NCBI RefSeq assembly: GCF_011320225.1
Contig: NZ_JAAOEN010000001.1
Location: 124,001-188,000, forward strand
Direction of reading: 5' to 3'
Length of the DNA: 64,000 nt
Source of the DNA: Phytoactinopolyspora limicola
Lineage (GTDB): Bacteria; Actinomycetota; Actinomycetes; Jiangellales; Jiangellaceae
Below the pieces are notes generated by a model that did no database searches, was not told the DNA's origin, and was given only the letters and a program-made list of their open reading frames with translations. The translations under genes were made by a program, and so were the position numbers. Each line of letters opens with the position of its first letter. The stretch's first letter is position 1. Of this stretch, positions 1 to 64,000 are shown piece by piece.

Positions 1-536
1 CAGGGCCGCACGAGCATCTCCAGCTGCTCATCGGTCAGTCCGGGGTGGCTGGCCCCGGAGATGTACGCGCGCACCGCACCCTCATGGATGGCCGGCGGTA
101 CGGACGCGAAGACGTCGGCGTGTTCTCGCACCAGCCGGAAGTACTCCGACCCCCACGGCGCCAGCGCGACGACGTCGACCAACGCCAGTGACTCGTACGA
201 CGCTCCATGCAGGAGATGAGCCCGCAGCGAGACGGCTCCGCCGTAGTCGTGTGCGACGACCCGTGGCGAATCAAGGTCCCAGTGATCGAGTAGGTCGGCG
301 AACAACTGCCCCTGCACATCCAGTGAGACGCGGTGTTCGGCCACCTTCGACGATTCGCCGTACCCGGGCATATCCCACAGGTACACCGTGAAGTCGGCGG
401 CCAATGCCTCGGCGAACGGCTTCCACAACGCCGACGACCACGGAGTCCCGTGGCAGAACACCACCGCGGGACCGGAGCCACGCGCCGACCACCGCACGGT
501 GCGCCCGTTCCAGGTGAGCTCTTGGGAGAGTTCCAT
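1..536 (-). CDS. alpha/beta hydrolase with Asp nucleophile (3' end outside window)
   Basis: Translated from ATG at 536-534; the reading frame runs off the window edge, so the C-terminus and catalytic His are not seen. Visible are the oxyanion-hole motif HGTPWSSALW (about residues 29-38) and the nucleophile elbow VAHDYGG with Asp97. Asp at this position is typical of haloalkane dehalogenases, fluoroacetate dehalogenases and epoxide hydrolases, not Ser esterases. The substrate cannot be read from sequence. The start codon overlaps the stop of the upstream DUF2470 gene by one base (TGATG), so the two are probably cotranscribed and translationally coupled. Confidence 0.88.
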   Translation of the reverse strand, partial: MELSQELTWNGRTVRWSARGSGPAVVFCHGTPWSSALWKPFAEALAADFTVYLWDMPGYGESSKVAEHRVSLDVQGQLFADLLDHWDLDSPRVVAHDYGGAVSLRAHLLHGASYESLALVDVVALAPWGSEYFRLVREHADVFASVPPAIHEGAVRAYISGASHPGLTDEQLEMLVRP

Positions 537-853
537 CAGTGCTCCGTGTCGGCTGGTCGAGGCGTGATGCCGTGCGCCGTGCTGGCCTCACGGTACAGGC
601 GGACGAACTCCTCGCGGATCTGTGGGCGTTCGGTCAGGCGACGGCTCCACGGCACCCGGACGGTGCGTTCGGTCCCGCCGACCATGGCGGTGAAGTCGAC
701 ACCCTCACCGTCGAGGTACGCGACGGCGGCCTCGTCGGCGTCGGGGACGCCGCCCAGCGCCTGAACGATCAGCAGCGAATCTTCGTCGTGATCGTCGTTC
801 ATATGCTCCGCGACCGCGGAAATCACGTCCGGTGTGAATGGATTGTCACTCAT
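536..853 (-). CDS. DUF2470 domain protein
   Basis: A 105-residue protein starting MSDNPFTPDVI. Its HMNDDHDEDSLLIVQALGG region is the typical start of the DUF2470 domain, found alone in actinobacteria and at the C-terminus of HugZ-type haem oxygenases and plant glutamyl-tRNA reductase-binding protein. The later VPWSRRLTERPQIREEFVRL segment is the family's second conserved block. The stated start at 853 lies 18 bases from the divergent methyltransferase GTG at 871, so both promoters must lie in or across this short gap, or one transcript is leaderless. A haem-related role is possible but not shown. Confidence 0.85.
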   Translation of the reverse strand: MSDNPFTPDVISAVAEHMNDDHDEDSLLIVQALGGVPDADEAAVAYLDGEGVDFTAMVGGTERTVRVPWSRRLTERPQIREEFVRLYREASTAHGITPRPADTEH

Positions 854-870
854 CGGGTCAGAATAGCCCC

Positions 871-2361
871 GTGATTCATACGCAGCCGATGCTGGCCGAG
901 CCCGATCTGGCCAGGCTTCGAGAAGCGCTCGACGCCGCCGACTACCGGTTCGAGGCGGTGGCCGCCCTGCTGGGCGAACGCGCGACTGCCGCACTTGATC
1001 GCAACCACACCGTTCCGGGCCAGCTCGCGGTCCGCGGCAGTGGTCCGTTGGAGATCATGACCAGGCTCTGGCGGTTGCAGCAGCCGGTCCCGCTGTCGGC
1101 GGCGCGGGCCGCGCTGCCCGTCGAGGCACTCGTCGGTGGTGGCCTACTCACCATCGACGGCGACGACGTCCACGCCACGGTCGACGTCCGTCCGTACGCC
1201 GACGACACCGGCGACTGGTGGGTGGTGGCCGACCTCACCCCCGACATGAACGGCAGACACACCCCGGTTCCGCACGACCACGTACTCGGCCTCAACGCCG
1301 CGTCGTCCACGCTGGCTCAGCTCACCGTCCGCGAACCGGCCTCTCGTGCGCTCGACCTCGGCACCGGCTGCGGTGTCCAGGCGCTGCACCTCAGCCGGCA
1401 CTGCGACACCATCGTGGCCACCGACATCAACGCCCGGGCATTGGCCATGGCCGCCCTCACCACCCGATTGAACGGGCTGAACGTGGACATCCGGCACGGC
1501 AGCCTGTTTCAGCCGGTGGCCACCGAGCGGTTCAATCTGATCGCCACCAACCCTCCCTTCGTGGTGTCTCCGGGTGGGCGCCACGTGTACCGCGACAGTG
1601 GGCTCTCCGGCGACGACGTCACTCGGCGGGTGGTGGTCGACGGTGCGGCTCGGCTAGCCGACGGTGGCGTGTTGCAGTCGCTGGGCAACTGGATGCATGT
1701 GCGTGGCGAGGACTGGCGGCAACGTGTAGGCACATGGGTGACGGCTACCGGCTGCGACGCCTGGGTGGTCCAGCGCGAGGTGCAAGATCCCGCTGAGTAC
1801 GTCGAGTTGTGGTTGCGTGATTCCGGGGAGATCGGCGGCGACAGCTACACATCCAGGTACCAGGAGTGGTTGGACTGGTTCGACGAGAACCGTGTCGAAG
1901 GTATCGGCTTCGGCTGGATCAACCTCCGGGCCGCCCGCGCCGCTCATCCCACCGTGCGGATCGAGGACTGGCCACATGCGGTCCAGCAGCCGCTCGGGCC
2001 AGCCATCCGAGGCTGGTTCGACCGAGCGGAGACGTTGCGCCTCGACGATACGAAGCTGCTGGAGTCTTACCTGACGATGGCCGACGACGTTGTCCTCGAA
2101 CAGATCGGCCGGCCCGGCGCCGCGGATCCGGAGCATCTCGTCCTCCGCCGGCACGGCGAGCTGATGCGGGCGATCCGCACGGGCACGGCTGACGCCGGTT
2201 TCGTCGGCGCCTGCGACGGCACGCTCCCGGTGGGGGTGGTCATCGACGCGCTGGCTCAGGTGCTCGACGTCGATGCCGGCCTACTCCGCGACGAGTTGGT
2301 GCCACAGGCGCGTCAGCTGGTTCTCGACGGTTTCCTCGAACCGGCCCGGCACACCGGCTGA
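871..2361 (+). CDS. class I SAM-dependent methyltransferase, HemK/RsmC-like (DUF7059 N-domain type)
   Basis: About 496 residues. The central Rossmann domain carries SAM motif I (LDLGTGCGVQALHL) and the NPPF motif IV (IATNPPFVVSPG), the signature of N-methyltransferases that modify N or amide groups of nucleic acids and release factors. An N-terminal all-alpha region of about 130 residues and a C-terminal region of about 200 residues flank it, giving the longer actinobacterial form. GTG at 871 is chosen because it follows the divergent gene closely; ATG at 889 is an alternative. No Shine-Dalgarno is visible, so a leaderless transcript is possible. Substrate unknown. Its stop abuts the stop of the convergent thiolase with no gap. 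Confidence 0.88.
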   Translation: MIHTQPMLAEPDLARLREALDAADYRFEAVAALLGERATAALDRNHTVPGQLAVRGSGPLEIMTRLWRLQQPVPLSAARAALPVEALVGGGLLTIDGDDVHATVDVRPYADDTGDWWVVADLTPDMNGRHTPVPHDHVLGLNAASSTLAQLTVREPASRALDLGTGCGVQALHLSRHCDTIVATDINARALAMAALTTRLNGLNVDIRHGSLFQPVATERFNLIATNPPFVVSPGGRHVYRDSGLSGDDVTRRVVVDGAARLADGGVLQSLGNWMHVRGEDWRQRVGTWVTATGCDAWVVQREVQDPAEYVELWLRDSGEIGGDSYTSRYQEWLDWFDENRVEGIGFGWINLRAARAAHPTVRIEDWPHAVQQPLGPAIRGWFDRAETLRLDDTKLLESYLTMADDVVLEQIGRPGAADPEHLVLRRHGELMRAIRTGTADAGFVGACDGTLPVGVVIDALAQVLDVDAGLLRDELVPQARQLVLDGFLEPARHTG

Positions 2362-3549
2362 TCATCCCTCCAGCACGACGGCCAGGCCCTGCCCAACCCC
2401 AATACAGATGGCGGCGAGTCCCCAGCCACCGCCGCGGCGATGAAGCTGCCAGGCCAGCGACGCTAAGATCCGGGAGCCGGAGCTGCCCAGCGGATGGCCG
2501 AGCGCGATGGCGCCGCCTTGCTGGTTGACGATCGCCGGGTCCAGCTCCGGCCATTCGGCCAGGCAGGCCAGCGACTGTGCCGCGTATGCCTCGTTCAGCT
2601 CGACGGCGGCGAGGTCGTCCCAGCCGATGCCGGCCCGGCGCAACGCTTCCCGAGCTGCCTGCACCGGCGCGATACCGAACAGGTGTGGCTCCACACCGTG
2701 TACGGCGCGGGCGGCGATCCGCGCCAGTGGCCGGCGTCCGGCCCGGGCGGCACCGGCCTCGTCACCGATCAGCAACGCGCTGGCACCATCGTTCAGCGAC
2801 GACGCGTTGCCGGCGGTGACGGTACCGTCCTCGCGGAAAGCCGGCCGTAACCTGGCCAGCGCCGCCATCGAGGTGTCGGGGCGGATTCCCTCGTCCTGGT
2901 CGAGGTCGATGCCGTCGACCTCGACCACCTCGTCGGCGTACCGGCCGTCCTTCCACGCCGCCGCGGCCAGCTGGTGGCTGCGCAGCGCGAACTCGTCTTG
3001 GGCCGCCCGGGTGATCTCGTACCGATCGGCCAGGATCTCCGCGCATTCGCCGAGCGAGACCGTCCACTCCGCGGGCATCCGCGGGTTCACCATGCGCCAG
3101 CCGAGGGTGGTGGAGTGCAACGTCTCATGCGCACGCGGGTAGGCGCGGTCCGGCTTGGGCAGCACCCACGGCGCCCGGCTCATCGACTCCACACCGCCGG
3201 CCACGCAGAGCGACGCGTCACCCAGCGCGACGGCCCGCGACGCCTCGATGACCGCTTCAAGGCCAGACCCGCATAGCCGGTTGACGGTCACGCCCGGCAC
3301 GGCCGGTGGTAGGCCGGCCAGCAAGGCAGCCATCCGAGCGACGTTGCGGTTCTCTTCGCCGGCACCGTTGGCATTGCCGAGGAACACGTCGTCGATAGCG
3401 GCCGGGTCTAGTTGTGCACTGCGGTGGACCACCGCACGCACCACCGTGGCCGCCAGGTCGTCCGGCCGGACCCCGGCCAGTGCCCCGCCGTACCGGCCCA
3501 CCGGGGTCCGGACCGCGTCCAGCACGTACACGTCGTTCACATCTGCCAC
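2362..3549 (-). CDS. acetyl-CoA C-acyltransferase (thiolase II family)
   Basis: 395 residues, normal length for a degradative or biosynthetic thiolase. The acyl-accepting Cys93 sits in VNRLCGSGLEAV, NEAYA and GHPLGSSGSR are the His-containing active-site motifs, and the terminal CIGVGQG carries the second catalytic Cys (usual form CIGGGQG, here with Val at the third position). It condenses or cleaves 3-ketoacyl-CoA in the cytoplasm. GTG at 3549 is preceded by a GGGAGG ribosome site; an upstream ATG would lack one. It stands alone, with no beta-oxidation partner nearby, so its pathway is not indicated. Confidence 0.93.
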   Translation of the reverse strand: MADVNDVYVLDAVRTPVGRYGGALAGVRPDDLAATVVRAVVHRSAQLDPAAIDDVFLGNANGAGEENRNVARMAALLAGLPPAVPGVTVNRLCGSGLEAVIEASRAVALGDASLCVAGGVESMSRAPWVLPKPDRAYPRAHETLHSTTLGWRMVNPRMPAEWTVSLGECAEILADRYEITRAAQDEFALRSHQLAAAAWKDGRYADEVVEVDGIDLDQDEGIRPDTSMAALARLRPAFREDGTVTAGNASSLNDGASALLIGDEAGAARAGRRPLARIAARAVHGVEPHLFGIAPVQAAREALRRAGIGWDDLAAVELNEAYAAQSLACLAEWPELDPAIVNQQGGAIALGHPLGSSGSRILASLAWQLHRRGGGWGLAAICIGVGQGLAVVLEG

Positions 3550-3762
3550 ACCGCACCTCCCGAGGATGACGATGACACCGGGCAGTGTACGACATCCGCA
3601 TTTGCGTTCGCATAGCGAACATCGGTTGGATCGGCGCCCAACGGGGTAAGACGATGGACGGCGTGGCCGAAAGACCCGATCGATCATGGCGCTGGCAGCG
3701 CCGCGCCCGGCCTCGTAGAGTATGCGCGGATGCTGACTCGGCCCACCGGAGGTGCCTCACCT

Positions 3763-4515
3763 GTGGACATCCGAGCGTCGCCTGCTCCGTTGGTGTTCGC
3801 GCTCGCGGCCGGGATCGCCCTGATGTCGTGTGCGCCGCCGCCGAGCTACGGCGAGTTCGTCCGCCCGGCCACCTCCGATCGAGCCGAACCGTTGCCCTGG
3901 GATGCCCCCACCTTCGGGCTCGACCTCAAGGGCGACATCAACCGCCTCCGGCCAGACCCACCATCGCCATCGCCCACTCCCACGCCGACGTCCACTCCGC
4001 CACCGCCATCGTCAACTCCCTCGGAGAGCGGGCGGCCCAGCGAGCCGTCGCCGTCCGACACCCCCGAGCCAGAGCCCACCCGAAGCACCGAACCGCCCGA
4101 CGACACCACCAACGAGCCGACCCCGCCGTCGGGTCCGGACGCCGCCGAACAGGAGATCCTGGAACTCACCAACGCCGAACGCAGCGAACACGGCTGTCAA
4201 CCGTTACGCGCCGACGAACGCCTCGCCGCCGCGGCCCGGGCGCACAGTGTAGACATGGCGACCCACGGTTACCTCGACCACACGAGCCTGGATGGCCGCA
4301 GTCCAGCCGATCGCGCAGCCGCCGCGGGCTACCACCGCTGGGGTGGGGAAAACGTCGCCATGGGCTACCCGACGCCAGCCGCAGTCGTCGCTGCCTGGAT
4401 GGACAGCGAAGGACACCGGCGCAACATCCTCAACTGCGACTTCCGCGCCATCGGGGTTGGTGCGGCCGAGGGATCGCGCGGCATGTACTGGACGCAGAAG
4501 TTCGGCTACGAGTGA
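3763..4515 (+). CDS. CAP/SCP-domain (YkwD-like) lipoprotein
   Basis: About 250 residues. A signal peptide ends at a lipobox-like LMSC. A Pro/Ser/Thr-rich linker of roughly 80 residues follows, then a CAP domain. The CAP domain shows ILELTNAERSEHG, a HSVDMATHGYLDHTSLDGRSP block, GGENVAMGYPT and the HRRNILNCDFRAIGVG ending, typical of bacterial YkwD/PR-1 proteins. The GTG at 3763 has GGAGG ten bases upstream and gives a clean signal peptide; ATG 3730 would add eleven residues. Role unknown: members are extracytoplasmic and linked to envelope or spore processes. The gene ends just before the palindromic repeat at 4544. Confidence 0.88.
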   Translation: MDIRASPAPLVFALAAGIALMSCAPPPSYGEFVRPATSDRAEPLPWDAPTFGLDLKGDINRLRPDPPSPSPTPTPTSTPPPPSSTPSESGRPSEPSPSDTPEPEPTRSTEPPDDTTNEPTPPSGPDAAEQEILELTNAERSEHGCQPLRADERLAAAARAHSVDMATHGYLDHTSLDGRSPADRAAAAGYHRWGGENVAMGYPTPAAVVAAWMDSEGHRRNILNCDFRAIGVGAAEGSRGMYWTQKFGYE

Positions 4516-4543
4516 GTGACAGAACGCCATGTCAGACCCGGCA

Positions 4544-5051
4544 GCGCCCCACCCCGTGTGTGCACCTGATCTCCGTTTTGTCACCTGATCTTTTTCTGTG
4601 AGGCGATCAGGTGTACCAACGGCGGGTGTCGGCGCGGTGTGGTGCACCTGATCGCCTCCACCATGCGGACGCGCGGCGATCAGATGCACGATCGGCGTTT
4701 TTGGGGCGGGTTGTGCATCTGATCGGTAGCAGGTGTCTGGTCAGCGGATCGGTGGCGGGTCTGGCGAGTGGTGTCCGGCGAGTGGGCCCGGTCACCCGGC
4801 TGGGGGTGTTGGTGGTGGTGGGGTGGCTCGTCGTTGTTCGCATCCCGCGTGGTCGTCATCGGGCGTGACGATCAGATGCATCAACTGACTGACAGGCCGC
4901 GGTGACGCATCTGATCGCCACGCGTCCACATCACGGGACGCGATCAGATGCACCACACCGCGCCGACACCCGCCGTTGGCACACCTGATCGCCCCACAGA
5001 AAAAGATCAGGTGACAAAACGGAGATCAGGTGCACACACGGGGTGGGGCGC
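4544..5051. repeat. 508 bp near-palindromic element with 12 copies of a TGCAYCTGATC motif
   Basis: Arms 4544-4653 and 4942-5051 are reverse complements over 110 bases with only three mismatches (by eye). The 288-base centre keeps a weaker mirror symmetry. The 11-mer TGCAYCTGATC, or its complement GATCAGRTGCA, or a one- or two-base variant, occurs at 4561, 4580, 4605, 4643, 4678, 4714, 4870, 4906, 4942, 4980, 5005 and 5024. No convincing protein is encoded. It fills the whole gap between two convergent stop codons (4515 and 5054). It could be a MITE or REP-like element, a multi-site protein-binding array or a double hairpin RNA terminator; sequence alone does not decide. Confidence 0.9.
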
Positions 5052-5053
5052 CG

Positions 5054-5776
5054 CTACATGGTCTTCGCCAGCGCGACGAGGCGTTCGGCCAAGGCGTCGA
5101 CGATCTGGTCGAGCCTGGCTTCGCCAGCCGCGCGATCAGCTCGATCGGGGCGGTCGGTGAAGCCGTCCATGGCGGCCCAGATGCCGGCATCGTGGACCTC
5201 CACACCATCAATAGCGGCGGCCTCAGGCACGTGATCGCGCGGTTCGGCGGACCCCATCAGCTCCGGGCGGACCGCGCCGACCAGAGAGGTCTCGAACTCG
5301 CCGGCATGACCGGGCGACGTGCCAGGGCCGGCCATCCGCCAATAGTCGACGTGTGCCACGGCTATCTCGTGGCGAGCAGCCGCCGCGGCCGAGGCCGCGT
5401 GACAGATACCCACGTTGCCGCCGTGCCCGTTGACCAGGACGACCCGCCGGCCACCATCGGCCGCGACCGAACGGAGGAGGTCGACCAGCACAGCTAGCAA
5501 CGTCTCCGGGGTGAGCGAGAGAGTGCCACCAAAAGGCAGGTGATGGTCGGATGCTCCGAAGGGCAGAACCGGTGCGATCACCAATGGTCGAGAGGATTCC
5601 TTCTCCGCCCGCTCCGCGGCGCGTTGGGCGACGGTGGCCGCCATGAAGGTATCGGTGCCGGTGGCCAGGTGCGGCCCATGTTGTTCGACGGCCCCGACGG
5701 GCAACACCACCAATGCCTCCGGAAGCAGCTCGGTCAACACTTCACGGTTCACGTCCGCCCAGCTCACCACAGTCAT
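5054..5776 (-). CDS. creatininase-family amidohydrolase
   Basis: 240 residues from ATG 5776; an in-frame ATG at 5806 would add ten residues. The family's metal-binding motifs are present: VGAVEQHGPHLATGTDT near the N-terminus (Glu, His, Asp), LVNGHGGN in the middle, and GHAGEFETS for the second catalytic Glu. Known members hydrolyse creatinine, formamides in riboflavin/F420 biosynthesis (ArfB) or the mycofactocin precursor (MftE). No mft or rib genes are visible here, so substrate assignment would be a guess. Its stop codon lies only two bases beyond the right arm of the palindromic repeat. Confidence 0.9.
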   Translation of the reverse strand: MTVVSWADVNREVLTELLPEALVVLPVGAVEQHGPHLATGTDTFMAATVAQRAAERAEKESSRPLVIAPVLPFGASDHHLPFGGTLSLTPETLLAVLVDLLRSVAADGGRRVVLVNGHGGNVGICHAASAAAAARHEIAVAHVDYWRMAGPGTSPGHAGEFETSLVGAVRPELMGSAEPRDHVPEAAAIDGVEVHDAGIWAAMDGFTDRPDRADRAAGEARLDQIVDALAERLVALAKTM

Positions 5777-5961
5777 GTCTCCACGCCTTCCGACTGGTCG
5801 AGGCATCGGACCGCCGCTGCGGCGCCCCCGAACACTGAGTTTCTAGCACACCTCTACCGAACCCTCCCGGCGACCCGAATAATCGTCACCATGAACATCC
5901 GGGCACCGTGGCGAGTACCTCGTTGTCGCACCACGGGAACGGCTTCGCCACAGGAGGAAGC

Positions 5962-6762
5962 ATGATCATCTGTAAGACCTGCGCGGTCGAGTACGACGAA
6001 CCGCCCCCCGACGTCTGTCCGATCTGCAGCGACGAACGCCAGTACGTCCCAGCCACCGGCCAGGTCTGGCTCAGTATTCGCGACCTGCACGAAGGAGGGG
6101 CTGTCATCCGGATCACGCAGCACTCTCCGATCTTGTGGGGGTTGAGCGCCCCAGGTGTCGGCATAGGGCAGCAGATGCTGCTCCTCCACACACCCCAAGG
6201 GAATCTGCTTTGGGATCCGCTGGGATTCATCGACGAACAGACGGTCGCATGGTTGCGGGCGCAGGGTCCGGTGTTGGGTATCGCTGCCAGCCACCCCCAC
6301 ATGTTCGGTGTGCAGGTGTCGTGGTCCGAGGCTTTGGACGATGCGCCGGTGCTGGTCAACGAGGCCGATGCCGAGTGGCTGGGCCGACGTTCTCCGGCCA
6401 TCACATTCTGGAGCGGAAAACACCAGGTCACCGAGGGGCTGACGTTGTATCAGATCGGTGGCCACTTCCGCGGCAGCACGGTAGCTCATTGGACCGGCGA
6501 CGACGGCATCCTGCTGGCCGGCGACACCGTTATGGTCAATCCGGACCGCGTCACCACGAGCTTCATGCGCAGCTACCCCAACCGGCTCCCGTTGTCGGCC
6601 GGAGTGGTGAACCGGATCGCCGCACAACTGGCACCGTTGAGCTTCGAGCAGGTCTGGAGCAACTTCGGCAACTCGATCACCACCGGCGCCGACATGGCGA
6701 TCCAGCGCTCAGCTGAGCGGCATGCGAGTTGGGTCCGTGGCGACTTCGACCACTTGACGTGA
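5962..6762 (+). CDS. MBL-fold protein with N-terminal rubredoxin-like zinc ribbon
   Basis: 266 residues. ATG 5962 follows a strong AGGAGGAAG ribosome site. Residues 4-22 hold two CxxC knuckles (CKTC and CPIC), a rubredoxin-like ribbon. The rest is a metallo-beta-lactamase fold, but the usual HxHxDH reads SHPHMFG, so the Asp-His pair of the second metal site is missing. A later GGHFRGS His and LLAGDT Asp remain. Either one metal is bound or the chemistry differs from glyoxalase II-type enzymes. Stand-alone gene; function unknown. Confidence 0.85.
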   Translation: MIICKTCAVEYDEPPPDVCPICSDERQYVPATGQVWLSIRDLHEGGAVIRITQHSPILWGLSAPGVGIGQQMLLLHTPQGNLLWDPLGFIDEQTVAWLRAQGPVLGIAASHPHMFGVQVSWSEALDDAPVLVNEADAEWLGRRSPAITFWSGKHQVTEGLTLYQIGGHFRGSTVAHWTGDDGILLAGDTVMVNPDRVTTSFMRSYPNRLPLSAGVVNRIAAQLAPLSFEQVWSNFGNSITTGADMAIQRSAERHASWVRGDFDHLT

Positions 6763-6791
6763 CGATATCCGTGTCCGTCCCGGCGAACACG

Positions 6792-7637
6792 TCACGCCGG
6801 GGCGCGCACTTCGGCCGGGGCGAATTTGATCCGGTGCCAGCCTAGTAGGCCACAGAGGGCGAAACCCACGGCGTTGATGACGCCGTGGGTGGCCGCCATC
6901 CAGGTCAACGACAGGTGCGGGAGGTCATCCCAGATGTGAGTTAATGCCCAGTTGAGGGCGAGCACCATGGTCACGGCCACGACGACGGCGCTGGTGCCGA
7001 TGAGGACCCGGGTGACGGTGGTGGCGGCGGCCGGGCGGACCCGCCGCCACAGGATCCAACCGAGCATCCACATGCCCACGCTGAGCACCAGCGCGCCGAG
7101 GAGTTCGACTTCGCCCGTGGTGAAGTATCCGGCCAACACGATCGCTGTCCCGGCTGGCACGGTCAACGCCACGATCTCGGCCGGCACCGACCGCACGGTG
7201 CTAGCCACCAACGCAGCGATCAGGGCAGCGGCGAAACCAGCGAAATGGAAGTGGGCCACGGTCAGGGCCAGGATCGTCATGCCGAACCCGAACAGCTCAT
7301 ATCCAGCTCGTTCCGCCACCAGGCTGCTGCCAGCCACTAGGGGCGTGACCATGGCGGTCAACACGGCGATCTCCGCCGGTTGGAGCGAGCGGCGGCGCAG
7401 TAGCCGAAGCCCGGCCAGGACCGCCAGCCACAACGTGACCACACCGTATGCGGTGGCTAGGGCGGCTGCCAGGGCGCCGCGGTCAAGGACCAGGGACACG
7501 GCGCCGAGCACACCGGCCATCGGCCAGATCTGGATCAACGGATGCAGCCGGCGCTGCTCGTCGTCGATGAGCCGCAGGCCGAGCGGGACGATGACGATCA
7601 TGCCCAGGGCAACGATGGTGCCCACGAGAACGGTCAC
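6792..7637 (-). CDS. YndJ-like multipass membrane protein
   Basis: About 281 residues, almost entirely hydrophobic, with eight or nine predicted membrane segments. A conserved-looking FGMTILALTVAHFHFAGFAA stretch and the terminal MAATHGVINAVGFALCGLLGWHR resemble the YndJ-like family of unknown function. GTG 7637 is the best start because the frame upstream enters the convergent-reading end of the YhgE gene; no clear ribosome site was seen. It lies 52 bases downstream of the YhgE/Pip gene on the same strand and may belong to that operon. Confidence 0.7.
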   Translation of the reverse strand: MTVLVGTIVALGMIVIVPLGLRLIDDEQRRLHPLIQIWPMAGVLGAVSLVLDRGALAAALATAYGVVTLWLAVLAGLRLLRRRSLQPAEIAVLTAMVTPLVAGSSLVAERAGYELFGFGMTILALTVAHFHFAGFAAALIAALVASTVRSVPAEIVALTVPAGTAIVLAGYFTTGEVELLGALVLSVGMWMLGWILWRRVRPAAATTVTRVLIGTSAVVVAVTMVLALNWALTHIWDDLPHLSLTWMAATHGVINAVGFALCGLLGWHRIKFAPAEVRAPA

Positions 7638-7689
7638 GGTTTGAGAATACCGAGCAACTCGATCATGGTCGCTCGCTGGTAATGGCGGG

Positions 7690-9714
7690 TCAACCTTCGA
7701 GAACAGGGTGCAGCCGTGGCATCGTCCACGTCCGCTTCGCCGCGACGACCACGACGGTCCCCACCAGCGCCACGACGAGGAACCCGGCCAGCACAACCAC
7801 GTCACGAAGGAGGTGGTCCACGTTGCCTCCCGTCACGGCCACCCGCAGGCCGTCCACCAGGTACGTCATTGGAAGCAGCGGGTGCAACACCTGGAACGGC
7901 GCCGGAAGGGTCTCGACCGGATACACCCCGGCGCTGGAGGTGAGTTGCAGCATCAGGAGAACCAATGCGATCGCCGTACCCACCACACCCAGCGCGAGCC
8001 GCAGCAGATGCGCGATCGCGGTGAACGCGGCGGCACCGAGCGCCACCAGCCCTACAGTCCAGCCTGGGTGGACCGGATCGAGCCCCAGCGCCATCCAACA
8101 CACCACCAACAGGAACAGCCCTCCGAACAGCGCCAGCCCGTATACCGGCAACCAGCCGGCGAGAGCGACGACGGTTGGCCTGGCCGCGCTGGCCAACGCT
8201 CGTCCGGAGATCGGCCGCAACACGACGAACGCGGCGATGCCGAACACCCAGAGGGCGATCGCGAAGAAGAAGGGCGCCAACCCGCGCCCGTAAAGCTCAG
8301 CGTCGTTGTCGACGGTCATGGTGACCTCGGTGGGTGCACCGAGGATCTGAGCGGCGCTCTCCCGCTGCTCGCCGCTCATGGCCGGGATCCGGGCGACGAT
8401 GTCGTCCAGACCGGCTTCCAGCTGGCCTGCGCCGTCGCTCAGCTGCCCCAGCCCGCTGTCCAGCTCATGTGCTCCGTCGCCGAGCTGCCCCATTGCGGCA
8501 TCGAGGTCGCTGGCACCGCTGTGCGCGGCGTCGATGCCGTCCCGCAGCTCTGCCGCACCGGAGGCGACCTCCGCGGATCCGGACGCAAGATCCTGAACCG
8601 ACCGCTCGGCCTCCTCGAGCCGGTCCTGGATCTCGGCGGAGCGGTCTTGCAAGGTATCGGCGTCGGCGGCCAACTCCTGCGCGGCGTCGTCGACAGTTGC
8701 CACCGCGTCCGCTACTTCACCGGCCCGATCGTCGGCGGCTTGGGCAGCATCCAGCACCTCCTGGAAACCTGGGTCGGCGGCCAACTCGGGGTCGTCAACA
8801 GCCAACTGCTCGAGTTGTTCCACCACGGATCCGGTGCGGTCGGCCACAGTATCGCTGCCGCCGGAGGCAAGCTCGGTCAGTCCGGCGACGGCGTCGGTGA
8901 CAGCCGCCGCCCCGGCGGCGACGTCGGGAACAACCGGCACGATCTCATCGATGATGGGCACGACGACGTCCGCGATCTGCTCGTTGCCCGCTGCGACGGC
9001 GGCGGCGCCGTCCGCCAGCTCGGCCGAGCCCGTCGCCAGTTCGGCCAACCCACTGGTCAACTCCGCGCTACCGCTGGCCGCGGCGCCAACCCCGTCGACC
9101 AGGGCATCCACGCCGTCTCCCGCCTGGCTCAGGCCATCCACCAACTCGGCTGCGCCGTCGTGCGCGGAGACAAGACCGTCGCGTAGAGCGTCGAGATTGC
9201 CGTACACCGACTCGAAGTAGGCGGTGGTCGCAGCTCGATCAAGCTGTGCCTGCAGGGTGGTCCGGGCCGTGTCGGCCATGATGCCGAACACGTAACCGTT
9301 GCCGTCGTCGCGCCGGAGATCCACCGTCGCCCGCCGTGGGGTGTCTTCGGCACCACTCGCGAGATCCGCGCTGAAATCCTCGGGGATGGTGATGGTCATG
9401 TAGTACCGGCCAGCGCTGAGCCCGTCCGCGGCATCGGCGTCGTCGGTGAAGATCCAGTCGAAGATGGGCTCGCCGCGTAACTCGTCGATGAAACGTTCGC
9501 CGGCGTCGACCTCCTCACCATCCACCGTCACCGGTTGATCATGGTTGACGACGGCTACCGGGATCCGGTCGAGCCGCCCGTACGGGTCCCAGTTGGACCA
9601 CAGATACAAGGCCCCGTAGAGCAGCGGTATCAAGAGCAGGAAACCCAGCGCCAACCGCTGGAGTGGGTGCCGGAAACGCCGCAGTTCGAGTCCGGCCAGG
9701 CGCAGTGCTCTCAT
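7690..9714 (-). CDS. YhgE/Pip-family ABC-2 type membrane protein
   Basis: 674 residues. One N-terminal membrane helix (about residues 22-42) is followed by an extracytoplasmic region of about 450 residues. That region begins with the IPVAVVNHDQPVTVDGEEV block and the FIDELRGEP region typical of YhgE/Pip. Long Ala/Gly/Asp-rich heptad-like repeats such as LVDGL, ELTSGL and ELADGA follow, probably coiled coil. Five or six C-terminal helices form an ABC-2 membrane domain. Known relatives include the phage infection protein of Lactococcus and EsaA of type VII secretion; the cargo is unknown. The adjacent ATPase gene, 25 bases upstream, is the likely partner. Confidence 0.9.
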   Translation of the reverse strand: MRALRLAGLELRRFRHPLQRLALGFLLLIPLLYGALYLWSNWDPYGRLDRIPVAVVNHDQPVTVDGEEVDAGERFIDELRGEPIFDWIFTDDADAADGLSAGRYYMTITIPEDFSADLASGAEDTPRRATVDLRRDDGNGYVFGIMADTARTTLQAQLDRAATTAYFESVYGNLDALRDGLVSAHDGAAELVDGLSQAGDGVDALVDGVGAAASGSAELTSGLAELATGSAELADGAAAVAAGNEQIADVVVPIIDEIVPVVPDVAAGAAAVTDAVAGLTELASGGSDTVADRTGSVVEQLEQLAVDDPELAADPGFQEVLDAAQAADDRAGEVADAVATVDDAAQELAADADTLQDRSAEIQDRLEEAERSVQDLASGSAEVASGAAELRDGIDAAHSGASDLDAAMGQLGDGAHELDSGLGQLSDGAGQLEAGLDDIVARIPAMSGEQRESAAQILGAPTEVTMTVDNDAELYGRGLAPFFFAIALWVFGIAAFVVLRPISGRALASAARPTVVALAGWLPVYGLALFGGLFLLVVCWMALGLDPVHPGWTVGLVALGAAAFTAIAHLLRLALGVVGTAIALVLLMLQLTSSAGVYPVETLPAPFQVLHPLLPMTYLVDGLRVAVTGGNVDHLLRDVVVLAGFLVVALVGTVVVVAAKRTWTMPRLHPVLEG

Positions 9715-9739
9715 GATCCCTCCGTCACTGTGGCACCCG

Positions 9740-10411
9740 TCATCGCGTCGACCTCAGATCAATCCGTTGGCCTGCGACATCAACCCGGGGGACGGTTGAC
9801 GCGCCCACTACGACCGGTCCGGAACGAGCCAGCCGCGAGATCGCCACCCACACCCGGTCTTGCTCCACTGGGGTCAGACCGTTCTCGACGTCGTCGATGG
9901 CGATGACCTCCGGCGCGGCCACGGCCGCGAGGGCTAGCTGTAGCAAGGTCACCTCAACCGCCGGGAGATCACCGACCTGCTGGTGATGACGGCCACGAAA
10001 CCCGACTATGTGAGCCGCGGCGTCGAACCTCGCGGCGGGCGCGGCTGGTCCCGGCGCCAGGAGTCGCCGCTCGCTCACGGCCTCCCCCACCAGCTGGGTG
10101 CGGTCGAGCCGCACATGCTCACCGAGCCGCGCCACACTGGTGCGGCGGCGGACGTGAGCCGCCTGAGCCGGCAGGTGAAGCCCACACACCACCAAGGTGC
10201 CAGCCGTGGGCCGCATCCGACCTGTCAAGGTCAGCAGCAAACTGGAGCGGCCGGTGCCGGCTGATCCGAAGATGGCCACCACGGTGCGTGCTTCGATTCT
10301 GGCCTCGACGTTCCGGTATACCCAGCCCGCCCTGGTCCGAAGTCCGAGCCCAGCCGCCTCGATCACGGGCGGAGGCGGCACCGGCTCGGCCGAGGTGATC
10401 GGTTCTGTCAT
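9740..10411 (-). CDS. degenerate ABC transporter ATP-binding protein
   Basis: About 223 residues from ATG 10411 (ATG 10444 would extend it by eleven). The ABC fold is recognisable, but the catalytic motifs are altered. Walker A reads GSAGTGRSS with Arg for the invariant Lys. The signature motif is LPAVE instead of LSGGQ. Walker B ends IAIDDVENG with Asp in place of the catalytic Glu. It may be a nucleotide-binding but weakly hydrolytic subunit, or have become structural. It precedes the YhgE/Pip gene by 25 bases in the same orientation, so the two probably form one complex. Confidence 0.82.
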   Translation of the reverse strand: MTEPITSAEPVPPPPVIEAAGLGLRTRAGWVYRNVEARIEARTVVAIFGSAGTGRSSLLLTLTGRMRPTAGTLVVCGLHLPAQAAHVRRRTSVARLGEHVRLDRTQLVGEAVSERRLLAPGPAAPAARFDAAAHIVGFRGRHHQQVGDLPAVEVTLLQLALAAVAAPEVIAIDDVENGLTPVEQDRVWVAISRLARSGPVVVGASTVPRVDVAGQRIDLRSTR

Positions 10412-10679
10412 GGCGACCCCCGTCGTCGATCCGCTCGTGGCCACAGCTCGGCCAGACCGAAGCTACGACCGTGCAGGGCGGCGGCACCACCGCCCCAACC
10501 CCGACGGTAACCCGCGCCACCCCGGCGTGCCGGGCAATCCGGCGGGTTACCCGTCGCGGCCATATCAGTCACGGCACAGTCGTGCCTGGGAGGCCCGGGC
10601 CGAGCGCACTCAGCCGCGCACTATGGTCGTGGAGTGCGGGACCGGCCCGGGGACGGCCGGCCATCACGGGAGGACGGCA

Positions 10680-11384
10680 GTGCAGATCGACGCGCGAATC
10701 CAGGCCAACGTCACCGCCCTACACGAACGGATCGCCCACAGTTGCCGGGCGGCGGGCCGTGATCCAGCCGACGTTGACATCCTGCTCGCTACCAAACAGG
10801 TTCCAGCCGATCGAATCGCCACCGCGGTCCGTACCGGGATCCGCCTGATCGGCGAGAACAAGGTGCAGGAGTTGGCCGAGAAAGATGCTGGCCTGGCCGG
10901 ACTCGACTGCACGCGGCACTTCATCGGGCATTTGCAGTCCAACAAGGTCAACCAGGTCTTACGGCACGTCTCGTGTATTCAGTCGATCGACTCCGTCGAC
11001 CTAGCCGATCGCCTCCAGCGGCGGCTCGACACCCTGGACCAGACCATCGACGTGCTCGTCCAGGTCAACACGTCGGCTGAGGACAGCAAGTTCGGAGTAA
11101 CCGCGGATGGCGCGGCCGACCTGATCCGTGAGGTCGCCCGCCGCGACCGGCTACGGCTGCGCGGCTTGATGACCATCGGGCTCCCCTCCGACGATCCAGA
11201 ACTAGCTCGCCCCAGTTACCGCTCACTGCGTGCGATCCGGGACGATGTACGTCACTCCACCGGCGGTGAACTACGCCTAGACGTCCTGTCGATGGGGATG
11301 AGCCACGATCTCGACATCGCCATCGCCGAAGGCGCCACGATGGTGCGGGTCGGCACCGCCGTCTTCGGGACGCGCCAGGCCTAA
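10680..11384 (+). CDS. YggS-family PLP homeostasis protein
   Basis: 234 residues, the normal family length. It binds pyridoxal 5'-phosphate on the Lys of LLATKQVPADRI and keeps free PLP low; it is not known to catalyse a reaction. Family motifs are LIGENKVQEL, HFIGHLQSNKVNQVL, VQVNTSAEDSKFGV, RGLMTIG and SMGMSHDLDIAIAEGATMVRVGTAVFG. GTG 10680 follows GGGAGGACGGCA, a good ribosome site. It is monocistronic here, away from the division genes it often accompanies. A MITE-like element begins immediately after the stop codon. Confidence 0.93.
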   Translation: MQIDARIQANVTALHERIAHSCRAAGRDPADVDILLATKQVPADRIATAVRTGIRLIGENKVQELAEKDAGLAGLDCTRHFIGHLQSNKVNQVLRHVSCIQSIDSVDLADRLQRRLDTLDQTIDVLVQVNTSAEDSKFGVTADGAADLIREVARRDRLRLRGLMTIGLPSDDPELARPSYRSLRAIRDDVRHSTGGELRLDVLSMGMSHDLDIAIAEGATMVRVGTAVFGTRQA

Positions 11385-11385
11385 G

Positions 11386-11542
11386 AGCTTCCGCCAATAG
11401 ATCGGTGGAGCTGAGCCAGTGGAGGAGCGAGCATGGCAAGGCGGAGGAGGAGGTCGATGCGGAGCCATCGATCGACGACGACAACGAAGCCAGGTGATGC
11501 TCATCCGCTGGCGCAGCCCGCCAGCATCTATTGGCGGAAGCT
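11386..11542. mobile_element. 157 bp MITE-like element with 17 bp terminal inverted repeats
   Basis: The left end AGCTTCCGCCAATAGAT (11386-11402) is the exact reverse complement of the right end ATCTATTGGCGGAAGCT (11526-11542). The direct repeat CTAAG flanks both ends (11381-11385 and 11543-11547), as a 5 bp target duplication would. The YggS stop TAA lies within the left CTAAG. The 120-base interior has no credible ORF. This is the structure of a non-autonomous transposon. The transposase family cannot be named. An alternative is that the flanking bases are simply part of slightly longer inverted repeats. Confidence 0.7.
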
Positions 11543-11571
11543 CTAAGCGGGCGTCCACCCACCGAGGCTGC

Positions 11572-11980
11572 CCGCAGCGTGCAACCGCACGGGCGTCAGC
11601 CGCTCCCCGCCCAGACGGACCGACCGGCAGACCGACCGACCGGCAGACCGACCGACCGGCAGACCGACCGCCCGGCAGACCGACCGCCCGGCAGACCGAC
11701 CGCCCGGCAGACCGACCGCCCGGCAGACCGACGTGGCCACCACAAGGCGCCTTACTGCACCCTCCACCTCGGCACAAGGAGGCTTGTTGTCGCCCAAACC
11801 ACCATAAGGAGGCTTGTGGCGGACCGGGATGCGCGACAAGGAGGCTTGTTGTCGCCCAGGTGGAGCTCCCGCACGGAGTGGAGGTGGTGCACGGAGTGGA
11901 GGTGGTGCGTAATCGGAGTGACGGCGGTGTCACCAGAGCAACACCTCCGCCGCTCCGTTGCCGCACCAACTTCACTCCGT
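11572..11980. repeat. dispersed intergenic repeat, copy 1
   Basis: This stretch is homologous to 35841-36179. Shared blocks in the same order are CCGCAGCGTGC, GTGGCCACCACAAGGCGCC, three AAGGAGGCTTG-type units spaced 30-32 bases apart, GGTGGAGCTC, AGTGACGGCGGTGTC, AGCAACACC and GCCGCTCCGTTGCCGCACC. Copy 1 differs by the 16 bp minisatellite inserted after its first block. Open frames through it are a by-product of the repeat and are not called as genes. It is probably a mobile or RNA-structured repeat family; its function is unknown. Confidence 0.8.
11612..11732. repeat. 16 bp minisatellite, seven units plus a partial
   Basis: Seven head-to-tail copies of CAGACCGACCGMCCGG run from 11612 to 11723, then a partial unit to about 11732. 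The first unit has one variant base; units 2-3 carry A and units 4-7 carry C at the variable position, which suggests stepwise duplication. The corresponding place in copy 2 of the host repeat (near 35889) has only a single short GGAGCGACC. The unit length is not a multiple of three, so it is unlikely to be coding. Confidence 0.95.
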
Positions 11981-12305
11981 CCTGCGCATGCGGTCAGACC
12001 CGGGGCCGATACGGGCGCGCCTGGCACACCGCTGCATACGTCGACGAGCAGGCTCAGATCACGTTGACCCCGGGCAATGAGAGCTGGATTACCCCTCGAT
12101 GGCCCACGCCAGATCCGCCGACGGTGGCCCGCACGAAACACCACACCGACCATCCTGGGGGCGGAGCCGGGGCCAGGTGTCGTACTATCGCCTGGGAGTA
12201 GGGCACCGTTGATCATGAGCTACCACACCCGGTCCGCTTGCCGCGATGGCGGTGGGATCGGCTAGATATGTCCGTGTTCGGCGCATCGTCGAGGCACGTT
12301 CGGGA

Positions 12306-12329
12306 ACAACGTCGTATACCGTGCGTTGT
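12306..12329. promoter_or_regulatory. inverted repeat upstream of topA, possible promoter/operator
   Basis: ACAACG at 12306-12311 and CGTTGT at 12324-12329 are exact inverted halves around a TATACC-containing centre, about 60 bases before the topA start. A GGGAAC lies just upstream with GTT about 17 bases further on, loosely like ECF sigma promoters. The rest of the gene-free stretch 11981-12388 shows no ORF, RNA gene or further repeat that I can support. Confidence 0.25.
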
Positions 12330-12388
12330 CGATAGAGGGACCCAGAACACCGGAAATCCGGACTCTTGGGAGTAATTGAGGGGTTTTG

Positions 12389-15010
12389 ATGGCACAGAAC
12401 ACCAACGGGGCGGGACGCCGCCTCGTTGTCGTCGAGTCGCCGGCGAAGGCCAAGACCATCGCCGGTTACCTTGGCGACGGCTACGTCGTGGAGTCCTCCC
12501 TTGGACACATTCGCGACCTCCCGTCGAAGAAGACCGACGTCCCGGCGACCAAACGCGAACGCTACGGCGACCCCGTCGGCGTCGATGTCCAAGGTGACTT
12601 CGACCCCCTCTACGTCGTTCCCGCTGGTAGGGCGAAGGAACAGGTCAAGAAGCTCAAGTCGCTGTTGAAGGACGCCGACGAGCTGTTGCTCGCCACGGAT
12701 GAGGACCGCGAGGGCGAGGCCATCGCCTGGCACCTACGGGAAGAGCTCAAGCCCAAAGTCCCGGTGCGCCGGATGGTCTTCCACGAGATCACCCGAGACG
12801 CCATCCGCAATGCTGTTCAGAATCCGCGGGAGATCGACGAGGACCTGGTCGACGCTCAAGAGACCCGTCGCATCGTCGACCGTCTGTACGGCTACCAGAT
12901 CTCCCCGGTGCTGTGGCGCAAGGTGACACAAGGCCTCTCCGCCGGGCGGGTCCAGAGTGTGGCCACCCGGCTGGTGGTCGACCGCGAACGCGAACGTATG
13001 GCCTTCACACCTGCGTCGTACTGGGATCTCACCGCCACCCTCGACACTCGCGGCGCCGACGATCCCAGCACCTTCGACGCCAAGCTGGTGTCGGTCGACG
13101 GTGCCCGGGTAGCTAGTGGCCGGGACTTCGATGCCGCCGGTCAGGTCAAGGGCCGAGGTAATGTCGTCGTCCTGGACGAGACACGGGCGCGGGCGCTGGC
13201 CGACGCCCTGACCGAAGCTCGCTACGAGGTCACGTCGGTCGAGGCCAAGCCGTATACCCGCCGTCCATATGCCCCGTTCCGCACTACCACTCTGCAGCAA
13301 GAGGCCTCCCGCAAGCTCGGCTACGGTGCGGCGCGCACCATGCAGGTCGCCCAGCGGCTGTACGAGAATGGCTACATCACCTATATGCGGACCGACTCCA
13401 CCACCCTGTCCGACTCCGCCATCAACGCGGCGCGAACACAGGTCCGGGAGTTGTACGGACCCGCCTACCTGCCGGACGCCCCCAGGGTGTACGCCAGCAA
13501 GGTCAAGAACGCACAGGAAGCGCACGAGGCGATCCGGCCGGCCGGAGACTCTTTCCGCACCCCAGCCGAGACCGGCCTGCGAGATGACGAATATCGTCTC
13601 TACGAGCTGATCTGGATGCGTACCGTCGCCTCCCAGATGAAAGACGCCAAGGGCGAGACCTTGACGGTGCGGGTCGGTGCCACCGCCACCACGGGCGAGG
13701 CGGTCGAGTTCGGAGCGTCCGGCCGCACCATTACCTTCCACGGATTCCTCAAGGCCTACGTCGAGGGCTCCGACGACCCCGAAGCCGAGCTAGACGACCG
13801 CGAGAAGCGGCTGCCGCACCTGACCGAAGGACAAGGGCTCACCGCCACCGGGGTCGAGTCCGCCGGGCACACCACCAAACCACCCGCCCGCTACACCGAA
13901 GCGTCTTTGGTCAAAGAGCTCGAAGAACGAGAGATCGGGCGACCATCCACGTATGCCTCGATCATCCGAACCATCCTCGACCGCGGCTATGTGTTCAAAC
14001 GCGGAAACGCTCTGGTGCCCGCATGGCTGGCCTTCGCCGTCGTGCGGCTGCTCGAGGAGCACTTCACCCGGCTCATCGACTACACGTTCACCGCCAAAAT
14101 GGAGGACGTTCTCGACGAGATCGCCGCCGGGCGGGCCAATCGGGCCGCCGAACTGGGCCAGTTCTGGCACGGGGACGAGAAGATCGTCGGGCTGAAGAAC
14201 CTCGCCGACAACCTCGGCGAGATCGACGCCCGCGGCATCTCGTCGTTCCCGATCGGCGACGGGGTCACGGTGCGTGTAGGCCGGTATGGGCCATACGTCG
14301 AAGACGCCGACGGCAATCGCGGCAGCGTTCCCGAGGATCTACCTCCTGACGAGCTCACCGTCGAGAAGGCGCGGGAGCTGGTCGAAGCGGGCAACGGTGA
14401 CCGCGAACTCGGGATCCACCCGGACACCGGACGCACCGTCGTGGCCAAGGCCGGCCGGTACGGGCCGTACGTCACCGAGGTGCTGCCGGAAGACACTCCC
14501 AAGGGCACGAAACCGGCGACCGCCTCGCTGTTCAAGTCCATGAGCCTGGACACGATCACCCTCGACGAGGCGCTTCGGTTACTGACGCTCCCTCGAACGG
14601 TAGGCAAAGACCCTGAGGGCAAAGAGATCATCGCGGCGAACGGCCGGTACGGACCGTACGTCAAGAAAGGCACCGACTCCCGCTCCTTGCCCGACGAAGA
14701 GTCGTTGTTCACCGTCACCGTTGAGGAGGCCGAGAAGCTGTTCGCGCAGCCCAAGGGCCGCCGAGGCGCTCGGGCGGCCACTCCTCCCCTGAAGGAGCTG
14801 GGCAACGACCCCGGTAGCGGCAAACCACTGGTGGTTAAGGACGGGCGATTCGGTCCGTACATCACCGATGGTGAGGTCAACGTCACCGTGCCACGCGGCA
14901 TGTCGGTGGAGCAGCTCAGCCTGGATCGGGCAGCCGAGTTGGTCGCGGAGAAGCGGGCCAAGGGTCCGGCGCCGAAGAAGCGCGCTCAGCGTTCGGGGTC
15001 GAAATCCTGA
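12389..15010 (+). CDS. topA: DNA topoisomerase I
   Basis: 873 residues. It relaxes negative supercoils by cutting one DNA strand through a tyrosyl phosphodiester. The TOPRIM domain begins RRLVVVESPAKAKTIAGYL with Glu16, and the acidic metal triad lies in ATDEDREGE (about residue 102). Catalytic Tyr332 is in YITYMRTDSTTLS. The C-terminal third has repeated GRYGPYV modules at roughly residues 630, 690, 750 and 825 (the last as GRFGPYI) and a basic KK/R-rich tail. It lacks the Cys4 zinc fingers of the E. coli enzyme, as is usual in actinobacteria. ATG 12389 is preceded by GAGGGG. Essential core gene, here monocistronic. Confidence 0.97.
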   Translation: MAQNTNGAGRRLVVVESPAKAKTIAGYLGDGYVVESSLGHIRDLPSKKTDVPATKRERYGDPVGVDVQGDFDPLYVVPAGRAKEQVKKLKSLLKDADELLLATDEDREGEAIAWHLREELKPKVPVRRMVFHEITRDAIRNAVQNPREIDEDLVDAQETRRIVDRLYGYQISPVLWRKVTQGLSAGRVQSVATRLVVDRERERMAFTPASYWDLTATLDTRGADDPSTFDAKLVSVDGARVASGRDFDAAGQVKGRGNVVVLDETRARALADALTEARYEVTSVEAKPYTRRPYAPFRTTTLQQEASRKLGYGAARTMQVAQRLYENGYITYMRTDSTTLSDSAINAARTQVRELYGPAYLPDAPRVYASKVKNAQEAHEAIRPAGDSFRTPAETGLRDDEYRLYELIWMRTVASQMKDAKGETLTVRVGATATTGEAVEFGASGRTITFHGFLKAYVEGSDDPEAELDDREKRLPHLTEGQGLTATGVESAGHTTKPPARYTEASLVKELEEREIGRPSTYASIIRTILDRGYVFKRGNALVPAWLAFAVVRLLEEHFTRLIDYTFTAKMEDVLDEIAAGRANRAAELGQFWHGDEKIVGLKNLADNLGEIDARGISSFPIGDGVTVRVGRYGPYVEDADGNRGSVPEDLPPDELTVEKARELVEAGNGDRELGIHPDTGRTVVAKAGRYGPYVTEVLPEDTPKGTKPATASLFKSMSLDTITLDEALRLLTLPRTVGKDPEGKEIIAANGRYGPYVKKGTDSRSLPDEESLFTVTVEEAEKLFAQPKGRRGARAATPPLKELGNDPGSGKPLVVKDGRFGPYITDGEVNVTVPRGMSVEQLSLDRAAELVAEKRAKGPAPKKRAQRSGSKS

Positions 15011-15047
15011 GCTGTCAGTTCCGAACGCAACGGCAGCGCGCGGGTGT

Positions 15048-16196
15048 TCAGGCCAGTTCGGCTTCGTCGACCCAACCGGCGAACAACACCAGGCCGCTAG
15101 CTCTATGCACGGCTAGAAAGCCGAACGGACGGTCGTAGGTGACTTGCAGGCCGCGGGCTTTGAACACGGGCATCGAGACCAGGTGAAGGCCGACCGCCGT
15201 GGTGGCTGCCGCCTCGAACCCTTGGGCGCTGAAGTACGCCACCGCGGATTGGCGGGCTTGGCCCACCCGGAGTGGCACGGATGAGATCCGGGAGAAGTGT
15301 CCGCGGTCGCCACGGCTGACCGTCCGCAGTCCGAAGACGGCGGGCAGCCGCAGCAGATCATGTTCGGACCGGACGGTGAACCTCGTGGTGGTGAGGGCCA
15401 GGCTGGGCCGCTGAGCGGCGATCACCGACACCCCGGGCGCCGGTCCGACGTCGGCGTCGATCAGCTCCGAGCCGTGCTGCACGCGGTGTTCACCGGCGAG
15501 CAGGCCGAAGGCCGCCGGCAGCACCTCACCCGGCGGGCGACCTTCCTCACCCAGCACGAGGTGGACGTCTAGCCCGTTGCCACCTTCGATCCGCGTCATC
15601 GTGAGGACTCCCGCCGGAGTGAGTGCGGCGCGTAGATCGTCGAGGGCCCGGGTGGTGCGCTTCAACCCCGCCACCTGCTGGCCACGCCATGGGCCGTCTA
15701 GTGGCCGCATCGGCTCGTCGGTGAAAGGGCGAGTCCAGGTGGTTCGAAGCGCGACAGCCGTCGCGAGAGTGAGCATCAAGTCGGGGTCGAGATCGATCGG
15801 GAACCGCTGGATCAGCCCAGCGGTGTGCTCTTGGGCCCAGCTGTCGAGGCGGGCACGGTCCGCCGCCGGATCACCGCTGAGTTCACCGACGGCGGCGGGC
15901 GGCAACTCGGCAGCCCACTCCGGGTTCAGGTGAGCGCGGGCGTGCGCCCACACACCCAAGGCGGCGTCGACGCCGTCGGTCTCGGCCATCAGGGTCAACG
16001 TCTCGCGGGCAGCCGTCGTACAGTCTCCGGCGGGCAGTCCAACCGCTGCGGCCAGCTCATCCCGGCCCGGCTCGTCGGCAGCGGCCGCCAAGATGGCGAG
16101 CAGGGGCCACGCACCTGCGCCGGACAGCACCGTTCCTCCGTCGACGTGGCGGGCCCACGAAGCTGTCAGCGCGTTCACGATCTTGGCGTGTTGCAT
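15048..16196 (-). CDS. serpin-family protein
   Basis: About 382 residues. Recognisable serpin elements are an N-terminal LSGAGAWPLLAILAAAA helix region, LATAVALRTTWTRPF (strand 3A equivalent of the shutter region), the hinge-like AQGFEAAATTAVG, and the closing FLAVHRASGLVLFAGWV near the C-terminus. The hinge lacks the usual run of small residues after Glu, so protease inhibition by loop insertion is uncertain. No signal peptide is evident, suggesting a cytoplasmic role. ATG 16220 is an alternative start eight codons upstream. It converges on topA with a 37-base gap. Confidence 0.83.
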   Translation of the reverse strand: MQHAKIVNALTASWARHVDGGTVLSGAGAWPLLAILAAAADEPGRDELAAAVGLPAGDCTTAARETLTLMAETDGVDAALGVWAHARAHLNPEWAAELPPAAVGELSGDPAADRARLDSWAQEHTAGLIQRFPIDLDPDLMLTLATAVALRTTWTRPFTDEPMRPLDGPWRGQQVAGLKRTTRALDDLRAALTPAGVLTMTRIEGGNGLDVHLVLGEEGRPPGEVLPAAFGLLAGEHRVQHGSELIDADVGPAPGVSVIAAQRPSLALTTTRFTVRSEHDLLRLPAVFGLRTVSRGDRGHFSRISSVPLRVGQARQSAVAYFSAQGFEAAATTAVGLHLVSMPVFKARGLQVTYDRPFGFLAVHRASGLVLFAGWVDEAELA

Positions 16197-16343
16197 ACGC
16201 ACGACACTAGTGTGCCGCACCGCACCCGTCTGGAACGTCGCCGCCTACCTCGCCATCCCGTTTGCTGGTGACGAATATGGCGACTATTAGTCATGTCATG
16301 TGACAAGATGATGTTTCGGCAGGTCTCGACGGGGGAGGACATC

Positions 16344-17684
16344 GTGACAGGCCATGGTTGTAAGACCCGGTTGGCCTACATCGGCGTAGGGGTTGTCGTC
16401 GCGGCGTCGGCCGTGCTCGGCCCTACCACCACTGCAAGTGCTGTACCCAGCAGCGACGCGGTGCACTATCCGGAAGGTTCGTCGGCTACCCGAGCCACGG
16501 GGCCCGGTTTCGACACATGTGTGGCACCCGGTCTCGACACCCTGCGGGCGTGGACGGCGTCCGAATACACCACCGTCAACGTCTACATCGGCGGGGTGAA
16601 TCGCTCGTGTCGACAGCCGCACCTGACCCGGTCGTGGGTGCAGCAGGCGACCGCCATCGGCTGGTACCTCCTGCCGACCTATGTGGGCCGGCAGCCACGG
16701 TGTGTCATCGGCACCACGATGGGCACGTTCCCGGTGTCGGGCGGTAACGACGCCGGCCGGAACGATGCCGCCGACGCGGTGCAGCGGGCCGGCTCGCTCG
16801 GTCTACTCCCCGGCAGCGCCATCTACGCCGACATCGAGCACTACGATCACTCGGACCTGGCTTGCCGCGGATCCGTCGCCGACTATGTCTCCGGATGGAG
16901 CAGCACTCTTCACCGCAACGGCTATCTCGCCGGGGTCTACGTGCATCACGCGTCCGGGCTCCGCGACGTCGTCGCCAACTACAACTCGCCGCACCACACC
17001 CGGCCGGACGCGGTATGGATGGCCCAGTGGGACGGGAAGGCGTCACTCGGCTCCTGGCCAGGTACCCCTGCCGACCATTGGGCCCGGCAGCAGCGAGTGA
17101 AGCAATATCGCGGCGAGCATGCGCAGACGTGGGGTGGAGCCACGTTGCATATCGACAGCAACGTTCTCGACGCGCCGGTGGCCACCGTCGCCCGCGAATA
17201 CCGGGTCACCAGCACCGTTCCCCTCAACGCCCGCACCGGCCCGGCCACGTCGTATCCGGTCGCCCATCGTCATCCTCCCGGGACCACGCTGTCGGTGGTC
17301 TGCCAGGGACGCGGCCAAACCATCGGCGGCACCCAGGTGTGGAATCGGCTCTCCTCCGGAGCGTGGGTCAGCGACCACTACGTCTCCACGCCGTCCAGCG
17401 GTGGGTTCAGCGAGGATGTCCCTCGGTGCACGTACCCTGGGCAGGTCCACAGCGGGATCCCCCTCAATACCCGTTCTGGCCCCGGTACCTCACATGATCT
17501 CGCCGGAGACCCGCTCCCGCACGGCTCGCTGGCCTGGGTGACCTGTCAGGCGCGTGGCTCCGACGTGTTCGGCTCCTCGGTATGGAATCAACTGGCCGAC
17601 GGGCGTTGGGTCAGCGACCACTACGTGTCCACCCGTTCATCCGACGGATGGAGCACTCCCATTCCACGCTGTCCAGGACAGTAG
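16344..17684 (+). CDS. secreted DUF1906 glycoside hydrolase-like protein with two SH3-like repeats
   Basis: 446 residues. GTG 16344 is preceded by GGGGGAGGAC, and the product starts with a signal peptide ending near TASA. A DUF1906/GH25-like TIM-barrel domain occupies about residues 50-260, with [33 protein letters not shown] and the acidic IYADIEHYD strand. Two tandem SH3-like modules follow, beginning [13 protein letters not shown] and [13 protein letters not shown]; both end WVSDHYVST. The layout suggests a cell-wall-binding lytic enzyme. Monocistronic; upstream AT-rich bases 16270-16320 likely hold the promoter. Confidence 0.87.
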
Positions 17685-17719
17685 CCCACGCTGTCGCTCG
17701 GCCTCGCTACGCTGGCGGG

Positions 17720-18367
17720 GTGACGGTGAATGACGACGCCCCCACCCCGACCCCTAGCGGGCTGTTCATCGCGTTCGAGGGCGGCGATGGTGTCGGCAAG
17801 TCAACCCAGGTAGCCCTGCTGGCCGACCAATTACGCGAGCACGGCCGTGACGTCATCGTCACCCGCGAGCCCGGCGATTCGCGCATCGGGCCACAGGTCC
17901 GCCAGATGCTCTTGGACGGCGACGAACTCGACGCCCGGGCCGAGGCGCTGCTCTTCGCGGCGGACCGCGCCGATCACGTCGTGTCGGTGATCGGCCCCGC
18001 CTTGCGTCGGGGGGCCGTCGTCATCACCGACCGGTACGTCGACTCGTCCATCGCCTATCAGGGCGTGGGCCGTGGGCTTGGTACTACCGAGGTAGCGGCG
18101 CTGTCCGAGTTCGCCACTCGTGGACTGAATCCCGATCTCACCATCGTCCTCGACCTCAGCGCGGCCGAGCGGCGCCGCCGGATGGGCAACCTCGAGCGCT
18201 TCGACCGCATCGAACGTGCTCCAGAGCAGATGCACGATGACGTACGCCGCACGTTTCTCGACCTCGCGGCGGCCCATCCCGAGCGCTACCTCGTGGTCGA
18301 CGCCGCCCGCCCACCGGACGTCGTCGCCGCTGAGATTGCCGCCGCCGTAGAGAAGGTGAACACGTGA
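17720..18367 (+). CDS. tmk: thymidylate kinase
   Basis: 215 residues. It phosphorylates dTMP to dTDP. The P-loop is FEGGDGVGKST (residues 19-29, Lys27), followed by VTREPGDSRIG, the dTMP-binding TDRYVDSSIAYQG, and a LID region rich in Arg (AERRRRMG). GTG 17720 is chosen; GTG 17726 is possible. No Shine-Dalgarno is seen, and a TACGCT -10-like hexamer lies just upstream, consistent with a leaderless message. The stop overlaps the next start (GTGA), placing tmk and holB in one operon as in many actinobacteria. Confidence 0.95.
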   Translation: MTVNDDAPTPTPSGLFIAFEGGDGVGKSTQVALLADQLREHGRDVIVTREPGDSRIGPQVRQMLLDGDELDARAEALLFAADRADHVVSVIGPALRRGAVVITDRYVDSSIAYQGVGRGLGTTEVAALSEFATRGLNPDLTIVLDLSAAERRRRMGNLERFDRIERAPEQMHDDVRRTFLDLAAAHPERYLVVDAARPPDVVAAEIAAAVEKVNT

Positions 18368-19521
18368 GCGTCTGGGACACCGTCATCGGGCAGTCCATCG
18401 TCCCGCTTCTGCAACGCACCGCCGCGGACGCGGCGTCGATGCTGGACGGTGGCTCGGCCGGAGCGATGACACATGCGTGGCTGTTCACCGGGCCACCCGG
18501 CTCGGGTCGGTCGGTGGCGGCGTGGGCATTCGCCGCCGCGTTGCAGTGCCCGAATGCCGGCTGTGGGCAGTGCGCCGAGTGCACGGAGGTGCGTGCCGGC
18601 ACCCATCCCGACGTCGCCGCGTTGACCACGCAGGGGCTGAACATCCGGATCAGCCAGGTGCGGGAGCTGGTCCCCCGGGCCGCGCTCAAACCGGCCAAGG
18701 GTCGGTGGCAGATCGTCATCGTCGAAGATGCCGACCGGCTGGGCGAGGACGCTGCCGACGCGCTCCTGTTGTCGGTGGAAGAACCCCCCGAGCGTACGGT
18801 GTGGATGCTCTGTGCTCCCACCGCCGAAGACATCGTGCCCACTATTCGCTCGCGTTGCCGAGTGGTGCAGCTGCGCACCCCGCCATATGCGGATATCGCC
18901 ACCTACCTCACCACCTCGGAAGGTGTCGACGCCGAGGTCGCGGCCTTCGCCGCCCGGGCCGCTCAGGGCCACATCGGCCGGGCCCGCGCGCTGGCTACCG
19001 ACGCCGACGCCAGGGCCCGGCGCGAGGAGGTGTTGCGGCTGCCGTTCGCGCTGGACGACCTGCGTCAGTGCCTCGACGCGGCCGCCAGCCTCGTCGACAC
19101 CGCCAAAGCCGACGCGGAGCGGCACTGCGACACCCTCGACGCACGTGAGGTCGAGGAGCTGAAGAAGGCGTTGGGGGCCGGGACAACCGGGCGCAAGCCG
19201 CGGCATCTCGACGCCGCCGTCAAGGATCTCGAACGGGAGCAGAAGTTGCGCCGCACCCGGGTCCAGCGAGATTCCATCGACCGCGCTCTCGTGGACGTTC
19301 TGGCGCTCTACCGCGACGTGCTCGTCGTACAGATGGGGGTCGGCGCGGAACTCGTGAACGACGAGATGCGGCCATCCCTCGACCGGCTGGCACGCTCTAG
19401 CAGCCCAGAGACGACCCTGCGTCGGATGGAGGCTATCGTGGCCGCCCGCGAGGCGCTCCTGGCCAACGCGGCGCCTCTGCTGACGCTCGAGTCCATGGCG
19501 CTGACCCTGCGCGAGGGATGA
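18364..19521 (+). CDS. holB: DNA polymerase III delta' subunit
   Basis: 385 residues. It is the clamp-loader subunit that, with DnaX and HolA, loads the beta clamp. It has a AAA+ fold with modified Walker A GPPGSGRS (Arg for Lys, as expected for a non-hydrolysing delta') and a four-Cys zinc module ending CGQCAEC (residues about 61-71). IVIVEDADRLGEDAADALL and SVEEPPERTVWML are the sensor and Walker B-equivalent regions, and IRSRCR is the arginine-finger motif. GTG 18364 overlaps the tmk stop by four bases, giving coupled translation. Confidence 0.93.
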   Translation: MSVWDTVIGQSIVPLLQRTAADAASMLDGGSAGAMTHAWLFTGPPGSGRSVAAWAFAAALQCPNAGCGQCAECTEVRAGTHPDVAALTTQGLNIRISQVRELVPRAALKPAKGRWQIVIVEDADRLGEDAADALLLSVEEPPERTVWMLCAPTAEDIVPTIRSRCRVVQLRTPPYADIATYLTTSEGVDAEVAAFAARAAQGHIGRARALATDADARARREEVLRLPFALDDLRQCLDAAASLVDTAKADAERHCDTLDAREVEELKKALGAGTTGRKPRHLDAAVKDLEREQKLRRTRVQRDSIDRALVDVLALYRDVLVVQMGVGAELVNDEMRPSLDRLARSSSPETTLRRMEAIVAAREALLANAAPLLTLESMALTLREG

Positions 19522-19525
19522 GACG

Positions 19526-19542
19526 GCGAGGCTCAGCCTCGC
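19526..19542. terminator. hairpin between convergent holB and FkbM genes
   Basis: GCGAGGC-TCA-GCCTCGC is a perfect 7 bp stem with a 3-base loop, starting five bases after the holB stop and overlapping the last codons of the FkbM gene. No U-tract follows on either strand, so its use as a bidirectional terminator is an inference. Confidence 0.45.
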
Positions 19543-20501
19543 ACGGAGATGCCGGCAGCGGCTAAATGGTCCGGTGTCCGAGTGGTGAACAGCCAGTCGC
19601 GGAACGGCTCCTCCGCTACGAGATGGTCATGAGCGGTCAGTACGTCCTCCTCGAACCGGTAGTACCGATAGCCGTGCGGATCGAGGGCGGCTTGGATGCC
19701 GGCCGTGTTGGCCCGGTCCGGCAGGACCTCACAGACGATGTCGGGCCGGTTGGCCTCGAGAAACTGCCGGCCGTTCTGCAGGACGATGTCTTCGGTGCCC
19801 TCGACGTCGATCTTCACGAGCGTCGCCACCCCCCGCGTGGCCCCGGGAATCGACTCGGCCACCGAATCGAGTGACCGTAGCGGAACGTGCACACCGCGCT
19901 CGAAATGCAGGTCGGTCGAGTAGAAGTCCGGCAGCGCGGATCCGCCGGCGCCGGTGTCCAGTTGGGCAGAGTCGCCATCCTTGCCGATTCCCTCGGTGTG
20001 GATGGTGATCCTGGTCAGCAGGTCGTTGGCCACCACGTTGTCCAACGCCGCCTTGGCTACCTCGGGCAGTACCTCGAACGCGTGGACGTCGGAGTCGTTC
20101 GATACTCGCGCCGCCAGAAGGGAGAAGATACCTGTGTAGGCGCCCACGTCGAGCACCAGCCGAGCGTCGCGGGCCAACTGGGCGAATACGTCGAGGGCGA
20201 GCTGGTCGGCCGGTTTCGGTCGGCGACCACGACCCCAGTACAGCTCTTTGGCGATGATGCACCGGTCCGGCCGTTGCATCACGAACGTCACACCGGCCAT
20301 CCGGGCCTGGACCGACTTCACGTGGGCGGGGGCCGGGAGCCGCTCCTGGCTGATGCGGTCGCCGGCTACGGCCGCCACCACTCTCATGGCGCCATGCGGC
20401 AATCGCCATGAGAGCACCCTTTTAACCAACGCCTTGGTGCCGTGCCAGCTATGTCGGCGCCCAGCACCGCTCTGGTGGTAGTCGGTCATGTCGTCCGCCA
20501 T
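19533..20501 (-). CDS. FkbM-family methyltransferase
   Basis: 322 residues. The SAM-binding motif is LVLDVGAYTGIFSLLAA, followed by VHAFEVLPEVAKAALDNV. The FkbM hallmark LVKIDVEGTEDIVLQNGR comes about 90 residues later. FkbM enzymes are O-methyltransferases of polyketides and glycans, though the substrates of most chromosomal members are unknown. No biosynthetic cluster surrounds it. A basic, amphipathic N-terminal stretch of about 60 residues precedes the catalytic domain. ATG 20501 is used; ATG 20489 is an alternative. Confidence 0.9.
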   Translation of the reverse strand: MADDMTDYHQSGAGRRHSWHGTKALVKRVLSWRLPHGAMRVVAAVAGDRISQERLPAPAHVKSVQARMAGVTFVMQRPDRCIIAKELYWGRGRRPKPADQLALDVFAQLARDARLVLDVGAYTGIFSLLAARVSNDSDVHAFEVLPEVAKAALDNVVANDLLTRITIHTEGIGKDGDSAQLDTGAGGSALPDFYSTDLHFERGVHVPLRSLDSVAESIPGATRGVATLVKIDVEGTEDIVLQNGRQFLEANRPDIVCEVLPDRANTAGIQAALDPHGYRYYRFEEDVLTAHDHLVAEEPFRDWLFTTRTPDHLAAAGISVRG

Positions 20502-20649
20502 TTCGGCTCTCGCATCCTCTCCGCCTGCGCCTTCGGTTATGGATACCTACTGCGACGCATTGGCCACGTCATAGGTTCCCGTCGACGTCGGACCGTCGCG
20601 ACGACCCGCTGCTGGCAGGGCGAACGTGGCCCACAACACAACAGGCCGT

Positions 20650-21585
20650 ATGGTGGCAGTTGTGGGCATGGTGATGGCGGTGACCTTCACCCGGTACGGG
20701 AAGCTCTACTACCTCGACCCGGGTGGGCATACCCCTCGGGTCGGTGACAAAGTCCTGGTCCCGACGGAGGACGGCCCCGAGGTGGCCGAGTGTATCTGGG
20801 CACCGCAGTGGGTCAGCGACGACATCGATGGGCTGCCCGTCTGTGCGGGTGTCGCCACCGACGAAGATCTCGCCCGAGACGAGCGCAACCGCCGACGGCG
20901 CGCCGAGGCGCGAGTGGTCGCGCGCCGGCTGATCCGCGACCACAGGCTGCCGATGAAGGTGGTCGGCGTCGACTTCGTCGACACCCGGGAAGATGTCGAT
21001 CAGCTCATCACCATCTACTTCAGCGCACCTCAACGGGTCGACTTCCGCGATCTCGTCCGAGATCTCGCCCGCACCCTCCGGGCCCGGATCGACCTGCGCC
21101 AGCTCGGCCCACGAGACGAGGCCAGGGTCCAGGGTGGAGTGGGCCCCTGTGGCCGCGAGACGTGCTGCTCCACCTTTTTGAAGGACTTCGAACCGGTCAG
21201 CATTCGGATGGCCAAGGATCAAGACCTGCCGCTCAATCCACTCAAGATCTCCGGTGCGTGCGGGCGGCTGATGTGCTGTCTCAAGTACGAACACCCGCTC
21301 TACCAGGACTTCAAGGTCAGTGCGCCGGCGCTGGGCTGTGGCGTGGAGACCGACGACGGCGTCCAGGGAACTGTTGTGGGCTACAACGTCCCCGCGGAGA
21401 CGGTGTACGTCCGCGACCGCGAGACCGGCCGTCGAGTGGCGTGTCCCAAGGCCAGTGTGTGCGGTTCACGTCAGGCCTACGAGGGCGCCGTCGCGGAGGG
21501 TATGCGGCCGACGTCGGACCTTCCGGACCCTCAGTCACCCGTCGACGGGGATACGGATGCCCCCACCACCGAGGAGAACTCGTGA
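20650..21585 (+). CDS. PSP1/RicT-family regulatory protein
   Basis: 311 residues. The PSP1 C-terminal domain includes KVVGVDFVDTREDVDQLITIYF and VDFRDLVRDLARTLRARIDLRQ, then two Cys clusters, GPCGRETCC and GACGRLMCC. In Bacillus RicT these ligate iron-sulfur clusters of the Ric complex, which directs RNA processing by RNase Y. Whether actinobacterial homologues do this is not known. ATG 20650 gives the expected N-terminus shortly before MAVTFTRYGKLYYL. It follows holB after the oppositely oriented FkbM gene, a partly conserved core order, and overlaps the next gene by GTGA. Confidence 0.87.
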   Translation: MVAVVGMVMAVTFTRYGKLYYLDPGGHTPRVGDKVLVPTEDGPEVAECIWAPQWVSDDIDGLPVCAGVATDEDLARDERNRRRRAEARVVARRLIRDHRLPMKVVGVDFVDTREDVDQLITIYFSAPQRVDFRDLVRDLARTLRARIDLRQLGPRDEARVQGGVGPCGRETCCSTFLKDFEPVSIRMAKDQDLPLNPLKISGACGRLMCCLKYEHPLYQDFKVSAPALGCGVETDDGVQGTVVGYNVPAETVYVRDRETGRRVACPKASVCGSRQAYEGAVAEGMRPTSDLPDPQSPVDGDTDAPTTEENS

Positions 21586-23138
21586 ACCGCCGGATCCTCC
21601 TACCGGTCGCGCTCGCCGTGGTCGCGGCCGCGGCATGCTCGACGGCGACCCCTCCGGACGGTCCACCGCCGCCGGAGATGCCGCCGGAGTCGACGCCGGC
21701 CCCGGACGCCACCGAGGGGGTGGCTGACGAGCTTCTGGAGTACTACACGCAGACGTTGGAGTGGGACGACTGTGACGACAGCTACCAGTGCTCCACGCTG
21801 ACCGTCCCGCTCGACTACGACGATCCGAACGGCGCCGACATCGAGATCGCACTGCTGCGGGTGCCAGCCACCGGTGCCGAGCCGATGGGTTCGCTTGTCA
21901 TCAACCCGGGTGGCCCCGGGGCATCAGGTATCGAATATGCACGCAACGCCCGCAACGAGGATGTCGTCGTCTCCCCGCACGTCCGTGAACGGTTCGACGT
22001 CGTCGGGTTCGATCCCCGTGGGGTGGGGACGTCGACGTCGATCGACTGCCTCGACGACGACGCACTCGATGAGTTCGTCGCGGAGCACTCCACTGCCGAA
22101 ACCGACGACGGACTCACCGAGCTGGAAGCAAGCATCGACCGGTTCGCCTCGGCCTGCCGGGCCCGGTCAGGTGAGCTGCTGCCACACATCGACACCGCCA
22201 ACGTCGCCCGTGATCTCGACGTCCTCCGGGCCGCCCTTGGTGACGAGACGCTGTACTACCTCGGCAAGTCGTACGGCACGTTCATCGGCGCGGTTTATGC
22301 CGATCTGTTCCCGGAGCGCACCGGACGTCTGGTGCTCGACGGCGCTGTCGACCCCGACCTCCCGGCCGAGGAGATCGCACTCGGCCAGGCCGAGGGTTTC
22401 GAGCAGTCGTTGAGCGCGTTCATCACCTGGTGCCTCGACGAAGACTGCCCACTGGGTGACGACGAGCAGGAGGCCCGCGACACACTCGACCAGCTGATCG
22501 CCGACACCGAAGAAGAGCCGCTGCCTACCAACGACACAGCCCGCCCCCTCACCCCGGCGCTAGCCTTCTACGGCATCATCCTGCCGCTGTATCTTCCCGC
22601 CGACGAGGGATACCCGGTGCTGCGGATGGCTCTGCAGAGTGCCGTCGAGGACGGCGACGGAGCCAATCTCCTCCAGCTGGCCGACTTCTACCTGGCGCGC
22701 AACCCGGACGGCACCTACCGGGGGAACCAGAACGAGGCGATCATCGCGGTGAACTGTCTGGATCGGCCCAGTGACACCACGGTCGAGGAAGCCCGCGATA
22801 GCGCCTCGGACTTCGACGAGCTCTCCCCCACGTTCGGCCGCTTCATGGCGTGGGCTGGCCTCACGTGTGCCGACTGGCCCGCCGAGTCCGACTACGACCC
22901 AGCCACGCTGACCGCGGCCGGGGCGGAGCCGATCCTCGTCGTCGGCACCACCGGCGACCCCGCCACGCCTTACCGGTGGGCCGAGTCCCTCGCCGAGCAG
23001 CTGGAGTCGGCCGTGCTGCTGACCTACGACGCCTACGTACACACCGCGTACCTGTCCGGCAGCGACTGCATCGATGCCGCCGTTGATGGCTACCTCGTCG
23101 ACGGTGAGGTTCCCGAAGACGGACTCGTCTGTTCGTAA
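21582..23138 (+). CDS. secreted tripeptidyl aminopeptidase-like alpha/beta hydrolase (lipoprotein)
   Basis: 518 residues. A short signal peptide ends in a lipobox AAAC, then a Pro-rich linker. The hydrolase has the oxyanion motif NPGGPGASG, nucleophile elbow GKSYGTFIG, the late acid in VGTTGDPATPY and the TAP-like C-terminal domain with HTAYLSGSDCI holding the His. Relatives are the Streptomyces SlpD/SlpE and Tap proteases (peptidase S33), which remove N-terminal peptides outside the cell. GTG 21582 overlaps the stop of the PSP1 gene (GTGA), so the two are coupled although functionally unlike. Confidence 0.92.
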   Translation: MNRRILLPVALAVVAAAACSTATPPDGPPPPEMPPESTPAPDATEGVADELLEYYTQTLEWDDCDDSYQCSTLTVPLDYDDPNGADIEIALLRVPATGAEPMGSLVINPGGPGASGIEYARNARNEDVVVSPHVRERFDVVGFDPRGVGTSTSIDCLDDDALDEFVAEHSTAETDDGLTELEASIDRFASACRARSGELLPHIDTANVARDLDVLRAALGDETLYYLGKSYGTFIGAVYADLFPERTGRLVLDGAVDPDLPAEEIALGQAEGFEQSLSAFITWCLDEDCPLGDDEQEARDTLDQLIADTEEEPLPTNDTARPLTPALAFYGIILPLYLPADEGYPVLRMALQSAVEDGDGANLLQLADFYLARNPDGTYRGNQNEAIIAVNCLDRPSDTTVEEARDSASDFDELSPTFGRFMAWAGLTCADWPAESDYDPATLTAAGAEPILVVGTTGDPATPYRWAESLAEQLESAVLLTYDAYVHTAYLSGSDCIDAAVDGYLVDGEVPEDGLVCS

Positions 23139-23158
23139 CGTCGGCGGAAATCTGCACA

Positions 23159-24367
23159 ATGGGCCATATGCGGCCTGCTGTGCGGAACCTTCTGATCGCC
23201 CTCGCTGGTGTCGGGGCCGCCGTCGCCCTGAGCAGCTGCGGCGGGGGCGACGACGGCACCCGGCAGGTTTCGGCGTTGACCCAGCTGACCGGAGCCGATG
23301 GTTCGGCGAGCTTCGCCGAACCGGTGACGCTGCGGGTCCGGGCCGGCCAGGTCGAGACGGTCGACGTCGTCTCAGCTGACGGGGTACCGCTGGACGGCTC
23401 GGTCGACGACGACGGACGCAGCTGGACCAGCGACACCCGCCCCGAGCCGGGCGCGAGCTACGACGTCGACCTCACCGCGACGGATCCGTTCGGCGGCACC
23501 CACACGTTCCGGGAGACCTTCGAGGTCGAGGATGTACCCGACGGCGAACGGCTCACCCTCACCATGCAACCCAGCAACGAGTCCGTCGTCGGCGTGGGAG
23601 CGCCCATCGTCGTCCGTTTCGAGCAGCCGATCACCGACCGCGCGACGATCGAACGCGAAATGTACGTCTCGTCCGACCCGCAGGTGGTTGGCAGCTGGCA
23701 CTGGGTGAACGACTCCGAGGTACGGTTCCGGCCCGAGGAGTACTGGCCGGCCGGCACACACGTGGCTCTCGACCTCGAGTTCAACGGCGTACAGGCTGGT
23801 GACGACCTCTGGGGTGGACGTTCCTACCATCTCGAGTTCGAGGTGGGATCCGAGCACGTGGCCGAGGTCGACGCGGACACGCACACCATGACCGTCGCCA
23901 TCGACGGAGAAACCACCCATACGTGGGACACCAGCCTCGGGGCTCCGGACTTCGCCACCCGCAACGGCACCTACGTCGTGCTGGAGAAGTTCGAGGAACG
24001 CAACATGACCTCGTGCAACGCCAACATCACCTGCGACCCCAGCGACCCGCACTACTACGACGTCGACGCCGACTGGGCGGTCCGGCTGTCCTACAGCGGC
24101 ACCTTCGTCCACTCCGCGCCGTGGTCCGAAGGTTCCCAGGGTGCGGACAACGTCTCTCACGGCTGCATCAACCTCAACGACGCCAACGGCGAAACCTTCT
24201 TCGACCTGGTCCGGTACGGCGACATCGTGACCGTCACCAACTCCACCCGCGACGCGGACGATCTCGTAGCCCGGGGCGACCCCGGCATGGTGGACTGGAA
24301 CCAGCCCTGGGCCGAGTACGTCGCCGGCTCCGCTCTCGGCGAGGAGATCACCACCCGGGAGCTGTGA
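23159..24367 (+). CDS. L,D-transpeptidase (YkuD) lipoprotein
   Basis: 402 residues. The lipobox is ALSSC. Two Ig-like domains (about residues 45-125 and 130-230) precede the YkuD catalytic domain, where HSAPWSEGSQG and the VSHGCINLN motif supply the His and nucleophilic Cys. This is the layout of mycobacterial LdtMt2-type enzymes, which make 3-3 crosslinks in peptidoglycan. A C-terminal extension includes WNQPWAEYV, typical of actinobacterial Ldts. ATG 23159 is used; ATG 23168 is equally possible. It follows the peptidase gene by 20 bases and may share its transcript. Confidence 0.93.
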   Translation: MGHMRPAVRNLLIALAGVGAAVALSSCGGGDDGTRQVSALTQLTGADGSASFAEPVTLRVRAGQVETVDVVSADGVPLDGSVDDDGRSWTSDTRPEPGASYDVDLTATDPFGGTHTFRETFEVEDVPDGERLTLTMQPSNESVVGVGAPIVVRFEQPITDRATIEREMYVSSDPQVVGSWHWVNDSEVRFRPEEYWPAGTHVALDLEFNGVQAGDDLWGGRSYHLEFEVGSEHVAEVDADTHTMTVAIDGETTHTWDTSLGAPDFATRNGTYVVLEKFEERNMTSCNANITCDPSDPHYYDVDADWAVRLSYSGTFVHSAPWSEGSQGADNVSHGCINLNDANGETFFDLVRYGDIVTVTNSTRDADDLVARGDPGMVDWNQPWAEYVAGSALGEEITTREL

Positions 24368-24451
24368 GCCGAGCCCGGGGAACCGGACTCGATTCGGCGG
24401 GAGCGGGGTTGACGTCCTATACTCGTGCCTCGTGCTGGTCACCCGGCACAA

Positions 24452-24524
24452 GCCGCCTTAGCTCAGTCGGCAGAGCGATTCACTCGTAATGAATAGGTCG
24501 TCGGTTCGATTCCGACAGGCGGCT
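24452..24524 (+). tRNA. tRNA-Thr (anticodon CGT)
   Basis: A full cloverleaf can be drawn. The acceptor stem is GCCGCCT/AGGCGGC. The D arm is GCTC/GAGC, the anticodon stem ATTCA/TGAAT with loop CTCGTAA (anticodon CGT at 24485-24487), and the T arm GTCGG/CCGAC with TTCGATT. The discriminator base is T, and an encoded CCA follows at 24525-24527. It reads ACG threonine codons. The sequence downstream shows relics of mobile DNA, so its 3' end may have been an integration site. Confidence 0.97.
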
Positions 24525-24532
24525 CCACCATT

Positions 24533-24555
24533 CATGCATGTCAGAACCATGCATG
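24533..24555 (+). terminator. hairpin after tRNA-Thr
   Basis: CATGCATG at 24533-24540 and again at 24548-24555 pair with each other around the 7-base loop TCAGAAC; each half is itself a palindrome. CTTTG follows rather than a clean T-run. It probably terminates or helps process the tRNA transcript, but could also be a recombination-site feature. Confidence 0.45.
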
Positions 24556-24592
24556 CTTTGTTCGCCACCCGGCGTTCAAGCACTTGATGGCA

Positions 24593-24703
24593 CTAGCGTG
24601 GCACATGCGAGCGGACGGGTAGCGTCACGGCGCCCGCTCCCGAACCGATCACCGAACGCCTCGAGCAGGAACGCGGAAGAGCCAGCAGTTCCTCCCGGGT
24701 CAT
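24593..24703 (-). pseudogene. decayed excisionase/helix-turn-helix gene start
   Basis: A 36-codon frame begins MTREELLALP, the characteristic opening of many actinobacterial excisionase-like or DNA-binding proteins of integrated elements. The usual next segment (AGRALGIGRS-type helix-turn-helix) is absent and the frame ends after unrelated residues. The three 23 bp repeats lie just upstream of this start, where an operator array would be expected. I read it as a relic left by a tRNA-targeted element; it could be chance resemblance over ten residues. Confidence 0.4.
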
Positions 24704-24715
24704 CGTCTTAGATTT

Positions 24716-24780
24716 CGTGCTAACGGTAGCCTTACGTCCGTGCTAACGGCAGCGTTACCTCCGTGCTAGCGGTAGCGTAG
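24716..24780. repeat. three tandem 23 bp repeats, operator-like
   Basis: Units start at 24716, 24739 and 24762 with exact 23-base spacing and consensus CGTGCTAACGGTAGCSTTAC; the third is shortened. Each contains GCTAACGGTAGC, a near-palindrome. On the minus strand they lie upstream of the relic ORF starting at 24703, and on the plus strand upstream of a 44-codon ORF at 24787-24921 that I do not recognise. The remaining bases 24556-24592 hold nothing I can identify. Confidence 0.75.
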
Positions 24781-24891
24781 GGCCTCATGGCCGAATATCA
24801 GCGACGGCTCCTGCACACAGAACTCGACGTCGGCAGGTTCACCCGCCATGATCCTCTGGGTTATTCGACGCAACCGGCGCGGCGCCAGCGG

Positions 24892-25842
24892 TCAGTTCGT
24901 CGTGTTTCGGGCGGCGGTTAGCCGTTCGGCGATTTCCTGTGCCGCATCGTCGAGCTCGACGGGTCCGATGATGCGGAACGGTGCATTGAAGCGCAGCACA
25001 TACGTGACAAGTCCCGTCCACGACCAGGAGCCGGCGGTGACCAAGGCGGTGTGGCCGGAGGTTGGCTCGACCTGCCCATCCCGGATCCACGGTACGACCT
25101 CACGCGCGGGCAGAGATATCTCGAACTGCCCCACGCAGGGCCACTGATTCGCGTCGTCCGAGCCTTTCGCGCGCGCACCGACGAATCCTCCGGCATCGCC
25201 AGTAGGCACCGGCCGGGGAACGAAACGGGAACCTGCCGGGTAGCGGGGCGACATCCGGTCGAGCCGGTAGATGCGCCAGTCGTCGCAGTCGATGTCCCAC
25301 GCCACGAGATACCAGCGGGCGTTCCGAGCGACGAGTCCGTGCGGCTCGGCGTGGCGGGGCGGGGCTTGTGGGTCGCCGTAGCCGAAGCGCAGGGTCATCC
25401 GGCCTCTGACCGCGTCGCTGACCGCTTCCAGCACCGCTGGGTCAACCAGTTCGGCGCTGTCCGAACCGGTGAACCGTACTCTGTCGATCCGTTGCCGCAG
25501 CCGTGACGGCATAACCTGTCTCACCGTCACCAACGCCCGCTGAGCCGCTTCCTCGATGTCGACCCCGCTGGCCGAGGCGCTCTGCAGGGCGACGGCGATC
25601 GCCACAGCCTGATCGTCGTCGAACAGAAGCGGCGGCAGCTCCGAGCCGGCCTCCAGCCGGTACCCACCATCGGGCCCCTTCACCGCCCCGATCCGGTAAC
25701 CCAACTCGCGTAGCCGCTCGACATCGCGCCTGACCGTGCGCGTCGTCACCCCGAGCCGATCGGCGAGCACCTTGCTCGGCCAATCCCGTCGCGCCTGAAG
25801 TAGCGACAGCAGGGTGAGCATCCGCGAAGAAGGAGCACTCAT
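24892..25842 (-). CDS. WYL-domain transcriptional regulator
   Basis: 316 residues. An N-terminal DeoR-type helix-turn-helix (LADRLGVTTRTVRRDVERLRELGY, about residues 25-50) is followed by KGPDGGYRL, the standard linker motif of YafY/PafBC-like regulators, and a WYL domain with NARWYLVAWD. WYL domains are thought to sense ligands or nucleic-acid fragments. It is divergent from the VOC gene at 25950 and probably regulates that gene and itself through the inverted repeat in between. Confidence 0.92.
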   Translation of the reverse strand: MSAPSSRMLTLLSLLQARRDWPSKVLADRLGVTTRTVRRDVERLRELGYRIGAVKGPDGGYRLEAGSELPPLLFDDDQAVAIAVALQSASASGVDIEEAAQRALVTVRQVMPSRLRQRIDRVRFTGSDSAELVDPAVLEAVSDAVRGRMTLRFGYGDPQAPPRHAEPHGLVARNARWYLVAWDIDCDDWRIYRLDRMSPRYPAGSRFVPRPVPTGDAGGFVGARAKGSDDANQWPCVGQFEISLPAREVVPWIRDGQVEPTSGHTALVTAGSWSWTGLVTYVLRFNAPFRIIGPVELDDAAQEIAERLTAARNTTN

Positions 25843-25865
25843 GTCGCCATCCTCGCTGGAGTAGC

Positions 25866-25880
25866 GGACAAAATCTGTCC
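25866..25880. promoter_or_regulatory. putative operator for the WYL regulator
   Basis: GGACA-AAATC-TGTCC is a perfect 5+5 inverted repeat in the 107-base gap between the divergent WYL regulator and VOC genes, 24 bases from the regulator start. Placement and symmetry suggest autoregulation; no binding data are implied. Confidence 0.4.
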
Positions 25881-25949
25881 CATACGGCTGTCAGGCTGCT
25901 TGTGGGCATGGCGCCCGTTACCCGTAACGACGAACCACAAGGAGACATC

Positions 25950-26432
25950 GTGCCCCTCACCACCACCACACACCTGAACTTCCCCGGAACCGCCCGCGCC
26001 GCGCTCGACTTCTACCAGAGTGTCTTCGGCGGTCAGGTCATCGCCACCACCTACGGCGATCTCGGTATGCCACCGGAAGCCCCCGACGCCGACAAGATCG
26101 TCTTCGGGCAGCTCCACGCCGACAATGGCTTCCAGGTCATGGCGTACGACATCCCCGGATACACCGAGTCCTTTGCTGGCGCTACCCGCCGCGAGCATGG
26201 CGTCACGATCACGGACCGTCCGTTCTTTCTCTCCGTCCGAGGCGACACCCTCGCCGAGATTACGACTTACTGGAACGCACTCAACGAAAGCGGCACCGTC
26301 GTCGAACCCCTCGCCGCCTCAGCATGGGCCCCCGGCTTCGGCATGCTCACCGACCGCTTCGGGGTCACCTGGATCCTCGACGTCCAGCCCGCTCCCCAGG
26401 CTGACGGCCCGTGGCGGGTATCAGCGCGCTGA
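25950..26432 (+). CDS. VOC-family protein (PhnB-like)
   Basis: 160 residues. THLNFPGTARAALDFYQSVFGG is the typical opening of PhnB/glyoxalase-superfamily proteins, followed by MAYDIPG and the C-terminal FGMLTDRFGVTWILDV. The last block carries the acidic residue region of the metal-binding half in related enzymes. GTG 25950 is preceded by AAGGAG. It is a common regulator-plus-VOC pair with the divergent WYL gene. Substrate unknown; such proteins are often linked to antibiotic or electrophile resistance. Confidence 0.9.
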   Translation: MPLTTTTHLNFPGTARAALDFYQSVFGGQVIATTYGDLGMPPEAPDADKIVFGQLHADNGFQVMAYDIPGYTESFAGATRREHGVTITDRPFFLSVRGDTLAEITTYWNALNESGTVVEPLAASAWAPGFGMLTDRFGVTWILDVQPAPQADGPWRVSAR

Positions 26433-26563
26433 TCGGTGCCGACGACGAGTCCATCGGCGACCGACAACGTCATCACGCTCCGTTACATTTGAGCGTGGCA
26501 GTGCGGGCCGAGTGTCATGTTCGACGCAACGCGGCCAATCTTCATTGACCTATCGACTCCGTC

Positions 26564-26592
26564 TTGCCAGCATGTGACGACCAGCTTAAGAT
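26564..26592 (+). promoter_or_regulatory. sigma70-like promoter of the secreted-peptide/ABC operon
   Basis: TTGCCA (26564-26569) and TAAGAT (26587-26592) are separated by 17 bases. This is the best promoter match in the 250-base gap before the peptide gene, in locally AT-richer sequence. It would give a leader of about 85 bases before the ATG at 26686. Confidence 0.4.
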
Positions 26593-26685
26593 CAAACTTA
26601 CACACGGTCAGGTCACGAGGGGGCCGCGGCAAAGGGATTGCCAGCGCTGTTGCAGACCGTAACTCTCGGTGAGGGGAAGCTCAGA

Positions 26686-27047
26686 ATGACGACAAACCAA
26701 AGCACGCGTCTAACCTCGCGCGTTGCGGCAGTCACAGGCGCCGTCGCGCTGGTGGTGGCGCTCAGCAGCGCACCGGCCCATGGTGCGAGTAGAAGCGGGG
26801 GGATCGATATTGCTCCAACGGAGCCATTGTCGGCACCGAAGCCCACGCATCAGGGAATACCCACTATATCCATCGACGTAATACAGCTACAAGGGGCGAC
26901 ATGTTCAACCAGGGTGGAGGCTCAGTCCGCACCTATTGGTCTGGCTGGACAAGCATCTACAATAGCTCCGGCTCAGCATGGTATGTCCAAAACGGGAGCA
27001 TGAACTTCATCGGATACGCCCTCTCGAAGTGCAGTCCGCCAGCGTGA
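26686..27047 (+). CDS. small secreted peptide precursor, apparent one-base frameshift
   Basis: ATG 26686, after GAGGGGA, opens a signal peptide ending SSAPAHGA. The initial frame then continues without recognisable features to a stop at 27001-27003. The other frame, entered after the six-G tract at 26797-26802, is open from 26793 to the TGA at 27045-27047. It encodes a polar, aromatic-rich peptide including DRYCSNGAIVG, TYWSGWTSIYNSSG and LSKCSPPA. Its stop overlaps the next gene's GTG (GTGA), which supports it as the real frame. One extra G would join both into a 120-residue precursor with two Cys in the mature part. It may be a mutation, phase variation or a sequencing error. No known family recognised. 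Confidence 0.6.
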
Positions 27048-27589
27048 GGCTTACTATTGGCCCAATCGTGGCCGCGACCCTAGTCGCGGCCACAGTGGCC
27101 TGTTCAGGCCAGCATGACGATGCTGACGATACACAGGCACAGGGCGAAGCTTCGAGTGGTTGGAGCGGTGACTACGCTACCGACATGACGCGCTGTCTGT
27201 CCGACAAAGGTTGGGACGTGGCAGCCAATGAGCAAGGCGGAGTAAGTTACGAACTTCCTAGCGACCAGGAAGAAAGATTCTACGAAGATTCGGATCAGTG
27301 CCTCAAGGAGATCGGTTACGATGACGATGCATTCTTCACCACCGAGTACCTTGATCGAGACTATGACCTAAGAGTGGAAAACGCCGCGTGTATCGAAGCT
27401 TTAGGGTATGAATTACCCGATGCCCCGAGCCGACAGGCATTCATAGATCAGACCATCAATGACCGGTTCGCTTCATGGGAGCCAATACTCGATGTCATCG
27501 AGATTCATGGCCGGGAAGCATCTGAGCATGCACAGCGAGCCTGCGAACGACCCGAGCCATCAGACGTCCTGCGCGAGATCCGAGACTAG
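27044..27589 (+). CDS. small lipoprotein with three C-x-G-aromatic repeats
   Basis: 181 residues from GTG 27044, which overlaps the preceding stop. The signal peptide ends at a lipobox-like TVAC with Cys20. The acidic mature part has three spaced motifs of form C(L/I)xxxG(W/Y): CLSDKGW, CLKEIGY and CIEALGY, plus a later Cys in QRACERP. This spacing suggests a small repeated fold with paired cysteines. Its place between the secreted peptide and the transporter genes makes an immunity or export-accessory role plausible, but no family is recognised. Its base composition (30 of 60 bases G+C at 27301-27360) is below the flanking genome. Confidence 0.78.
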   Translation: MRLTIGPIVAATLVAATVACSGQHDDADDTQAQGEASSGWSGDYATDMTRCLSDKGWDVAANEQGGVSYELPSDQEERFYEDSDQCLKEIGYDDDAFFTTEYLDRDYDLRVENAACIEALGYELPDAPSRQAFIDQTINDRFASWEPILDVIEIHGREASEHAQRACERPEPSDVLREIRD

Positions 27590-27622
27590 GGAGCAGATTG
27601 TGGATCTTGGCGGACACCGGCA

Positions 27623-28744
27623 ATGAGGCTGAGTGTTGTTACGGGTGTGGCCATCGGCCTAGTCATCGGTGGTGTGGCTGGGGCATGGGCCGGCGATGTT
27701 CTGTTGCGCCCAGCTCCAAACGTTCTGGCGTCTCCCGGATACACGGTCGTTGAAGCTCGGACGGGTGAAATTGGGCAGTCTTTCCGGCTGAACGCGTCGG
27801 CACAATGGATGGCTCGGCCGGTGGCGGCGAACCAAGCCAAAGGAACACTCACAAGCATCGATCTCGACAATGGCACGTGGGCAGAGGCCGGGACGGTCCT
27901 GTATCGGGTCGACCTCCGCCCAGTTGTCGCCGCGGCCGGCCAGGTACCTGCGTTTCGTGATATGTCCCGCGGGGATCGAGGGGACGATGTTGCGCAGTTA
28001 CAGGAGTTCCTCACCGACATCGGCCACTACGAGGACGCCACCGACGGCCGGTACGGGGAAGCGACATACTGGGCAGTGCGTTCGTGGCAGGAAGAGCTGG
28101 GGGTTCCCGTCGATGGTGTAGTCCGCCATGAAGACGTGGTATTTGTTGACAGCCTTCCGGCACGGCTGGCACTCGATCCGAGTTTGGAAGTCGGCATGAC
28201 GCTTGCCGGAGGCGAACCCGCCGCCCAGCGCCTCGACAGCGAGCCGGCGTTCGTCATCAACCTGCCTGAAGGGCAGGCACAATGGGTTCACACTGGTCAA
28301 ATAGTCGAAATTGATCAGTCGGGATCGCAGCCATGGTTGGCAGAGATCGCTAGCATCGGCTTCGACGACGAGACAGCCCAACGCTACGCCGAACTTGACG
28401 CAGCGTCTGGTGAGTCGATCTGTGGCGACGAGTGCGACGTGGTTCCGCTCGGCGACGCCAGCCTGTTTCCAAGCATGATTCAAGTCGTTCCCGATACCGA
28501 AGGCACCATCGTGCCAATTGCGGCTCTAGTGACCGATGCGGCAGGTTCGACAGGGGTCATACGCGAATCTGGCGACTTCCATCCAGTCGACATGGTGGAG
28601 TATGCGTCCGGGCTCGCGGTGGTCGAGGGGTTGGACGCTGGAAGTCGGGTACGGGTTCCCGGCGACGTGGGCCAGCAGGTGCCCGATGATCAAGCTCCGG
28701 ATGCACCGGCTGACGCTGACTCCAAGACCGAGGATTCATCATGA
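27623..28744 (+). CDS. HlyD/MacA-like adaptor with peptidoglycan-binding domain
   Basis: 373 residues. An N-terminal membrane anchor (about residues 5-27) is followed by a beta-rich adaptor region. A PG_binding_1 domain (about residues 115-170) contains GDRGDDVAQLQEFLTDIGHY and TDGRYGEATYWAVRSWQ. It is inserted where coiled-coil helices would lie in Gram-negative MacA. Beta-barrel-like segments and an acidic tail follow. This architecture is seen in actinobacterial tripartite-like ABC systems, where the adaptor may dock the exporter to the cell wall. It overlaps the ATPase gene by ATGA, so the products are probably made in concert. Confidence 0.87.
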   Translation: MRLSVVTGVAIGLVIGGVAGAWAGDVLLRPAPNVLASPGYTVVEARTGEIGQSFRLNASAQWMARPVAANQAKGTLTSIDLDNGTWAEAGTVLYRVDLRPVVAAAGQVPAFRDMSRGDRGDDVAQLQEFLTDIGHYEDATDGRYGEATYWAVRSWQEELGVPVDGVVRHEDVVFVDSLPARLALDPSLEVGMTLAGGEPAAQRLDSEPAFVINLPEGQAQWVHTGQIVEIDQSGSQPWLAEIASIGFDDETAQRYAELDAASGESICGDECDVVPLGDASLFPSMIQVVPDTEGTIVPIAALVTDAAGSTGVIRESGDFHPVDMVEYASGLAVVEGLDAGSRVRVPGDVGQQVPDDQAPDAPADADSKTEDSS

Positions 28745-29406
28745 CGTCAGCACCGCCTCTGAGCGCGGTCGAACTCGGCTTCTCTTACCCCAATGGAGTT
28801 CAGGTCATCACCGGGTGGACCTCGACGTTTCCGGCCGGATCTATGACGGCGCTCACGGGCCCATCCGGCAGCGGCAAGTCGACCCTTCTCTACGTGCTTG
28901 GGCTCATGCAACGCCACCAGACTGGTGACCTGCTGCTACATGGACGGCCGGTGGCCGGACTCTCAGATGCCGAACGCGCTCGGCTACGCGCCCACCAGTT
29001 TGGGTTCGTCTTTCAAGACGCCGCCCTGGATCCAACGCGGTCAGTCCTCGACAACGTCGTCGAGACCGCGCTCTATCGCCGTCAATCACGCAAGGCTGCC
29101 GTCTCCAACGCACATACCCTGCTGGAGCGTTTTGGAGTGGCGCTACGGGCTTCACACCGACCGGGTGAGATCTCCGGAGGCCAGGCACAGCGGATAGCCC
29201 TATGTCGGGCGTTGCTGGCTCAGCCTAGGATCATCCTCGCCGACGAGCCGACCGGCAACTTAGATCCGGCTAGCCGGGACCTCGTCGTTGCAGCGCTAAG
29301 GAAACAGGCCGAGCAAGGCTCGTGCGTGATCATCGCCACCCATGATCCGCTTGTCGCCCAGGCTTGTCACCGGCATGTGGCCCTGGATGGTCAGCAGTGC
29401 GCATAG
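28741..29406 (+). CDS. ABC transporter ATP-binding protein (MacB/LolD-like)
   Basis: 221 residues with all catalytic motifs intact: Walker A GPSGSGKST, Q-loop FGFVFQDAALDP, signature ISGGQAQR, Walker B IILADEPTGNLD and H-loop IIATHDP. The TGNLD ending of Walker B is typical of the MacB/LolD/FtsE branch that energises FtsX-type mechanotransmission permeases. It overlaps the adaptor upstream (ATGA) and the permease downstream (10 bases), forming an adaptor-ATPase-permease module. Confidence 0.95.
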   Translation: MTSAPPLSAVELGFSYPNGVQVITGWTSTFPAGSMTALTGPSGSGKSTLLYVLGLMQRHQTGDLLLHGRPVAGLSDAERARLRAHQFGFVFQDAALDPTRSVLDNVVETALYRRQSRKAAVSNAHTLLERFGVALRASHRPGEISGGQAQRIALCRALLAQPRIILADEPTGNLDPASRDLVVAALRKQAEQGSCVIIATHDPLVAQACHRHVALDGQQCA

Positions 29407-30503
29407 TTGCCCAGATACTGCGCGAGTCGGCACTCTCAGCCCGCAGCCAGCCGGTGACGAGCTTGTTAACCGTGGTTATGGTGGCGGGCATGTGTGTAGC
29501 AGTGCTGCTCACTACCGGACGAAACGTGGCGGCCGAGACGGCGGTCCTCGGCCAACTTGACGCCGCAGGTACTCGTAGCATCGTCGTACGCGCCGACACA
29601 ACCGCCAACATCACCACAGCCATCCTTGGTCACCTTGACGCCGTCGATGCCATCGACGAGGCCATAGGTTTCGGACCAGTAACAGATGCTCGTAATGCCG
29701 CCATTTCTGAAGGCGACGCCGTACCGGTGCGCACCGCCTATGGCCGGTTTGGGGGCGCCGCGCTCGAAAGCGGAGCGCGCGACGACACAGCCCTCGCGTC
29801 GACAGCCGGCGCTGAAGCACTGGGGCTGGTCGACGGAACCGGCGGCATCATTACCGCTGGAGGCCGCAGTCTCACTGTGACGGGCGGCCTGGCCGTGCCC
29901 GACCATGCCGCCTTTCTTGAACCCCTTGTCATCGTCCCCGCTAGTCTTTCCATGCGCGGCGGACCCAACTCTGGCGAGCCTCTGACCGTGCTCGTGGTGC
30001 TGGTCGACCAACCACACAACGTATCGACGGTGGCCGATGTCATTATGGGTTTACTCGCCGACACCGATCCATCCCGAGTCACGGTGGAGACCTCGGGACA
30101 ACTCGCGGATCTCCGGGCCGCGGTTGGAGGTGAGTTGGATACCTACGGCCGCACCACGGTGCTCGGCATACTCGCGATATCCGCGTTCCTCGTGGCCATC
30201 AACCTCTTTGGGCTCGTCGTCCTCCGTCGCAAAGACTTCGGTCGGCGCCGCGCACTCGGTGCCACCCAGGGTTTGATCGTCGTACTACTCCTTTCCCAAG
30301 TCTGGCTACTCAGTGTGGTGGGCGCCACGCTTGGAACCGCGCTAACCGTTGTCATGCTGGCCGCGAACGGCCAAGAGTCTCCCGGGCTCGACTTCACTCT
30401 TGCTGTGGGCATCGCAGCCGTCTTAACGGCTATCGTCGCGGCGCTCGCCCCGGCGGTCGCCGCCGCCTGCCGCGACCCGTTGCACGAGCTCCGGGTGCCG
30501 TAA
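29397..30503 (+). CDS. FtsX/MacB-like ABC permease
   Basis: 368 residues. One N-terminal membrane helix (about residues 20-40), an extracytoplasmic domain of about 210 residues, then three C-terminal helices with VVLRRKDFGRRRALGATQGLIV between the first and second. That is the conserved FtsX cytoplasmic loop that contacts the ATPase. It ends LHELRVP, also typical. This is the MacB topology: such permeases do not form a classic channel but transmit force to the extracellular side. GTG 29397 lies inside the end of the ATPase gene. The last gene of the peptide operon. Confidence 0.92.
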   Translation: MRIVAQILRESALSARSQPVTSLLTVVMVAGMCVAVLLTTGRNVAAETAVLGQLDAAGTRSIVVRADTTANITTAILGHLDAVDAIDEAIGFGPVTDARNAAISEGDAVPVRTAYGRFGGAALESGARDDTALASTAGAEALGLVDGTGGIITAGGRSLTVTGGLAVPDHAAFLEPLVIVPASLSMRGGPNSGEPLTVLVVLVDQPHNVSTVADVIMGLLADTDPSRVTVETSGQLADLRAAVGGELDTYGRTTVLGILAISAFLVAINLFGLVVLRRKDFGRRRALGATQGLIVVLLLSQVWLLSVVGATLGTALTVVMLAANGQESPGLDFTLAVGIAAVLTAIVAALAPAVAAACRDPLHELRVP

Positions 30504-30520
30504 CGAGCCAGGGGTCGTCG

Positions 30521-31570
30521 TCAGTTCGCGGATAGGTCGGGTGCCGGTGCGGCCAGCAGCTCTTTGATGCCGGCGTCGATGAACGCGGTGTCATCGGGGT
30601 TGGCGCCGCCGCCGGCGAAATGGCCCCAGACCCCCGGAATGACACGTAGCTCGGCATCGGGAACATGCTCCGCGGCCCACCGCTCGTCTTCCGGCGGGAA
30701 GTACAGGTCTTTCTCCGCGGGCATGATCAGCGCCTTGGCCCGGATCGAAACCAGCGCGGCAGCAACATCCCCACCAAATCCGGGGCTGGCGCCGACGTCG
30801 CCGTTCTGCCAGGTGTCGAGCATGCAGAGCAAGTTGTTGACGTCGCGTTCGTCGAGGAAGAACCCCTCCCAGAACCCTACGAGGAAGTCCTCAAGCGACG
30901 TGAACCCAAGCTGCGTGTAGAGCTTGTCCCAGTAGAACGCCTGGGAGAAACCCCAGCCGGCGTAGACCCGCGCCGCGGCCCGCAGCCCGGTAGTGGGTTG
31001 CTCGGTGTACCAGCCACCTTGGTAGGCGCCATCAGCGGTCAGCGCTGCCTTGACGCCCTCCAGGAACACGATGTTGTGCAGGCTGGTTTTGCTTGACCCG
31101 CAGAACGGCACGATCCGCTCCACCATGTCCGGGTGGCTGACGGCCCATTGGTAGGTCTGCCCGGCGCCCATGGACCAGCCGGTGACCATCACCAGGCGCT
31201 CGATACCGAAGTGTTCGGTGACGAGCCGGTATTGCGATTCCACGTTGTCGCGGACGTTGATCCGGGGGAACCGGGCCCGATCGTAGGGCGGCGGCGTGTT
31301 GGACGGCGACGACGACAACCCGTTGCCCAGCATGTTGGGCACGATGATGAACCACCGTTCCGGGTCTAACCCCATACCGGGCCCGATGAGCCATTCGTTC
31401 TCCCAGTGCCGACCGGAGTACCAGGTGGGGTAGACGATGGCGTTGGATTTGTCCGCGTTGAGCGTGCCGTACGTCTTGTAGGCGACCCGCGCCGGTCGCA
31501 GCGTCAGGCCACATTCCAGGGTGAAGTCCGGGATCTCGAAGACCTCGTAGTCGGTTCGATCCGTCATCAT
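30521..31570 (-). CDS. MetX-like alpha/beta hydrolase
   Basis: 349 residues, related to homoserine O-acetyltransferase and its hydrolase-like paralogues. YKTYGTLNADKSNAIVYPTW is the MetX-type opening, GWSMGAGQTYQWA the nucleophile elbow (Ser), and VIPGVWGHFAGGG carries the His. AEKDLYFPPEDE supplies the acid. The GWSMGA elbow and the lack of a methionine operon suggest a hydrolase or acyltransferase of unknown substrate, not MetX itself. ATG 31570 is chosen (ATG 31567 adjacent). The upstream 31571-31676 is AT-rich and probably holds its promoter. Confidence 0.88.
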   Translation of the reverse strand: MMTDRTDYEVFEIPDFTLECGLTLRPARVAYKTYGTLNADKSNAIVYPTWYSGRHWENEWLIGPGMGLDPERWFIIVPNMLGNGLSSSPSNTPPPYDRARFPRINVRDNVESQYRLVTEHFGIERLVMVTGWSMGAGQTYQWAVSHPDMVERIVPFCGSSKTSLHNIVFLEGVKAALTADGAYQGGWYTEQPTTGLRAAARVYAGWGFSQAFYWDKLYTQLGFTSLEDFLVGFWEGFFLDERDVNNLLCMLDTWQNGDVGASPGFGGDVAAALVSIRAKALIMPAEKDLYFPPEDERWAAEHVPDAELRVIPGVWGHFAGGGANPDDTAFIDAGIKELLAAPAPDLSAN

Positions 31571-31676
31571 CCGGTCCTCTCGCCGCTCCAAGAATTACCG
31601 CAATGAAAATATTGTGAGTTGAAACATAACTTACATCGGCCGCCGCCGGTAGGCTGACGTCCTCATTCCGGAATGG

Positions 31677-34600
31677 TCACAGGAGTGAGAGCTGCTGACC
31701 TCGAGAGCGACGACGGTCCTCCCCGTCGTCGACCCGCTCACACACCGCCGGGTCGAGCGCCTGGAGGAATGGCGACGGTCTCGGCTCCAACTCCTGGCCA
31801 CGCCAGGTGCGTCGGTCGGCGCGGCTCAGGTAGAGCAGCCGCTGCGCACGGGTCATCCCGACGAACAACAGCCGGCGTTCCTCGGCGACATGTTCGTCGT
31901 CTATGTCCTGCCCCGGCCATCGCAGCGGCAACAACCCGTCCTCACATCCCACGAGGAACACCACCGGAAACTCGAGACCCTTGGCGGCGTGCAGGGTGAG
32001 CAACGAGATCCGATCGGCCCGCGGATCGAGCACGTCCACCTCGGCACCAACCAGAAGCTCGCGCCGGAACCGCTCCTGGTCGGATCCACACTCACTGGCC
32101 AGGGGAGTGAGCAGGTCCAACGCTGAGTACACCTCGGAAGTACGCTCCTGCCGCTCCGCTCGAGGAGCACGTTCCACGGTGATCTCCGCCGCCCGCCGCA
32201 ACCCGGTGAGCAGGTCCGGCGCCGAACTTGCCGCCGACACGAGAGTTAGCTCGTTCAGCAACGCCCGCACCCCAGGACGTTCCACGATTCGGTCGTGGGA
32301 ATGTTTCTGGAACGGATAACCCGCTCTCGTCAACGCCTCTACCAGGACCCCGGACTGGGCAGACGTCCGATAGAGCACCGCGATGTCACCGAACCCGATA
32401 GTCCCCGAACCGTCTCCGTCGACGCGGCCACTGTCGCGCGAATGGAACGACGACCCACCGAGGATCTGGTCGATGGTCCGGCTGACGAACGCCGCTTCGG
32501 CCTGGTCGGTGTCCGCCCGGTACACCCCGATCCGCGCCGGATCCGGCTCGTCAGCCATCGGATCGAGCACCCGGCCGGGCACCAGGGTGGATGGCCGCAC
32601 CACCTGCATGGCACCGGTCAGGATGGGTGCACTCGACCGGTAGTTGCGGGATAGGTGGACCACCTCGGCGGACGGGAAGTCCTGCTCGAATCGGAGGAAG
32701 AACCCTACGTCGGAGCCGCGGAAGCGGTAGATGGCCTGATCCGGGTCACCAATCGCGGTGATGTTGCCGCCGGCCGGGGCCAGCATCCGCAACAGCCGGT
32801 ACTGCACGGCATCCACGTCCTGATACTCGTCGACGCAGATCCACGGGTACCTGTCCCGGACCGTCGCCGCGAGCTGCGAATCCGACTCCAGAAGGTCGAC
32901 CGGCGCGGCGACGAGGTCGTCGAAATCGACGAGGTCCAGCTCACGTAGCCGGCCCAGATATCCGTCGAGCGCCTTGGCCACCTCGGGATCCACCGGTTGC
33001 GGACTACGCCGGACCCGGGACAGCTCCGGCACCATGTCACGGGCCGCCCGGTCGTCGCCCAGCACTTCGGCCAGCACCGCGAGTCGGCGCTCGTCGTCGG
33101 CGATGCCGAAGTCAGCTGTCAGGCCCAGCCGGTGGTGCTCGGCGCGGAGGAGGTCCAGCCCGAACGCGTGGAACGTGGTCACCGTCACCGCGGCCGCCCG
33201 GTCGCCGAGCAGCCGGTGCAGCCGATCCTTCATCTCGGCCGCCGCCTTCCGGGTGAAGGTGATAGCCAGGCACTGTTCGGGCGCCACCGAGTGGTCGTCG
33301 ATCACATGTGCGATCCGGTGGGTCAGCGTGCGGGTCTTTCCGGTTCCGGGCCCGGCGATGATCAACAGCGGCCCGCTCCGGACGGCCGCCGCAGCCCGCT
33401 GCTCCGGGTCGAGCGCGGCGAGCAACGCGGGCACCCGCGGATCCGCGGCTGGTGTCGGGTCAGTGGCGGATACGCCGTCGCCCGGCGTGTCCCACAGCCC
33501 CGGAGAGGTGTCTGGCTCGGCCGATCCCATCGGAATGGTCGCCTGCTCTGGTCGCGCTGGCGTCACGGACGAAGTGGCGTCTCGCGGACGACGACGTTCA
33601 GCCGGCGCGGCGGCCGGTACGTCGTCGAACAACGCCGGTGCCTGCCAGTGCCGGACCTCGTGCAGCTCACCCGGATCGAACAGGCGGATGGTGCCGTACT
33701 CACCGTCGTATCCGGCGTCGCGGATAACTTGACCGCGGCGCAGCCGGCGGATCGCCTCCGCCAGCTGTGGCGAGCCACGTTCCAGGTCCTCCACCGGTAC
33801 GTCGTCGAGGATGCCCAGCTCCGGGCCGTGTGCGGCGGTCAGCGTCGCGATCTCCCGCTGCACTCGCTTGCTCTTCGGGCCGACTCCGAGCAACTCGCCC
33901 ATAATCTCCGGCAGCGGGATCAGGCTGCGGAAGCCGGCCACGCCGTCGGGCCGGAACCCGACGGGCCGGTCAGCGAGGTCGTCGACCCGGCTCAGCACAC
34001 CCACCGTGACGGGTTTGCCACATTCGGGACACGCCCCTCCGAGCTGGCGGGTCTCGTCCGGGCGCAGCCGCACCTGACACTTACGGTGGCCGTCATGGTG
34101 GTATTTGCCCTCTTCGGGGAAGAACTCCACCGAGCCGAGAAAACCTTTTCCGGTCTCCAGCGCCCGACGTACCGCGTAGTAGTCGAGGTCGGTGTCGAAA
34201 CGGCTCGCCTCACGGCCGAGGATCGGTGGCGAATGCGCATCCGAGTTGCTCACCAGCCGGTACCGGTCCAGCGCGGAGACCCGCCAGATCATCTCCGGAT
34301 CAGCTGATAGACCCGTCTCCAGCGCGAAGATGTGTCCGGCCAGATCGAGGTAACAATCCTCGACCGCGTCGAAGCCGGCTTTGGAACCAAGAACCGAGAA
34401 CCACGGTGTCCAGATATGCGCCGGCACCAGGTACGCGTCGGTGCTGCACTCCAGGACGATCTCCAGGAGGTCGCGAGAGTCGAGCCCCAGGATCGGCCGC
34501 CCGTCGGAGCCGATGTTGCCAATGGCACCCAGCCGGCGATTGAACTCGGCGGCAGCGTCGAAATGGGGCAGGTAGACGAGATGGTGGACCTTCCGGGTCC

Positions 34601-34919
34601 GCTCGGCCCGTTTGTAGATGGTGGAGATCTCGACCGACAGCATGAACCGCACGTCGGCGACGCAGCTGGGCGGGAGGTCGCGATCGATCTGGCGCTCCAG
34701 GTCGGGCCGGAGCCGGAACACACCGGGCTCGGCCGGCACGAGGTTCTCTTGCAGATGGGCGAACCAGGCCGGGTGGGTGACGTCGCCGGTACCGACGAGG
34801 CTGATGCCCTTGCGCTTGGCCCACCAGGTCAGATGTTCGAGGTCGCAATCCTTGCTACAGGCCCGGGAGTACTTCGAGTGGATGTGCAGGTCGGCGTAGA
34901 AGCGCACCCTGGGAATCAT
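31677..34919 (-). CDS. endonuclease Q-like PHP domain fused to UvrD-type helicase
   Basis: 1080 residues. Residues 1-430 resemble the EndoQ/TIGR00375 family: FYADLHIHSKYSRACSKDC with the DLHIH metal motif, GTGDVTHP, SVEIST, SNSDAHSP and a Cys cluster (C281, C297xxC300). EndoQ cuts 5' of deaminated bases. After a low-complexity linker (about 430-495) a superfamily 1A helicase follows: Walker A AGPGTGKTRT (about 522-529), VTTFHAFGLDLL, CVDEYQDVDAVQ, GDPDQAIYRFRG and the LLTLHAAKGLEF and VGMTRAQ motifs. It likely couples damage incision to strand removal. ATG 34919 is used for lack of homology upstream. Confidence 0.93.
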   Translation of the reverse strand: MIPRVRFYADLHIHSKYSRACSKDCDLEHLTWWAKRKGISLVGTGDVTHPAWFAHLQENLVPAEPGVFRLRPDLERQIDRDLPPSCVADVRFMLSVEISTIYKRAERTRKVHHLVYLPHFDAAAEFNRRLGAIGNIGSDGRPILGLDSRDLLEIVLECSTDAYLVPAHIWTPWFSVLGSKAGFDAVEDCYLDLAGHIFALETGLSADPEMIWRVSALDRYRLVSNSDAHSPPILGREASRFDTDLDYYAVRRALETGKGFLGSVEFFPEEGKYHHDGHRKCQVRLRPDETRQLGGACPECGKPVTVGVLSRVDDLADRPVGFRPDGVAGFRSLIPLPEIMGELLGVGPKSKRVQREIATLTAAHGPELGILDDVPVEDLERGSPQLAEAIRRLRRGQVIRDAGYDGEYGTIRLFDPGELHEVRHWQAPALFDDVPAAAPAERRRPRDATSSVTPARPEQATIPMGSAEPDTSPGLWDTPGDGVSATDPTPAADPRVPALLAALDPEQRAAAAVRSGPLLIIAGPGTGKTRTLTHRIAHVIDDHSVAPEQCLAITFTRKAAAEMKDRLHRLLGDRAAAVTVTTFHAFGLDLLRAEHHRLGLTADFGIADDERRLAVLAEVLGDDRAARDMVPELSRVRRSPQPVDPEVAKALDGYLGRLRELDLVDFDDLVAAPVDLLESDSQLAATVRDRYPWICVDEYQDVDAVQYRLLRMLAPAGGNITAIGDPDQAIYRFRGSDVGFFLRFEQDFPSAEVVHLSRNYRSSAPILTGAMQVVRPSTLVPGRVLDPMADEPDPARIGVYRADTDQAEAAFVSRTIDQILGGSSFHSRDSGRVDGDGSGTIGFGDIAVLYRTSAQSGVLVEALTRAGYPFQKHSHDRIVERPGVRALLNELTLVSAASSAPDLLTGLRRAAEITVERAPRAERQERTSEVYSALDLLTPLASECGSDQERFRRELLVGAEVDVLDPRADRISLLTLHAAKGLEFPVVFLVGCEDGLLPLRWPGQDIDDEHVAEERRLLFVGMTRAQRLLYLSRADRRTWRGQELEPRPSPFLQALDPAVCERVDDGEDRRRSRGQQLSLL

Positions 34920-35129
34920 GCCACGCCGGGCCTCCAGCGCCGGAGGGTGCCCGGGCGCGGCACAGACGTCGACCGGAGAGGTGAGCCCCCACCACCGAAT
35001 GGCCGTATGATGAGGCCGCAAAGATAACATCATTCGCTGGGGTGAGGAGTTCCCACGGACTACTTAGCACCGGCCGGGCCACGCGGCGTCGGGCACCAGT
35101 GGAGCGTCGGGGCACTGCATGCCGGAGTC

Positions 35130-35798
35130 ATGGATGTGATCGGCCAGCAGATAGTCGACGAGACGTTGCCGGCCGGTCACGTTCTCACGCTCGAATGGAT
35201 CCAGGCCGAGTTCGGCGTATCGCGGACCGTTGCCCGTGAGACGATGCGGATCCTCGAATGGATGGGCCTGGTGACCTCCAGGCGCCGGGTCGGCATCACC
35301 GTCCAGCCGCGCGCATCGTGGAACGTCTTCGATCCGCGGGTGATCTGGTGGCGGCTCTCCGGCACCGGCCGCGATCAACAGCTGCGTTCCCTCACCGAAC
35401 TGCGGGTGGCCATCGAACCGGTGGCAGCCAACTCGGCCGCCCGCAACGCCACCGCCGCGGAACGCAACCGTCTCATCGGGCTGGCGGCGGCCATGCGCGA
35501 ACAGGGCGCCGCTGGCCGGCTCGACGACTTCCTCGAACTCGACATCGAGTTCCACACACTCTTACTCGAAGCCAGCGGCAACGAGATGTTCGACGCGCTT
35601 GGCGACGCCGTGTCGGTTGTCCTGCGTGGCCGGATCCAACTCGGCCTTATGCCCCACCACCCGGTCCCCGTCTCGATGCAGCTCCACGAGGACGTCGCAC
35701 AGGCGGTGGCGCAGGGCGACGGCGCCGCTGCCGAGGAGGCCATGCGGGACATCCTCGCCGAGGTACGCACGGCGATGAACACATTGGACACCTCCTGA
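35130..35798 (+). CDS. FadR/GntR-family regulator with FCD domain
   Basis: 222 residues. The winged helix includes LEWIQAEFGVSRTVARETMRIL and LVTSRRRVGITV, and the FCD effector domain has LTELRVAIEPVAANSAA and DIEFHTLLLEASGNEM, with the Asp/His metal-site pattern. Regulators of this kind usually control catabolism of gluconate, lactate or similar acids. The frame is open upstream of ATG 35130 and encodes WSVGALHAGV, which looks like family sequence, yet no standard start codon is found there. Either the start is non-canonical or the N-terminus has decayed. No target operon adjoins it. Confidence 0.9.
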   Translation: MDVIGQQIVDETLPAGHVLTLEWIQAEFGVSRTVARETMRILEWMGLVTSRRRVGITVQPRASWNVFDPRVIWWRLSGTGRDQQLRSLTELRVAIEPVAANSAARNATAAERNRLIGLAAAMREQGAAGRLDDFLELDIEFHTLLLEASGNEMFDALGDAVSVVLRGRIQLGLMPHHPVPVSMQLHEDVAQAVAQGDGAAAEEAMRDILAEVRTAMNTLDTS

Positions 35799-35840
35799 CC
35801 CCTACCGACATCCGGACATCCGGCGATTTGGGGGTATCAG

Positions 35841-36179
35841 CCGCAGCGTGCGGCCGCACGGGGATGCATCGCTCGGCGCCCAGCCGGAGCGACCGTGGCC
35901 ACCACAAGGCGCCTTACTGCACCCTCCATGTCGGCACAAGGAAGCATGTTGTTGCCCAGGCGACCATAAGGAGGCTTGTGGCGGGCCAGGGTGCACCATG
36001 CGGAGGCTTGTTGTCGCCCCGGTGGAGCTCACGCACGACGGGAAGCGCCCGCTACACAACGACGCCGACCCACGGAGTGGGTTTGGAGCCTGGAGCGGAG
36101 TTAATGCGCTATTGAAGTGACGGCGGTGTCGCCGGAGCAACACCTTCGCCGCTCCGTTGCCGCACCAACTCCCCTCCGT
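35841..36179. repeat. dispersed intergenic repeat, copy 2
   Basis: Collinear with 11572-11980, sharing the same blocks: CCGCAGCGTGC, GTGGCCACCACAAGGCGCC, the AAGGARGC-type units, GGTGGAGCTC, AGTGACGGCGGTGTC and GCCGCTCCGTTGCCGCACC. It lacks the 16 bp minisatellite and the duplicated GGAGTGGAGGTGGTGC of copy 1. Together with the inverted repeat at 36293 it fills the 595-base gene-free gap 35799-36393. No gene is supported in this gap. Confidence 0.8.
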
Positions 36180-36292
36180 TGTGGACCCAAGGCTCAGGGC
36201 GCAGCGCCCTAACCCGGCCAAGGGGGTGGCCCATCCGGCGAAATGTCGGGTTGGAGCAGATAACTCCTCAACAGCTGTCGGATGACACCATC

Positions 36293-36320
36293 CGTGCTGG
36301 ATCGGTACCGTTCCAGCACG
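36293..36320. promoter_or_regulatory. 9 bp inverted repeat upstream of the S15 peptidase
   Basis: CGTGCTGGA and TCCAGCACG flank a 10-base centre containing the palindrome GGTACC, 73 bases before the start at 36394. It may be an operator or a leader hairpin. Confidence 0.35.
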
Positions 36321-36393
36321 CCCGGATCTGCTCGCCGTGGCAGGTGCTGCCATCCTGGCCACCCGTCACCGGACCCACCTTGGGGGACCCTCC

Positions 36394-38514
36394 ATGGCAC
36401 CACGCACCGCGCGCACCAGGGCCAGACAGGTAGCTGCCGCGACAGCCACCGGCACCCTCGTCCTCACGTTGTTCTCCACCACCGGCGCGGCCAACGAGCC
36501 CGCTGGTACCGGCCCCATCTTCGAGGACGGCCAGGCCCAGATCGTGCCCGAGTTCGCCGACCCGAACACGTGGATCCGCCAGCAACTCTGGGTGGAGACC
36601 GAATTCGACAGCGATGGCGACGGTCAACCGGACCGCGTCCACGTCGACGTCACCCGGCCGATGCAGACGGACACCGAGGGCCTCAAGGTACCCGTGGTCT
36701 ACGAGACCAGCCCGTACTACGCCGGTACGGCGCCAGTGAACTCACAGCTCACCTGGTTCTGGAATGTCCATCAGGAAATCGGCGCGGAGCCTCCGCAGCG
36801 CCAGCCGGCACCGGTCATCCCGCACCAGCCGAACCGGACATCGGTCTCCAACAGCCACGTCAACGAATGGGTACGACGCGGCTTCGCCTTGGTGCATTCC
36901 GACTCGCCAGGCACCGGCCTCTCCCAGGGCTGCCCGACCATCGGGGGCACCAACGAGTCGCTAGCCCCCAAGGCGGTCGTCGACTGGCTGAACGGCCGCG
37001 CCGCCGGTTATACCTCCGTCGACGGCGACGATGAGGTCGACGCCTACTGGTCCACCGGCAAGGTCGGTATGACCGGCACGTCGTACAACGGCACGCTGCC
37101 CATCGCCGCCGCCACCACCGGCGTGGAGGGGCTGGAGGCCATCATCCCGGTCGCGGCGATCTCGGAGTGGTATGACTACTTCCGGTCCAACGGAACCGTC
37201 AAACACCCCGGCGGCGGTGTATCGCCCGAGGGAACGTGGCGTGGTGAAGACGCGGATGTTCTGTACGACTTCGTCAACAGCGGATTCCCGGAGACGCGGG
37301 ACTACTGCAACGACACCGTCCGCGACGCCACGATGGTGGCCGAGATGGACCGGGCCAACGGCGACTACAACAGTTTCTGGGCCGAACGCAGCTACCTCGC
37401 TGACGCGGGGAACATCACCGCCGCCACACTGTTCGCGCACGGCTTCAACGACTGGAACGTCATGCCGCAGCAGGCCACTCAGCTGTACGACGTTCTGCGG
37501 CAGCAAGGCACCCCGGTTCAGGCGTACTTCCACCAGGGTGGGCACGGCGGCCCGCCGCCGCACGAGATGATGAACCGTTGGTTCACCCGGTACCTCTGGG
37601 AGCACGAGAACGACGTCGAGAACGACCCGCGGGTACAGATCGCCCATGGCTCCGACCGGTTCGACACCACACCGTTCGACGACTATCCGAACCCGGATTC
37701 CACGTCCGTCACCTTCTACCCCCTGGCCGGCGGGTCGACCACTGGTGAGTTCACCTCGCTGACCCTGCCGGACGCGGGCGGGGAAACGCTCGTGGACGAC
37801 TACACCCACCTCGCCGGGAACCTGGCCCAGCAGGAAACCTCGGACCACCGACTGCTCTACGCCACACCGGAGCTCAGCGACGACCTTCACCTGTCGGGCA
37901 CCCCGTCGATCACCGTGCGGCTCGCGTCGAGCAAACCCGCCGCCAACCTCTCGGTGATGCTGGTCCGCCTACCGTGGACGGGGAGCCCACTCGCGGCGAC
38001 CAGCGTCGTCACCCGAGGCTGGGCGGACCCCCGCAACCACAGTTCGTTGACCAGCAGCGAGCCGCTGACGCCCGGCGAGTTCTACGACGTCACGTTCACC
38101 TTGCAGTCCACGGACAAGATCGTCTCCGCGGGACAACGCCTGGGGCTCATGGTCTTCTCCAGCGACCACCAGCACACACTGCGCCCTGAGCCGGGCACCG
38201 AATTGACCGTCGACTTGGCCGGTACCTCCATCGAGCTGCCCGTGGTTGGCGGCCCGCTCGCGGTGCCGATCTGCGCCGACGAAGATCCCCGTGAGACCGT
38301 GATGATAAGAGGCGAGGACAGCGGCGTCCCGAACCACGAACTCGCCGGGATCTGCACGATCAACCATCACATCCTGGACGACGCCGCGTGGGGCAACCAC
38401 GGCGACTTCGTCCGGCATGTCGGTCGGGTGGCTGACCAGCTACGTGCGGCTGGCGTCATCACCCCCCGTGAGCGCGGACAGCTAGTCCGCGCCGCTGCCC
38501 GCTCGGCGCGGTAG
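36394..38514 (+). CDS. secreted Xaa-Pro dipeptidyl-peptidase (S15 family)
   Basis: 706 residues with a signal peptide ending near TGAAN. The S15 catalytic Ser is in GMTGTSYNGTLP, the Asp in HGFNDWNVMPQQ and the His in FHQGGHGG; a C-terminal galactose-binding-like beta domain follows (about residues 450-640). A charged tail with ITPRERGQLVRAA ends the protein. It should remove X-Pro dipeptides outside the cell. ATG 36394 is preceded by GGGGGACC. It is monocistronic; the strong hairpin at 38538 lies just after the stop. Confidence 0.92.
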   Translation: MAPRTARTRARQVAAATATGTLVLTLFSTTGAANEPAGTGPIFEDGQAQIVPEFADPNTWIRQQLWVETEFDSDGDGQPDRVHVDVTRPMQTDTEGLKVPVVYETSPYYAGTAPVNSQLTWFWNVHQEIGAEPPQRQPAPVIPHQPNRTSVSNSHVNEWVRRGFALVHSDSPGTGLSQGCPTIGGTNESLAPKAVVDWLNGRAAGYTSVDGDDEVDAYWSTGKVGMTGTSYNGTLPIAAATTGVEGLEAIIPVAAISEWYDYFRSNGTVKHPGGGVSPEGTWRGEDADVLYDFVNSGFPETRDYCNDTVRDATMVAEMDRANGDYNSFWAERSYLADAGNITAATLFAHGFNDWNVMPQQATQLYDVLRQQGTPVQAYFHQGGHGGPPPHEMMNRWFTRYLWEHENDVENDPRVQIAHGSDRFDTTPFDDYPNPDSTSVTFYPLAGGSTTGEFTSLTLPDAGGETLVDDYTHLAGNLAQQETSDHRLLYATPELSDDLHLSGTPSITVRLASSKPAANLSVMLVRLPWTGSPLAATSVVTRGWADPRNHSSLTSSEPLTPGEFYDVTFTLQSTDKIVSAGQRLGLMVFSSDHQHTLRPEPGTELTVDLAGTSIELPVVGGPLAVPICADEDPRETVMIRGEDSGVPNHELAGICTINHHILDDAAWGNHGDFVRHVGRVADQLRAAGVITPRERGQLVRAAARSAR

Positions 38515-38537
38515 CCGCCCGTTCACAAGGGGAACGG

Positions 38538-38567
38538 CGTCCGGGTCGCTGACCAGCGGCCCGGACG
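38538..38567. terminator. bidirectional terminator hairpin
   Basis: CGTCCGGGTCGCT-GACC-AGCGGCCCGGACG forms a 13 bp stem with one T-G wobble and a 4-base loop, in the 85-base gap between the convergent S15 peptidase and MBL genes. There is no U-tract, as is common for actinobacterial terminators. Confidence 0.7.
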
Positions 38568-38599
38568 TCGCTTGTCACCCGCTCCCGATCTCCGGCGGG

Positions 38600-39436
38600 T
38601 CACCGGAGCGGGGTCGGCATGAACGGCTGGTTCAGGTGGGCAGTGGCCAGGAACGCGCGGTGCGCCTCCGCGTCCGCCAACAGATCACGCCGGCTCCTCC
38701 GCGCGAGGTCGGCATCGTCCTCGTAGGTATACCGGACGTCGGGATTGACCAGTTGAACCGCATGGACCAGCACGTCACCGGTGATCACCATCCGGTCGGC
38801 TCCGCTGTCGACGACAACCGACTGGTGGCCGGGGGTATGTCCGGGGGTGGCGGAGACGGCGATTCGCGCGCCATGCCGGCCGTGACCACCGAGCAGGTCC
38901 AGCGAGCCATCCACCGCGTCCAGCTGATCACGCTGCCGCAAGGGCCGCACGACGGCCTCGAGCAGCGGACTGCCGGCCTTCTCCAGGGCGGCCAGCTCAG
39001 CCCGCTGCACCACGTATCGCGCGTTGGAGAACACCGGATCACCCTCAAGGGAGACGGCCCAGCCCACGTGATCGGTGTGGAGATGGGTCTGCACGACGAG
39101 CGACACGTCACTTGCCGCGATGCCGGCCTCGGCGAGCGCTTCCGGTAGCCGACCGGGCACCGGAGCCCAGGTCGACGCCGGCCCGTCGGCTGGGCCGATC
39201 CCGGTGTCGACCAGGACGATCCGGCCACCGGGAACCCGGATCGCGAAGCAGTGGAACGAGAGGTGCCACCGGCCATCAGCACCGAAGGCCTTCGGGTCGA
39301 GCCGGCGGGCGGCGGACCAGTCGGCGGCGGTGGCGTTGGGAAACGTCGCCTCAAGTGTCGCCAAGGTGAAGGGGCCGGAGCCGTCCAGCAGGCAGGTCAC
39401 CTCGACCTGACCTACCGTCCTGGATGCCGTGAACAC
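38600..39436 (-). CDS. MBL-fold metallohydrolase
   Basis: 278 residues. The dinuclear metal motif HLHTDHVGW is complete, followed by VSATPGHTPGHQSVVV (His), MVITGDVLVHA (Asp) and a C-terminal ATAHL (His). This is the quorum-quenching lactonase/AttM-like subgroup in general layout, but substrate cannot be assigned. GTG 39436 is chosen because GGAGG lies ten bases upstream, and sequence before it has no family character. Monocistronic and convergent with the S15 peptidase. Confidence 0.88.
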   Translation of the reverse strand: MFTASRTVGQVEVTCLLDGSGPFTLATLEATFPNATAADWSAARRLDPKAFGADGRWHLSFHCFAIRVPGGRIVLVDTGIGPADGPASTWAPVPGRLPEALAEAGIAASDVSLVVQTHLHTDHVGWAVSLEGDPVFSNARYVVQRAELAALEKAGSPLLEAVVRPLRQRDQLDAVDGSLDLLGGHGRHGARIAVSATPGHTPGHQSVVVDSGADRMVITGDVLVHAVQLVNPDVRYTYEDDADLARRSRRDLLADAEAHRAFLATAHLNQPFMPTPLR

Positions 39437-39503
39437 GTGGCGTCGCCTCCAACTCTCGCTCGCGACGATCAACGCGGAGCCACCGTAACACCGATCACCG
39501 GCG

Positions 39504-40206
39504 CTAACCGCTGACGAGCTCCGTCCAGGCCGACTCCAGCCGGCGCACCAGGTCGGTGAGGGTGTTTGGGCTGAACGTGTACGGGATGCGGACGTAGTTG
39601 TCATGTTCACCGGTTGGGTCCATCGCCGCGCCCGGCACCACCTCCACTCCGTGCCGGAGCGCCACCTGAGCGAACACCCTCGCGTCCACTCCGGGTAGAG
39701 CTACCCACAGCGCCGAACCGCCGTCCGGCCACCGCCAGCGCCACTCGGGGAGCGCCTGCGCCAGGAGCCCGGCGAGGTGTTCCAACCGCTGCCTGGCCAG
39801 CGGCGCCTGGTCCGCCACCAACTCGTCGATGCGTGGTAGCAGCCGGGCCAGCTCGGCAACTCGACCACCACGGCCGCCCCGCGACGAACGTAAAGCTGAG
39901 CAATCAGGGCCAGAGCCTGAGAAGCTCCCGTGGTCACGACGATGTCGTCGGCGGCCGTCGGCACACCACATCGGGAGAACTCGGCGGCGACCGCGGCGCG
40001 CAGCATCGGCAACCCCCGAGGGTGGTAACCGGCGTGGGGCAGCAGATCCGGCAGATCGTCGGCGACGACGGACCGCAGCGTGCTCAGCAATCCGCTCGCG
40101 GGTGGTTCGGCGGCGTGCGCCAGCGAGATGATCCTGGGGTCGCTGTCGACGAGCCGCTGGAAGATCGACGTGGCGGTGCCGCCCGCTATCCGGCCATCGG
40201 ATGGCG
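39504..40206 (-). pseudogene. MocR-type aminotransferase regulator, remnant
   Basis: Two pieces of one GntR/MocR-family protein lie in different frames. The upstream piece (about 40206-39850) includes GRIAGGTATSIFQRLVD and VVTTGASQALALIAQLYVRRG, the start of the aminotransferase domain. The downstream piece (about 39850-39504) is its C-terminus, including LARQRLEHLAGLLAQALPEW and VRIPYTFSPNTL. The section between, with the PLP lysine (roughly 150 residues), is missing. The whole N-terminal winged helix is also missing. The gene cannot encode a working regulator or aminotransferase. Confidence 0.8.
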
Positions 40207-40239
40207 CGGCAACCACCGGGCCGGCGATCACGCTGCCGC

Positions 40240-40681
40240 TGCCCCGACGGCTGCGCACCATGCCGTCGCCGCACCGGCCGGGTTCACGGCGCTCAAACTC
40301 GCCGGCGCGGCGTACCTTGCCTACCTCGGGGTCCGCGCGATGCGCCGGCCGTCTCCCGTCGATGGGGCCGAACCCCCGCCGATCCCGATGTATCAGGTGT
40401 TCCGGGACGGTCTCCTCATCAACCTCCTCAACCCGAAGGTTGTGCTGTTCTTTCTGGCCTTCCTCCCACAGTTCGTGTCGGGGCCGGAGACGGCCCGTGG
40501 CGAGATGCTCGTGCTTGGCGCCGTCTTCTTCGGGATCGCGCTGGTGATGGACCTGGGGTATGCGCTGTCTGGAGATTTGTTGCGGAGGGTGCTGCGCCGC
40601 CGGGGCGCCGCCGCACGTTACCAGCACATCGCCGTCGGTACGGTGTACTTCGGGTTGGCCGGCTACGCAGCGCTGCTATGA
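40240..40681 (+). pseudogene. LysE-family exporter, N-terminally truncated
   Basis: From about 40283 the translation matches the C-terminal two-thirds of RhtB/LysE amino-acid exporters: FTALKLAGAAYLAYLGVRA, DGLLINLLNPKVVLFFLAFL and the last two membrane helices. The N-terminal helices with the usual TPGP motif are absent, and upstream sequence belongs to the opposed MocR remnant. MocR and LysE genes are often divergent partners, so one deletion across their shared promoter would explain both truncations. Frame remains open to the stop at 40681. Confidence 0.72.
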
Positions 40682-40709
40682 CCTCGTCCGCCCGTCCCCT
40701 GTCGAACAG

Positions 40710-41579
40710 TCAGCCGCCGGACACTTTCGTGGCGAGCACCTCGAGTAGCTCCACCTGCTTCTCCGTCGGCACACTGGCCAGGTTCATGTCCCAGTGCACC
40801 TCCGCGGCTCCAACGTCGGCCGCATTCTCGAGGTCGGCCAACGCGGTTGCGACGAAGTTCGCCGCGAAGGCCACCGGCTCCCGGTCAGGGTGGGCACATC
40901 TCAGCACGACCGGCCCGATTCCACCGGCGTCCCGGTACCAACCGATCTCGTTGCGGGTGTCCGCCCACGTCCGGACGGCCCCGATGAATCCATCTGCGAG
41001 CCGCGCCGCACGTTCGACCGCCGGCCGCGCAACCGCGCCGATGTAGATCGGCAGTTGGCCGGACGGCTTGGGGCCCACGATGGACAATGGCAACTGGTAT
41101 CGGGCACCCTCGAATTGGACGGGATCGGGTGCCCAACATGCCCGCAAGGCGGCCACGTACTCCTCGAATCCTCGACCCCGCCGGCTCATGGCCACCCCCG
41201 TGGCGGTGAACTCCTCTGGTAGCCAGCCTTGGCCTAGCCCGACGTCGAGGCGGCCACCGGAAAGTGCGTCCAGCGTGGCCAGGCGGCGGGCCAGGATGAT
41301 CGGCGGCTGGAACAGGGCGATCATGACGGCGGTCCCGACGCGGACCCGGGTGGTACTAGCAGCAGCCCAGGTCAGAGCTTCGATCGGATCCCATACGTGG
41401 GAAGCCGGGAGCCCCGCATCGTTGCTCCATTCCGGGCCGGCGGGCAGCAGTAGCCGCTCCGAGACGGACACGCTGTGATAGCCCAGCCGCTCGGCCGCCG
41501 CGGCTACCGTCGTGATGGCCTGCGGGCCCGCGTACGGCCCGAAGGTCGGCAGGCCGATCCCCATCCGTGGCAACGTCAT
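40710..41579 (-). CDS. LLM-class (F420-dependent type) oxidoreductase
   Basis: 289 residues with a luciferase-like TIM barrel. PRMGIGLPTFGPYAG opens the fold; VRVGTAVMIALFQPPIILARRLATLD and GGRLDVGLGQGW are the family's conserved barrel segments. The actinobacterial setting makes F420 a likely cofactor over FMN, but this is inference. ATG 41579 is used. The divergent YCII gene starts 190 bases away, so the two do not clearly share control. Substrate unknown. Confidence 0.92.
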   Translation of the reverse strand: MTLPRMGIGLPTFGPYAGPQAITTVAAAAERLGYHSVSVSERLLLPAGPEWSNDAGLPASHVWDPIEALTWAAASTTRVRVGTAVMIALFQPPIILARRLATLDALSGGRLDVGLGQGWLPEEFTATGVAMSRRGRGFEEYVAALRACWAPDPVQFEGARYQLPLSIVGPKPSGQLPIYIGAVARPAVERAARLADGFIGAVRTWADTRNEIGWYRDAGGIGPVVLRCAHPDREPVAFAANFVATALADLENAADVGAAEVHWDMNLASVPTEKQVELLEVLATKVSGG

Positions 41580-41768
41580 CGTCGTCTCCGTTTCCTGTAC
41601 TCCTCGTCGATGGTGGCGACCGGCGAGGCACCGGTCTCGAAACGGAGTCGGTTCCCAGCGCCGGATCTTGCGCCCAGCTCGCCACGTGATGTCAAGACCA
41701 CGCCGCCCGCACCGACCTACCGTTGAGACGTGCCCATCCGTGCGGGCACCCCGAATGAAGGAGACACC

Positions 41769-42137
41769 GTGAAATTCCTGCTGATCATGCACATGAATCC
41801 ACAGATCTTCGAGTCACTCACCGAGGAAGAACGCAACGCGGTGATGGACGGCCACGGAAAGTTCATCGAGACGATCCAGCAGTCTGGTGAGATGATCGGC
41901 ACCCAGGCTCTGGCCGACCCTTCCACCAGCTGTGTGGTGCGGGTCCGGGATGGTCTACCCGCGGTCACCGACGGTCCGTACCTAGAATCCAAAGAACACC
42001 TGGCCGGGTTCTACCTTGTGGACTGCGAGAGCAAGGAACGGGCGATCGAGCTGGCCGCCATGATCCCCGACGCCGCTCTGGACGGCCTGGGGATCGAGGT
42101 GCGTCCGGTGATGTTCTCTGCCGGGATGGAGATGTGA
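41769..42137 (+). CDS. YCII/DGPF-domain protein
   Basis: 122 residues. The DGPF hallmark appears as VTDGPYLESKEHLAGFYLVDC, following an MKFLLIMHMNP-type start. GTG 41769 is preceded by AAGGAGACACC. DGPF proteins are the standard genomic partners of ECF42-type sigma factors, and here the sigma factor gene starts 17 bases downstream. Its biochemical role is unknown; a YciI-like fold suggests small-molecule binding or a redox-sensing function. Confidence 0.92.
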   Translation: MKFLLIMHMNPQIFESLTEEERNAVMDGHGKFIETIQQSGEMIGTQALADPSTSCVVRVRDGLPAVTDGPYLESKEHLAGFYLVDCESKERAIELAAMIPDAALDGLGIEVRPVMFSAGMEM

Positions 42138-42153
42138 TCCGCTGACCGCCGAC

Positions 42154-43416
42154 GTGGAGATCGAGGTCCTGCTGCGCCGGCTGGCGCCGCAGGTCCTCGG
42201 CACGCTCACCCGCCGGTATCAGCAGTTCGACGCCTGTGAGGACGCGGTGCAAGATGCCCTGCTGGCCGCGGCCGAACGCTGGCCGCAGAGCGGCGTTCCC
42301 GATAACCCACGCGGCTGGCTGACCACCGTGGCGGCCCGCCGGTTCGTCGACCACATCCGTAGTGAACAGGCGAGACGGAGACGCGAGGCGGCGGCCGCGG
42401 CACTAGAGCCGCCGGACGAGTTTCTCGATCCGGAGCTCGACGGAGAACAACCGGGTAGCCGGGACGACACCCTCAGCCTCTTGTTCCTGTGTTGCCATCC
42501 GGTGCTCACACCGGCCTCACAGGTGGCGCTGACCCTCCGCGCCGTCGGTGGGCTGACCACCGCCCAGATCGCCCAGGCGTTCCTGGTCCCGGAGGCCACC
42601 ATGGCGCCCCGGATCAGCCGGGCCAAACAACGCATCAAGGCGGCGGGGGCCAGCTTCCGGATGCCATCGGAGCGGGAGTGGCCGGAGCGCCTCGCCGCGG
42701 TGTTGCAGGTGCTCTACTTGATGTTCAACGAAGGCTACGCCGCTACGTCGGGCCCGGAGCTGCAACGGCACGAACTCACCCGGGAGGCGATCCGGCTCAC
42801 CCGAGCGGTCCACCACCTCCTGCCCGACGACGGCGAGGTCGCGGGTCTGCTGGCCCTCATGGTGCTCACCGATGCCAGGAGCGCGGCGCGCACCGATGAG
42901 CATGGAACGCTGATCCCGCTCGCCGAACAAGATCGCGCGCTGTGGGACACCAGGCTGATCGAGGAAGGGAGCCAGCTGATTACTACCGCGATGTCGACGT
43001 CCCAGCTCGGGCCCTACCAGCTCCAGGCCGCGATCGCCGCCGTCCACGTACAGGCACCAACAGCCGATGACACCAACTGGTACGAGATCAGCGTGCTCTA
43101 TCAGATCCTCAGTCGGATCGCTCCCAACCCGATGGTCACACTCAACCACGCCATCGCGGTCGCCATGACCCGCGGGCCGACGGCCGGCCTCGACGTGCTC
43201 GACACCCTCCGGACCGACCACCGGATGACCCGGCATCATCGATACCACGCGGTCCGTGCCCACCTGCTCGAACAGGCCGGTGACCGGTTGGCCGCACGGG
43301 ATGCCTACCGGACCGCAGCTCGGTTGGCGACCAGCATCCCGGAACAACGCTACCTCCGGTCGCGCGTCGCACGGATCCCGACGGACGCCGTCGAGAAGAT
43401 CGGCGAGAACTCTTGA
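42154..43416 (+). CDS. ECF RNA polymerase sigma factor, ECF42/DUF6596 type
   Basis: 420 residues. Sigma region 2 (YQQFDACEDAVQDALLAAAERW) and region 4 (LTLRAVGGLTTAQIAQAFLVPEATMAPRISRAKQRIK) are followed by a long C-terminal helical domain with TPR-like character and LYLMFNEGYAATSG, the DUF6596 signature. ECF42 factors lack a typical anti-sigma factor and are controlled through this C-terminal extension. GTG 42154 is the only reasonable start after the YCII stop. The stop codon lies within the SoxR-like palindrome upstream of the transketolase pair. Confidence 0.93.
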   Translation: MEIEVLLRRLAPQVLGTLTRRYQQFDACEDAVQDALLAAAERWPQSGVPDNPRGWLTTVAARRFVDHIRSEQARRRREAAAAALEPPDEFLDPELDGEQPGSRDDTLSLLFLCCHPVLTPASQVALTLRAVGGLTTAQIAQAFLVPEATMAPRISRAKQRIKAAGASFRMPSEREWPERLAAVLQVLYLMFNEGYAATSGPELQRHELTREAIRLTRAVHHLLPDDGEVAGLLALMVLTDARSAARTDEHGTLIPLAEQDRALWDTRLIEEGSQLITTAMSTSQLGPYQLQAAIAAVHVQAPTADDTNWYEISVLYQILSRIAPNPMVTLNHAIAVAMTRGPTAGLDVLDTLRTDHRMTRHHRYHAVRAHLLEQAGDRLAARDAYRTAARLATSIPEQRYLRSRVARIPTDAVEKIGENS

Positions 43417-43435
43417 CCTCAACCATAGTTGAGGT
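43416..43435. promoter_or_regulatory. SoxR/MerR-like operator upstream of the transketolase pair
   Basis: ACCTCAACCATAGTTGAGGT is a perfect 8+8 inverted repeat with a 4-base spacer, overlapping a TTGACC -35-like hexamer at 43413. Known SoxR sites have the form CCTCAAG-N4-CTTGAGG. Position inside a promoter is typical of MerR-family activators. The start of the transketolase gene is 15 bases downstream. No MerR gene is in the window. Confidence 0.5.
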
Positions 43436-43450
43436 TGCAGAGTCGTCAAC

Positions 43451-44143
43451 ATGACCCAGATGACCACCGCTGCCACGTACGCCGACCTGGCACCGTTGAT
43501 GTCTCGCCTGACCGGCGCGGAGAAACACACACCCAGCGCCACCTCCACCCTGGACGTGCTCTGGGTACTGTACGACAGGATCCTGCGCATCGATCCCCAA
43601 GCCCCCGACGATCCCGACCGCGACCGTTTCCTCCTGTCCAAGGGTCACGGGCCGATGGCCTACTACGCCGTGCTCGCCGCCCACGGCTTCTTTCCGGCCG
43701 AATGGCTATCCGGGTTCGCCGGCCCGGACTCCCGCCTCGGGCACCACCCCGACCGGCAGCTCCTGCCCGGCGTCGAGATCTCCAGCGGCTCCCTCGGACA
43801 CGGGCTGGGGACGGCGACCGGACTGGCGCTCGGCCTGCGCGCACAGGGCAATCCGGCGAAGACGTTCGTCCTGGTCGGCGACGCAGAGTTGGATGAGGGG
43901 AGCAACCATGAGGCCATCGTGGTCGCCGCCGCATATGAACTCGACACGCTGACCACCATCGTCGTGGACAACAACTCGGCATCACTCGGCTGGCCCGGAG
44001 GAATCGCTCAGCGCTTCGAGCTCGAAGGATGGTCTACCTCGACGGTCGATGGCCGTGACCACGAGGCATTGGCCGCAGCACTGTCCACCCGTGCACCACG
44101 ACAGCCCAGAGCCGTCGTCGCCGTCGTCGAACCCAAGGGCTGA
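43451..44143 (+). CDS. transketolase, N-terminal (TPP-binding) subunit
   Basis: 230 residues. The thiamine diphosphate-binding motif is GDAELDEGSNHEAIVVAAAYELDTLTTIVVDNN (GDG-type motif, here GDA), with FLLSKGHGPMAYYAVLA and EISSGSLGHGLGTATGLALG as in stand-alone split transketolases. It would form a heterodimer with the next gene product and move two-carbon ketol units. Gap to the C-terminal subunit is two bases. ATG 43451 lies just after the SoxR-like palindrome, so the pair may be stress- or metabolite-induced. Confidence 0.92.
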   Translation: MTQMTTAATYADLAPLMSRLTGAEKHTPSATSTLDVLWVLYDRILRIDPQAPDDPDRDRFLLSKGHGPMAYYAVLAAHGFFPAEWLSGFAGPDSRLGHHPDRQLLPGVEISSGSLGHGLGTATGLALGLRAQGNPAKTFVLVGDAELDEGSNHEAIVVAAAYELDTLTTIVVDNNSASLGWPGGIAQRFELEGWSTSTVDGRDHEALAAALSTRAPRQPRAVVAVVEPKG

Positions 44144-44145
44144 TC

Positions 44146-45048
44146 ATGCGCCATCGATTCGCCGCTGTCACCACCGAGTTGCTCGACGACGTTCCTCAGC
44201 TCGCCGTCGTTCTGGCAGACATCTCCACCGAGCTGTTCGAGCAAGCCGCCAGCCGGCACCAGAGCCGCGTGATCAATGTGGGCATCCGGGAACAGGCTCT
44301 CATCGGCTCCACCGCCGGCCTGGCGCTGTCCGGGCTACGTCCCATCGCCCATACCTACGCGCCATTTCTCATCGAGCGCCCGTTCGAGCAGGTGAAGGTC
44401 GACCTCGGCCACCAAGACCTGGGGGCGATCCTGGTGAGCGTCGGCGCCACCTACGACGAACCACGATACGGCTACACCCACCACGCACCAGGCGACGTCG
44501 CCCTCATCGACACCCTCCCCCAATGGACCGTGCACGTACCCGGGCATCCCGACGAGGTCGACACTCTGCTGCGCCAGGCCGTCGCCGATGACAACCGCGT
44601 CTACATCCGGCTCTCGACCCAGACGAACCACAGGCCGCAATCGGTGGGCGACGGGCAGTTCAGCGTTATACGCAAAGGAACAGGCCCCACTGTGGTGGCC
44701 GTTGGTCCGATGCTGGACCGAGTTCTAGAGGCGACGTCGGATCTCGACGTCACCGTGCTGTATGCGGCGACGGTGCGACCATTCGACGCGGCGACGCTCC
44801 GGTTCGTCCTGGCCGAACCGGCGGTCGTCCTGGTCGAGCCGTACCTGCGCGGCACGTCGTCGGCGCGGGTATCCGAAGCCCTCGTAGACCTGCCACACCG
44901 GCTGCTCGCCCTCGGCGCACCACCACACACGGCCCGCCGATACGGCACCCCGGCCGACCACGACGCCGAGTATGGCCTCGACCCGGCCGGGCTGCGCGCC
45001 AGCATCAGCCGGTTCGTCGCACACGAATCGACGTTCTCGACGTCGTGA
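44146..45048 (+). CDS. transketolase, C-terminal (pyrimidine-binding) subunit
   Basis: 300 residues. VINVGIREQALIGSTAGLALSG holds the catalytic Glu that activates thiamine diphosphate; HTYAPFLIERPFEQVKVDLG and ATYDEPRYGYTHHAPGD are the family's conserved blocks. The C-terminal third (from about residue 185) is the transketolase C-domain. Together with the preceding gene it equals one full transketolase. No sugar-phosphate pathway genes adjoin, so the substrate pair is unknown. Confidence 0.92.
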   Translation: MRHRFAAVTTELLDDVPQLAVVLADISTELFEQAASRHQSRVINVGIREQALIGSTAGLALSGLRPIAHTYAPFLIERPFEQVKVDLGHQDLGAILVSVGATYDEPRYGYTHHAPGDVALIDTLPQWTVHVPGHPDEVDTLLRQAVADDNRVYIRLSTQTNHRPQSVGDGQFSVIRKGTGPTVVAVGPMLDRVLEATSDLDVTVLYAATVRPFDAATLRFVLAEPAVVLVEPYLRGTSSARVSEALVDLPHRLLALGAPPHTARRYGTPADHDAEYGLDPAGLRASISRFVAHESTFSTS

Positions 45049-45088
45049 GGCGGATACTCGTCGTGCCGTCGCCCAAGGCAGGACATGA

Positions 45089-45334
45089 CGTGCCACCCTT
45101 GAGAGGAATCCGACCGTCCGCTCCACCCGCTCGCCGTATGCCGGCACACCCTGGGAGCACGTCCTGGCCACCAGCCCGAATCCGCATACTCCCACCTTTG
45201 GTGCGGCCATCGAGCAGGCACTCGTACCAACCGAGGCGGCGCGGCTCGAGGCGCACCTCCGACCGCTGATCGAGCGATCGCGGCCAGGGCGGCTGCGCCG
45301 CGCCGGCGCCTACGTCTCCGCCATCCGGCCCTGA
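45089..45334 (+). pseudogene. C-terminal remnant of a SAM-dependent methyltransferase (tentative)
   Basis: An 81-codon frame with no start codon ends at TGA 45332-45334. Its translation includes PWEHVLATSPNPHTPTFGA, LEAHLRPLIERSRPG and AYVSAIRP, resembling the last 70-80 residues of small class I methyltransferases (NPHTPTL...HLRPLVE...AYLTA). No SAM motif survives upstream. Rest of 45049-45522: the bases to 45088 hold nothing identifiable, and 45335-45522 holds the GntP promoter region. Confidence 0.42.
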
Positions 45335-45428
45335 GCTGCCCGCGCACCGTCATCGCGGCCGCGGTTGGCTCGGCTGGCGCCTCGACGGGATTCTGCACCC
45401 ATCACCATAGATGCACTATTCGCTCATG

Positions 45429-45442
45429 TTACTTACCAGTAA
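45429..45442. promoter_or_regulatory. inverted repeat upstream of the GntP operon
   Basis: TTACT-TACC-AGTAA is an exact 5+5 inverted repeat in AT-richer sequence 80 bases before the GntP start. It is a candidate site for the DeoR-family regulator at 49456, which is the last gene of the operon. Confidence 0.3.
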
Positions 45443-45522
45443 TGCTTGAATCGCGCAGTTAGATCCGGCATGATGACGCGACGAAACACCCCACCATGTC
45501 CCGCTCATGCAGGAGGATCGAC

Positions 45523-46998
45523 GTGGATCTGCAACTGCTGGCGGCACTCGTCCTCGGGATCGCCACCATCGTCGTACTGGTGTTGTGGACTCGGCTGGAC
45601 GCGTTCGTCGCCCTGCTCCTCGCCGCATTGGTGATCGGATTCGTGGCCGGTTCACCTGCCACGGACACACTCGACTCGATCACCAGTGGCTTCGGCGCCA
45701 CCATGGGCTCTATCGGCATCGTCATCGGCCTCGGGGTGGCCGTCGGCAAGATACTCGAAGTCTCCGGTGCCGCGGATGCTCTCGCCCGCAAGTTCGTCGC
45801 GGCACTCGGCCGTGGGCGAGAACCCTGGGCGATGGCCGGCACCGGCGGCCTGGTGTCCATCCCGGTCTTCTGCGACTCCGGCTACGTGATCATGAACCCA
45901 CTGGCCCGCTCCATCGCCCGCCGCAAAGGGGCCGGCTACGTCACGCTGGCGCTCGCGCTCGGCTGCGGGATGACGCTCACCCACCACCTCGTGCCGCCCA
46001 CACCTGGCCCGCTCGCCGTCGCCGGCATCATCGGCGCCGACCTCGGCGGACTGATCCTGGCTGGGCTCGTATTCACCGTCCTGCTCATGCCGATCGTCGT
46101 TATGTACGCCCGGTGGGTCGGGCCCCGGCTGGAGCCGCATGTGGTCCCGGAGGTGCGCGAGGCGGTCTACAGCTCGGTCAGCAGCCCGGTCAGCAGCTCG
46201 GTCAGCAGTGCCGCGGCGCCGTCCGGCAGCCCTGCCGCCGGCGGCGACGACGACCAGGTCGCCCATGCCCTCGGCGAACCTCCGACCGGCGGCAAACCAC
46301 ACCGGATGACCGCGGGTCTGGCGTCCCTGCCGCTGCTGGTCCCTCTGCTGCTCATCGTCGCCAACACGGTCACGACCGCCATCGACCGCAACCGCCAGGG
46401 AGTCTTGGCCGGCGCGGACGACTACGAGCCGGCGCGGGTAGCCGAGGTGATGTCGTTCATCGGCAGCCCGGTGGTCGCGCTGATCATCGGAATCCTGCTG
46501 GCCGTCTACGTCCTGCTGCCCAAATGGACCACCCGGACGCAGGTTGGTGGCTGGCTGGCCCAGGCCGCCGCAGCCGCCGGGCTCATCCTCCTCATCACCG
46601 GTGCCGGTGGCGCGCTAGGTCAGGTCCTGCGCGACTCCGGGGTTGGCGACGAGCTGGCCGACACGATCTCATCGTGGAACCTTCCCGGGGTGTTGGTGCC
46701 GTTCCTGGTCGCCTCGCTGGTCCGGCTGGCGCAGGGCTCCGGCACGGTCGCCATGATCACCGCAGCGTCGGTGTCGGCGCCGCTGGTGGTCGGCCTCGGC
46801 ATCTCGCCGGTGGCGGCCGCGCTCGCCTGCTGCGCCGGGTCGATGGTGTTCAGCTACTTCAACGACTCCTACTTCTGGGTGGTCACCCGCTTCACCGGGT
46901 TGGACGGGCTCGCCGCCATCCGCGGCTGGTCCGGCATCACCACCGCGGTATGGCTCGGTTCGCTACCGCTGCTGTTGATCGCGAGTGCCATCCTGTGA
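45523..46998 (+). CDS. GntP-family gluconate/sugar-acid permease
   Basis: 491 residues from GTG 45523, which has AGGAGGATCGAC upstream. About twelve membrane helices. GntP landmarks include SGFGATMGSIGIVIGLGVAVGK, IPVFCDSGYVIMNPLA and VRLAQGSGTVAMITAAS. An unusual Ser/Ala-rich hydrophilic loop with SSVSS repeats (about residues 205-245) splits the helices. GntP carriers import aldonates such as gluconate. With the kinase and PdxA2 that follow, the likely cargo is D-threonate or D-erythronate. Overlaps the kinase by four bases (GTGA). Confidence 0.92.
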   Translation: MDLQLLAALVLGIATIVVLVLWTRLDAFVALLLAALVIGFVAGSPATDTLDSITSGFGATMGSIGIVIGLGVAVGKILEVSGAADALARKFVAALGRGREPWAMAGTGGLVSIPVFCDSGYVIMNPLARSIARRKGAGYVTLALALGCGMTLTHHLVPPTPGPLAVAGIIGADLGGLILAGLVFTVLLMPIVVMYARWVGPRLEPHVVPEVREAVYSSVSSPVSSSVSSAAAPSGSPAAGGDDDQVAHALGEPPTGGKPHRMTAGLASLPLLVPLLLIVANTVTTAIDRNRQGVLAGADDYEPARVAEVMSFIGSPVVALIIGILLAVYVLLPKWTTRTQVGGWLAQAAAAAGLILLITGAGGALGQVLRDSGVGDELADTISSWNLPGVLVPFLVASLVRLAQGSGTVAMITAASVSAPLVVGLGISPVAAALACCAGSMVFSYFNDSYFWVVTRFTGLDGLAAIRGWSGITTAVWLGSLPLLLIASAIL

Positions 46999-48386
46999 CG
47001 AACATCGGCGTGACGGACAATGGCGATGTGGCCGGCAACACGGTCCTCGTCGTCGCGGACGATCTCACGGGGGCGAACGCCACCGCCGCGGGGTTCGCCC
47101 GGGCCGGCTTGCGCGCGGTCACGGTTGGTGCCGACCAAGGGCCGGACGTGGTCGCCGAGTTCGCGTCCCGGTTCGATGCCGTGGTGGCCAGCACCGACAG
47201 CCGCCACGAGCCACCCGAACGGGCCGCCGCACTGGTCACGTCGGTCATCCGGGCCGGCTGGCCGGCCCGACTGGTGAGCAACCGGATCGACTCCACCCTC
47301 CGGGGCAACGTCGGCGCGAGCACCGCCGCGGCGCTACGAGCGGTGGCCGAGGAGTCGGGGCGCCGTGCGGTCGCACTCTGCGCCCCAGCACACCCGGACG
47401 CCGGCCGGCACACCGTCGAAGGCACTCAGCTCCTCGACGGCGTCCGCCTCGAACACACCGAACTCGCCCACGACCCCCGCACGCCGGTGCGGCACTCGGC
47501 CATCGAGGCGATCATCGCTGAGCAAGCCGACCTGCGGGTGGCCCACCTGCCGCTGTCGGTGGTCACCAACAACGATCACCAACTCGCCGAGGCGCTGACC
47601 GGTGCGGTGGCCGACGGCGCCGACGTGGTCGTCGCCGACGCGATCACGACGGCACACTTGCGGCGGATCGCGCACGCAGCCGCGGCCGTCGAAGCCGACG
47701 AGATGATCTGGGTCAGCGTCGACTCCGGACCCGCGTCGGTAGCGTTGGCCACGGCGTTCGGGGTCACCGGCGATTCCGCGGGCGCTCCCCTGCTGGCGGT
47801 CTCCGGCTCGGCTACCCGGCTCACCCGCACCCAACTGGCAACCCTCCGCGCCGACCGGGCGGTCACCGTGGTGAAGGCGGCACCAGCCGGCAACGCCGGA
47901 TCCGTCGTACCCGACGTCGACGCCACCGCCCACGCCCTCGACGCCGCGCTGGCGGCAGCGGGCCCCGGCGACGTCGTCATCGTCGCCACCGTGCTGGAGG
48001 ACGGCGACGTCGCCGACATCAGCGCCGACGACGCCACGCTGGTGCCGGTCGCGCTGGCCCGGGCGGTGCGCAGGGTGCTGGAGCAGCGCACCATCGACGG
48101 CCTGTTCTCCACCGGAGGCGATGTCACCGCCGCGCTGTTCACCGAGCTCGGCGCACACGGGCTCGACGTCGAGCTCGAAGTCGAACCGCTCGCCGTCGCG
48201 GGAACGTTCGTCGGCGGACCGTGGGCCGGTCTTCCCGTCGCCACCAAGGGCGGGCTGATCGGCTCCACCACCACTATCGCGGCCTGCCTCGATCACCTGC
48301 GGCAGGCCGCCACCACCACACGAAGGCATGTGCGAGCCGCACAATCGCGGCTGTCGTTCACTACGCCGCTCAGGAGGACACCATGA
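46995..48386 (+). CDS. four-carbon acid sugar kinase (DUF1537; DtnK/OtnK-like)
   Basis: 463 residues. The N-domain shows VLVVADDLTGANATAAGFARAG (DDLTG substrate motif) and RIDSTLRGNVG; the C-domain ends with FSTGGDVTAALFTELG and TKGGLIGSTTTI, the nucleotide-binding part. Characterised members phosphorylate D-threonate, D-erythronate or related acids at O4. GTG 46995 overlaps the permease stop, and the stop overlaps the PdxA2 start (ATGA). The pairing with PdxA2 favours a DtnK-type role: D-threonate to D-threonate 4-phosphate. Confidence 0.93.
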   Translation: MTNIGVTDNGDVAGNTVLVVADDLTGANATAAGFARAGLRAVTVGADQGPDVVAEFASRFDAVVASTDSRHEPPERAAALVTSVIRAGWPARLVSNRIDSTLRGNVGASTAAALRAVAEESGRRAVALCAPAHPDAGRHTVEGTQLLDGVRLEHTELAHDPRTPVRHSAIEAIIAEQADLRVAHLPLSVVTNNDHQLAEALTGAVADGADVVVADAITTAHLRRIAHAAAAVEADEMIWVSVDSGPASVALATAFGVTGDSAGAPLLAVSGSATRLTRTQLATLRADRAVTVVKAAPAGNAGSVVPDVDATAHALDAALAAAGPGDVVIVATVLEDGDVADISADDATLVPVALARAVRRVLEQRTIDGLFSTGGDVTAALFTELGAHGLDVELEVEPLAVAGTFVGGPWAGLPVATKGGLIGSTTTIAACLDHLRQAATTTRRHVRAAQSRLSFTTPLRRTP

Positions 48387-49423
48387 GCCGCCACGTTCTC
48401 GCCGTCACCGTCGGGGATCCGGTGGGTATCGGACCGGAGATCACCGCCCGCACCCTGGCCGAGGTGGCCGGGCAGGACGGACACCACGGTGTCGCGGTCG
48501 GCGACGCCGAAGCTCTGCGCCGCGGTGCTCGCGCCTGCGGCCTGGACGTCGAGGTGCGCGAGGTTTCCGGGTTCACCACCGCCCCAGCTGGTCCCGGCAC
48601 CATCGACGTGGTCGACATCGGCGTCTTGGGCCGCGACATTCCTGCGTGGGGGGTGGTCGACGGTCGCGCCGGCCGCGCCGCGGTTGTTGCCATCGAGGTC
48701 GCCACCCGCGCCGCCATGGACGGCCAGGTCGCCGGGATCGTCACCGGCCCGATCCACAAGGAGGCGATCTGGGCGGCCGGCTCGCAACATCTCGGCCACA
48801 CCGAGATGCTCGGGGAACTCACCGGCGTCACCCGACAGAACACGATGTTCGTCGTGCGCAATACGGCCGTCGACGGGCATCACCTGCGGATCTTCTTCAC
48901 CACCCGGCACGTGTCGCTACGTCAGGCCCTCGATCAGATCACCGAAGACACCGTCGCCACGGCCATCGGCGAGGCGGCCACCGCTCTTCACGTGTTCGGC
49001 GTCGACCAACCGCGGCTGGCGGTGGCCGCGGTGAACCCCCACGGGGGTGAGAACGGCGCCTTTGGTGATGAGGAGATCGTGCACATCGGACCGGCCTGCG
49101 AGCAGGCCCGGGCCGCCGGGCTCGACGCTGCCGGGCCGATCCCGGCGGACTCCGTGTTCCACCAGGGACTCACCGGCCGCTACGACGGCGTGCTCTCCCA
49201 TTTCCACGACCAGGGCCATATCGCCGCCAAGACCTATGATTTCGATGGGACGATCTCGGTGACCGTGGGCCTGCCGATCCTGCGCACGTCGGTGGACCAC
49301 GGCACCGCGTTCGACATCGCCGGCACCGGGCGGGCCGATCACCACACGATGCTCTCCGCCTACCTGGCCGCCGTCGACTACAGCCCGTTCGTGCCCCGCA
49401 TCCGCGCCACGTACGGGTCCTGA
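48383..49423 (+). CDS. PdxA2-type 4-phospho-D-threonate/erythronate dehydrogenase
   Basis: 346 residues. It is related to PdxA (4-hydroxythreonine-4-phosphate dehydrogenase), with VTVGDPVGIGPEITARTL, GHTEML, AAVNPHGGENGAFGDEE, HDQGHIAAK and the DHGTAFDIAGTG ending; the His residues and Asp are the metal site. In the established DtnK-PdxA2 pathway it oxidises and decarboxylates 4-phospho-D-threonate to dihydroxyacetone phosphate. The gene context makes this far more likely than vitamin B6 synthesis. It overlaps the kinase by four bases. Confidence 0.93.
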   Translation: MSRHVLAVTVGDPVGIGPEITARTLAEVAGQDGHHGVAVGDAEALRRGARACGLDVEVREVSGFTTAPAGPGTIDVVDIGVLGRDIPAWGVVDGRAGRAAVVAIEVATRAAMDGQVAGIVTGPIHKEAIWAAGSQHLGHTEMLGELTGVTRQNTMFVVRNTAVDGHHLRIFFTTRHVSLRQALDQITEDTVATAIGEAATALHVFGVDQPRLAVAAVNPHGGENGAFGDEEIVHIGPACEQARAAGLDAAGPIPADSVFHQGLTGRYDGVLSHFHDQGHIAAKTYDFDGTISVTVGLPILRTSVDHGTAFDIAGTGRADHHTMLSAYLAAVDYSPFVPRIRATYGS

Positions 49424-49455
49424 CCGGCCACGACGACGCGGAGGTCCACACGTTC

Positions 49456-50286
49456 ATGGAACCACCACGCAGCACCCGCCGCGGCACCCGAGAACGGCAC
49501 AAGATCCTCCTCCAGCTCCTGCGCCAAGGCACCACCCATGTCGAGGAACTCGCCGCCGAGTTGGCGGTGTCACCGTCCACGGTCCGCCGCGACCTCGGGC
49601 GACTCACCGCGGACCGCCAGGTGGCCCGCACGTACGGCGGCGCCGTTGTCCCTGAGACGTTCCACGAACGACCCATCGAGGAAAGCGCCCGGGTCCAGTT
49701 GCAGGCCAAGGCCGCTATCGCCGCCGCCGCCCGGCCGATGGTCGGCGCCGGCGCGACGGTCTTCATCGATGCCGGCACCACCTGCGCGGCGCTGGCCAGG
49801 CTGCTCGCCGGCGAAGACTGGCACGACGACGGCCCAGTGGTAGTGACTCGAGGACTGGAGACGGCCACCACACTCGCCTCCTCGTCGGAGGTGGACGTCG
49901 TGATCCTGGGTGGGCGGGTGCGCCGGCTCAGCCATGGAGTGGTGGGGCCGCTGACCGATCTGGCGCTGGAGCGGCTGTCGTTCTCCGTGGCCTTTCTCGG
50001 CGCCGACGCCGTCGATCCGGCCCGCGGGATCGGTGAGCCGACGCTCGAAGAGACCGCGGTCAAGGAGCGAGTGGCCGCCCGCTCGCAGCAGGTGGTGGTA
50101 CTCGCCGACGCCAGCAAACTCGACGTACCCGAAGACCTACCGGCGTGGACGTCGCTGTCTGCCGGTTGGACGTTGGTCACCGACGCCGCCGGCTCCACAG
50201 GCCTGCGGGAACGCTGCGCCGCCGCAGGTGTCACCCTGATCCATGCGGTTCGGCCGGGCTCCGCTCAGGTGTCCAACGGCCGGTAG
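49456..50286 (+). CDS. DeoR-family transcriptional regulator
   Basis: 276 residues. The winged helix shows HVEELAAELAVSPSTVRRDLGRL and RTYGGAVVPE; the sugar-phosphate-sensing domain has VFIDAGTTCAALARLL and LPEDLPAWTSLSAGW. It follows pdxA2 by 32 bases and probably represses this operon in response to a phosphorylated intermediate. Its last 22 bases overlap the end of the convergent GH20 gene. Confidence 0.92.
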   Translation: MEPPRSTRRGTRERHKILLQLLRQGTTHVEELAAELAVSPSTVRRDLGRLTADRQVARTYGGAVVPETFHERPIEESARVQLQAKAAIAAAARPMVGAGATVFIDAGTTCAALARLLAGEDWHDDGPVVVTRGLETATTLASSSEVDVVILGGRVRRLSHGVVGPLTDLALERLSFSVAFLGADAVDPARGIGEPTLEETAVKERVAARSQQVVVLADASKLDVPEDLPAWTSLSAGWTLVTDAAGSTGLRERCAAAGVTLIHAVRPGSAQVSNGR

Positions 50287-51782
50287 CCAACCCCCAGCGC
50301 GTCCAGTCGAGTCACGTGCACCCGCAGGCTCCGCAGGAAGTCCGGGTACGCGCCGCCCGGCCGCCATACCGTGTCGGCGAATGCGCAGAGCCGCGGGAAG
50401 AGCATGTATTCGGCGAGCCCTGGACTGTTGATGTATTCGGTCCACAGCTGCGCCTGTGCGCCTAGAACATGGCCAGAGGCGGGCAGGTCGAAGGCGTGCA
50501 CCGTCTCCAGCGGCACGTAGCCACCAATCGCCAGCGGCTCGGCGTGGACGTCCATCGACTGGTTGTAGTTCAGGTACAGATGCTCGGCCGGGGTGAGGAC
50601 GACGTCCGATCCGGATCGCAGCGCCGCGTCTACCGCTTGGCCGCCGCGCCAGGGCATGACGACGGTCCCCTTCGGGACCGGTCCGGCGGCCAGGATCTCG
50701 TCCCAGCCAACCAGCCGGCGTCCGGACTCGGCCAGGAAGTCCGCGATCCGGCCGGTGAACCAGGTCTGCAGGGCGTCCTCGTCGGACAGGCCCAGGGTCC
50801 GCATCCGCTCCTGGACGGCGAAGCTGGCTCGCCATTCGTCTCGGGGCACCTCGTCACCACCGCAGTGGATGAACTCGCTGGGGAAGATCCGCAGCACCTC
50901 GTCCAGCACATCAAGGCAGAAGCGCACGGTGGGTTCGGTCAGGTTGAGCACTTGGGTGCTGACGTTCCACCGGCGCCTGACCTCGGGCTTGGCCAGGCCG
51001 TTGCCCAGCTCGGGGTAGGCCGCGATGGCGGCTTGCATGTGGCCGGGCATGTCGACCTCCGGAACCACGGTGATGAACCGGTCGGCGGCGTAGGCGACGA
51101 TCTCCCGTAACTCCGCGGCCGTGTAGAAGCCCCCGTGCGGTTGCCCGTCGTAGCGGAGGTCCCACTCTTCGAGGGCGGTGTCGTGGCCGATGACCGTCTC
51201 CGGGCGCCAGGCGCCGATCTCGGTCAGCCGCGGGTATCCCGGAATCTCGATGCGCCAGCCTTGGTCGTCGGTGAGGTGCAGGTGAAGGACGTTCAGTTTG
51301 TGCAGAGCGAGCAGGTCGAGCAGCCGTAGGACGAACTCCTTGGGCATGAAGTGCCGGGCGACATCCAGCATCACACCGCGCCATGACACCCGCGGGTGAT
51401 CGACGATCCGCACTCCCGGAACGTGCACCGGCCAGGATCGGCGCTCATCGGCGAGTAGTGAAGTTGGCATCAGCTGAGCCAACGTCTGAACGCCGTAGAA
51501 GGCGCCGGCGGAGTCCGCTCCGACCACCTGGATGTGGTCGCAGTCGACCGTGAGCCGGTAACCGTGGGCGGGTAACCCGGCCGGGTCAATGGTGATCCGG
51601 ACATCGGCTCCGGCGGTGGTCGCGGTGTTGGGCGCATGTCCGACCAGACGCTGCCAGGCGGCGCCGGCCCGGCCCGCACCCGGGTCGACGGCGACCGTGG
51701 TGTCCGGCGTCAGGGTGAACGAGTCGGTCCGGGGTTGGATCCGGACCGGTTCGGGGATCAGTGCGTAACTGGCGGCCGTCAT
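50265..51782 (-). CDS. beta-N-acetylhexosaminidase (GH20)
   Basis: 505 residues. An N-terminal GH20b domain (about residues 1-135) precedes the catalytic barrel, where HCGGDEVPRDEW holds the Asp-Glu pair for substrate-assisted hydrolysis. LHLHLTDDQGWRIEIPGYPRL, VVPEVDMPGHMQAAIAAYPEL and LGAQAQLWTEYI are conserved substrate-site blocks. No signal peptide, so it probably acts on imported chito-oligosaccharides or glycoconjugate fragments. ATG 51782 (or 51785) starts the protein. It is divergent from the ABC sugar operon, to which it likely belongs in function. Confidence 0.94.
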   Translation of the reverse strand: MTAASYALIPEPVRIQPRTDSFTLTPDTTVAVDPGAGRAGAAWQRLVGHAPNTATTAGADVRITIDPAGLPAHGYRLTVDCDHIQVVGADSAGAFYGVQTLAQLMPTSLLADERRSWPVHVPGVRIVDHPRVSWRGVMLDVARHFMPKEFVLRLLDLLALHKLNVLHLHLTDDQGWRIEIPGYPRLTEIGAWRPETVIGHDTALEEWDLRYDGQPHGGFYTAAELREIVAYAADRFITVVPEVDMPGHMQAAIAAYPELGNGLAKPEVRRRWNVSTQVLNLTEPTVRFCLDVLDEVLRIFPSEFIHCGGDEVPRDEWRASFAVQERMRTLGLSDEDALQTWFTGRIADFLAESGRRLVGWDEILAAGPVPKGTVVMPWRGGQAVDAALRSGSDVVLTPAEHLYLNYNQSMDVHAEPLAIGGYVPLETVHAFDLPASGHVLGAQAQLWTEYINSPGLAEYMLFPRLCAFADTVWRPGGAYPDFLRSLRVHVTRLDALGVGYRPLDT

Positions 51783-52153
51783 CACTACGCCACCTCTCGA
51801 TGAGCGATCGCGCAGTCTTGCGCAACATTTCGTGGCGTTTCACGCACATCCGCCTCGTTGAACCTGACACATTGGTCCATCCACAGCACCATGGACTCCC
51901 ATCTCTTCGCCGGTCACCGACTATTTACCCAGGTGACCTTACTCATTCATTGGTTGCCGCGAGGAAACCAGGCGAGAACACCTAGATGACTGATTCTGCA
52001 AGAAACCTACTCTAAACGCTTGACATCAATCGGACGACCTTGGAGCATGGCACCCAGACGGGTGCCCCGCGTGCGCTCCAGCGCCACGTCGCCAACCGCC
52101 ACAAGCGCAACCAGCCACTCAAGCCGTAGCCACGGATCAATGGAGGAAGACGG
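51783..52153. promoter_or_regulatory. divergent promoter region, GH20 / ABC operon
   Basis: GCGCA-GTCT-TGCGC (51810-51823) is a perfect inverted repeat 28 bases from the GH20 start and is a candidate operator. On the plus strand TTGACA (52020-52025) lies 17 bases before GAGCAT (52043), a weak sigma70-like promoter about 105 bases upstream of the permease GTG. No ORF is supported. Confidence 0.35.
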
Positions 52154-54094
52154 GTGGAGAATGCCGCACGTACCCAACCCCCGGACGGCGCCCTTCAGCC
52201 TCGGGAACCGAGCGGCGAGCCACCCCCGCTGACGCCCGGGCGGCGCCGGCACTCGTTGTGGGAGCGGTTGACCCCCCTGCGGTGGTTGACCCCCAGCATC
52301 GCGGTGATCAGTCTGGTCGTCGCGTTCCCCGCCGCCTATATGGTCTGGATGTCGTTCCTGCGCATCGACCGGATCGGCCAGATCGACGGCTTCACCGGAC
52401 TCGCCAACTACCGGCGGCTGTTCGCTGAACCCGCACTACCTCAGATCATCGGCAACACCGCACTCTGGCTCGTCGTCGTGGTCGGCCTAACGGTGCTGTT
52501 CTCGCTCGGGTTGGCCCAGTTCCTGTCGAAGTCGTTCTTCGGGCGACGGCTGGTACGGCTCGCCTTGATCGTTCCGTGGGCGGCGTCGCTGGTGATGACG
52601 GCGACGGTGTGGCGATTCATCTACGAAGGCGGCAACGGGCTGCTCAACCGGCTGCTGATGGACATCGGGCTGCTGAACGCGCCAGTCGACTGGTACAAAG
52701 ACCCGTCGGTCGCGTTCTTCTCCATCATGGCCGTCGGGATCATCACGTCGATCCCCTTCACCACCTACGTCCTGCTCGCCGGGCTCCAGACCATCCCACA
52801 CGAGGTCCTCGAAGCCGCCAAGATCGACGGGGCCGGTCCCTTCGCCACCTACCGGCACATCACTCTGCCGCTGCTGCGTCCGTCGATGCTGGTCGCGTTG
52901 GTCCTCAACATGCTGCACGTGTTCAACGCGTTCACCGTCATCTGGGTCATCGCCGGAAAAACCGCCGGCCACCACGCCGATACCACCGTCACCTGGATGT
53001 ACAAGATCGCGTTCACCGTCCAGCTCGACCCCGGCGAAGCCGCCGCGCTGGCCGTCCTGAACGTCATCTTCCTGAGCTTGCTGGTCGCCGCCTACGTGCG
53101 GATCCTGCGCCCGGACCGCGACGTCACGACGGCCGCATCCGGGGCCGGCCCGACCCGTCGGGCGGCGGTCAGGGCGGCCGTCAGCGGCTGGTCGGAACGG
53201 GTGAACGCGGCGGTACGCCCAGCGTTCGCCCCGGCGCGCCGAGCCATGGTTCACGTCGGGCGCGGCTGGGCCCGGATCCGGCCGGTCGGACTGAGCGTGA
53301 TCGGCCTGCTCATCTCGGCGTTCTTCCTCGCGCCGTACGCCGCGATGCTGCTCGGCTCACTCAAGAGCCACGCCGAACTCTTCGCTGTCCCCGCGCCGTA
53401 CCTGCCACAGGAGTGGACGTGGTCGAACTATGTCGACGTGTGGGAACGGATCCCGCTGGCCAGCTACTTCCGGGTCAGCCTGACGGTGGCGCTGGTCGCC
53501 ACCGCCGCGGTCCTGCTGATCGCCGCCCCGGCGGCCTACATCCTGGCCCGCTCCAAGTTCCGCGGCCGCGCGGCCTTCCTCGGCATCGTGCTGGTCACCC
53601 AGATGTTCCCGGCCGTCGCGCTGCTCATCGGCCTGTACCGGCAGGCGCTGTTCGTCGACGGGGTCCACACCTTCTGGTTCATCATCACCGTCAACACGGC
53701 GTTCAACCTGGCCTTCGCGATCTGGATCATGCACGCGAACATCAGCTCGATCCCGGCCGACATCGACGAGGCCGCCATGATCGACGGACTGGGCCGCTTC
53801 CGGATCATGCTCCGGATGATCCTTCCGCTCGCGGCACCAGCGCTCATCACGGTGACGATCTTCACGTTCATTCAAGTGTGGAACGAGTTCGTCATCGCAC
53901 TCACGCTCTTCAACGACCCGGCCAACAGCCGAGTCCCCCTGACGGTCGGTGTCCAGCAGTTCATCGGCCTGTACGAAACGAACTATCAGTACCTGTTCGC
54001 CGCGGCGCTGATGGCGATCATCCCGGCCGTCATCCTCTTCGCCTTGATCGAACGGCGCCTGGTCAGCGGACTAACCGCGGGCAGCAGCCGTTGA
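52154..54094 (+). CDS. fused MalF-MalG-type ABC sugar permease
   Basis: 646 residues, about twice the usual length. The first half (to about residue 325) is MalF-like with six membrane helices and EAA loop EAAKIDGAGPFATYRHITLP near residue 220. A basic hydrophilic linker (about 325-375) follows. The second half is MalG-like with its own EAA loop EAAMIDGLGRFRIMLRMILP near residue 539. Normally these are two proteins forming a heterodimer. GTG 52154 follows GGAGGAAGACGG. No ATPase gene is present; a shared MsiK-type ATPase is likely. Confidence 0.95.
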   Translation: MENAARTQPPDGALQPREPSGEPPPLTPGRRRHSLWERLTPLRWLTPSIAVISLVVAFPAAYMVWMSFLRIDRIGQIDGFTGLANYRRLFAEPALPQIIGNTALWLVVVVGLTVLFSLGLAQFLSKSFFGRRLVRLALIVPWAASLVMTATVWRFIYEGGNGLLNRLLMDIGLLNAPVDWYKDPSVAFFSIMAVGIITSIPFTTYVLLAGLQTIPHEVLEAAKIDGAGPFATYRHITLPLLRPSMLVALVLNMLHVFNAFTVIWVIAGKTAGHHADTTVTWMYKIAFTVQLDPGEAAALAVLNVIFLSLLVAAYVRILRPDRDVTTAASGAGPTRRAAVRAAVSGWSERVNAAVRPAFAPARRAMVHVGRGWARIRPVGLSVIGLLISAFFLAPYAAMLLGSLKSHAELFAVPAPYLPQEWTWSNYVDVWERIPLASYFRVSLTVALVATAAVLLIAAPAAYILARSKFRGRAAFLGIVLVTQMFPAVALLIGLYRQALFVDGVHTFWFIITVNTAFNLAFAIWIMHANISSIPADIDEAAMIDGLGRFRIMLRMILPLAAPALITVTIFTFIQVWNEFVIALTLFNDPANSRVPLTVGVQQFIGLYETNYQYLFAAALMAIIPAVILFALIERRLVSGLTAGSSR

Positions 54095-54137
54095 CCTACC
54101 TCCGATTCCACCCCACACCACCACGAGGAGAACGCAC

Positions 54138-55397
54138 ATGCAGACACGACGAACGCCATGGACGACGTTCGCGGTGCTCGCCACCGGCACCGCACTGCTG
54201 GCGGCCGGCTGTGGCGGCGACGACACCAGCAGCAGCACCGGCGACGGTCAGTCGATCCGGCTCGTGGTCGCCCAGTACACCGAAGGAACTCAGCCCTACT
54301 GGGAAAACCTGATCGACGCGTTCGAGGACGAACATCCCGGACATACGGTGGATCTACAGGTCATCGACTGGGGCAATCTACGCAGCCAGGTCAACACCAT
54401 GGTCCAGACTCAGCAACTCCCCGACATCCTCAACATCAACCTGTTCGCCGACTACGCCGACGCCGGGCTGCTCTACCGGGCCGACGAGGTCATGTCGGAG
54501 GAACGACTGGCCGACTTCGTTCCGTCGTTCGCCGAGAACGCGTCGTACGACGGCACCCAATACGCCTTCCCCTTCGTCGCCACGGTCAACGGGATGTACT
54601 ACAACACCACCATCCTCGACGAGGCCGGGCTGGACGGCCCACCACAAACCTGGGACGAGTTCCGCGACGCCGCCGAAGCGATCGTCGATCTCCCCGGCGA
54701 CTACGTGCCCTACGCCCTAGCTCTCGGCAGTGAGGGCGGCACCGGGGAGTTCGGCACCTGGGCGCGGTCCAACGGCGGCGACTGGATGATCGACGGCGAA
54801 TGGACGGTCAACGGCGAGCGCAACGTCGAAACCCTGGAGTTCCTCAAAGAGCTCACCGAGGACGGCTTCACTCAGCCGAACCCGGGCCAGACGAACCGGG
54901 CCGATGGAACCTGGCCGCTGTTCGCTCAAGGCCGGGTGGCGATGGTGTACGCGTCGTTCGGTACCCGCGCCTTCATGGAGCAGGTGGAAGAGGCCGGCAT
55001 CGACTACGGCGTCGCCACCCACCCCACCAACCACGGCACCGAGCCGTCCACCCATGGCATCCAGGACTATCTGATGGCCTTCCGCAAGGACAACAACCAG
55101 CAGGCGGTGACGGACTTCCTCGACTACTTCTACCAGCCGGAGAACTACGCCGAATACCTGCGGGTGGAAGGGCTGCTGCCGACAACCGAGTCCGGTGCCG
55201 ATGAGTTCCGGGACGACGACGAGTACGGCCAGTACGTCGAGCTGCTGGAGTTCGCCCGCTTCGACCCGGCCGCCCAGCCGGTGTGGGCCGAGTTGCGTGG
55301 AACACTCGACAGCGACCTCGGCACCGGGGTCTCCTCGAACACCGACCCGCGCGAGCTGCTCGACCGAATCCAGGCCATCGCCGAAGCTGGGGCGTGA
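54138..55397 (+). CDS. ABC sugar-binding lipoprotein
   Basis: 419 residues. A signal peptide ends at lipobox LAAGC, then a Ser-rich spacer and a type I solute-binding fold (family SBP_bac_1). IRLVVAQYTEGTQPYWENL opens the fold; DWGNLRSQVNTMVQTQQLPDI and FPFVATVNGMYYNTTILDEAG are typical. It captures the carbohydrate for the fused permease encoded 43 bases upstream. The ligand cannot be read. Its stop overlaps the next start (GTGA). Confidence 0.95.
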   Translation: MQTRRTPWTTFAVLATGTALLAAGCGGDDTSSSTGDGQSIRLVVAQYTEGTQPYWENLIDAFEDEHPGHTVDLQVIDWGNLRSQVNTMVQTQQLPDILNINLFADYADAGLLYRADEVMSEERLADFVPSFAENASYDGTQYAFPFVATVNGMYYNTTILDEAGLDGPPQTWDEFRDAAEAIVDLPGDYVPYALALGSEGGTGEFGTWARSNGGDWMIDGEWTVNGERNVETLEFLKELTEDGFTQPNPGQTNRADGTWPLFAQGRVAMVYASFGTRAFMEQVEEAGIDYGVATHPTNHGTEPSTHGIQDYLMAFRKDNNQQAVTDFLDYFYQPENYAEYLRVEGLLPTTESGADEFRDDDEYGQYVELLEFARFDPAAQPVWAELRGTLDSDLGTGVSSNTDPRELLDRIQAIAEAGA

Positions 55398-57346
55398 TCA
55401 CGATCGTGGGCGCCAGGACGATCACCGCAGGCGCAGTGGCGCTGCTGACCGGCCTTGGCCTGGCCTCGCAGCATGGCACCGCCGGCGCGGAGGCATCCAG
55501 CGCTGGCGGGCCAGCCGACGGCCGGGACACCGTCACCTTCACCGTGCACGCACCACCCGACACCGCAATCAAGTCGGGGCGGGCCACGATCCGGCTGGAC
55601 TGCGGTGGCCGGCCCGCGGCCCGAGCAGTCCTGGTCGCTCCGCACGCAACGCACAAGGTGACACCGCTGCGCGGCGGCGGAACCTGCACGGTCGCCGTAG
55701 AGTCGCCCGCCCGAGACGGTTTCACCGATGAGGTCGGCATCACCGTGCGGGCGAGCGACGAGGTGGTGGAGCGGCACCTCGCCTACACCGCCGACGGCAC
55801 CACGAGGTCCAGGACGTTCCCGCTGCCTGACGGCGATCTCACCGTCGACGTCACGCTCGGCTCGTTGCCAGCCGACGAAGTAGGCACCCCGCTGAAGACC
55901 ATGGCCTTCAACATCTGGCTCGGCGGCCGGCTGGAAGGCCGCCACGAACATGGGCTGGAGGAGCAGAATCTCGAGGAGTTGCTGGAGTTCATCCGGCACG
56001 AGAACCCGGACGTGCTCTTCAGTGTCGAGACCTACGGCGCCGGTGAGCTGATCGCTGAAGCACTCTCCGAGGGCCAACCCGCGGGCCGGGAGTACACCGG
56101 CATCCAGATCACCCAGGAACCGGGGCAGGCACCTGCCCGCGACAACCTCTGGCTGTTCACCTGGCTCGACGTCGAGGAGATCTACCCCCGGGTCGACGAC
56201 GCCCGGCTCACCTCGTTCAACTTCGGCGGTGCCCGGCTGGGACTACCCGACGGCGGCGCCGTACACGCCTTCACGGCGTGGCTCTGGCACGAAGGCAACA
56301 GCTGGTCGCCGACGACGCAGTCGGCGATGGAGATCGCGATGGGGCTGGACCGTACCTATTCCAACGACGACCTCATAGCGACCGACGCACCGCGGCGGAT
56401 GGAGATGGCGCGGACCCTGCTCGACGAACGGATCTCGGAGTATGTCGGCGACGACGACTCCCCCGTCATCATCGGCGGAGATCTCAACACCCAATCCCAT
56501 CTGGACTGGTCGGAACGGTTCGCTGAAGCCACCGGGCGTGAGGGTATGGTGCTGAACTGGCCGGTGACCCGCGCCTTCGCCGAGGCCGGATTCACCGATA
56601 CCTACCGGCATGCCAACCCGGATGCGGCCCGCTACCCCGGCCGGACCTGGGCTCCGGCACATTCCTTCATGTACTCGCCGACGCGGATCGACTACGTGCT
56701 GACCCGCGGCGCGGACGTCCGCGTCCTAGGCTCGTCGACGCGTAGTACCCGGCTGCCCGCACACCAGGGCAGTGTCCTCGACGAGTGGTACCCGTTCTAC
56801 TCCGACCACTCCGCCGTCGTCACGGAGCTACTCATCCGTGGGGGCGGCACCGGACCTGACGGACCAGCAGATTCCGACCCGCAGGAGCCTGGTGTCCCCG
56901 TGGTCTGGCCAGCCGACCCACCAGGCACTCCAGTGCCAGCCGCGCACCTGACAGCGGTGGCCGACAGCGAGACGCCGGGTTCGGCCGGGCGCGCCGTCGA
57001 TGGCGATCCTCGCACCATCTGGCATTCGCGGACCACACCCGACCCGCCGGATACCCATCCACATACGTTGACCGTCGACCTCGGTGGCGAGCGAACCCTG
57101 TCCGCCGTCCGGTACCAGCCGCGGCTCAACGGCTTCAACGGCATCGTCACGCGCTACCGCATCGAGGTCAGCGACGACGGGGACACCTTCCGTCGGGTGG
57201 CCTCGGGAACGTGGGCGCGTGACTCATTGCCGAAGGATGTCGAGCTGCCCGACGTCAGCGCGCGGTACCTCCGATTCGTCTCCGAGTTCGGGGTTGGTGG
57301 CTACACCGCGGTGGGCGAGCTCATCCCCTACGAACAGGAGTCCTGA
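55394..57346 (+). CDS. secreted EEP-family phosphodiesterase with F5/8C domain
   Basis: 650 residues with a signal peptide ending near GTAGA. A beta-rich N-domain (about 45-160) is followed by the endonuclease/exonuclease/phosphatase fold: LKTMAFNIWLGGRLEG, LFSVETYG (metal Glu), IIGGDLNTQSHLDW, RIDYVLTRG and YSDHSAVVTELLI. A C-terminal F5/8 type C (discoidin) domain covers about residues 510-645. This suggests hydrolysis of a phosphodiester on an extracellular glycan or lipid head group, not DNA repair. GTG 55394 overlaps the binding-protein stop. Confidence 0.9.
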   Translation: MITIVGARTITAGAVALLTGLGLASQHGTAGAEASSAGGPADGRDTVTFTVHAPPDTAIKSGRATIRLDCGGRPAARAVLVAPHATHKVTPLRGGGTCTVAVESPARDGFTDEVGITVRASDEVVERHLAYTADGTTRSRTFPLPDGDLTVDVTLGSLPADEVGTPLKTMAFNIWLGGRLEGRHEHGLEEQNLEELLEFIRHENPDVLFSVETYGAGELIAEALSEGQPAGREYTGIQITQEPGQAPARDNLWLFTWLDVEEIYPRVDDARLTSFNFGGARLGLPDGGAVHAFTAWLWHEGNSWSPTTQSAMEIAMGLDRTYSNDDLIATDAPRRMEMARTLLDERISEYVGDDDSPVIIGGDLNTQSHLDWSERFAEATGREGMVLNWPVTRAFAEAGFTDTYRHANPDAARYPGRTWAPAHSFMYSPTRIDYVLTRGADVRVLGSSTRSTRLPAHQGSVLDEWYPFYSDHSAVVTELLIRGGGTGPDGPADSDPQEPGVPVVWPADPPGTPVPAAHLTAVADSETPGSAGRAVDGDPRTIWHSRTTPDPPDTHPHTLTVDLGGERTLSAVRYQPRLNGFNGIVTRYRIEVSDDGDTFRRVASGTWARDSLPKDVELPDVSARYLRFVSEFGVGGYTAVGELIPYEQES

Positions 57347-59641
57347 ATGCGGGTCACCGAACACACCAGCGACGTCACCGTCGTCGGTGGTGGCCTGGCG
57401 GGGGTGTGTGCGGCGATCGCCGCCGCCCGCGCCGGGGCGCGAGTGGCGTTGATCCAGAACCGGCCGGTCCTGGGTGGCAACTCCAGCAGCGAGGTCCGGG
57501 TCTGGGTCTGCGGCGCCACCGCCGCCGGCCGGCAGCGTTATGCCCGGGAGAACGGCATCGTGGGTGAGCTGTATCTGGAGAACCAGTACCGGAACCCGGA
57601 AGGCAACCCGATCTTCTGGGACATGGTGGTTCTCGACGCCGTCCGCGCCGAACCGAACATCTCGCTGTTCCTCAACACCGACGTGCGCATCGTCGAGGCG
57701 GACGGGCCCGCTGATGCACGGATGATCCGGTCGGTGACGGGCTGGACCATGGGTTCGGAGCGGCAGACCCGATTCGTATCTCCGATCTTCCTGGACTGTA
57801 CGGGCGACGGCCTGGTCGGCCACCTGGCCGGCGCCCGGTACCGGATCGGGCGGGAGGCGCGGGCCGAATTCGGCGAGAGCTGGGCGCCCGAAGAGGCCGA
57901 CGAGTTGCTGCTCGGGAGCACCATCCTCTTCTACACCAAAGATCTCGGCCGGCCGGTGGAGTACGTGCCGCCGGCGATCGCCAAAGACATCACCCAGACC
58001 CCGATTCCGGAGCGTCGGATCATCCGGGCCGGCGACAACGGGGCAGCCTACTGGTGGATCGAGTGGGGCGGCGAGGTCGACACCGTCCACGACAACGAAC
58101 GTATCCGGGACGAACTCTGGTCGGTGATCTATGGCATCTGGGACTACATCAAGAACTCCGGAAAGTTCGACGCGGACACGATGACCCTCGAGTGGGTCGG
58201 GACGGTTCCCGGCAAACGCGAATACCGGCGGTTCATCGGGGATCACGTCCTCACCCAGAACGACATCATCGACCAGCGGCCGTTTCCCGACGCGGTCGGC
58301 TACGGCGGCTGGTCGATCGACCTGCACCCACCCGGTGGCATGTACTCCGCGGAGGGTGGGGCGGCCCAGTGGTATCCCGACGGCACCTACGACATCCCCT
58401 ACCGCTCGTTGTACTCGGTGAACACGGACAACCTGCTCTTCGCCGGGCGCAACATCTCCGCATCCCACGTTGCTTTCGGCAGTACCCGCGTCATGGCCAC
58501 CTGTGCGGTGCTGGGTGAAGCCGCGGGGACCGCCGCCGCCCTGTGCGCCGAGCGCGGGCTCACCCCTCGCGTGCTCGGCACCAGCGCCATCGACGACCTC
58601 CGCCGTCAGCTGGTCCGCCAGGATGCCGCCCTGGTCGGCGTGGTCTACGACGACCCCGCCGATCTGGCCGGATCGGCCACCGTCTCCGCGTCGAGCACCC
58701 TCACCGAGCTACGGGTCGATGTCTCGACCGGCACTCAGGATCTCTCCGTCGACGCTGGGCTTCTTTTACCGGCCGACCCTGGACTCGACGGACTCGACCT
58801 GCTCGCCGACGTGACGGAAGACGGAGCCGGCACCGGTCTGACCGTCGAGGTGTGGAGCACTGGCCGGGCCCAGAACTACGTGCCGGCCCGTCGTGAATCC
58901 GTCGTCGAAGTGCCGCTCACCGCCGGAACGGCCCAATGGATCCCGATCCCGGCGCGATGGGAGCCGGCCGACCCGCAGAACGCGTTCATCATCATCCGGG
59001 CCCACCCCCACGTCCGGCTCCACGTCGCCGATCGAGCACACAGCGGCAGTCTCAGCTTCGTCCGCGACGTCTCCAAACGGCTCGACGACGGCGGTGTCGA
59101 CGTCGCCGAGCAGGAGCAGCCGGTAGTGGAGTGGGTGCGGCGGTCGCGCCAGCGCAGCAGCTACTGCTTCCGGCTGCGTTCGGCCACCAGGGCGTTCGAC
59201 GCCAGCCACGTGGTCGGCGGATACGCCAGGCCGTTCGGTGGCCCGCGGATGTGGGCCTCACAGCCGCTAACCGACGGGCCCGAGCACCTTGACCTGGCCT
59301 GGCCCGAATCAGTCACTATCGGAAGAGTCGAGTTGATCTTCGATGATGACGTCAACGAGTACATGAACAACCTGCATTTCCACCGCAGCCCGTTCCGGGT
59401 GATGCCGGAGGTGGTCGGTGCCTACGAACTACAGGCCGCCGGGGAACGCGGCTGGGCGACGGTCGCCACGGTCGAGGACAACCGCCTGCGACGGCGGGTC
59501 CATGACGTCGGCCCGCTCGCCACCTCACGGCTTCGCCTTGTAGTCAACGCGACCAACGGTGCGCCATGTGCACACGTCGTCGCGGTGCGGGTCTACGCAC
59601 CCCCTGCCGGCTCCGCCGAAGCGGCCCGGCCGCCGTCGTGA
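57347..59641 (+). CDS. FAD-dependent oxidoreductase with C-terminal carbohydrate-binding-like domains
   Basis: 764 residues. The dinucleotide-binding motif is VTVVGGGLAGVCAAIAAARAG, then LGGNSSSEVRVWV, IFLDCTGDGLVGHLAGA and NLLFAGRNISASHVAFGSTR, all typical of the FAD_oxidored family found in polysaccharide-utilisation loci. The last 300 residues are beta-rich and contain LRLVVNATNGAPCAHVVAV, similar to F5/8C-type endings. No signal peptide, so cytoplasmic. Its start is directly after the EEP stop. Sugar or glycoside oxidation is the likely chemistry, by context. Confidence 0.9.
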   Translation: MRVTEHTSDVTVVGGGLAGVCAAIAAARAGARVALIQNRPVLGGNSSSEVRVWVCGATAAGRQRYARENGIVGELYLENQYRNPEGNPIFWDMVVLDAVRAEPNISLFLNTDVRIVEADGPADARMIRSVTGWTMGSERQTRFVSPIFLDCTGDGLVGHLAGARYRIGREARAEFGESWAPEEADELLLGSTILFYTKDLGRPVEYVPPAIAKDITQTPIPERRIIRAGDNGAAYWWIEWGGEVDTVHDNERIRDELWSVIYGIWDYIKNSGKFDADTMTLEWVGTVPGKREYRRFIGDHVLTQNDIIDQRPFPDAVGYGGWSIDLHPPGGMYSAEGGAAQWYPDGTYDIPYRSLYSVNTDNLLFAGRNISASHVAFGSTRVMATCAVLGEAAGTAAALCAERGLTPRVLGTSAIDDLRRQLVRQDAALVGVVYDDPADLAGSATVSASSTLTELRVDVSTGTQDLSVDAGLLLPADPGLDGLDLLADVTEDGAGTGLTVEVWSTGRAQNYVPARRESVVEVPLTAGTAQWIPIPARWEPADPQNAFIIIRAHPHVRLHVADRAHSGSLSFVRDVSKRLDDGGVDVAEQEQPVVEWVRRSRQRSSYCFRLRSATRAFDASHVVGGYARPFGGPRMWASQPLTDGPEHLDLAWPESVTIGRVELIFDDDVNEYMNNLHFHRSPFRVMPEVVGAYELQAAGERGWATVATVEDNRLRRRVHDVGPLATSRLRLVVNATNGAPCAHVVAVRVYAPPAGSAEAARPPS

Positions 59642-59688
59642 TCCCACCCGGACCACCCGACGGCAACGAACACGCACTGGAGGTTTCC

Positions 59689-60603
59689 TTGACGAGCACC
59701 ACCCACGTTCACACCGAGATCAACACCCAGCCCGACTGCTGGCGACGGGCAGCCGAGCTGGCGTTGACGTCGGCCACCCATCTACCCAGAGCAGGTGAGC
59801 GAGTCGCGGTGGTTGGCTGCGGCACGTCGTGGTTCATGGCTCAGGCCTACGCGACGCTGCGGGAACACCGGGGCCAGGGGGAAACCGACGCGTTTGCCGC
59901 CTCGGAGTTCCCGGCCGGGCGACGGTATGACCGGATCGTGGCCATCACCCGATCGGGAACCACCAGTGAGGTCCTCGATCTGCTGCGTGACACCTCACCG
60001 CATACCCCGGCCGTCGCGCTGACCGCCGACGCCGCGACACCTATCGCCGACCTCACCAGCGACCTCGTCGTTCTCGACTTCGCCGACGAGAAGTCGGTGG
60101 TCCAGACGCGCTTCGCCACCAGTGTGCTGGCCCTGCTCCGCAGCCATCTCGGCGACGAGATCGACACCGCTCGCCGGCAGGCCGAGGAGATCTTGGCCGG
60201 TCCCGCGGACGAAACCCTGACCCGCCACCGGAGGTTCGTCTATCTGGGTCAAGGATGGACGGTCGGCCTCGCCCACGAGGGAGCCCTGAAGATGCGTGAG
60301 GCCTCGCTCGCGTGGGCGGAGTCGTATCCGGCGATGGACTACCGGCACGGCCCGATCAGCCTGGCCGACTCCGACGGCGTCGTCTGGTTCGTCGGCGGCT
60401 CCGCACCGGTCGGCCTGATCGACGAGGTGCGCGCCACCGGGGCACATGTCGTCGCCGATCGGCTCGATCCGCTCGCCGATCTGGTCCGAGCCCAACGCCT
60501 CGCGGTTGCCGCCGGGCTGGCGAAGGGCCTGGACCCGGACCGGCCGCGCAACCTCAACCGGTCCGTCGTCCTCGAGGACACCGCTCCCGCACCGCGTCCG
60601 TGA
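59689..60603 (+). CDS. SIS-domain sugar-phosphate isomerase/deaminase-like protein
   Basis: 304 residues with two SIS domains. VAVVGCGTSWFMAQAYATL and ITRSGTTSEVLDLLR are the first domain's sugar-phosphate loop; FVYLGQGWTVGLAHEGALKMREAS and SYPAMDYRHGPISL form the second, with the Glu and His expected in GlmS/AgaS relatives. It likely converts an amino-sugar phosphate delivered by the operon. The start is TTG 59689, with GGAGG five bases upstream; no in-frame ATG or GTG fits better. Confidence 0.9.
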   Translation: MTSTTHVHTEINTQPDCWRRAAELALTSATHLPRAGERVAVVGCGTSWFMAQAYATLREHRGQGETDAFAASEFPAGRRYDRIVAITRSGTTSEVLDLLRDTSPHTPAVALTADAATPIADLTSDLVVLDFADEKSVVQTRFATSVLALLRSHLGDEIDTARRQAEEILAGPADETLTRHRRFVYLGQGWTVGLAHEGALKMREASLAWAESYPAMDYRHGPISLADSDGVVWFVGGSAPVGLIDEVRATGAHVVADRLDPLADLVRAQRLAVAAGLAKGLDPDRPRNLNRSVVLEDTAPAPRP

Positions 60604-60632
60604 CGTGACCACCGCGCCCGTAGAGTAGCGGT

Positions 60633-61058
60633 GTGAGTGGTTCGAGCTGGCGCGACGAACGCCGTGCCGCGCTGGCAGCGCAGGCCGCCGCGCTGGACCA
60701 GCGGCGCGCCGCCGAGACCGCGCAGGCCCATGAGCTCATCGCGGGTTTCGTCCGCGCCATCACCGCCACTGGTGAGCCACCCACCCGGCTGCGGGCCACG
60801 GTGCCGGATACCGGCGCGTCCTACCGCACCAACCTCACCGGGTGGTACTTGCGCCGCAACCGGACCTTGGCCGTGGACGCCGACGCGTGCTTCTACATCC
60901 TCACGGTGCCGTCGAGCCTGACGTCCAGGATCTTCGGTGTCCGTCTGGTTCCCTCCGACCCGCCGCTGGTTGTGGGCCGGGGCGGGCGCGACGGCGAGTC
61001 GATACCGCTGGAGAAGCTCCTCAGGTTACGCCTGGAGGCGAACGAGTCGGCAGGCTAA
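60633..61058 (+). CDS. hypothetical protein
   Basis: 141 residues, unrecognised. An Ala/Arg/Glu-rich N-terminal helix (about residues 8-38) precedes a compact beta-rich part including LTGWYLRRNRTLAVDADACFYIL and IPLEKLLRLRLEA. The beta-rich part is reminiscent of small proteins that accompany sugar operons, but there is no family hallmark. No signal peptide or membrane segment. GTG 60633 has TAGAGT (60619-60624) just upstream, so it may have its own leaderless transcript. It ends 21 bases before the stop of the convergent metallophosphoesterase. Confidence 0.75.
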   Translation: MSGSSWRDERRAALAAQAAALDQRRAAETAQAHELIAGFVRAITATGEPPTRLRATVPDTGASYRTNLTGWYLRRNRTLAVDADACFYILTVPSSLTSRIFGVRLVPSDPPLVVGRGGRDGESIPLEKLLRLRLEANESAG

Positions 61059-61079
61059 TGACGCGCGGGCGGGGAGCGG

Positions 61080-61940
61080 TCAGCTCGATGTCGGCCAGGA
61101 GATGCGGCCCGTGCGCTCCTCCGGTGTGCCGAGCGAGAATCCTTCGGCGGGCGCCACGTCCATCTCCGCTTCCCAGAAGGTGAGTGAGCCACTACCGAGC
61201 ACCGTCGAATACGTCAGGCCCCGAGCGTCGAGGTCGTACACGCGATAACTCGACGCACCGGGGCCCAGCCCGCCGGCGGTCATCTGCACGCAGTGCGGGG
61301 CGATCCGGCGCACCGAGTTCACATGCACGTGGCCACCCGCGTAGACAGCGACGTTGCGGTGTGCACGAATCAGCTCCAGCAACGCCGGCGCGGTGGTGGG
61401 TAGATAGGCAGCCGAGCCGAACTCGCTGGATACGGGCACCTCGCGGGTATCGACCACGGGATAGTGACCGCAAAGAATCACCGGCCGGGTATCGGCGCGG
61501 AGCAACCGCTCCAGGCGGGGCAGGACGCCGTCCGGATCACCCTCGCGCAGCCCGATGCCGATCACCCGGACCGGGCCGGCGTCGCGGGTGATCACCGGGC
61601 TCGGATGGAAGATGGTGCCGAAGTTCGTCTCCGGGTAGGGGGCGTCTTGATAGGCCTCGTTCTCCGGGTTGTCCGCCGCCCGCGCCGGGCTGGGGCCGAG
61701 ATCATGGTTTCCCGGCACGACGAGCGTCGGCGCGTCCAGCCCCTCGATCCAGTCCCTGGCCAGCACGAGGTGGTCCCGGTACCGGCCCCCATAGTTGGTC
61801 ACGTCCCCCGTCACGACCACCAGGTCAGCAGCGTGACGGGAGATAGCCGTCCGATCACGTTCGAGCGAGGCCATCAACCCGGGGAAGCGCCGCTCTGGCG
61901 CCGGCTCGATGTGCAGGTCAGAGATGTGAACTATCCGCAT
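61080..61940 (-). CDS. calcineurin-like metallophosphoesterase
   Basis: 286 residues. All metal-binding blocks are present: MRIVHISDLHIEP, VVVTGDVTNYGG, LVVPGNHDLG, VILCGHYP and VYAGGHVHVNSV. The layout matches cytoplasmic cyclic-nucleotide or phosphodiester hydrolases of the CpdA/GpdQ kind. ATG 61940 has GAGGAG ten bases upstream; upstream in-frame ATGs (61949, 61958) are less well placed. It is divergent from the EEP gene, and the pair may act on the same phosphodiester. Confidence 0.9.
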   Translation of the reverse strand: MRIVHISDLHIEPAPERRFPGLMASLERDRTAISRHAADLVVVTGDVTNYGGRYRDHLVLARDWIEGLDAPTLVVPGNHDLGPSPARAADNPENEAYQDAPYPETNFGTIFHPSPVITRDAGPVRVIGIGLREGDPDGVLPRLERLLRADTRPVILCGHYPVVDTREVPVSSEFGSAAYLPTTAPALLELIRAHRNVAVYAGGHVHVNSVRRIAPHCVQMTAGGLGPGASSYRVYDLDARGLTYSTVLGSGSLTFWEAEMDVAPAEGFSLGTPEERTGRISWPTSS

Positions 61941-62039
61941 GTGCGCCATTCTCCTCATTCCGCCCCGGGAACGCGACTGCTCGTTTCCTACCAGAACTAG
62001 CCCGTTTATGATTGAATTAGGATACAAACGATTATAAAC
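61941..62039. promoter_or_regulatory. divergent promoter region, metallophosphoesterase / EEP
   Basis: A locally AT-rich stretch. On the plus strand TTGAAT near 62013 precedes TATAAA near 62033 with about 15 bases between, close to a sigma70 promoter but short in spacing. The TATAAA lies directly before ATG 62040, which bears on the start choice of that gene. Confidence 0.4.
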
Positions 62040-62819
62040 ATGCACTACTTCTGTTCCCGTCGCTCGAACCAGGAGGCTCCCCTGAGCACCCAGATCCTGA
62101 CGTTCAACATCAGGCACGGCGAAGGCATCGACGACCGGCTCGACCTCGAACGGATCGCTCACGTCATCGAATCGACCGACGCCGACATCGTTGCCCTCCA
62201 AGAGGTCGACCGGCACTTCGGCGGCCGCAGCCGATTCCTCGACCAGACCTGGTGGCTGGGCCGGCGGCTAGACATGACCGCCATCTACGGTGCCGACCTG
62301 GCTCTGCCACCTCCGGACATCGGCCGACCACTGCGCGAGTACGGCAACGCGATACTCAGCCGCCACCCGATCGTGAGCTGGGACCACGTTCCACTGCCGG
62401 CCTGGCCAGGCCACGAGTCGCGAGGTGTGCTGCGCGCATCGATCATGGTCGACGGCGATGAACCCCTCTCGGTATGGACCGCGCACCTCTCCCACGAGAA
62501 CCCCGACCAGCGGGTGGAACAGGCCCGCGCGATCACGCGCATACTTCCCGACCCCCTCACCCGGCTCGTGCTCACCGGTGACATGAACGACGTCCCCGGC
62601 AGCGGCACCATGGCCGAACTCACCCGGTCGTTGACCGACAGCTGGGCGACCCATCACGACGAACCGGGCGGCACCTACGACTCGGTGAGCCGCTCCATCC
62701 GCATCGACTACGTCCTGACCGCACCCGACCTCGACGTAAAAGCCGTGGAACTGGTGGACGTCGGAGACGCATCGGACCACCTTGCCGTCATCGCGGAGAT
62801 CGCCATTCCCAGGGAGTGA
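62040..62819 (+). CDS. cytoplasmic EEP-family phosphodiesterase/endonuclease
   Basis: Up to 259 residues. ILTFNIRHGEG, DIVALQEVDRHFGG, LTGDMNDVPGSG, RIDYVLTAPD and DASDHLAVIAEI are the five EEP blocks with their metal and catalytic residues. No signal peptide, unlike the EEP enzyme at 55394. Start is uncertain: ATG 62040 sits on the promoter's -10, while CTG 62082 has AGGAGG at the right distance and would remove 14 residues. ATG of the DeoR gene follows three bases after its stop. Confidence 0.87.
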   Translation: MHYFCSRRSNQEAPLSTQILTFNIRHGEGIDDRLDLERIAHVIESTDADIVALQEVDRHFGGRSRFLDQTWWLGRRLDMTAIYGADLALPPPDIGRPLREYGNAILSRHPIVSWDHVPLPAWPGHESRGVLRASIMVDGDEPLSVWTAHLSHENPDQRVEQARAITRILPDPLTRLVLTGDMNDVPGSGTMAELTRSLTDSWATHHDEPGGTYDSVSRSIRIDYVLTAPDLDVKAVELVDVGDASDHLAVIAEIAIPRE

Positions 62820-62822
62820 ACC

Positions 62823-63665
62823 ATGCCACGCGCCACCCGCCGCCGTTCCGCCCGCATCTCGGCCATCGTCGACCGGCTGGCACGGGGGGCCAAGGTGAAC
62901 GTGCGCGAACTGGCCGGCGAATTCGGGGTGTCCGCGGGGACCATAAGACGTGATCTGTTACTACTCGAACAACAGGGAATTCTGTCGCGCACGCACGGCG
63001 GCGCCGTGTCCTCCGGCCGATCCACCCGCCCACCAGTTCCCTTTCGGCGCGATCACACGGACGTGAAGCGAGAAATTGCCGAACGCGCCGTCCGGTCCAT
63101 TCCACACGGAAATATAGCGGTGGGACTCAATGGCGGCAGCACCACACTCGAAGTAGCGCGGTTACTGGCCCGAAGAATTGGCCTCATGGTCGCCACCAAT
63201 TCACTCAGCATCGCCACCGAGTTGGCCGGACATTCATCCATTCGATTGTGGCTGACCGGTGGCATCAACCGGTCGAGCTCGCACCAACTCGTCGGCCCGG
63301 ACACCATCCGTTCCCTCCACCGGATCACCGTTGACGTCGCCATCGTCGGAGTCGACGGGGTCACCGCTCAGATGGGCTTGACCATCGACGACGACGCTGA
63401 AGCCGCTGGTGCTGCCGCCCTCGTGTCACGGGCCCGCCGCGTGGTGGTCGTCGCCGATGGCTCGAAAGTCGGGCGAGTCACGAGGACCCCGGTCAGTCCA
63501 ATCACCGACATCGACGAGTTGATCACGGATGCCACCGCGAATGCAGCCGAAGTTGATCATATTCGGCACCACGGAATCACCGTCTCAACCGACGGCGAAA
63601 CACAAGGGACTGACCATTACTTGAGAATGCGCACTTCACATTGCGCACTTTCGACTCACACATAG
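62823..63665 (+). CDS. DeoR-family transcriptional regulator
   Basis: 280 residues. The helix-turn-helix is VRELAGEFGVSAGTIRRDLLLL, followed by SRTHGGAV; the effector domain includes VGLNGGSTTLEVARLLARR and VVVVADGSKVGRVTRTPV, the last being the DeoR sugar-phosphate motif region. Three bases separate it from the EEP gene, so they are one transcript. It probably controls this divergent phosphodiester/sugar locus. A C-terminal tail of about 20 residues rich in His and Thr is unusual. Confidence 0.92.
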   Translation: MPRATRRRSARISAIVDRLARGAKVNVRELAGEFGVSAGTIRRDLLLLEQQGILSRTHGGAVSSGRSTRPPVPFRRDHTDVKREIAERAVRSIPHGNIAVGLNGGSTTLEVARLLARRIGLMVATNSLSIATELAGHSSIRLWLTGGINRSSSHQLVGPDTIRSLHRITVDVAIVGVDGVTAQMGLTIDDDAEAAGAAALVSRARRVVVVADGSKVGRVTRTPVSPITDIDELITDATANAAEVDHIRHHGITVSTDGETQGTDHYLRMRTSHCALSTHT

Positions 63666-63770
63666 ACGGCGCTATTAGCTAGTCCGCAGAATAGTTCTGT
63701 CCGGCGCCGGACGTAAGAGCGGGTCCTTCCGCAGCACTCAACGCTGTCCATAAACCGAGGGAGCGCAAAC

Positions 63771-64000
63771 ATGTGGAGATCGAACCGCCCATCGTCCGAT
63801 CCGACTGATTCCCAGCACCTACACCGCTCGCGGCGTTCACTGATCGGTGGAGCGCTGATCGGGGGTGGCGGCCTCGCCGCCGGTGCGCTGCTTTCCGCAC
63901 CACCAGCCGTGGCCGCACCACCGAGTTGGAAACGGTTCGGTGTCGAACACCCCGGCGGCGAACCAGACGAGACACAGATCCAGCGGGCGCTCGACGCCGC
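63771..64000 (+). CDS. Tat-secreted protein, partial (cut by window end)
   Basis: ATG 63771 opens 76 codons that run off the window. SRRSLIGGALIGGGGLAAG is a twin-arginine signal, ending near PAVA. The mature start, WKRFGVEHPGGEPDETQIQ followed by RALDAA, resembles the start of right-handed beta-helix (pectate lyase-like) enzymes, where a similar DDT-IQ-ALDAA segment is common. Polysaccharide lyase or hydrolase activity would fit the neighbours, but only the first 23 mature residues are visible. The preceding 105 bases hold its promoter. Confidence 0.75.
   Translation, partial: MWRSNRPSSDPTDSQHLHRSRRSLIGGALIGGGGLAAGALLSAPPAVAAPPSWKRFGVEHPGGEPDETQIQRALDA

Follow-up and report, generated by a model that had tools for sequence, protein, structure and literature searches.

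The palindrome at 4541-5054 of the window, by which we mean the whole 64-kb stretch of DNA analysed, repeats one short oriented motif between two convergent genes and raises the question of what such an element is. An earlier note on this DNA left three options: a multi-site binding array, a mobile element and a structured RNA. The 110-base arms that it described (4544-4653 and 4942-5051) do form an inverted repeat, with exactly 3 of 110 positions mismatched, and a repeat finder run on the same locus returned 119-nt arms (4541-4659 and 4936-5054) that are 96% complementary. The 12 copies that it reported of TGCAYCTGATC all hold as the 9-mer CAYCTGATC, while the full 11-mer is present in just 7 of the 12. 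These 12 9-mers stand at mirror-image positions within the element, as had been claimed, and CAYCTGATC has no further occurrence elsewhere in the 64-kb window, where 1.1 would be expected from shuffling. The flanking genes are convergent, again as described, a CAP-domain gene (stop at 4515) facing a creatininase-family amidohydrolase gene (3' end at 5054). The features of the locus are the following:

3730..4515, + strand: left flanking gene, for a CAP-domain (PF00188) protein; its stop is 47 nt short of the first motif
4541..5054, no strand: whole two-arm element (palindrome), a 96% inverted repeat with homologous copies genome-wide
4541..4562, + strand: outer C-rich segment (..CCCCACCCCGTGTGTG) ahead of the first motif, based on the arm-edge table and stop codon use
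4563..4724, + strand: left arm, with 9-mers at 4563(+), 4582(+), 4605(-), 4645(+), 4678(-) and 4716(+)
4725..4869, no strand: motif-free centre, with full-length alignments at C1:29072, C1:128562, C1:204584 and one copy on contig C39
4870..5032, - strand: right arm, with 9-mers at 5024(-), 5005(-), 4982(+), 4942(-), 4908(+) and 4870(-)
5033..5054, - strand: outer G-rich segment, the mirror of 4541-4562, based on the arm-edge table and the repeat finder
5054..5806, - strand: right flanking gene, for a creatininase-family amidohydrolase (PF02633); a TAG stop ends it, 21 nt away from the right arm's outer motif

Elsewhere in the window, positions 11543-12067 hold long open reading frames that overlap on the two strands, together with short repeats (RPADRPTGRPTDRQT / GLPGGRSAGRSVCR), which suggests a tandem-repeat stretch and not a true gene.

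Geometry and folding of the arms

The basic unit is an arm of about 163 bp with six oriented 9-mers (++-+-+), and the canonical two-arm element reads ++-+-+-+-+--. The palindrome as a whole was considered as the unit and dropped, since copies in P. alkaliphila and J. gansuensis mostly consist of one arm, ++-+-+, about 163 or 173 bp long, with the same geometry. The spacings of the left arm in the window are 19, 23, 40, 33 and 38, the right arm has them in reverse, and this geometry is common to about 90 arms from the three genera surveyed (Phytoactinopolyspora, Jiangella and Haloactinopolyspora). Numbering the motifs m1 to m6, the m1-m2 spacing is 19 in 89 of 90 arms and m2-m3 is 23 in 87 of 90, an apparent invariance that is inflated, as are the p-values below, by arms that were partly chosen by motif and share descent. 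The m3-m4 spacing falls into classes of 39-41 (56 arms), 49-52 (25 arms) and 60 (1 arm) with none in between, thus varying in steps of about 10 bp, or one helical turn; the remaining spacings are 33-35 and then 38-39. Spacer identity goes down to 41% (28% by chance) while motif identity stays at about 95%, and close copies, taken as best matches by overall identity, differ at 6 of 864 motif positions vs 340 of 3151 spacer positions. From these sequence patterns we infer that helical-turn steps, and sites kept despite spacer drift, are what a protein complex sitting rigidly on duplex DNA would need. An inverted repeat, CGCTACCGCCAGATGGCGTTAA..TTAACGCCATCTGGCGGTAGCG, was also seen in or beside arrays near C1:417869-418670, 479406-480215 and 1122600-1123560 of the genome G000.

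Folded as RNA, the 508 bases reach -385 kcal/mol vs -230 for shuffles (z = -25), and both strands fold very well. Two alternative hairpin sets are possible within the arms, with pairings that form in >92% of cells. Covariation is above that of shuffles for the m3:m4/m5:m6 and m2:m3/m4:m5 stems, does not choose between the two alternative pairings, and leaves the TGATC core almost invariant. RNA structure, or a constraint on single-stranded DNA, may thus contribute; the fixed spacing is not explained by RNA structure. An Rfam search gave one chance match only, outside the element. With regard to the hairpin and U-run of intrinsic terminators, strong hairpins are present and by inspection no U-run follows them; actinobacterial terminators often have no U-run.

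Besides the arrays, G000 has three or more other families of intergenic palindromes, nearly perfect and with a TGATC core beside a C-tract (CCCCGGTGATCGTTGCCGG; CATGATCATGAACACTTTGCCGTG; GTGATCATTGGCTTTTGACTACCGG), for example:

C1 459656-459883 and 822664-822819: palindrome family 1
C1 220023-220110 and 442674-442809: palindrome family 2
C1 251618-251720 and 700184-700289: palindrome family 3

Congener DNA likewise contains family 1 and, more rarely, family 3, and a hairpin like those of family 2 lies at the orthologous junction in G002.

Copy number, distribution and dispersal

The genome-wide count that the earlier note had proposed gave 521 occurrences of the 11-mer vs 2 for a reversed-pattern control in the Phytoactinopolyspora genome G000 (6.59 Mb in 40 contigs, of which all of contig C1, 1.159 Mb, and about 1.5 Mb in total were read). 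On C1, 178 of 209 9-mers lie within groups of three or more, so the motif is not the common and unclustered word that the earlier note had named as a refutation. One architecture common to many independent copies also rules out an assembly artefact. A DNA similarity search of G000 found dozens of copies, and since there are about 20 elements on C1, we extrapolate to about 100 in the genome; the 4541-5054 element is thus estimated to be one of about 100 dispersed copies. Several G000 contigs end in array elements. Contig breaks at or near elements, seen at C1 (both ends), C2, C14, C16, C18, C21 and C36, exceed what chance would suggest, long palindromes presumably hindering assembly, and copies may be under-counted given these breaks.

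An inverted-pair pattern of the motif has 318 matches in G000, 81 in P. alkaliphila (G004) and 2, 0 and 0 in three other Phytoactinopolyspora. Outside the genus it has 115 in G011, probably Haloactinopolyspora alba, in a record of which (L028) one of the matched hairpins recurs, and 58 in J. gansuensis (G014); the opposite-pairing pattern gives the same picture. Among 297 genomes of the class, more than one match per genome was found in Jiangellaceae alone, and a wide DNA-pattern search returned arrays in Phytoactinopolyspora and Haloactinopolyspora records alone, the rest being taken as single chance matches. The element belongs to Jiangellaceae alone, and even within the genus its distribution is uneven. 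A plasmid and phage search found no DNA resembling it. Viral contigs were rejected as a source, having 76 scattered single matches, taken as chance, and 0 arrays. Searches of an open-access library turned up no description of the element in Jiangellaceae.

Dispersal is seen directly in near-identical copies: the one at C1:653941 and a counterpart on contig C2 have unrelated flanks and are 98% identical (596 of 609 positions, over 610 bp). In the subfamily of the window, the two arms differ from each other by 21-30%, yet match the corresponding arm elsewhere by up to 97%; the whole two-arm element has therefore dispersed as a unit, and the motif-free centre (4725..4869) has spread along with the arms. 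Empty sites exist in congeners. At C1:1092587 of G000, a 659-bp array is flush with both stops of a convergent pair, and the orthologous junction in 4 of 4 congeners has the same convergent pair with 54-98 bp of other sequence between the genes. Hairpins occur at this junction in G001 and G002, and the hairpin is absent in G000, where the array sits. At a site on contig C34, the corresponding genes of the congener G002 lie 14 bp apart, and two single-arm sites of P. alkaliphila correspond to short gaps of 11-103 bp in G000 and G001.

These copies resemble MITEs in being dispersed, near-identical and non-coding in unrelated contexts, and the motif-free centre is too short to encode a transposase. 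Terminal inverted repeats are present in two-arm copies, while most of the copies read from P. alkaliphila and Jiangella have one arm only. A search for target duplications, which the earlier note had suggested, found none, direct repeats being no longer than with permuted flanks (26 elements). In the roughly 1.5 Mb of G000 that was read, no transposase, autonomous copy or binding protein was found, and the Y1 transposase (PF01797) occurs in 0 of 22 Jiangellaceae genomes, with control genomes positive. Three double-flush elements fit a TA/CTAG target, with CTAA..TTAG flanks on contigs C34 and C23. We suggest that such a target would explain the TAA/TAG flush stops; non-flush arms have no TA at their edge. 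Elsewhere on contig C34 of G000 (L111 13827-14666), a small gene judged CsbD-like from inspection of its translation lies between two arms, in the orientation opposite to that in G001-G004, which suggests that the gene was flipped by recombination between the arms.

Placement at gene ends and explanation

A location between convergent genes holds in large part: among C1 elements with at least six motifs, 14 of 17 are at convergent junctions, which make up 18% of gene junctions in the background, and 3 are not. A sharper rule than convergence is that each arm begins directly after a stop codon. With genes called by a home-made codon model, arms start after a same-strand stop in 60 of 70 cases in G000 and in 8 of 8 in the P. 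alkaliphila sample, often within 4-20 nt, where intergenic boundaries would give 46% (p ~4e-12, copies treated as independent). The stops up to 21 nt from an arm (n = 25) comprise 17 TAA and 6 TAG, i.e., 23 of 25 vs 33% expected (p ~1e-9), and the commonest stop in the G000 genome is TGA. Outer segments of the 4541..4562 type are in other copies often flush with a TAA or TAG stop codon. In some genes, a TGA within the first or second motif serves as stop. Three genes take their tail, CAPDLRFVT, from the element; among them is that of an enolase without the last ~15 positions of its Pfam profile. The stop-codon rule is looser in J. gansuensis. A run of the heptamer GGCGGCT stands between one arm and the neighbouring stop on contig C29 of P. 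alkaliphila (L178, ~10870-11000).

Two of the three options of the earlier note, the binding array and the mobile element, are supported and best combined, while a structured RNA alone is less so, because the 9-mer cores are near-invariant and the variable gap steps by about 10 bp. We favour, with modest confidence, a lineage-specific mobile interspersed DNA element that has a rigid six-site protein-binding array as its core and is lodged at the 3' ends of genes. Dispersal, empty sites in congeners, placement after stops, and sites and spacings conserved as spacers drift are the direct observations behind this reading. The core of the mobile element would be a DNA duplex carrying six 9-bp sites in the orientations + + - + - +; the window has two such sets, inverted, and a predicted sequence-specific protein may bind the phased sites as a single complex. 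The element would insert, or survive, beside stop codons, mainly TAA and TAG, and once inserted could displace the ordinary terminator hairpin. It would then mark the 3' limit of the two convergent genes, through a protein roadblock, transcript hairpins or both. Where both edges are flush with stops there is no room for another terminator, and any terminator there is therefore the element. A bolder version, unlikely as it stands, is that of a dedicated roadblock terminator, in which a lineage-specific protein on six-site arrays after stops would end convergent transcription from both sides at about 100 loci instead of intrinsic hairpins, the arrays having spread as mobile DNA and been domesticated.

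Possible, but doubtful, is a plain MITE-like parasite without a termination role, in which the six-site arms would be transposase ends, the targets TA/CTAG-like sites that are enriched near stops in a GC-rich genome, and the space between convergent genes the place of least harm. Phased multi-site ends are known in some transposons. The empty sites, whole-unit dispersal and patchy distribution all agree with such a parasite, as do the enrichment of TAA/TAG among flush stops and the occurrence of the otherwise rare CTAG in 54 of 192 convergent stop-to-stop segments; the same least-harm argument has been made for pneumococcal repeats (PMC3049150). On the other hand, it must accommodate the lack of target-site duplication, of a transposase and of an autonomous copy in the ~1.5 Mb read, single arms with no second end as the usual form in other species, and non-flush arms with no TA at the edge. 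Transcripts from either gene might instead form several hairpins or a single giant one, ending transcription or protecting mRNA ends, with the repeats kept as stems. Such an RNA element would draw on the strong folding of both strands, the stem covariation beyond shuffles and the hairpins at the same junction in a congener. We consider it improbable, with core pairs that almost never vary, ~10-bp gap steps that hairpin loops do not require, hairpins without a U-run after them, and arms of the window subfamily that diverge from each other though each is conserved between loci.

The two remaining alternatives borrow from known repeats. REP/REPIN elements mobilised by a RAYT (Y1) transposase would account for dispersed, palindromic units in single and inverted-pair forms with a convergent and 3' bias, as in REPs (PMC3733652), but no Y1 transposase is present in 22 of 22 family genomes, the edges carry no GTAG/CGTC tag and the unit has 163 bp, not 20-40. 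The absence of the Y1 transposase led us to reject this very improbable reading. A DNA-uptake-type signal whose inverted pairs also act as terminators, the arrangement known from Neisseria and Haemophilus, is hardly credible at all. In its favour, the 9-11-mer forms inverted pairs that are found mainly between convergent genes, as uptake sequences do (PMC1852404). Uptake sequences also occur about a thousand times singly, within genes too, and singles are few here: C1 has 31 motifs that stand alone or in twos, ~11 being expected by base composition, vs 178 of 209 arrayed.

Comparison with known systems

In res sites, lambda attP and Tn7 ends, a stretch of 100-250 bp contains several oriented sites of ~10 bp whose helical phase is fixed. 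The arms described here are alike in their oriented and helically phased sites, while no recombinase is linked to them and they are present in about 100 chromosomal copies at gene ends. TTF-I Sal-box arrays lie downstream of mammalian rRNA genes and are roadblock terminators. They share with the arms oriented sites just 3' of genes, which would stop polymerase, although the protein is here only predicted. Roadblocking of RNA polymerase has been reviewed (PMC10310618).

Bacterial interspersed palindromes are usually viewed as hairpins, whereas the conserved feature here is the geometry of an array of predicted protein sites, near base-pair-exact across three genera and stepping by the helical turn. 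The arrays also offer a testable case of mobile DNA capturing gene 3' ends, with the native terminator hairpin replaced at one tested site. The pneumococcal BOX, RUP and SPRITE repeats are interspersed, presumably mobile, and enriched between convergent genes and near 3' ends; BOX supplies the stop codon of 36 genes, and SPRITE has been proposed to be a co-opted terminator (PMC3049150). The element resembles them in its interspersed, presumably mobile repeats and its bias to convergent junctions and 3' ends, and differs in having a fixed array in which one 9-mer is repeated at six sites spaced by helical turns, its start directly after the stop, the lack of any target duplication seen, and its GC-rich actinobacterial lineage. 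With REP/REPIN (PMC3733652), it has in common the palindromic, extragenic single and inverted-pair forms and the convergent bias, but not the Y1 transposase, which the family lacks, nor the GTAG/CGTC tag, and its unit is several times longer. The uptake-sequence terminators of Neisseria and Haemophilus (PMC1852404) are likewise short inverted motif pairs between convergent genes, in contrast to the long phased arrays found here in place of dispersed singles. These differences from BOX/RUP/SPRITE, REPs and inverted uptake sequences, the kinds already known, make the element a new form among the interspersed repeats of bacteria.
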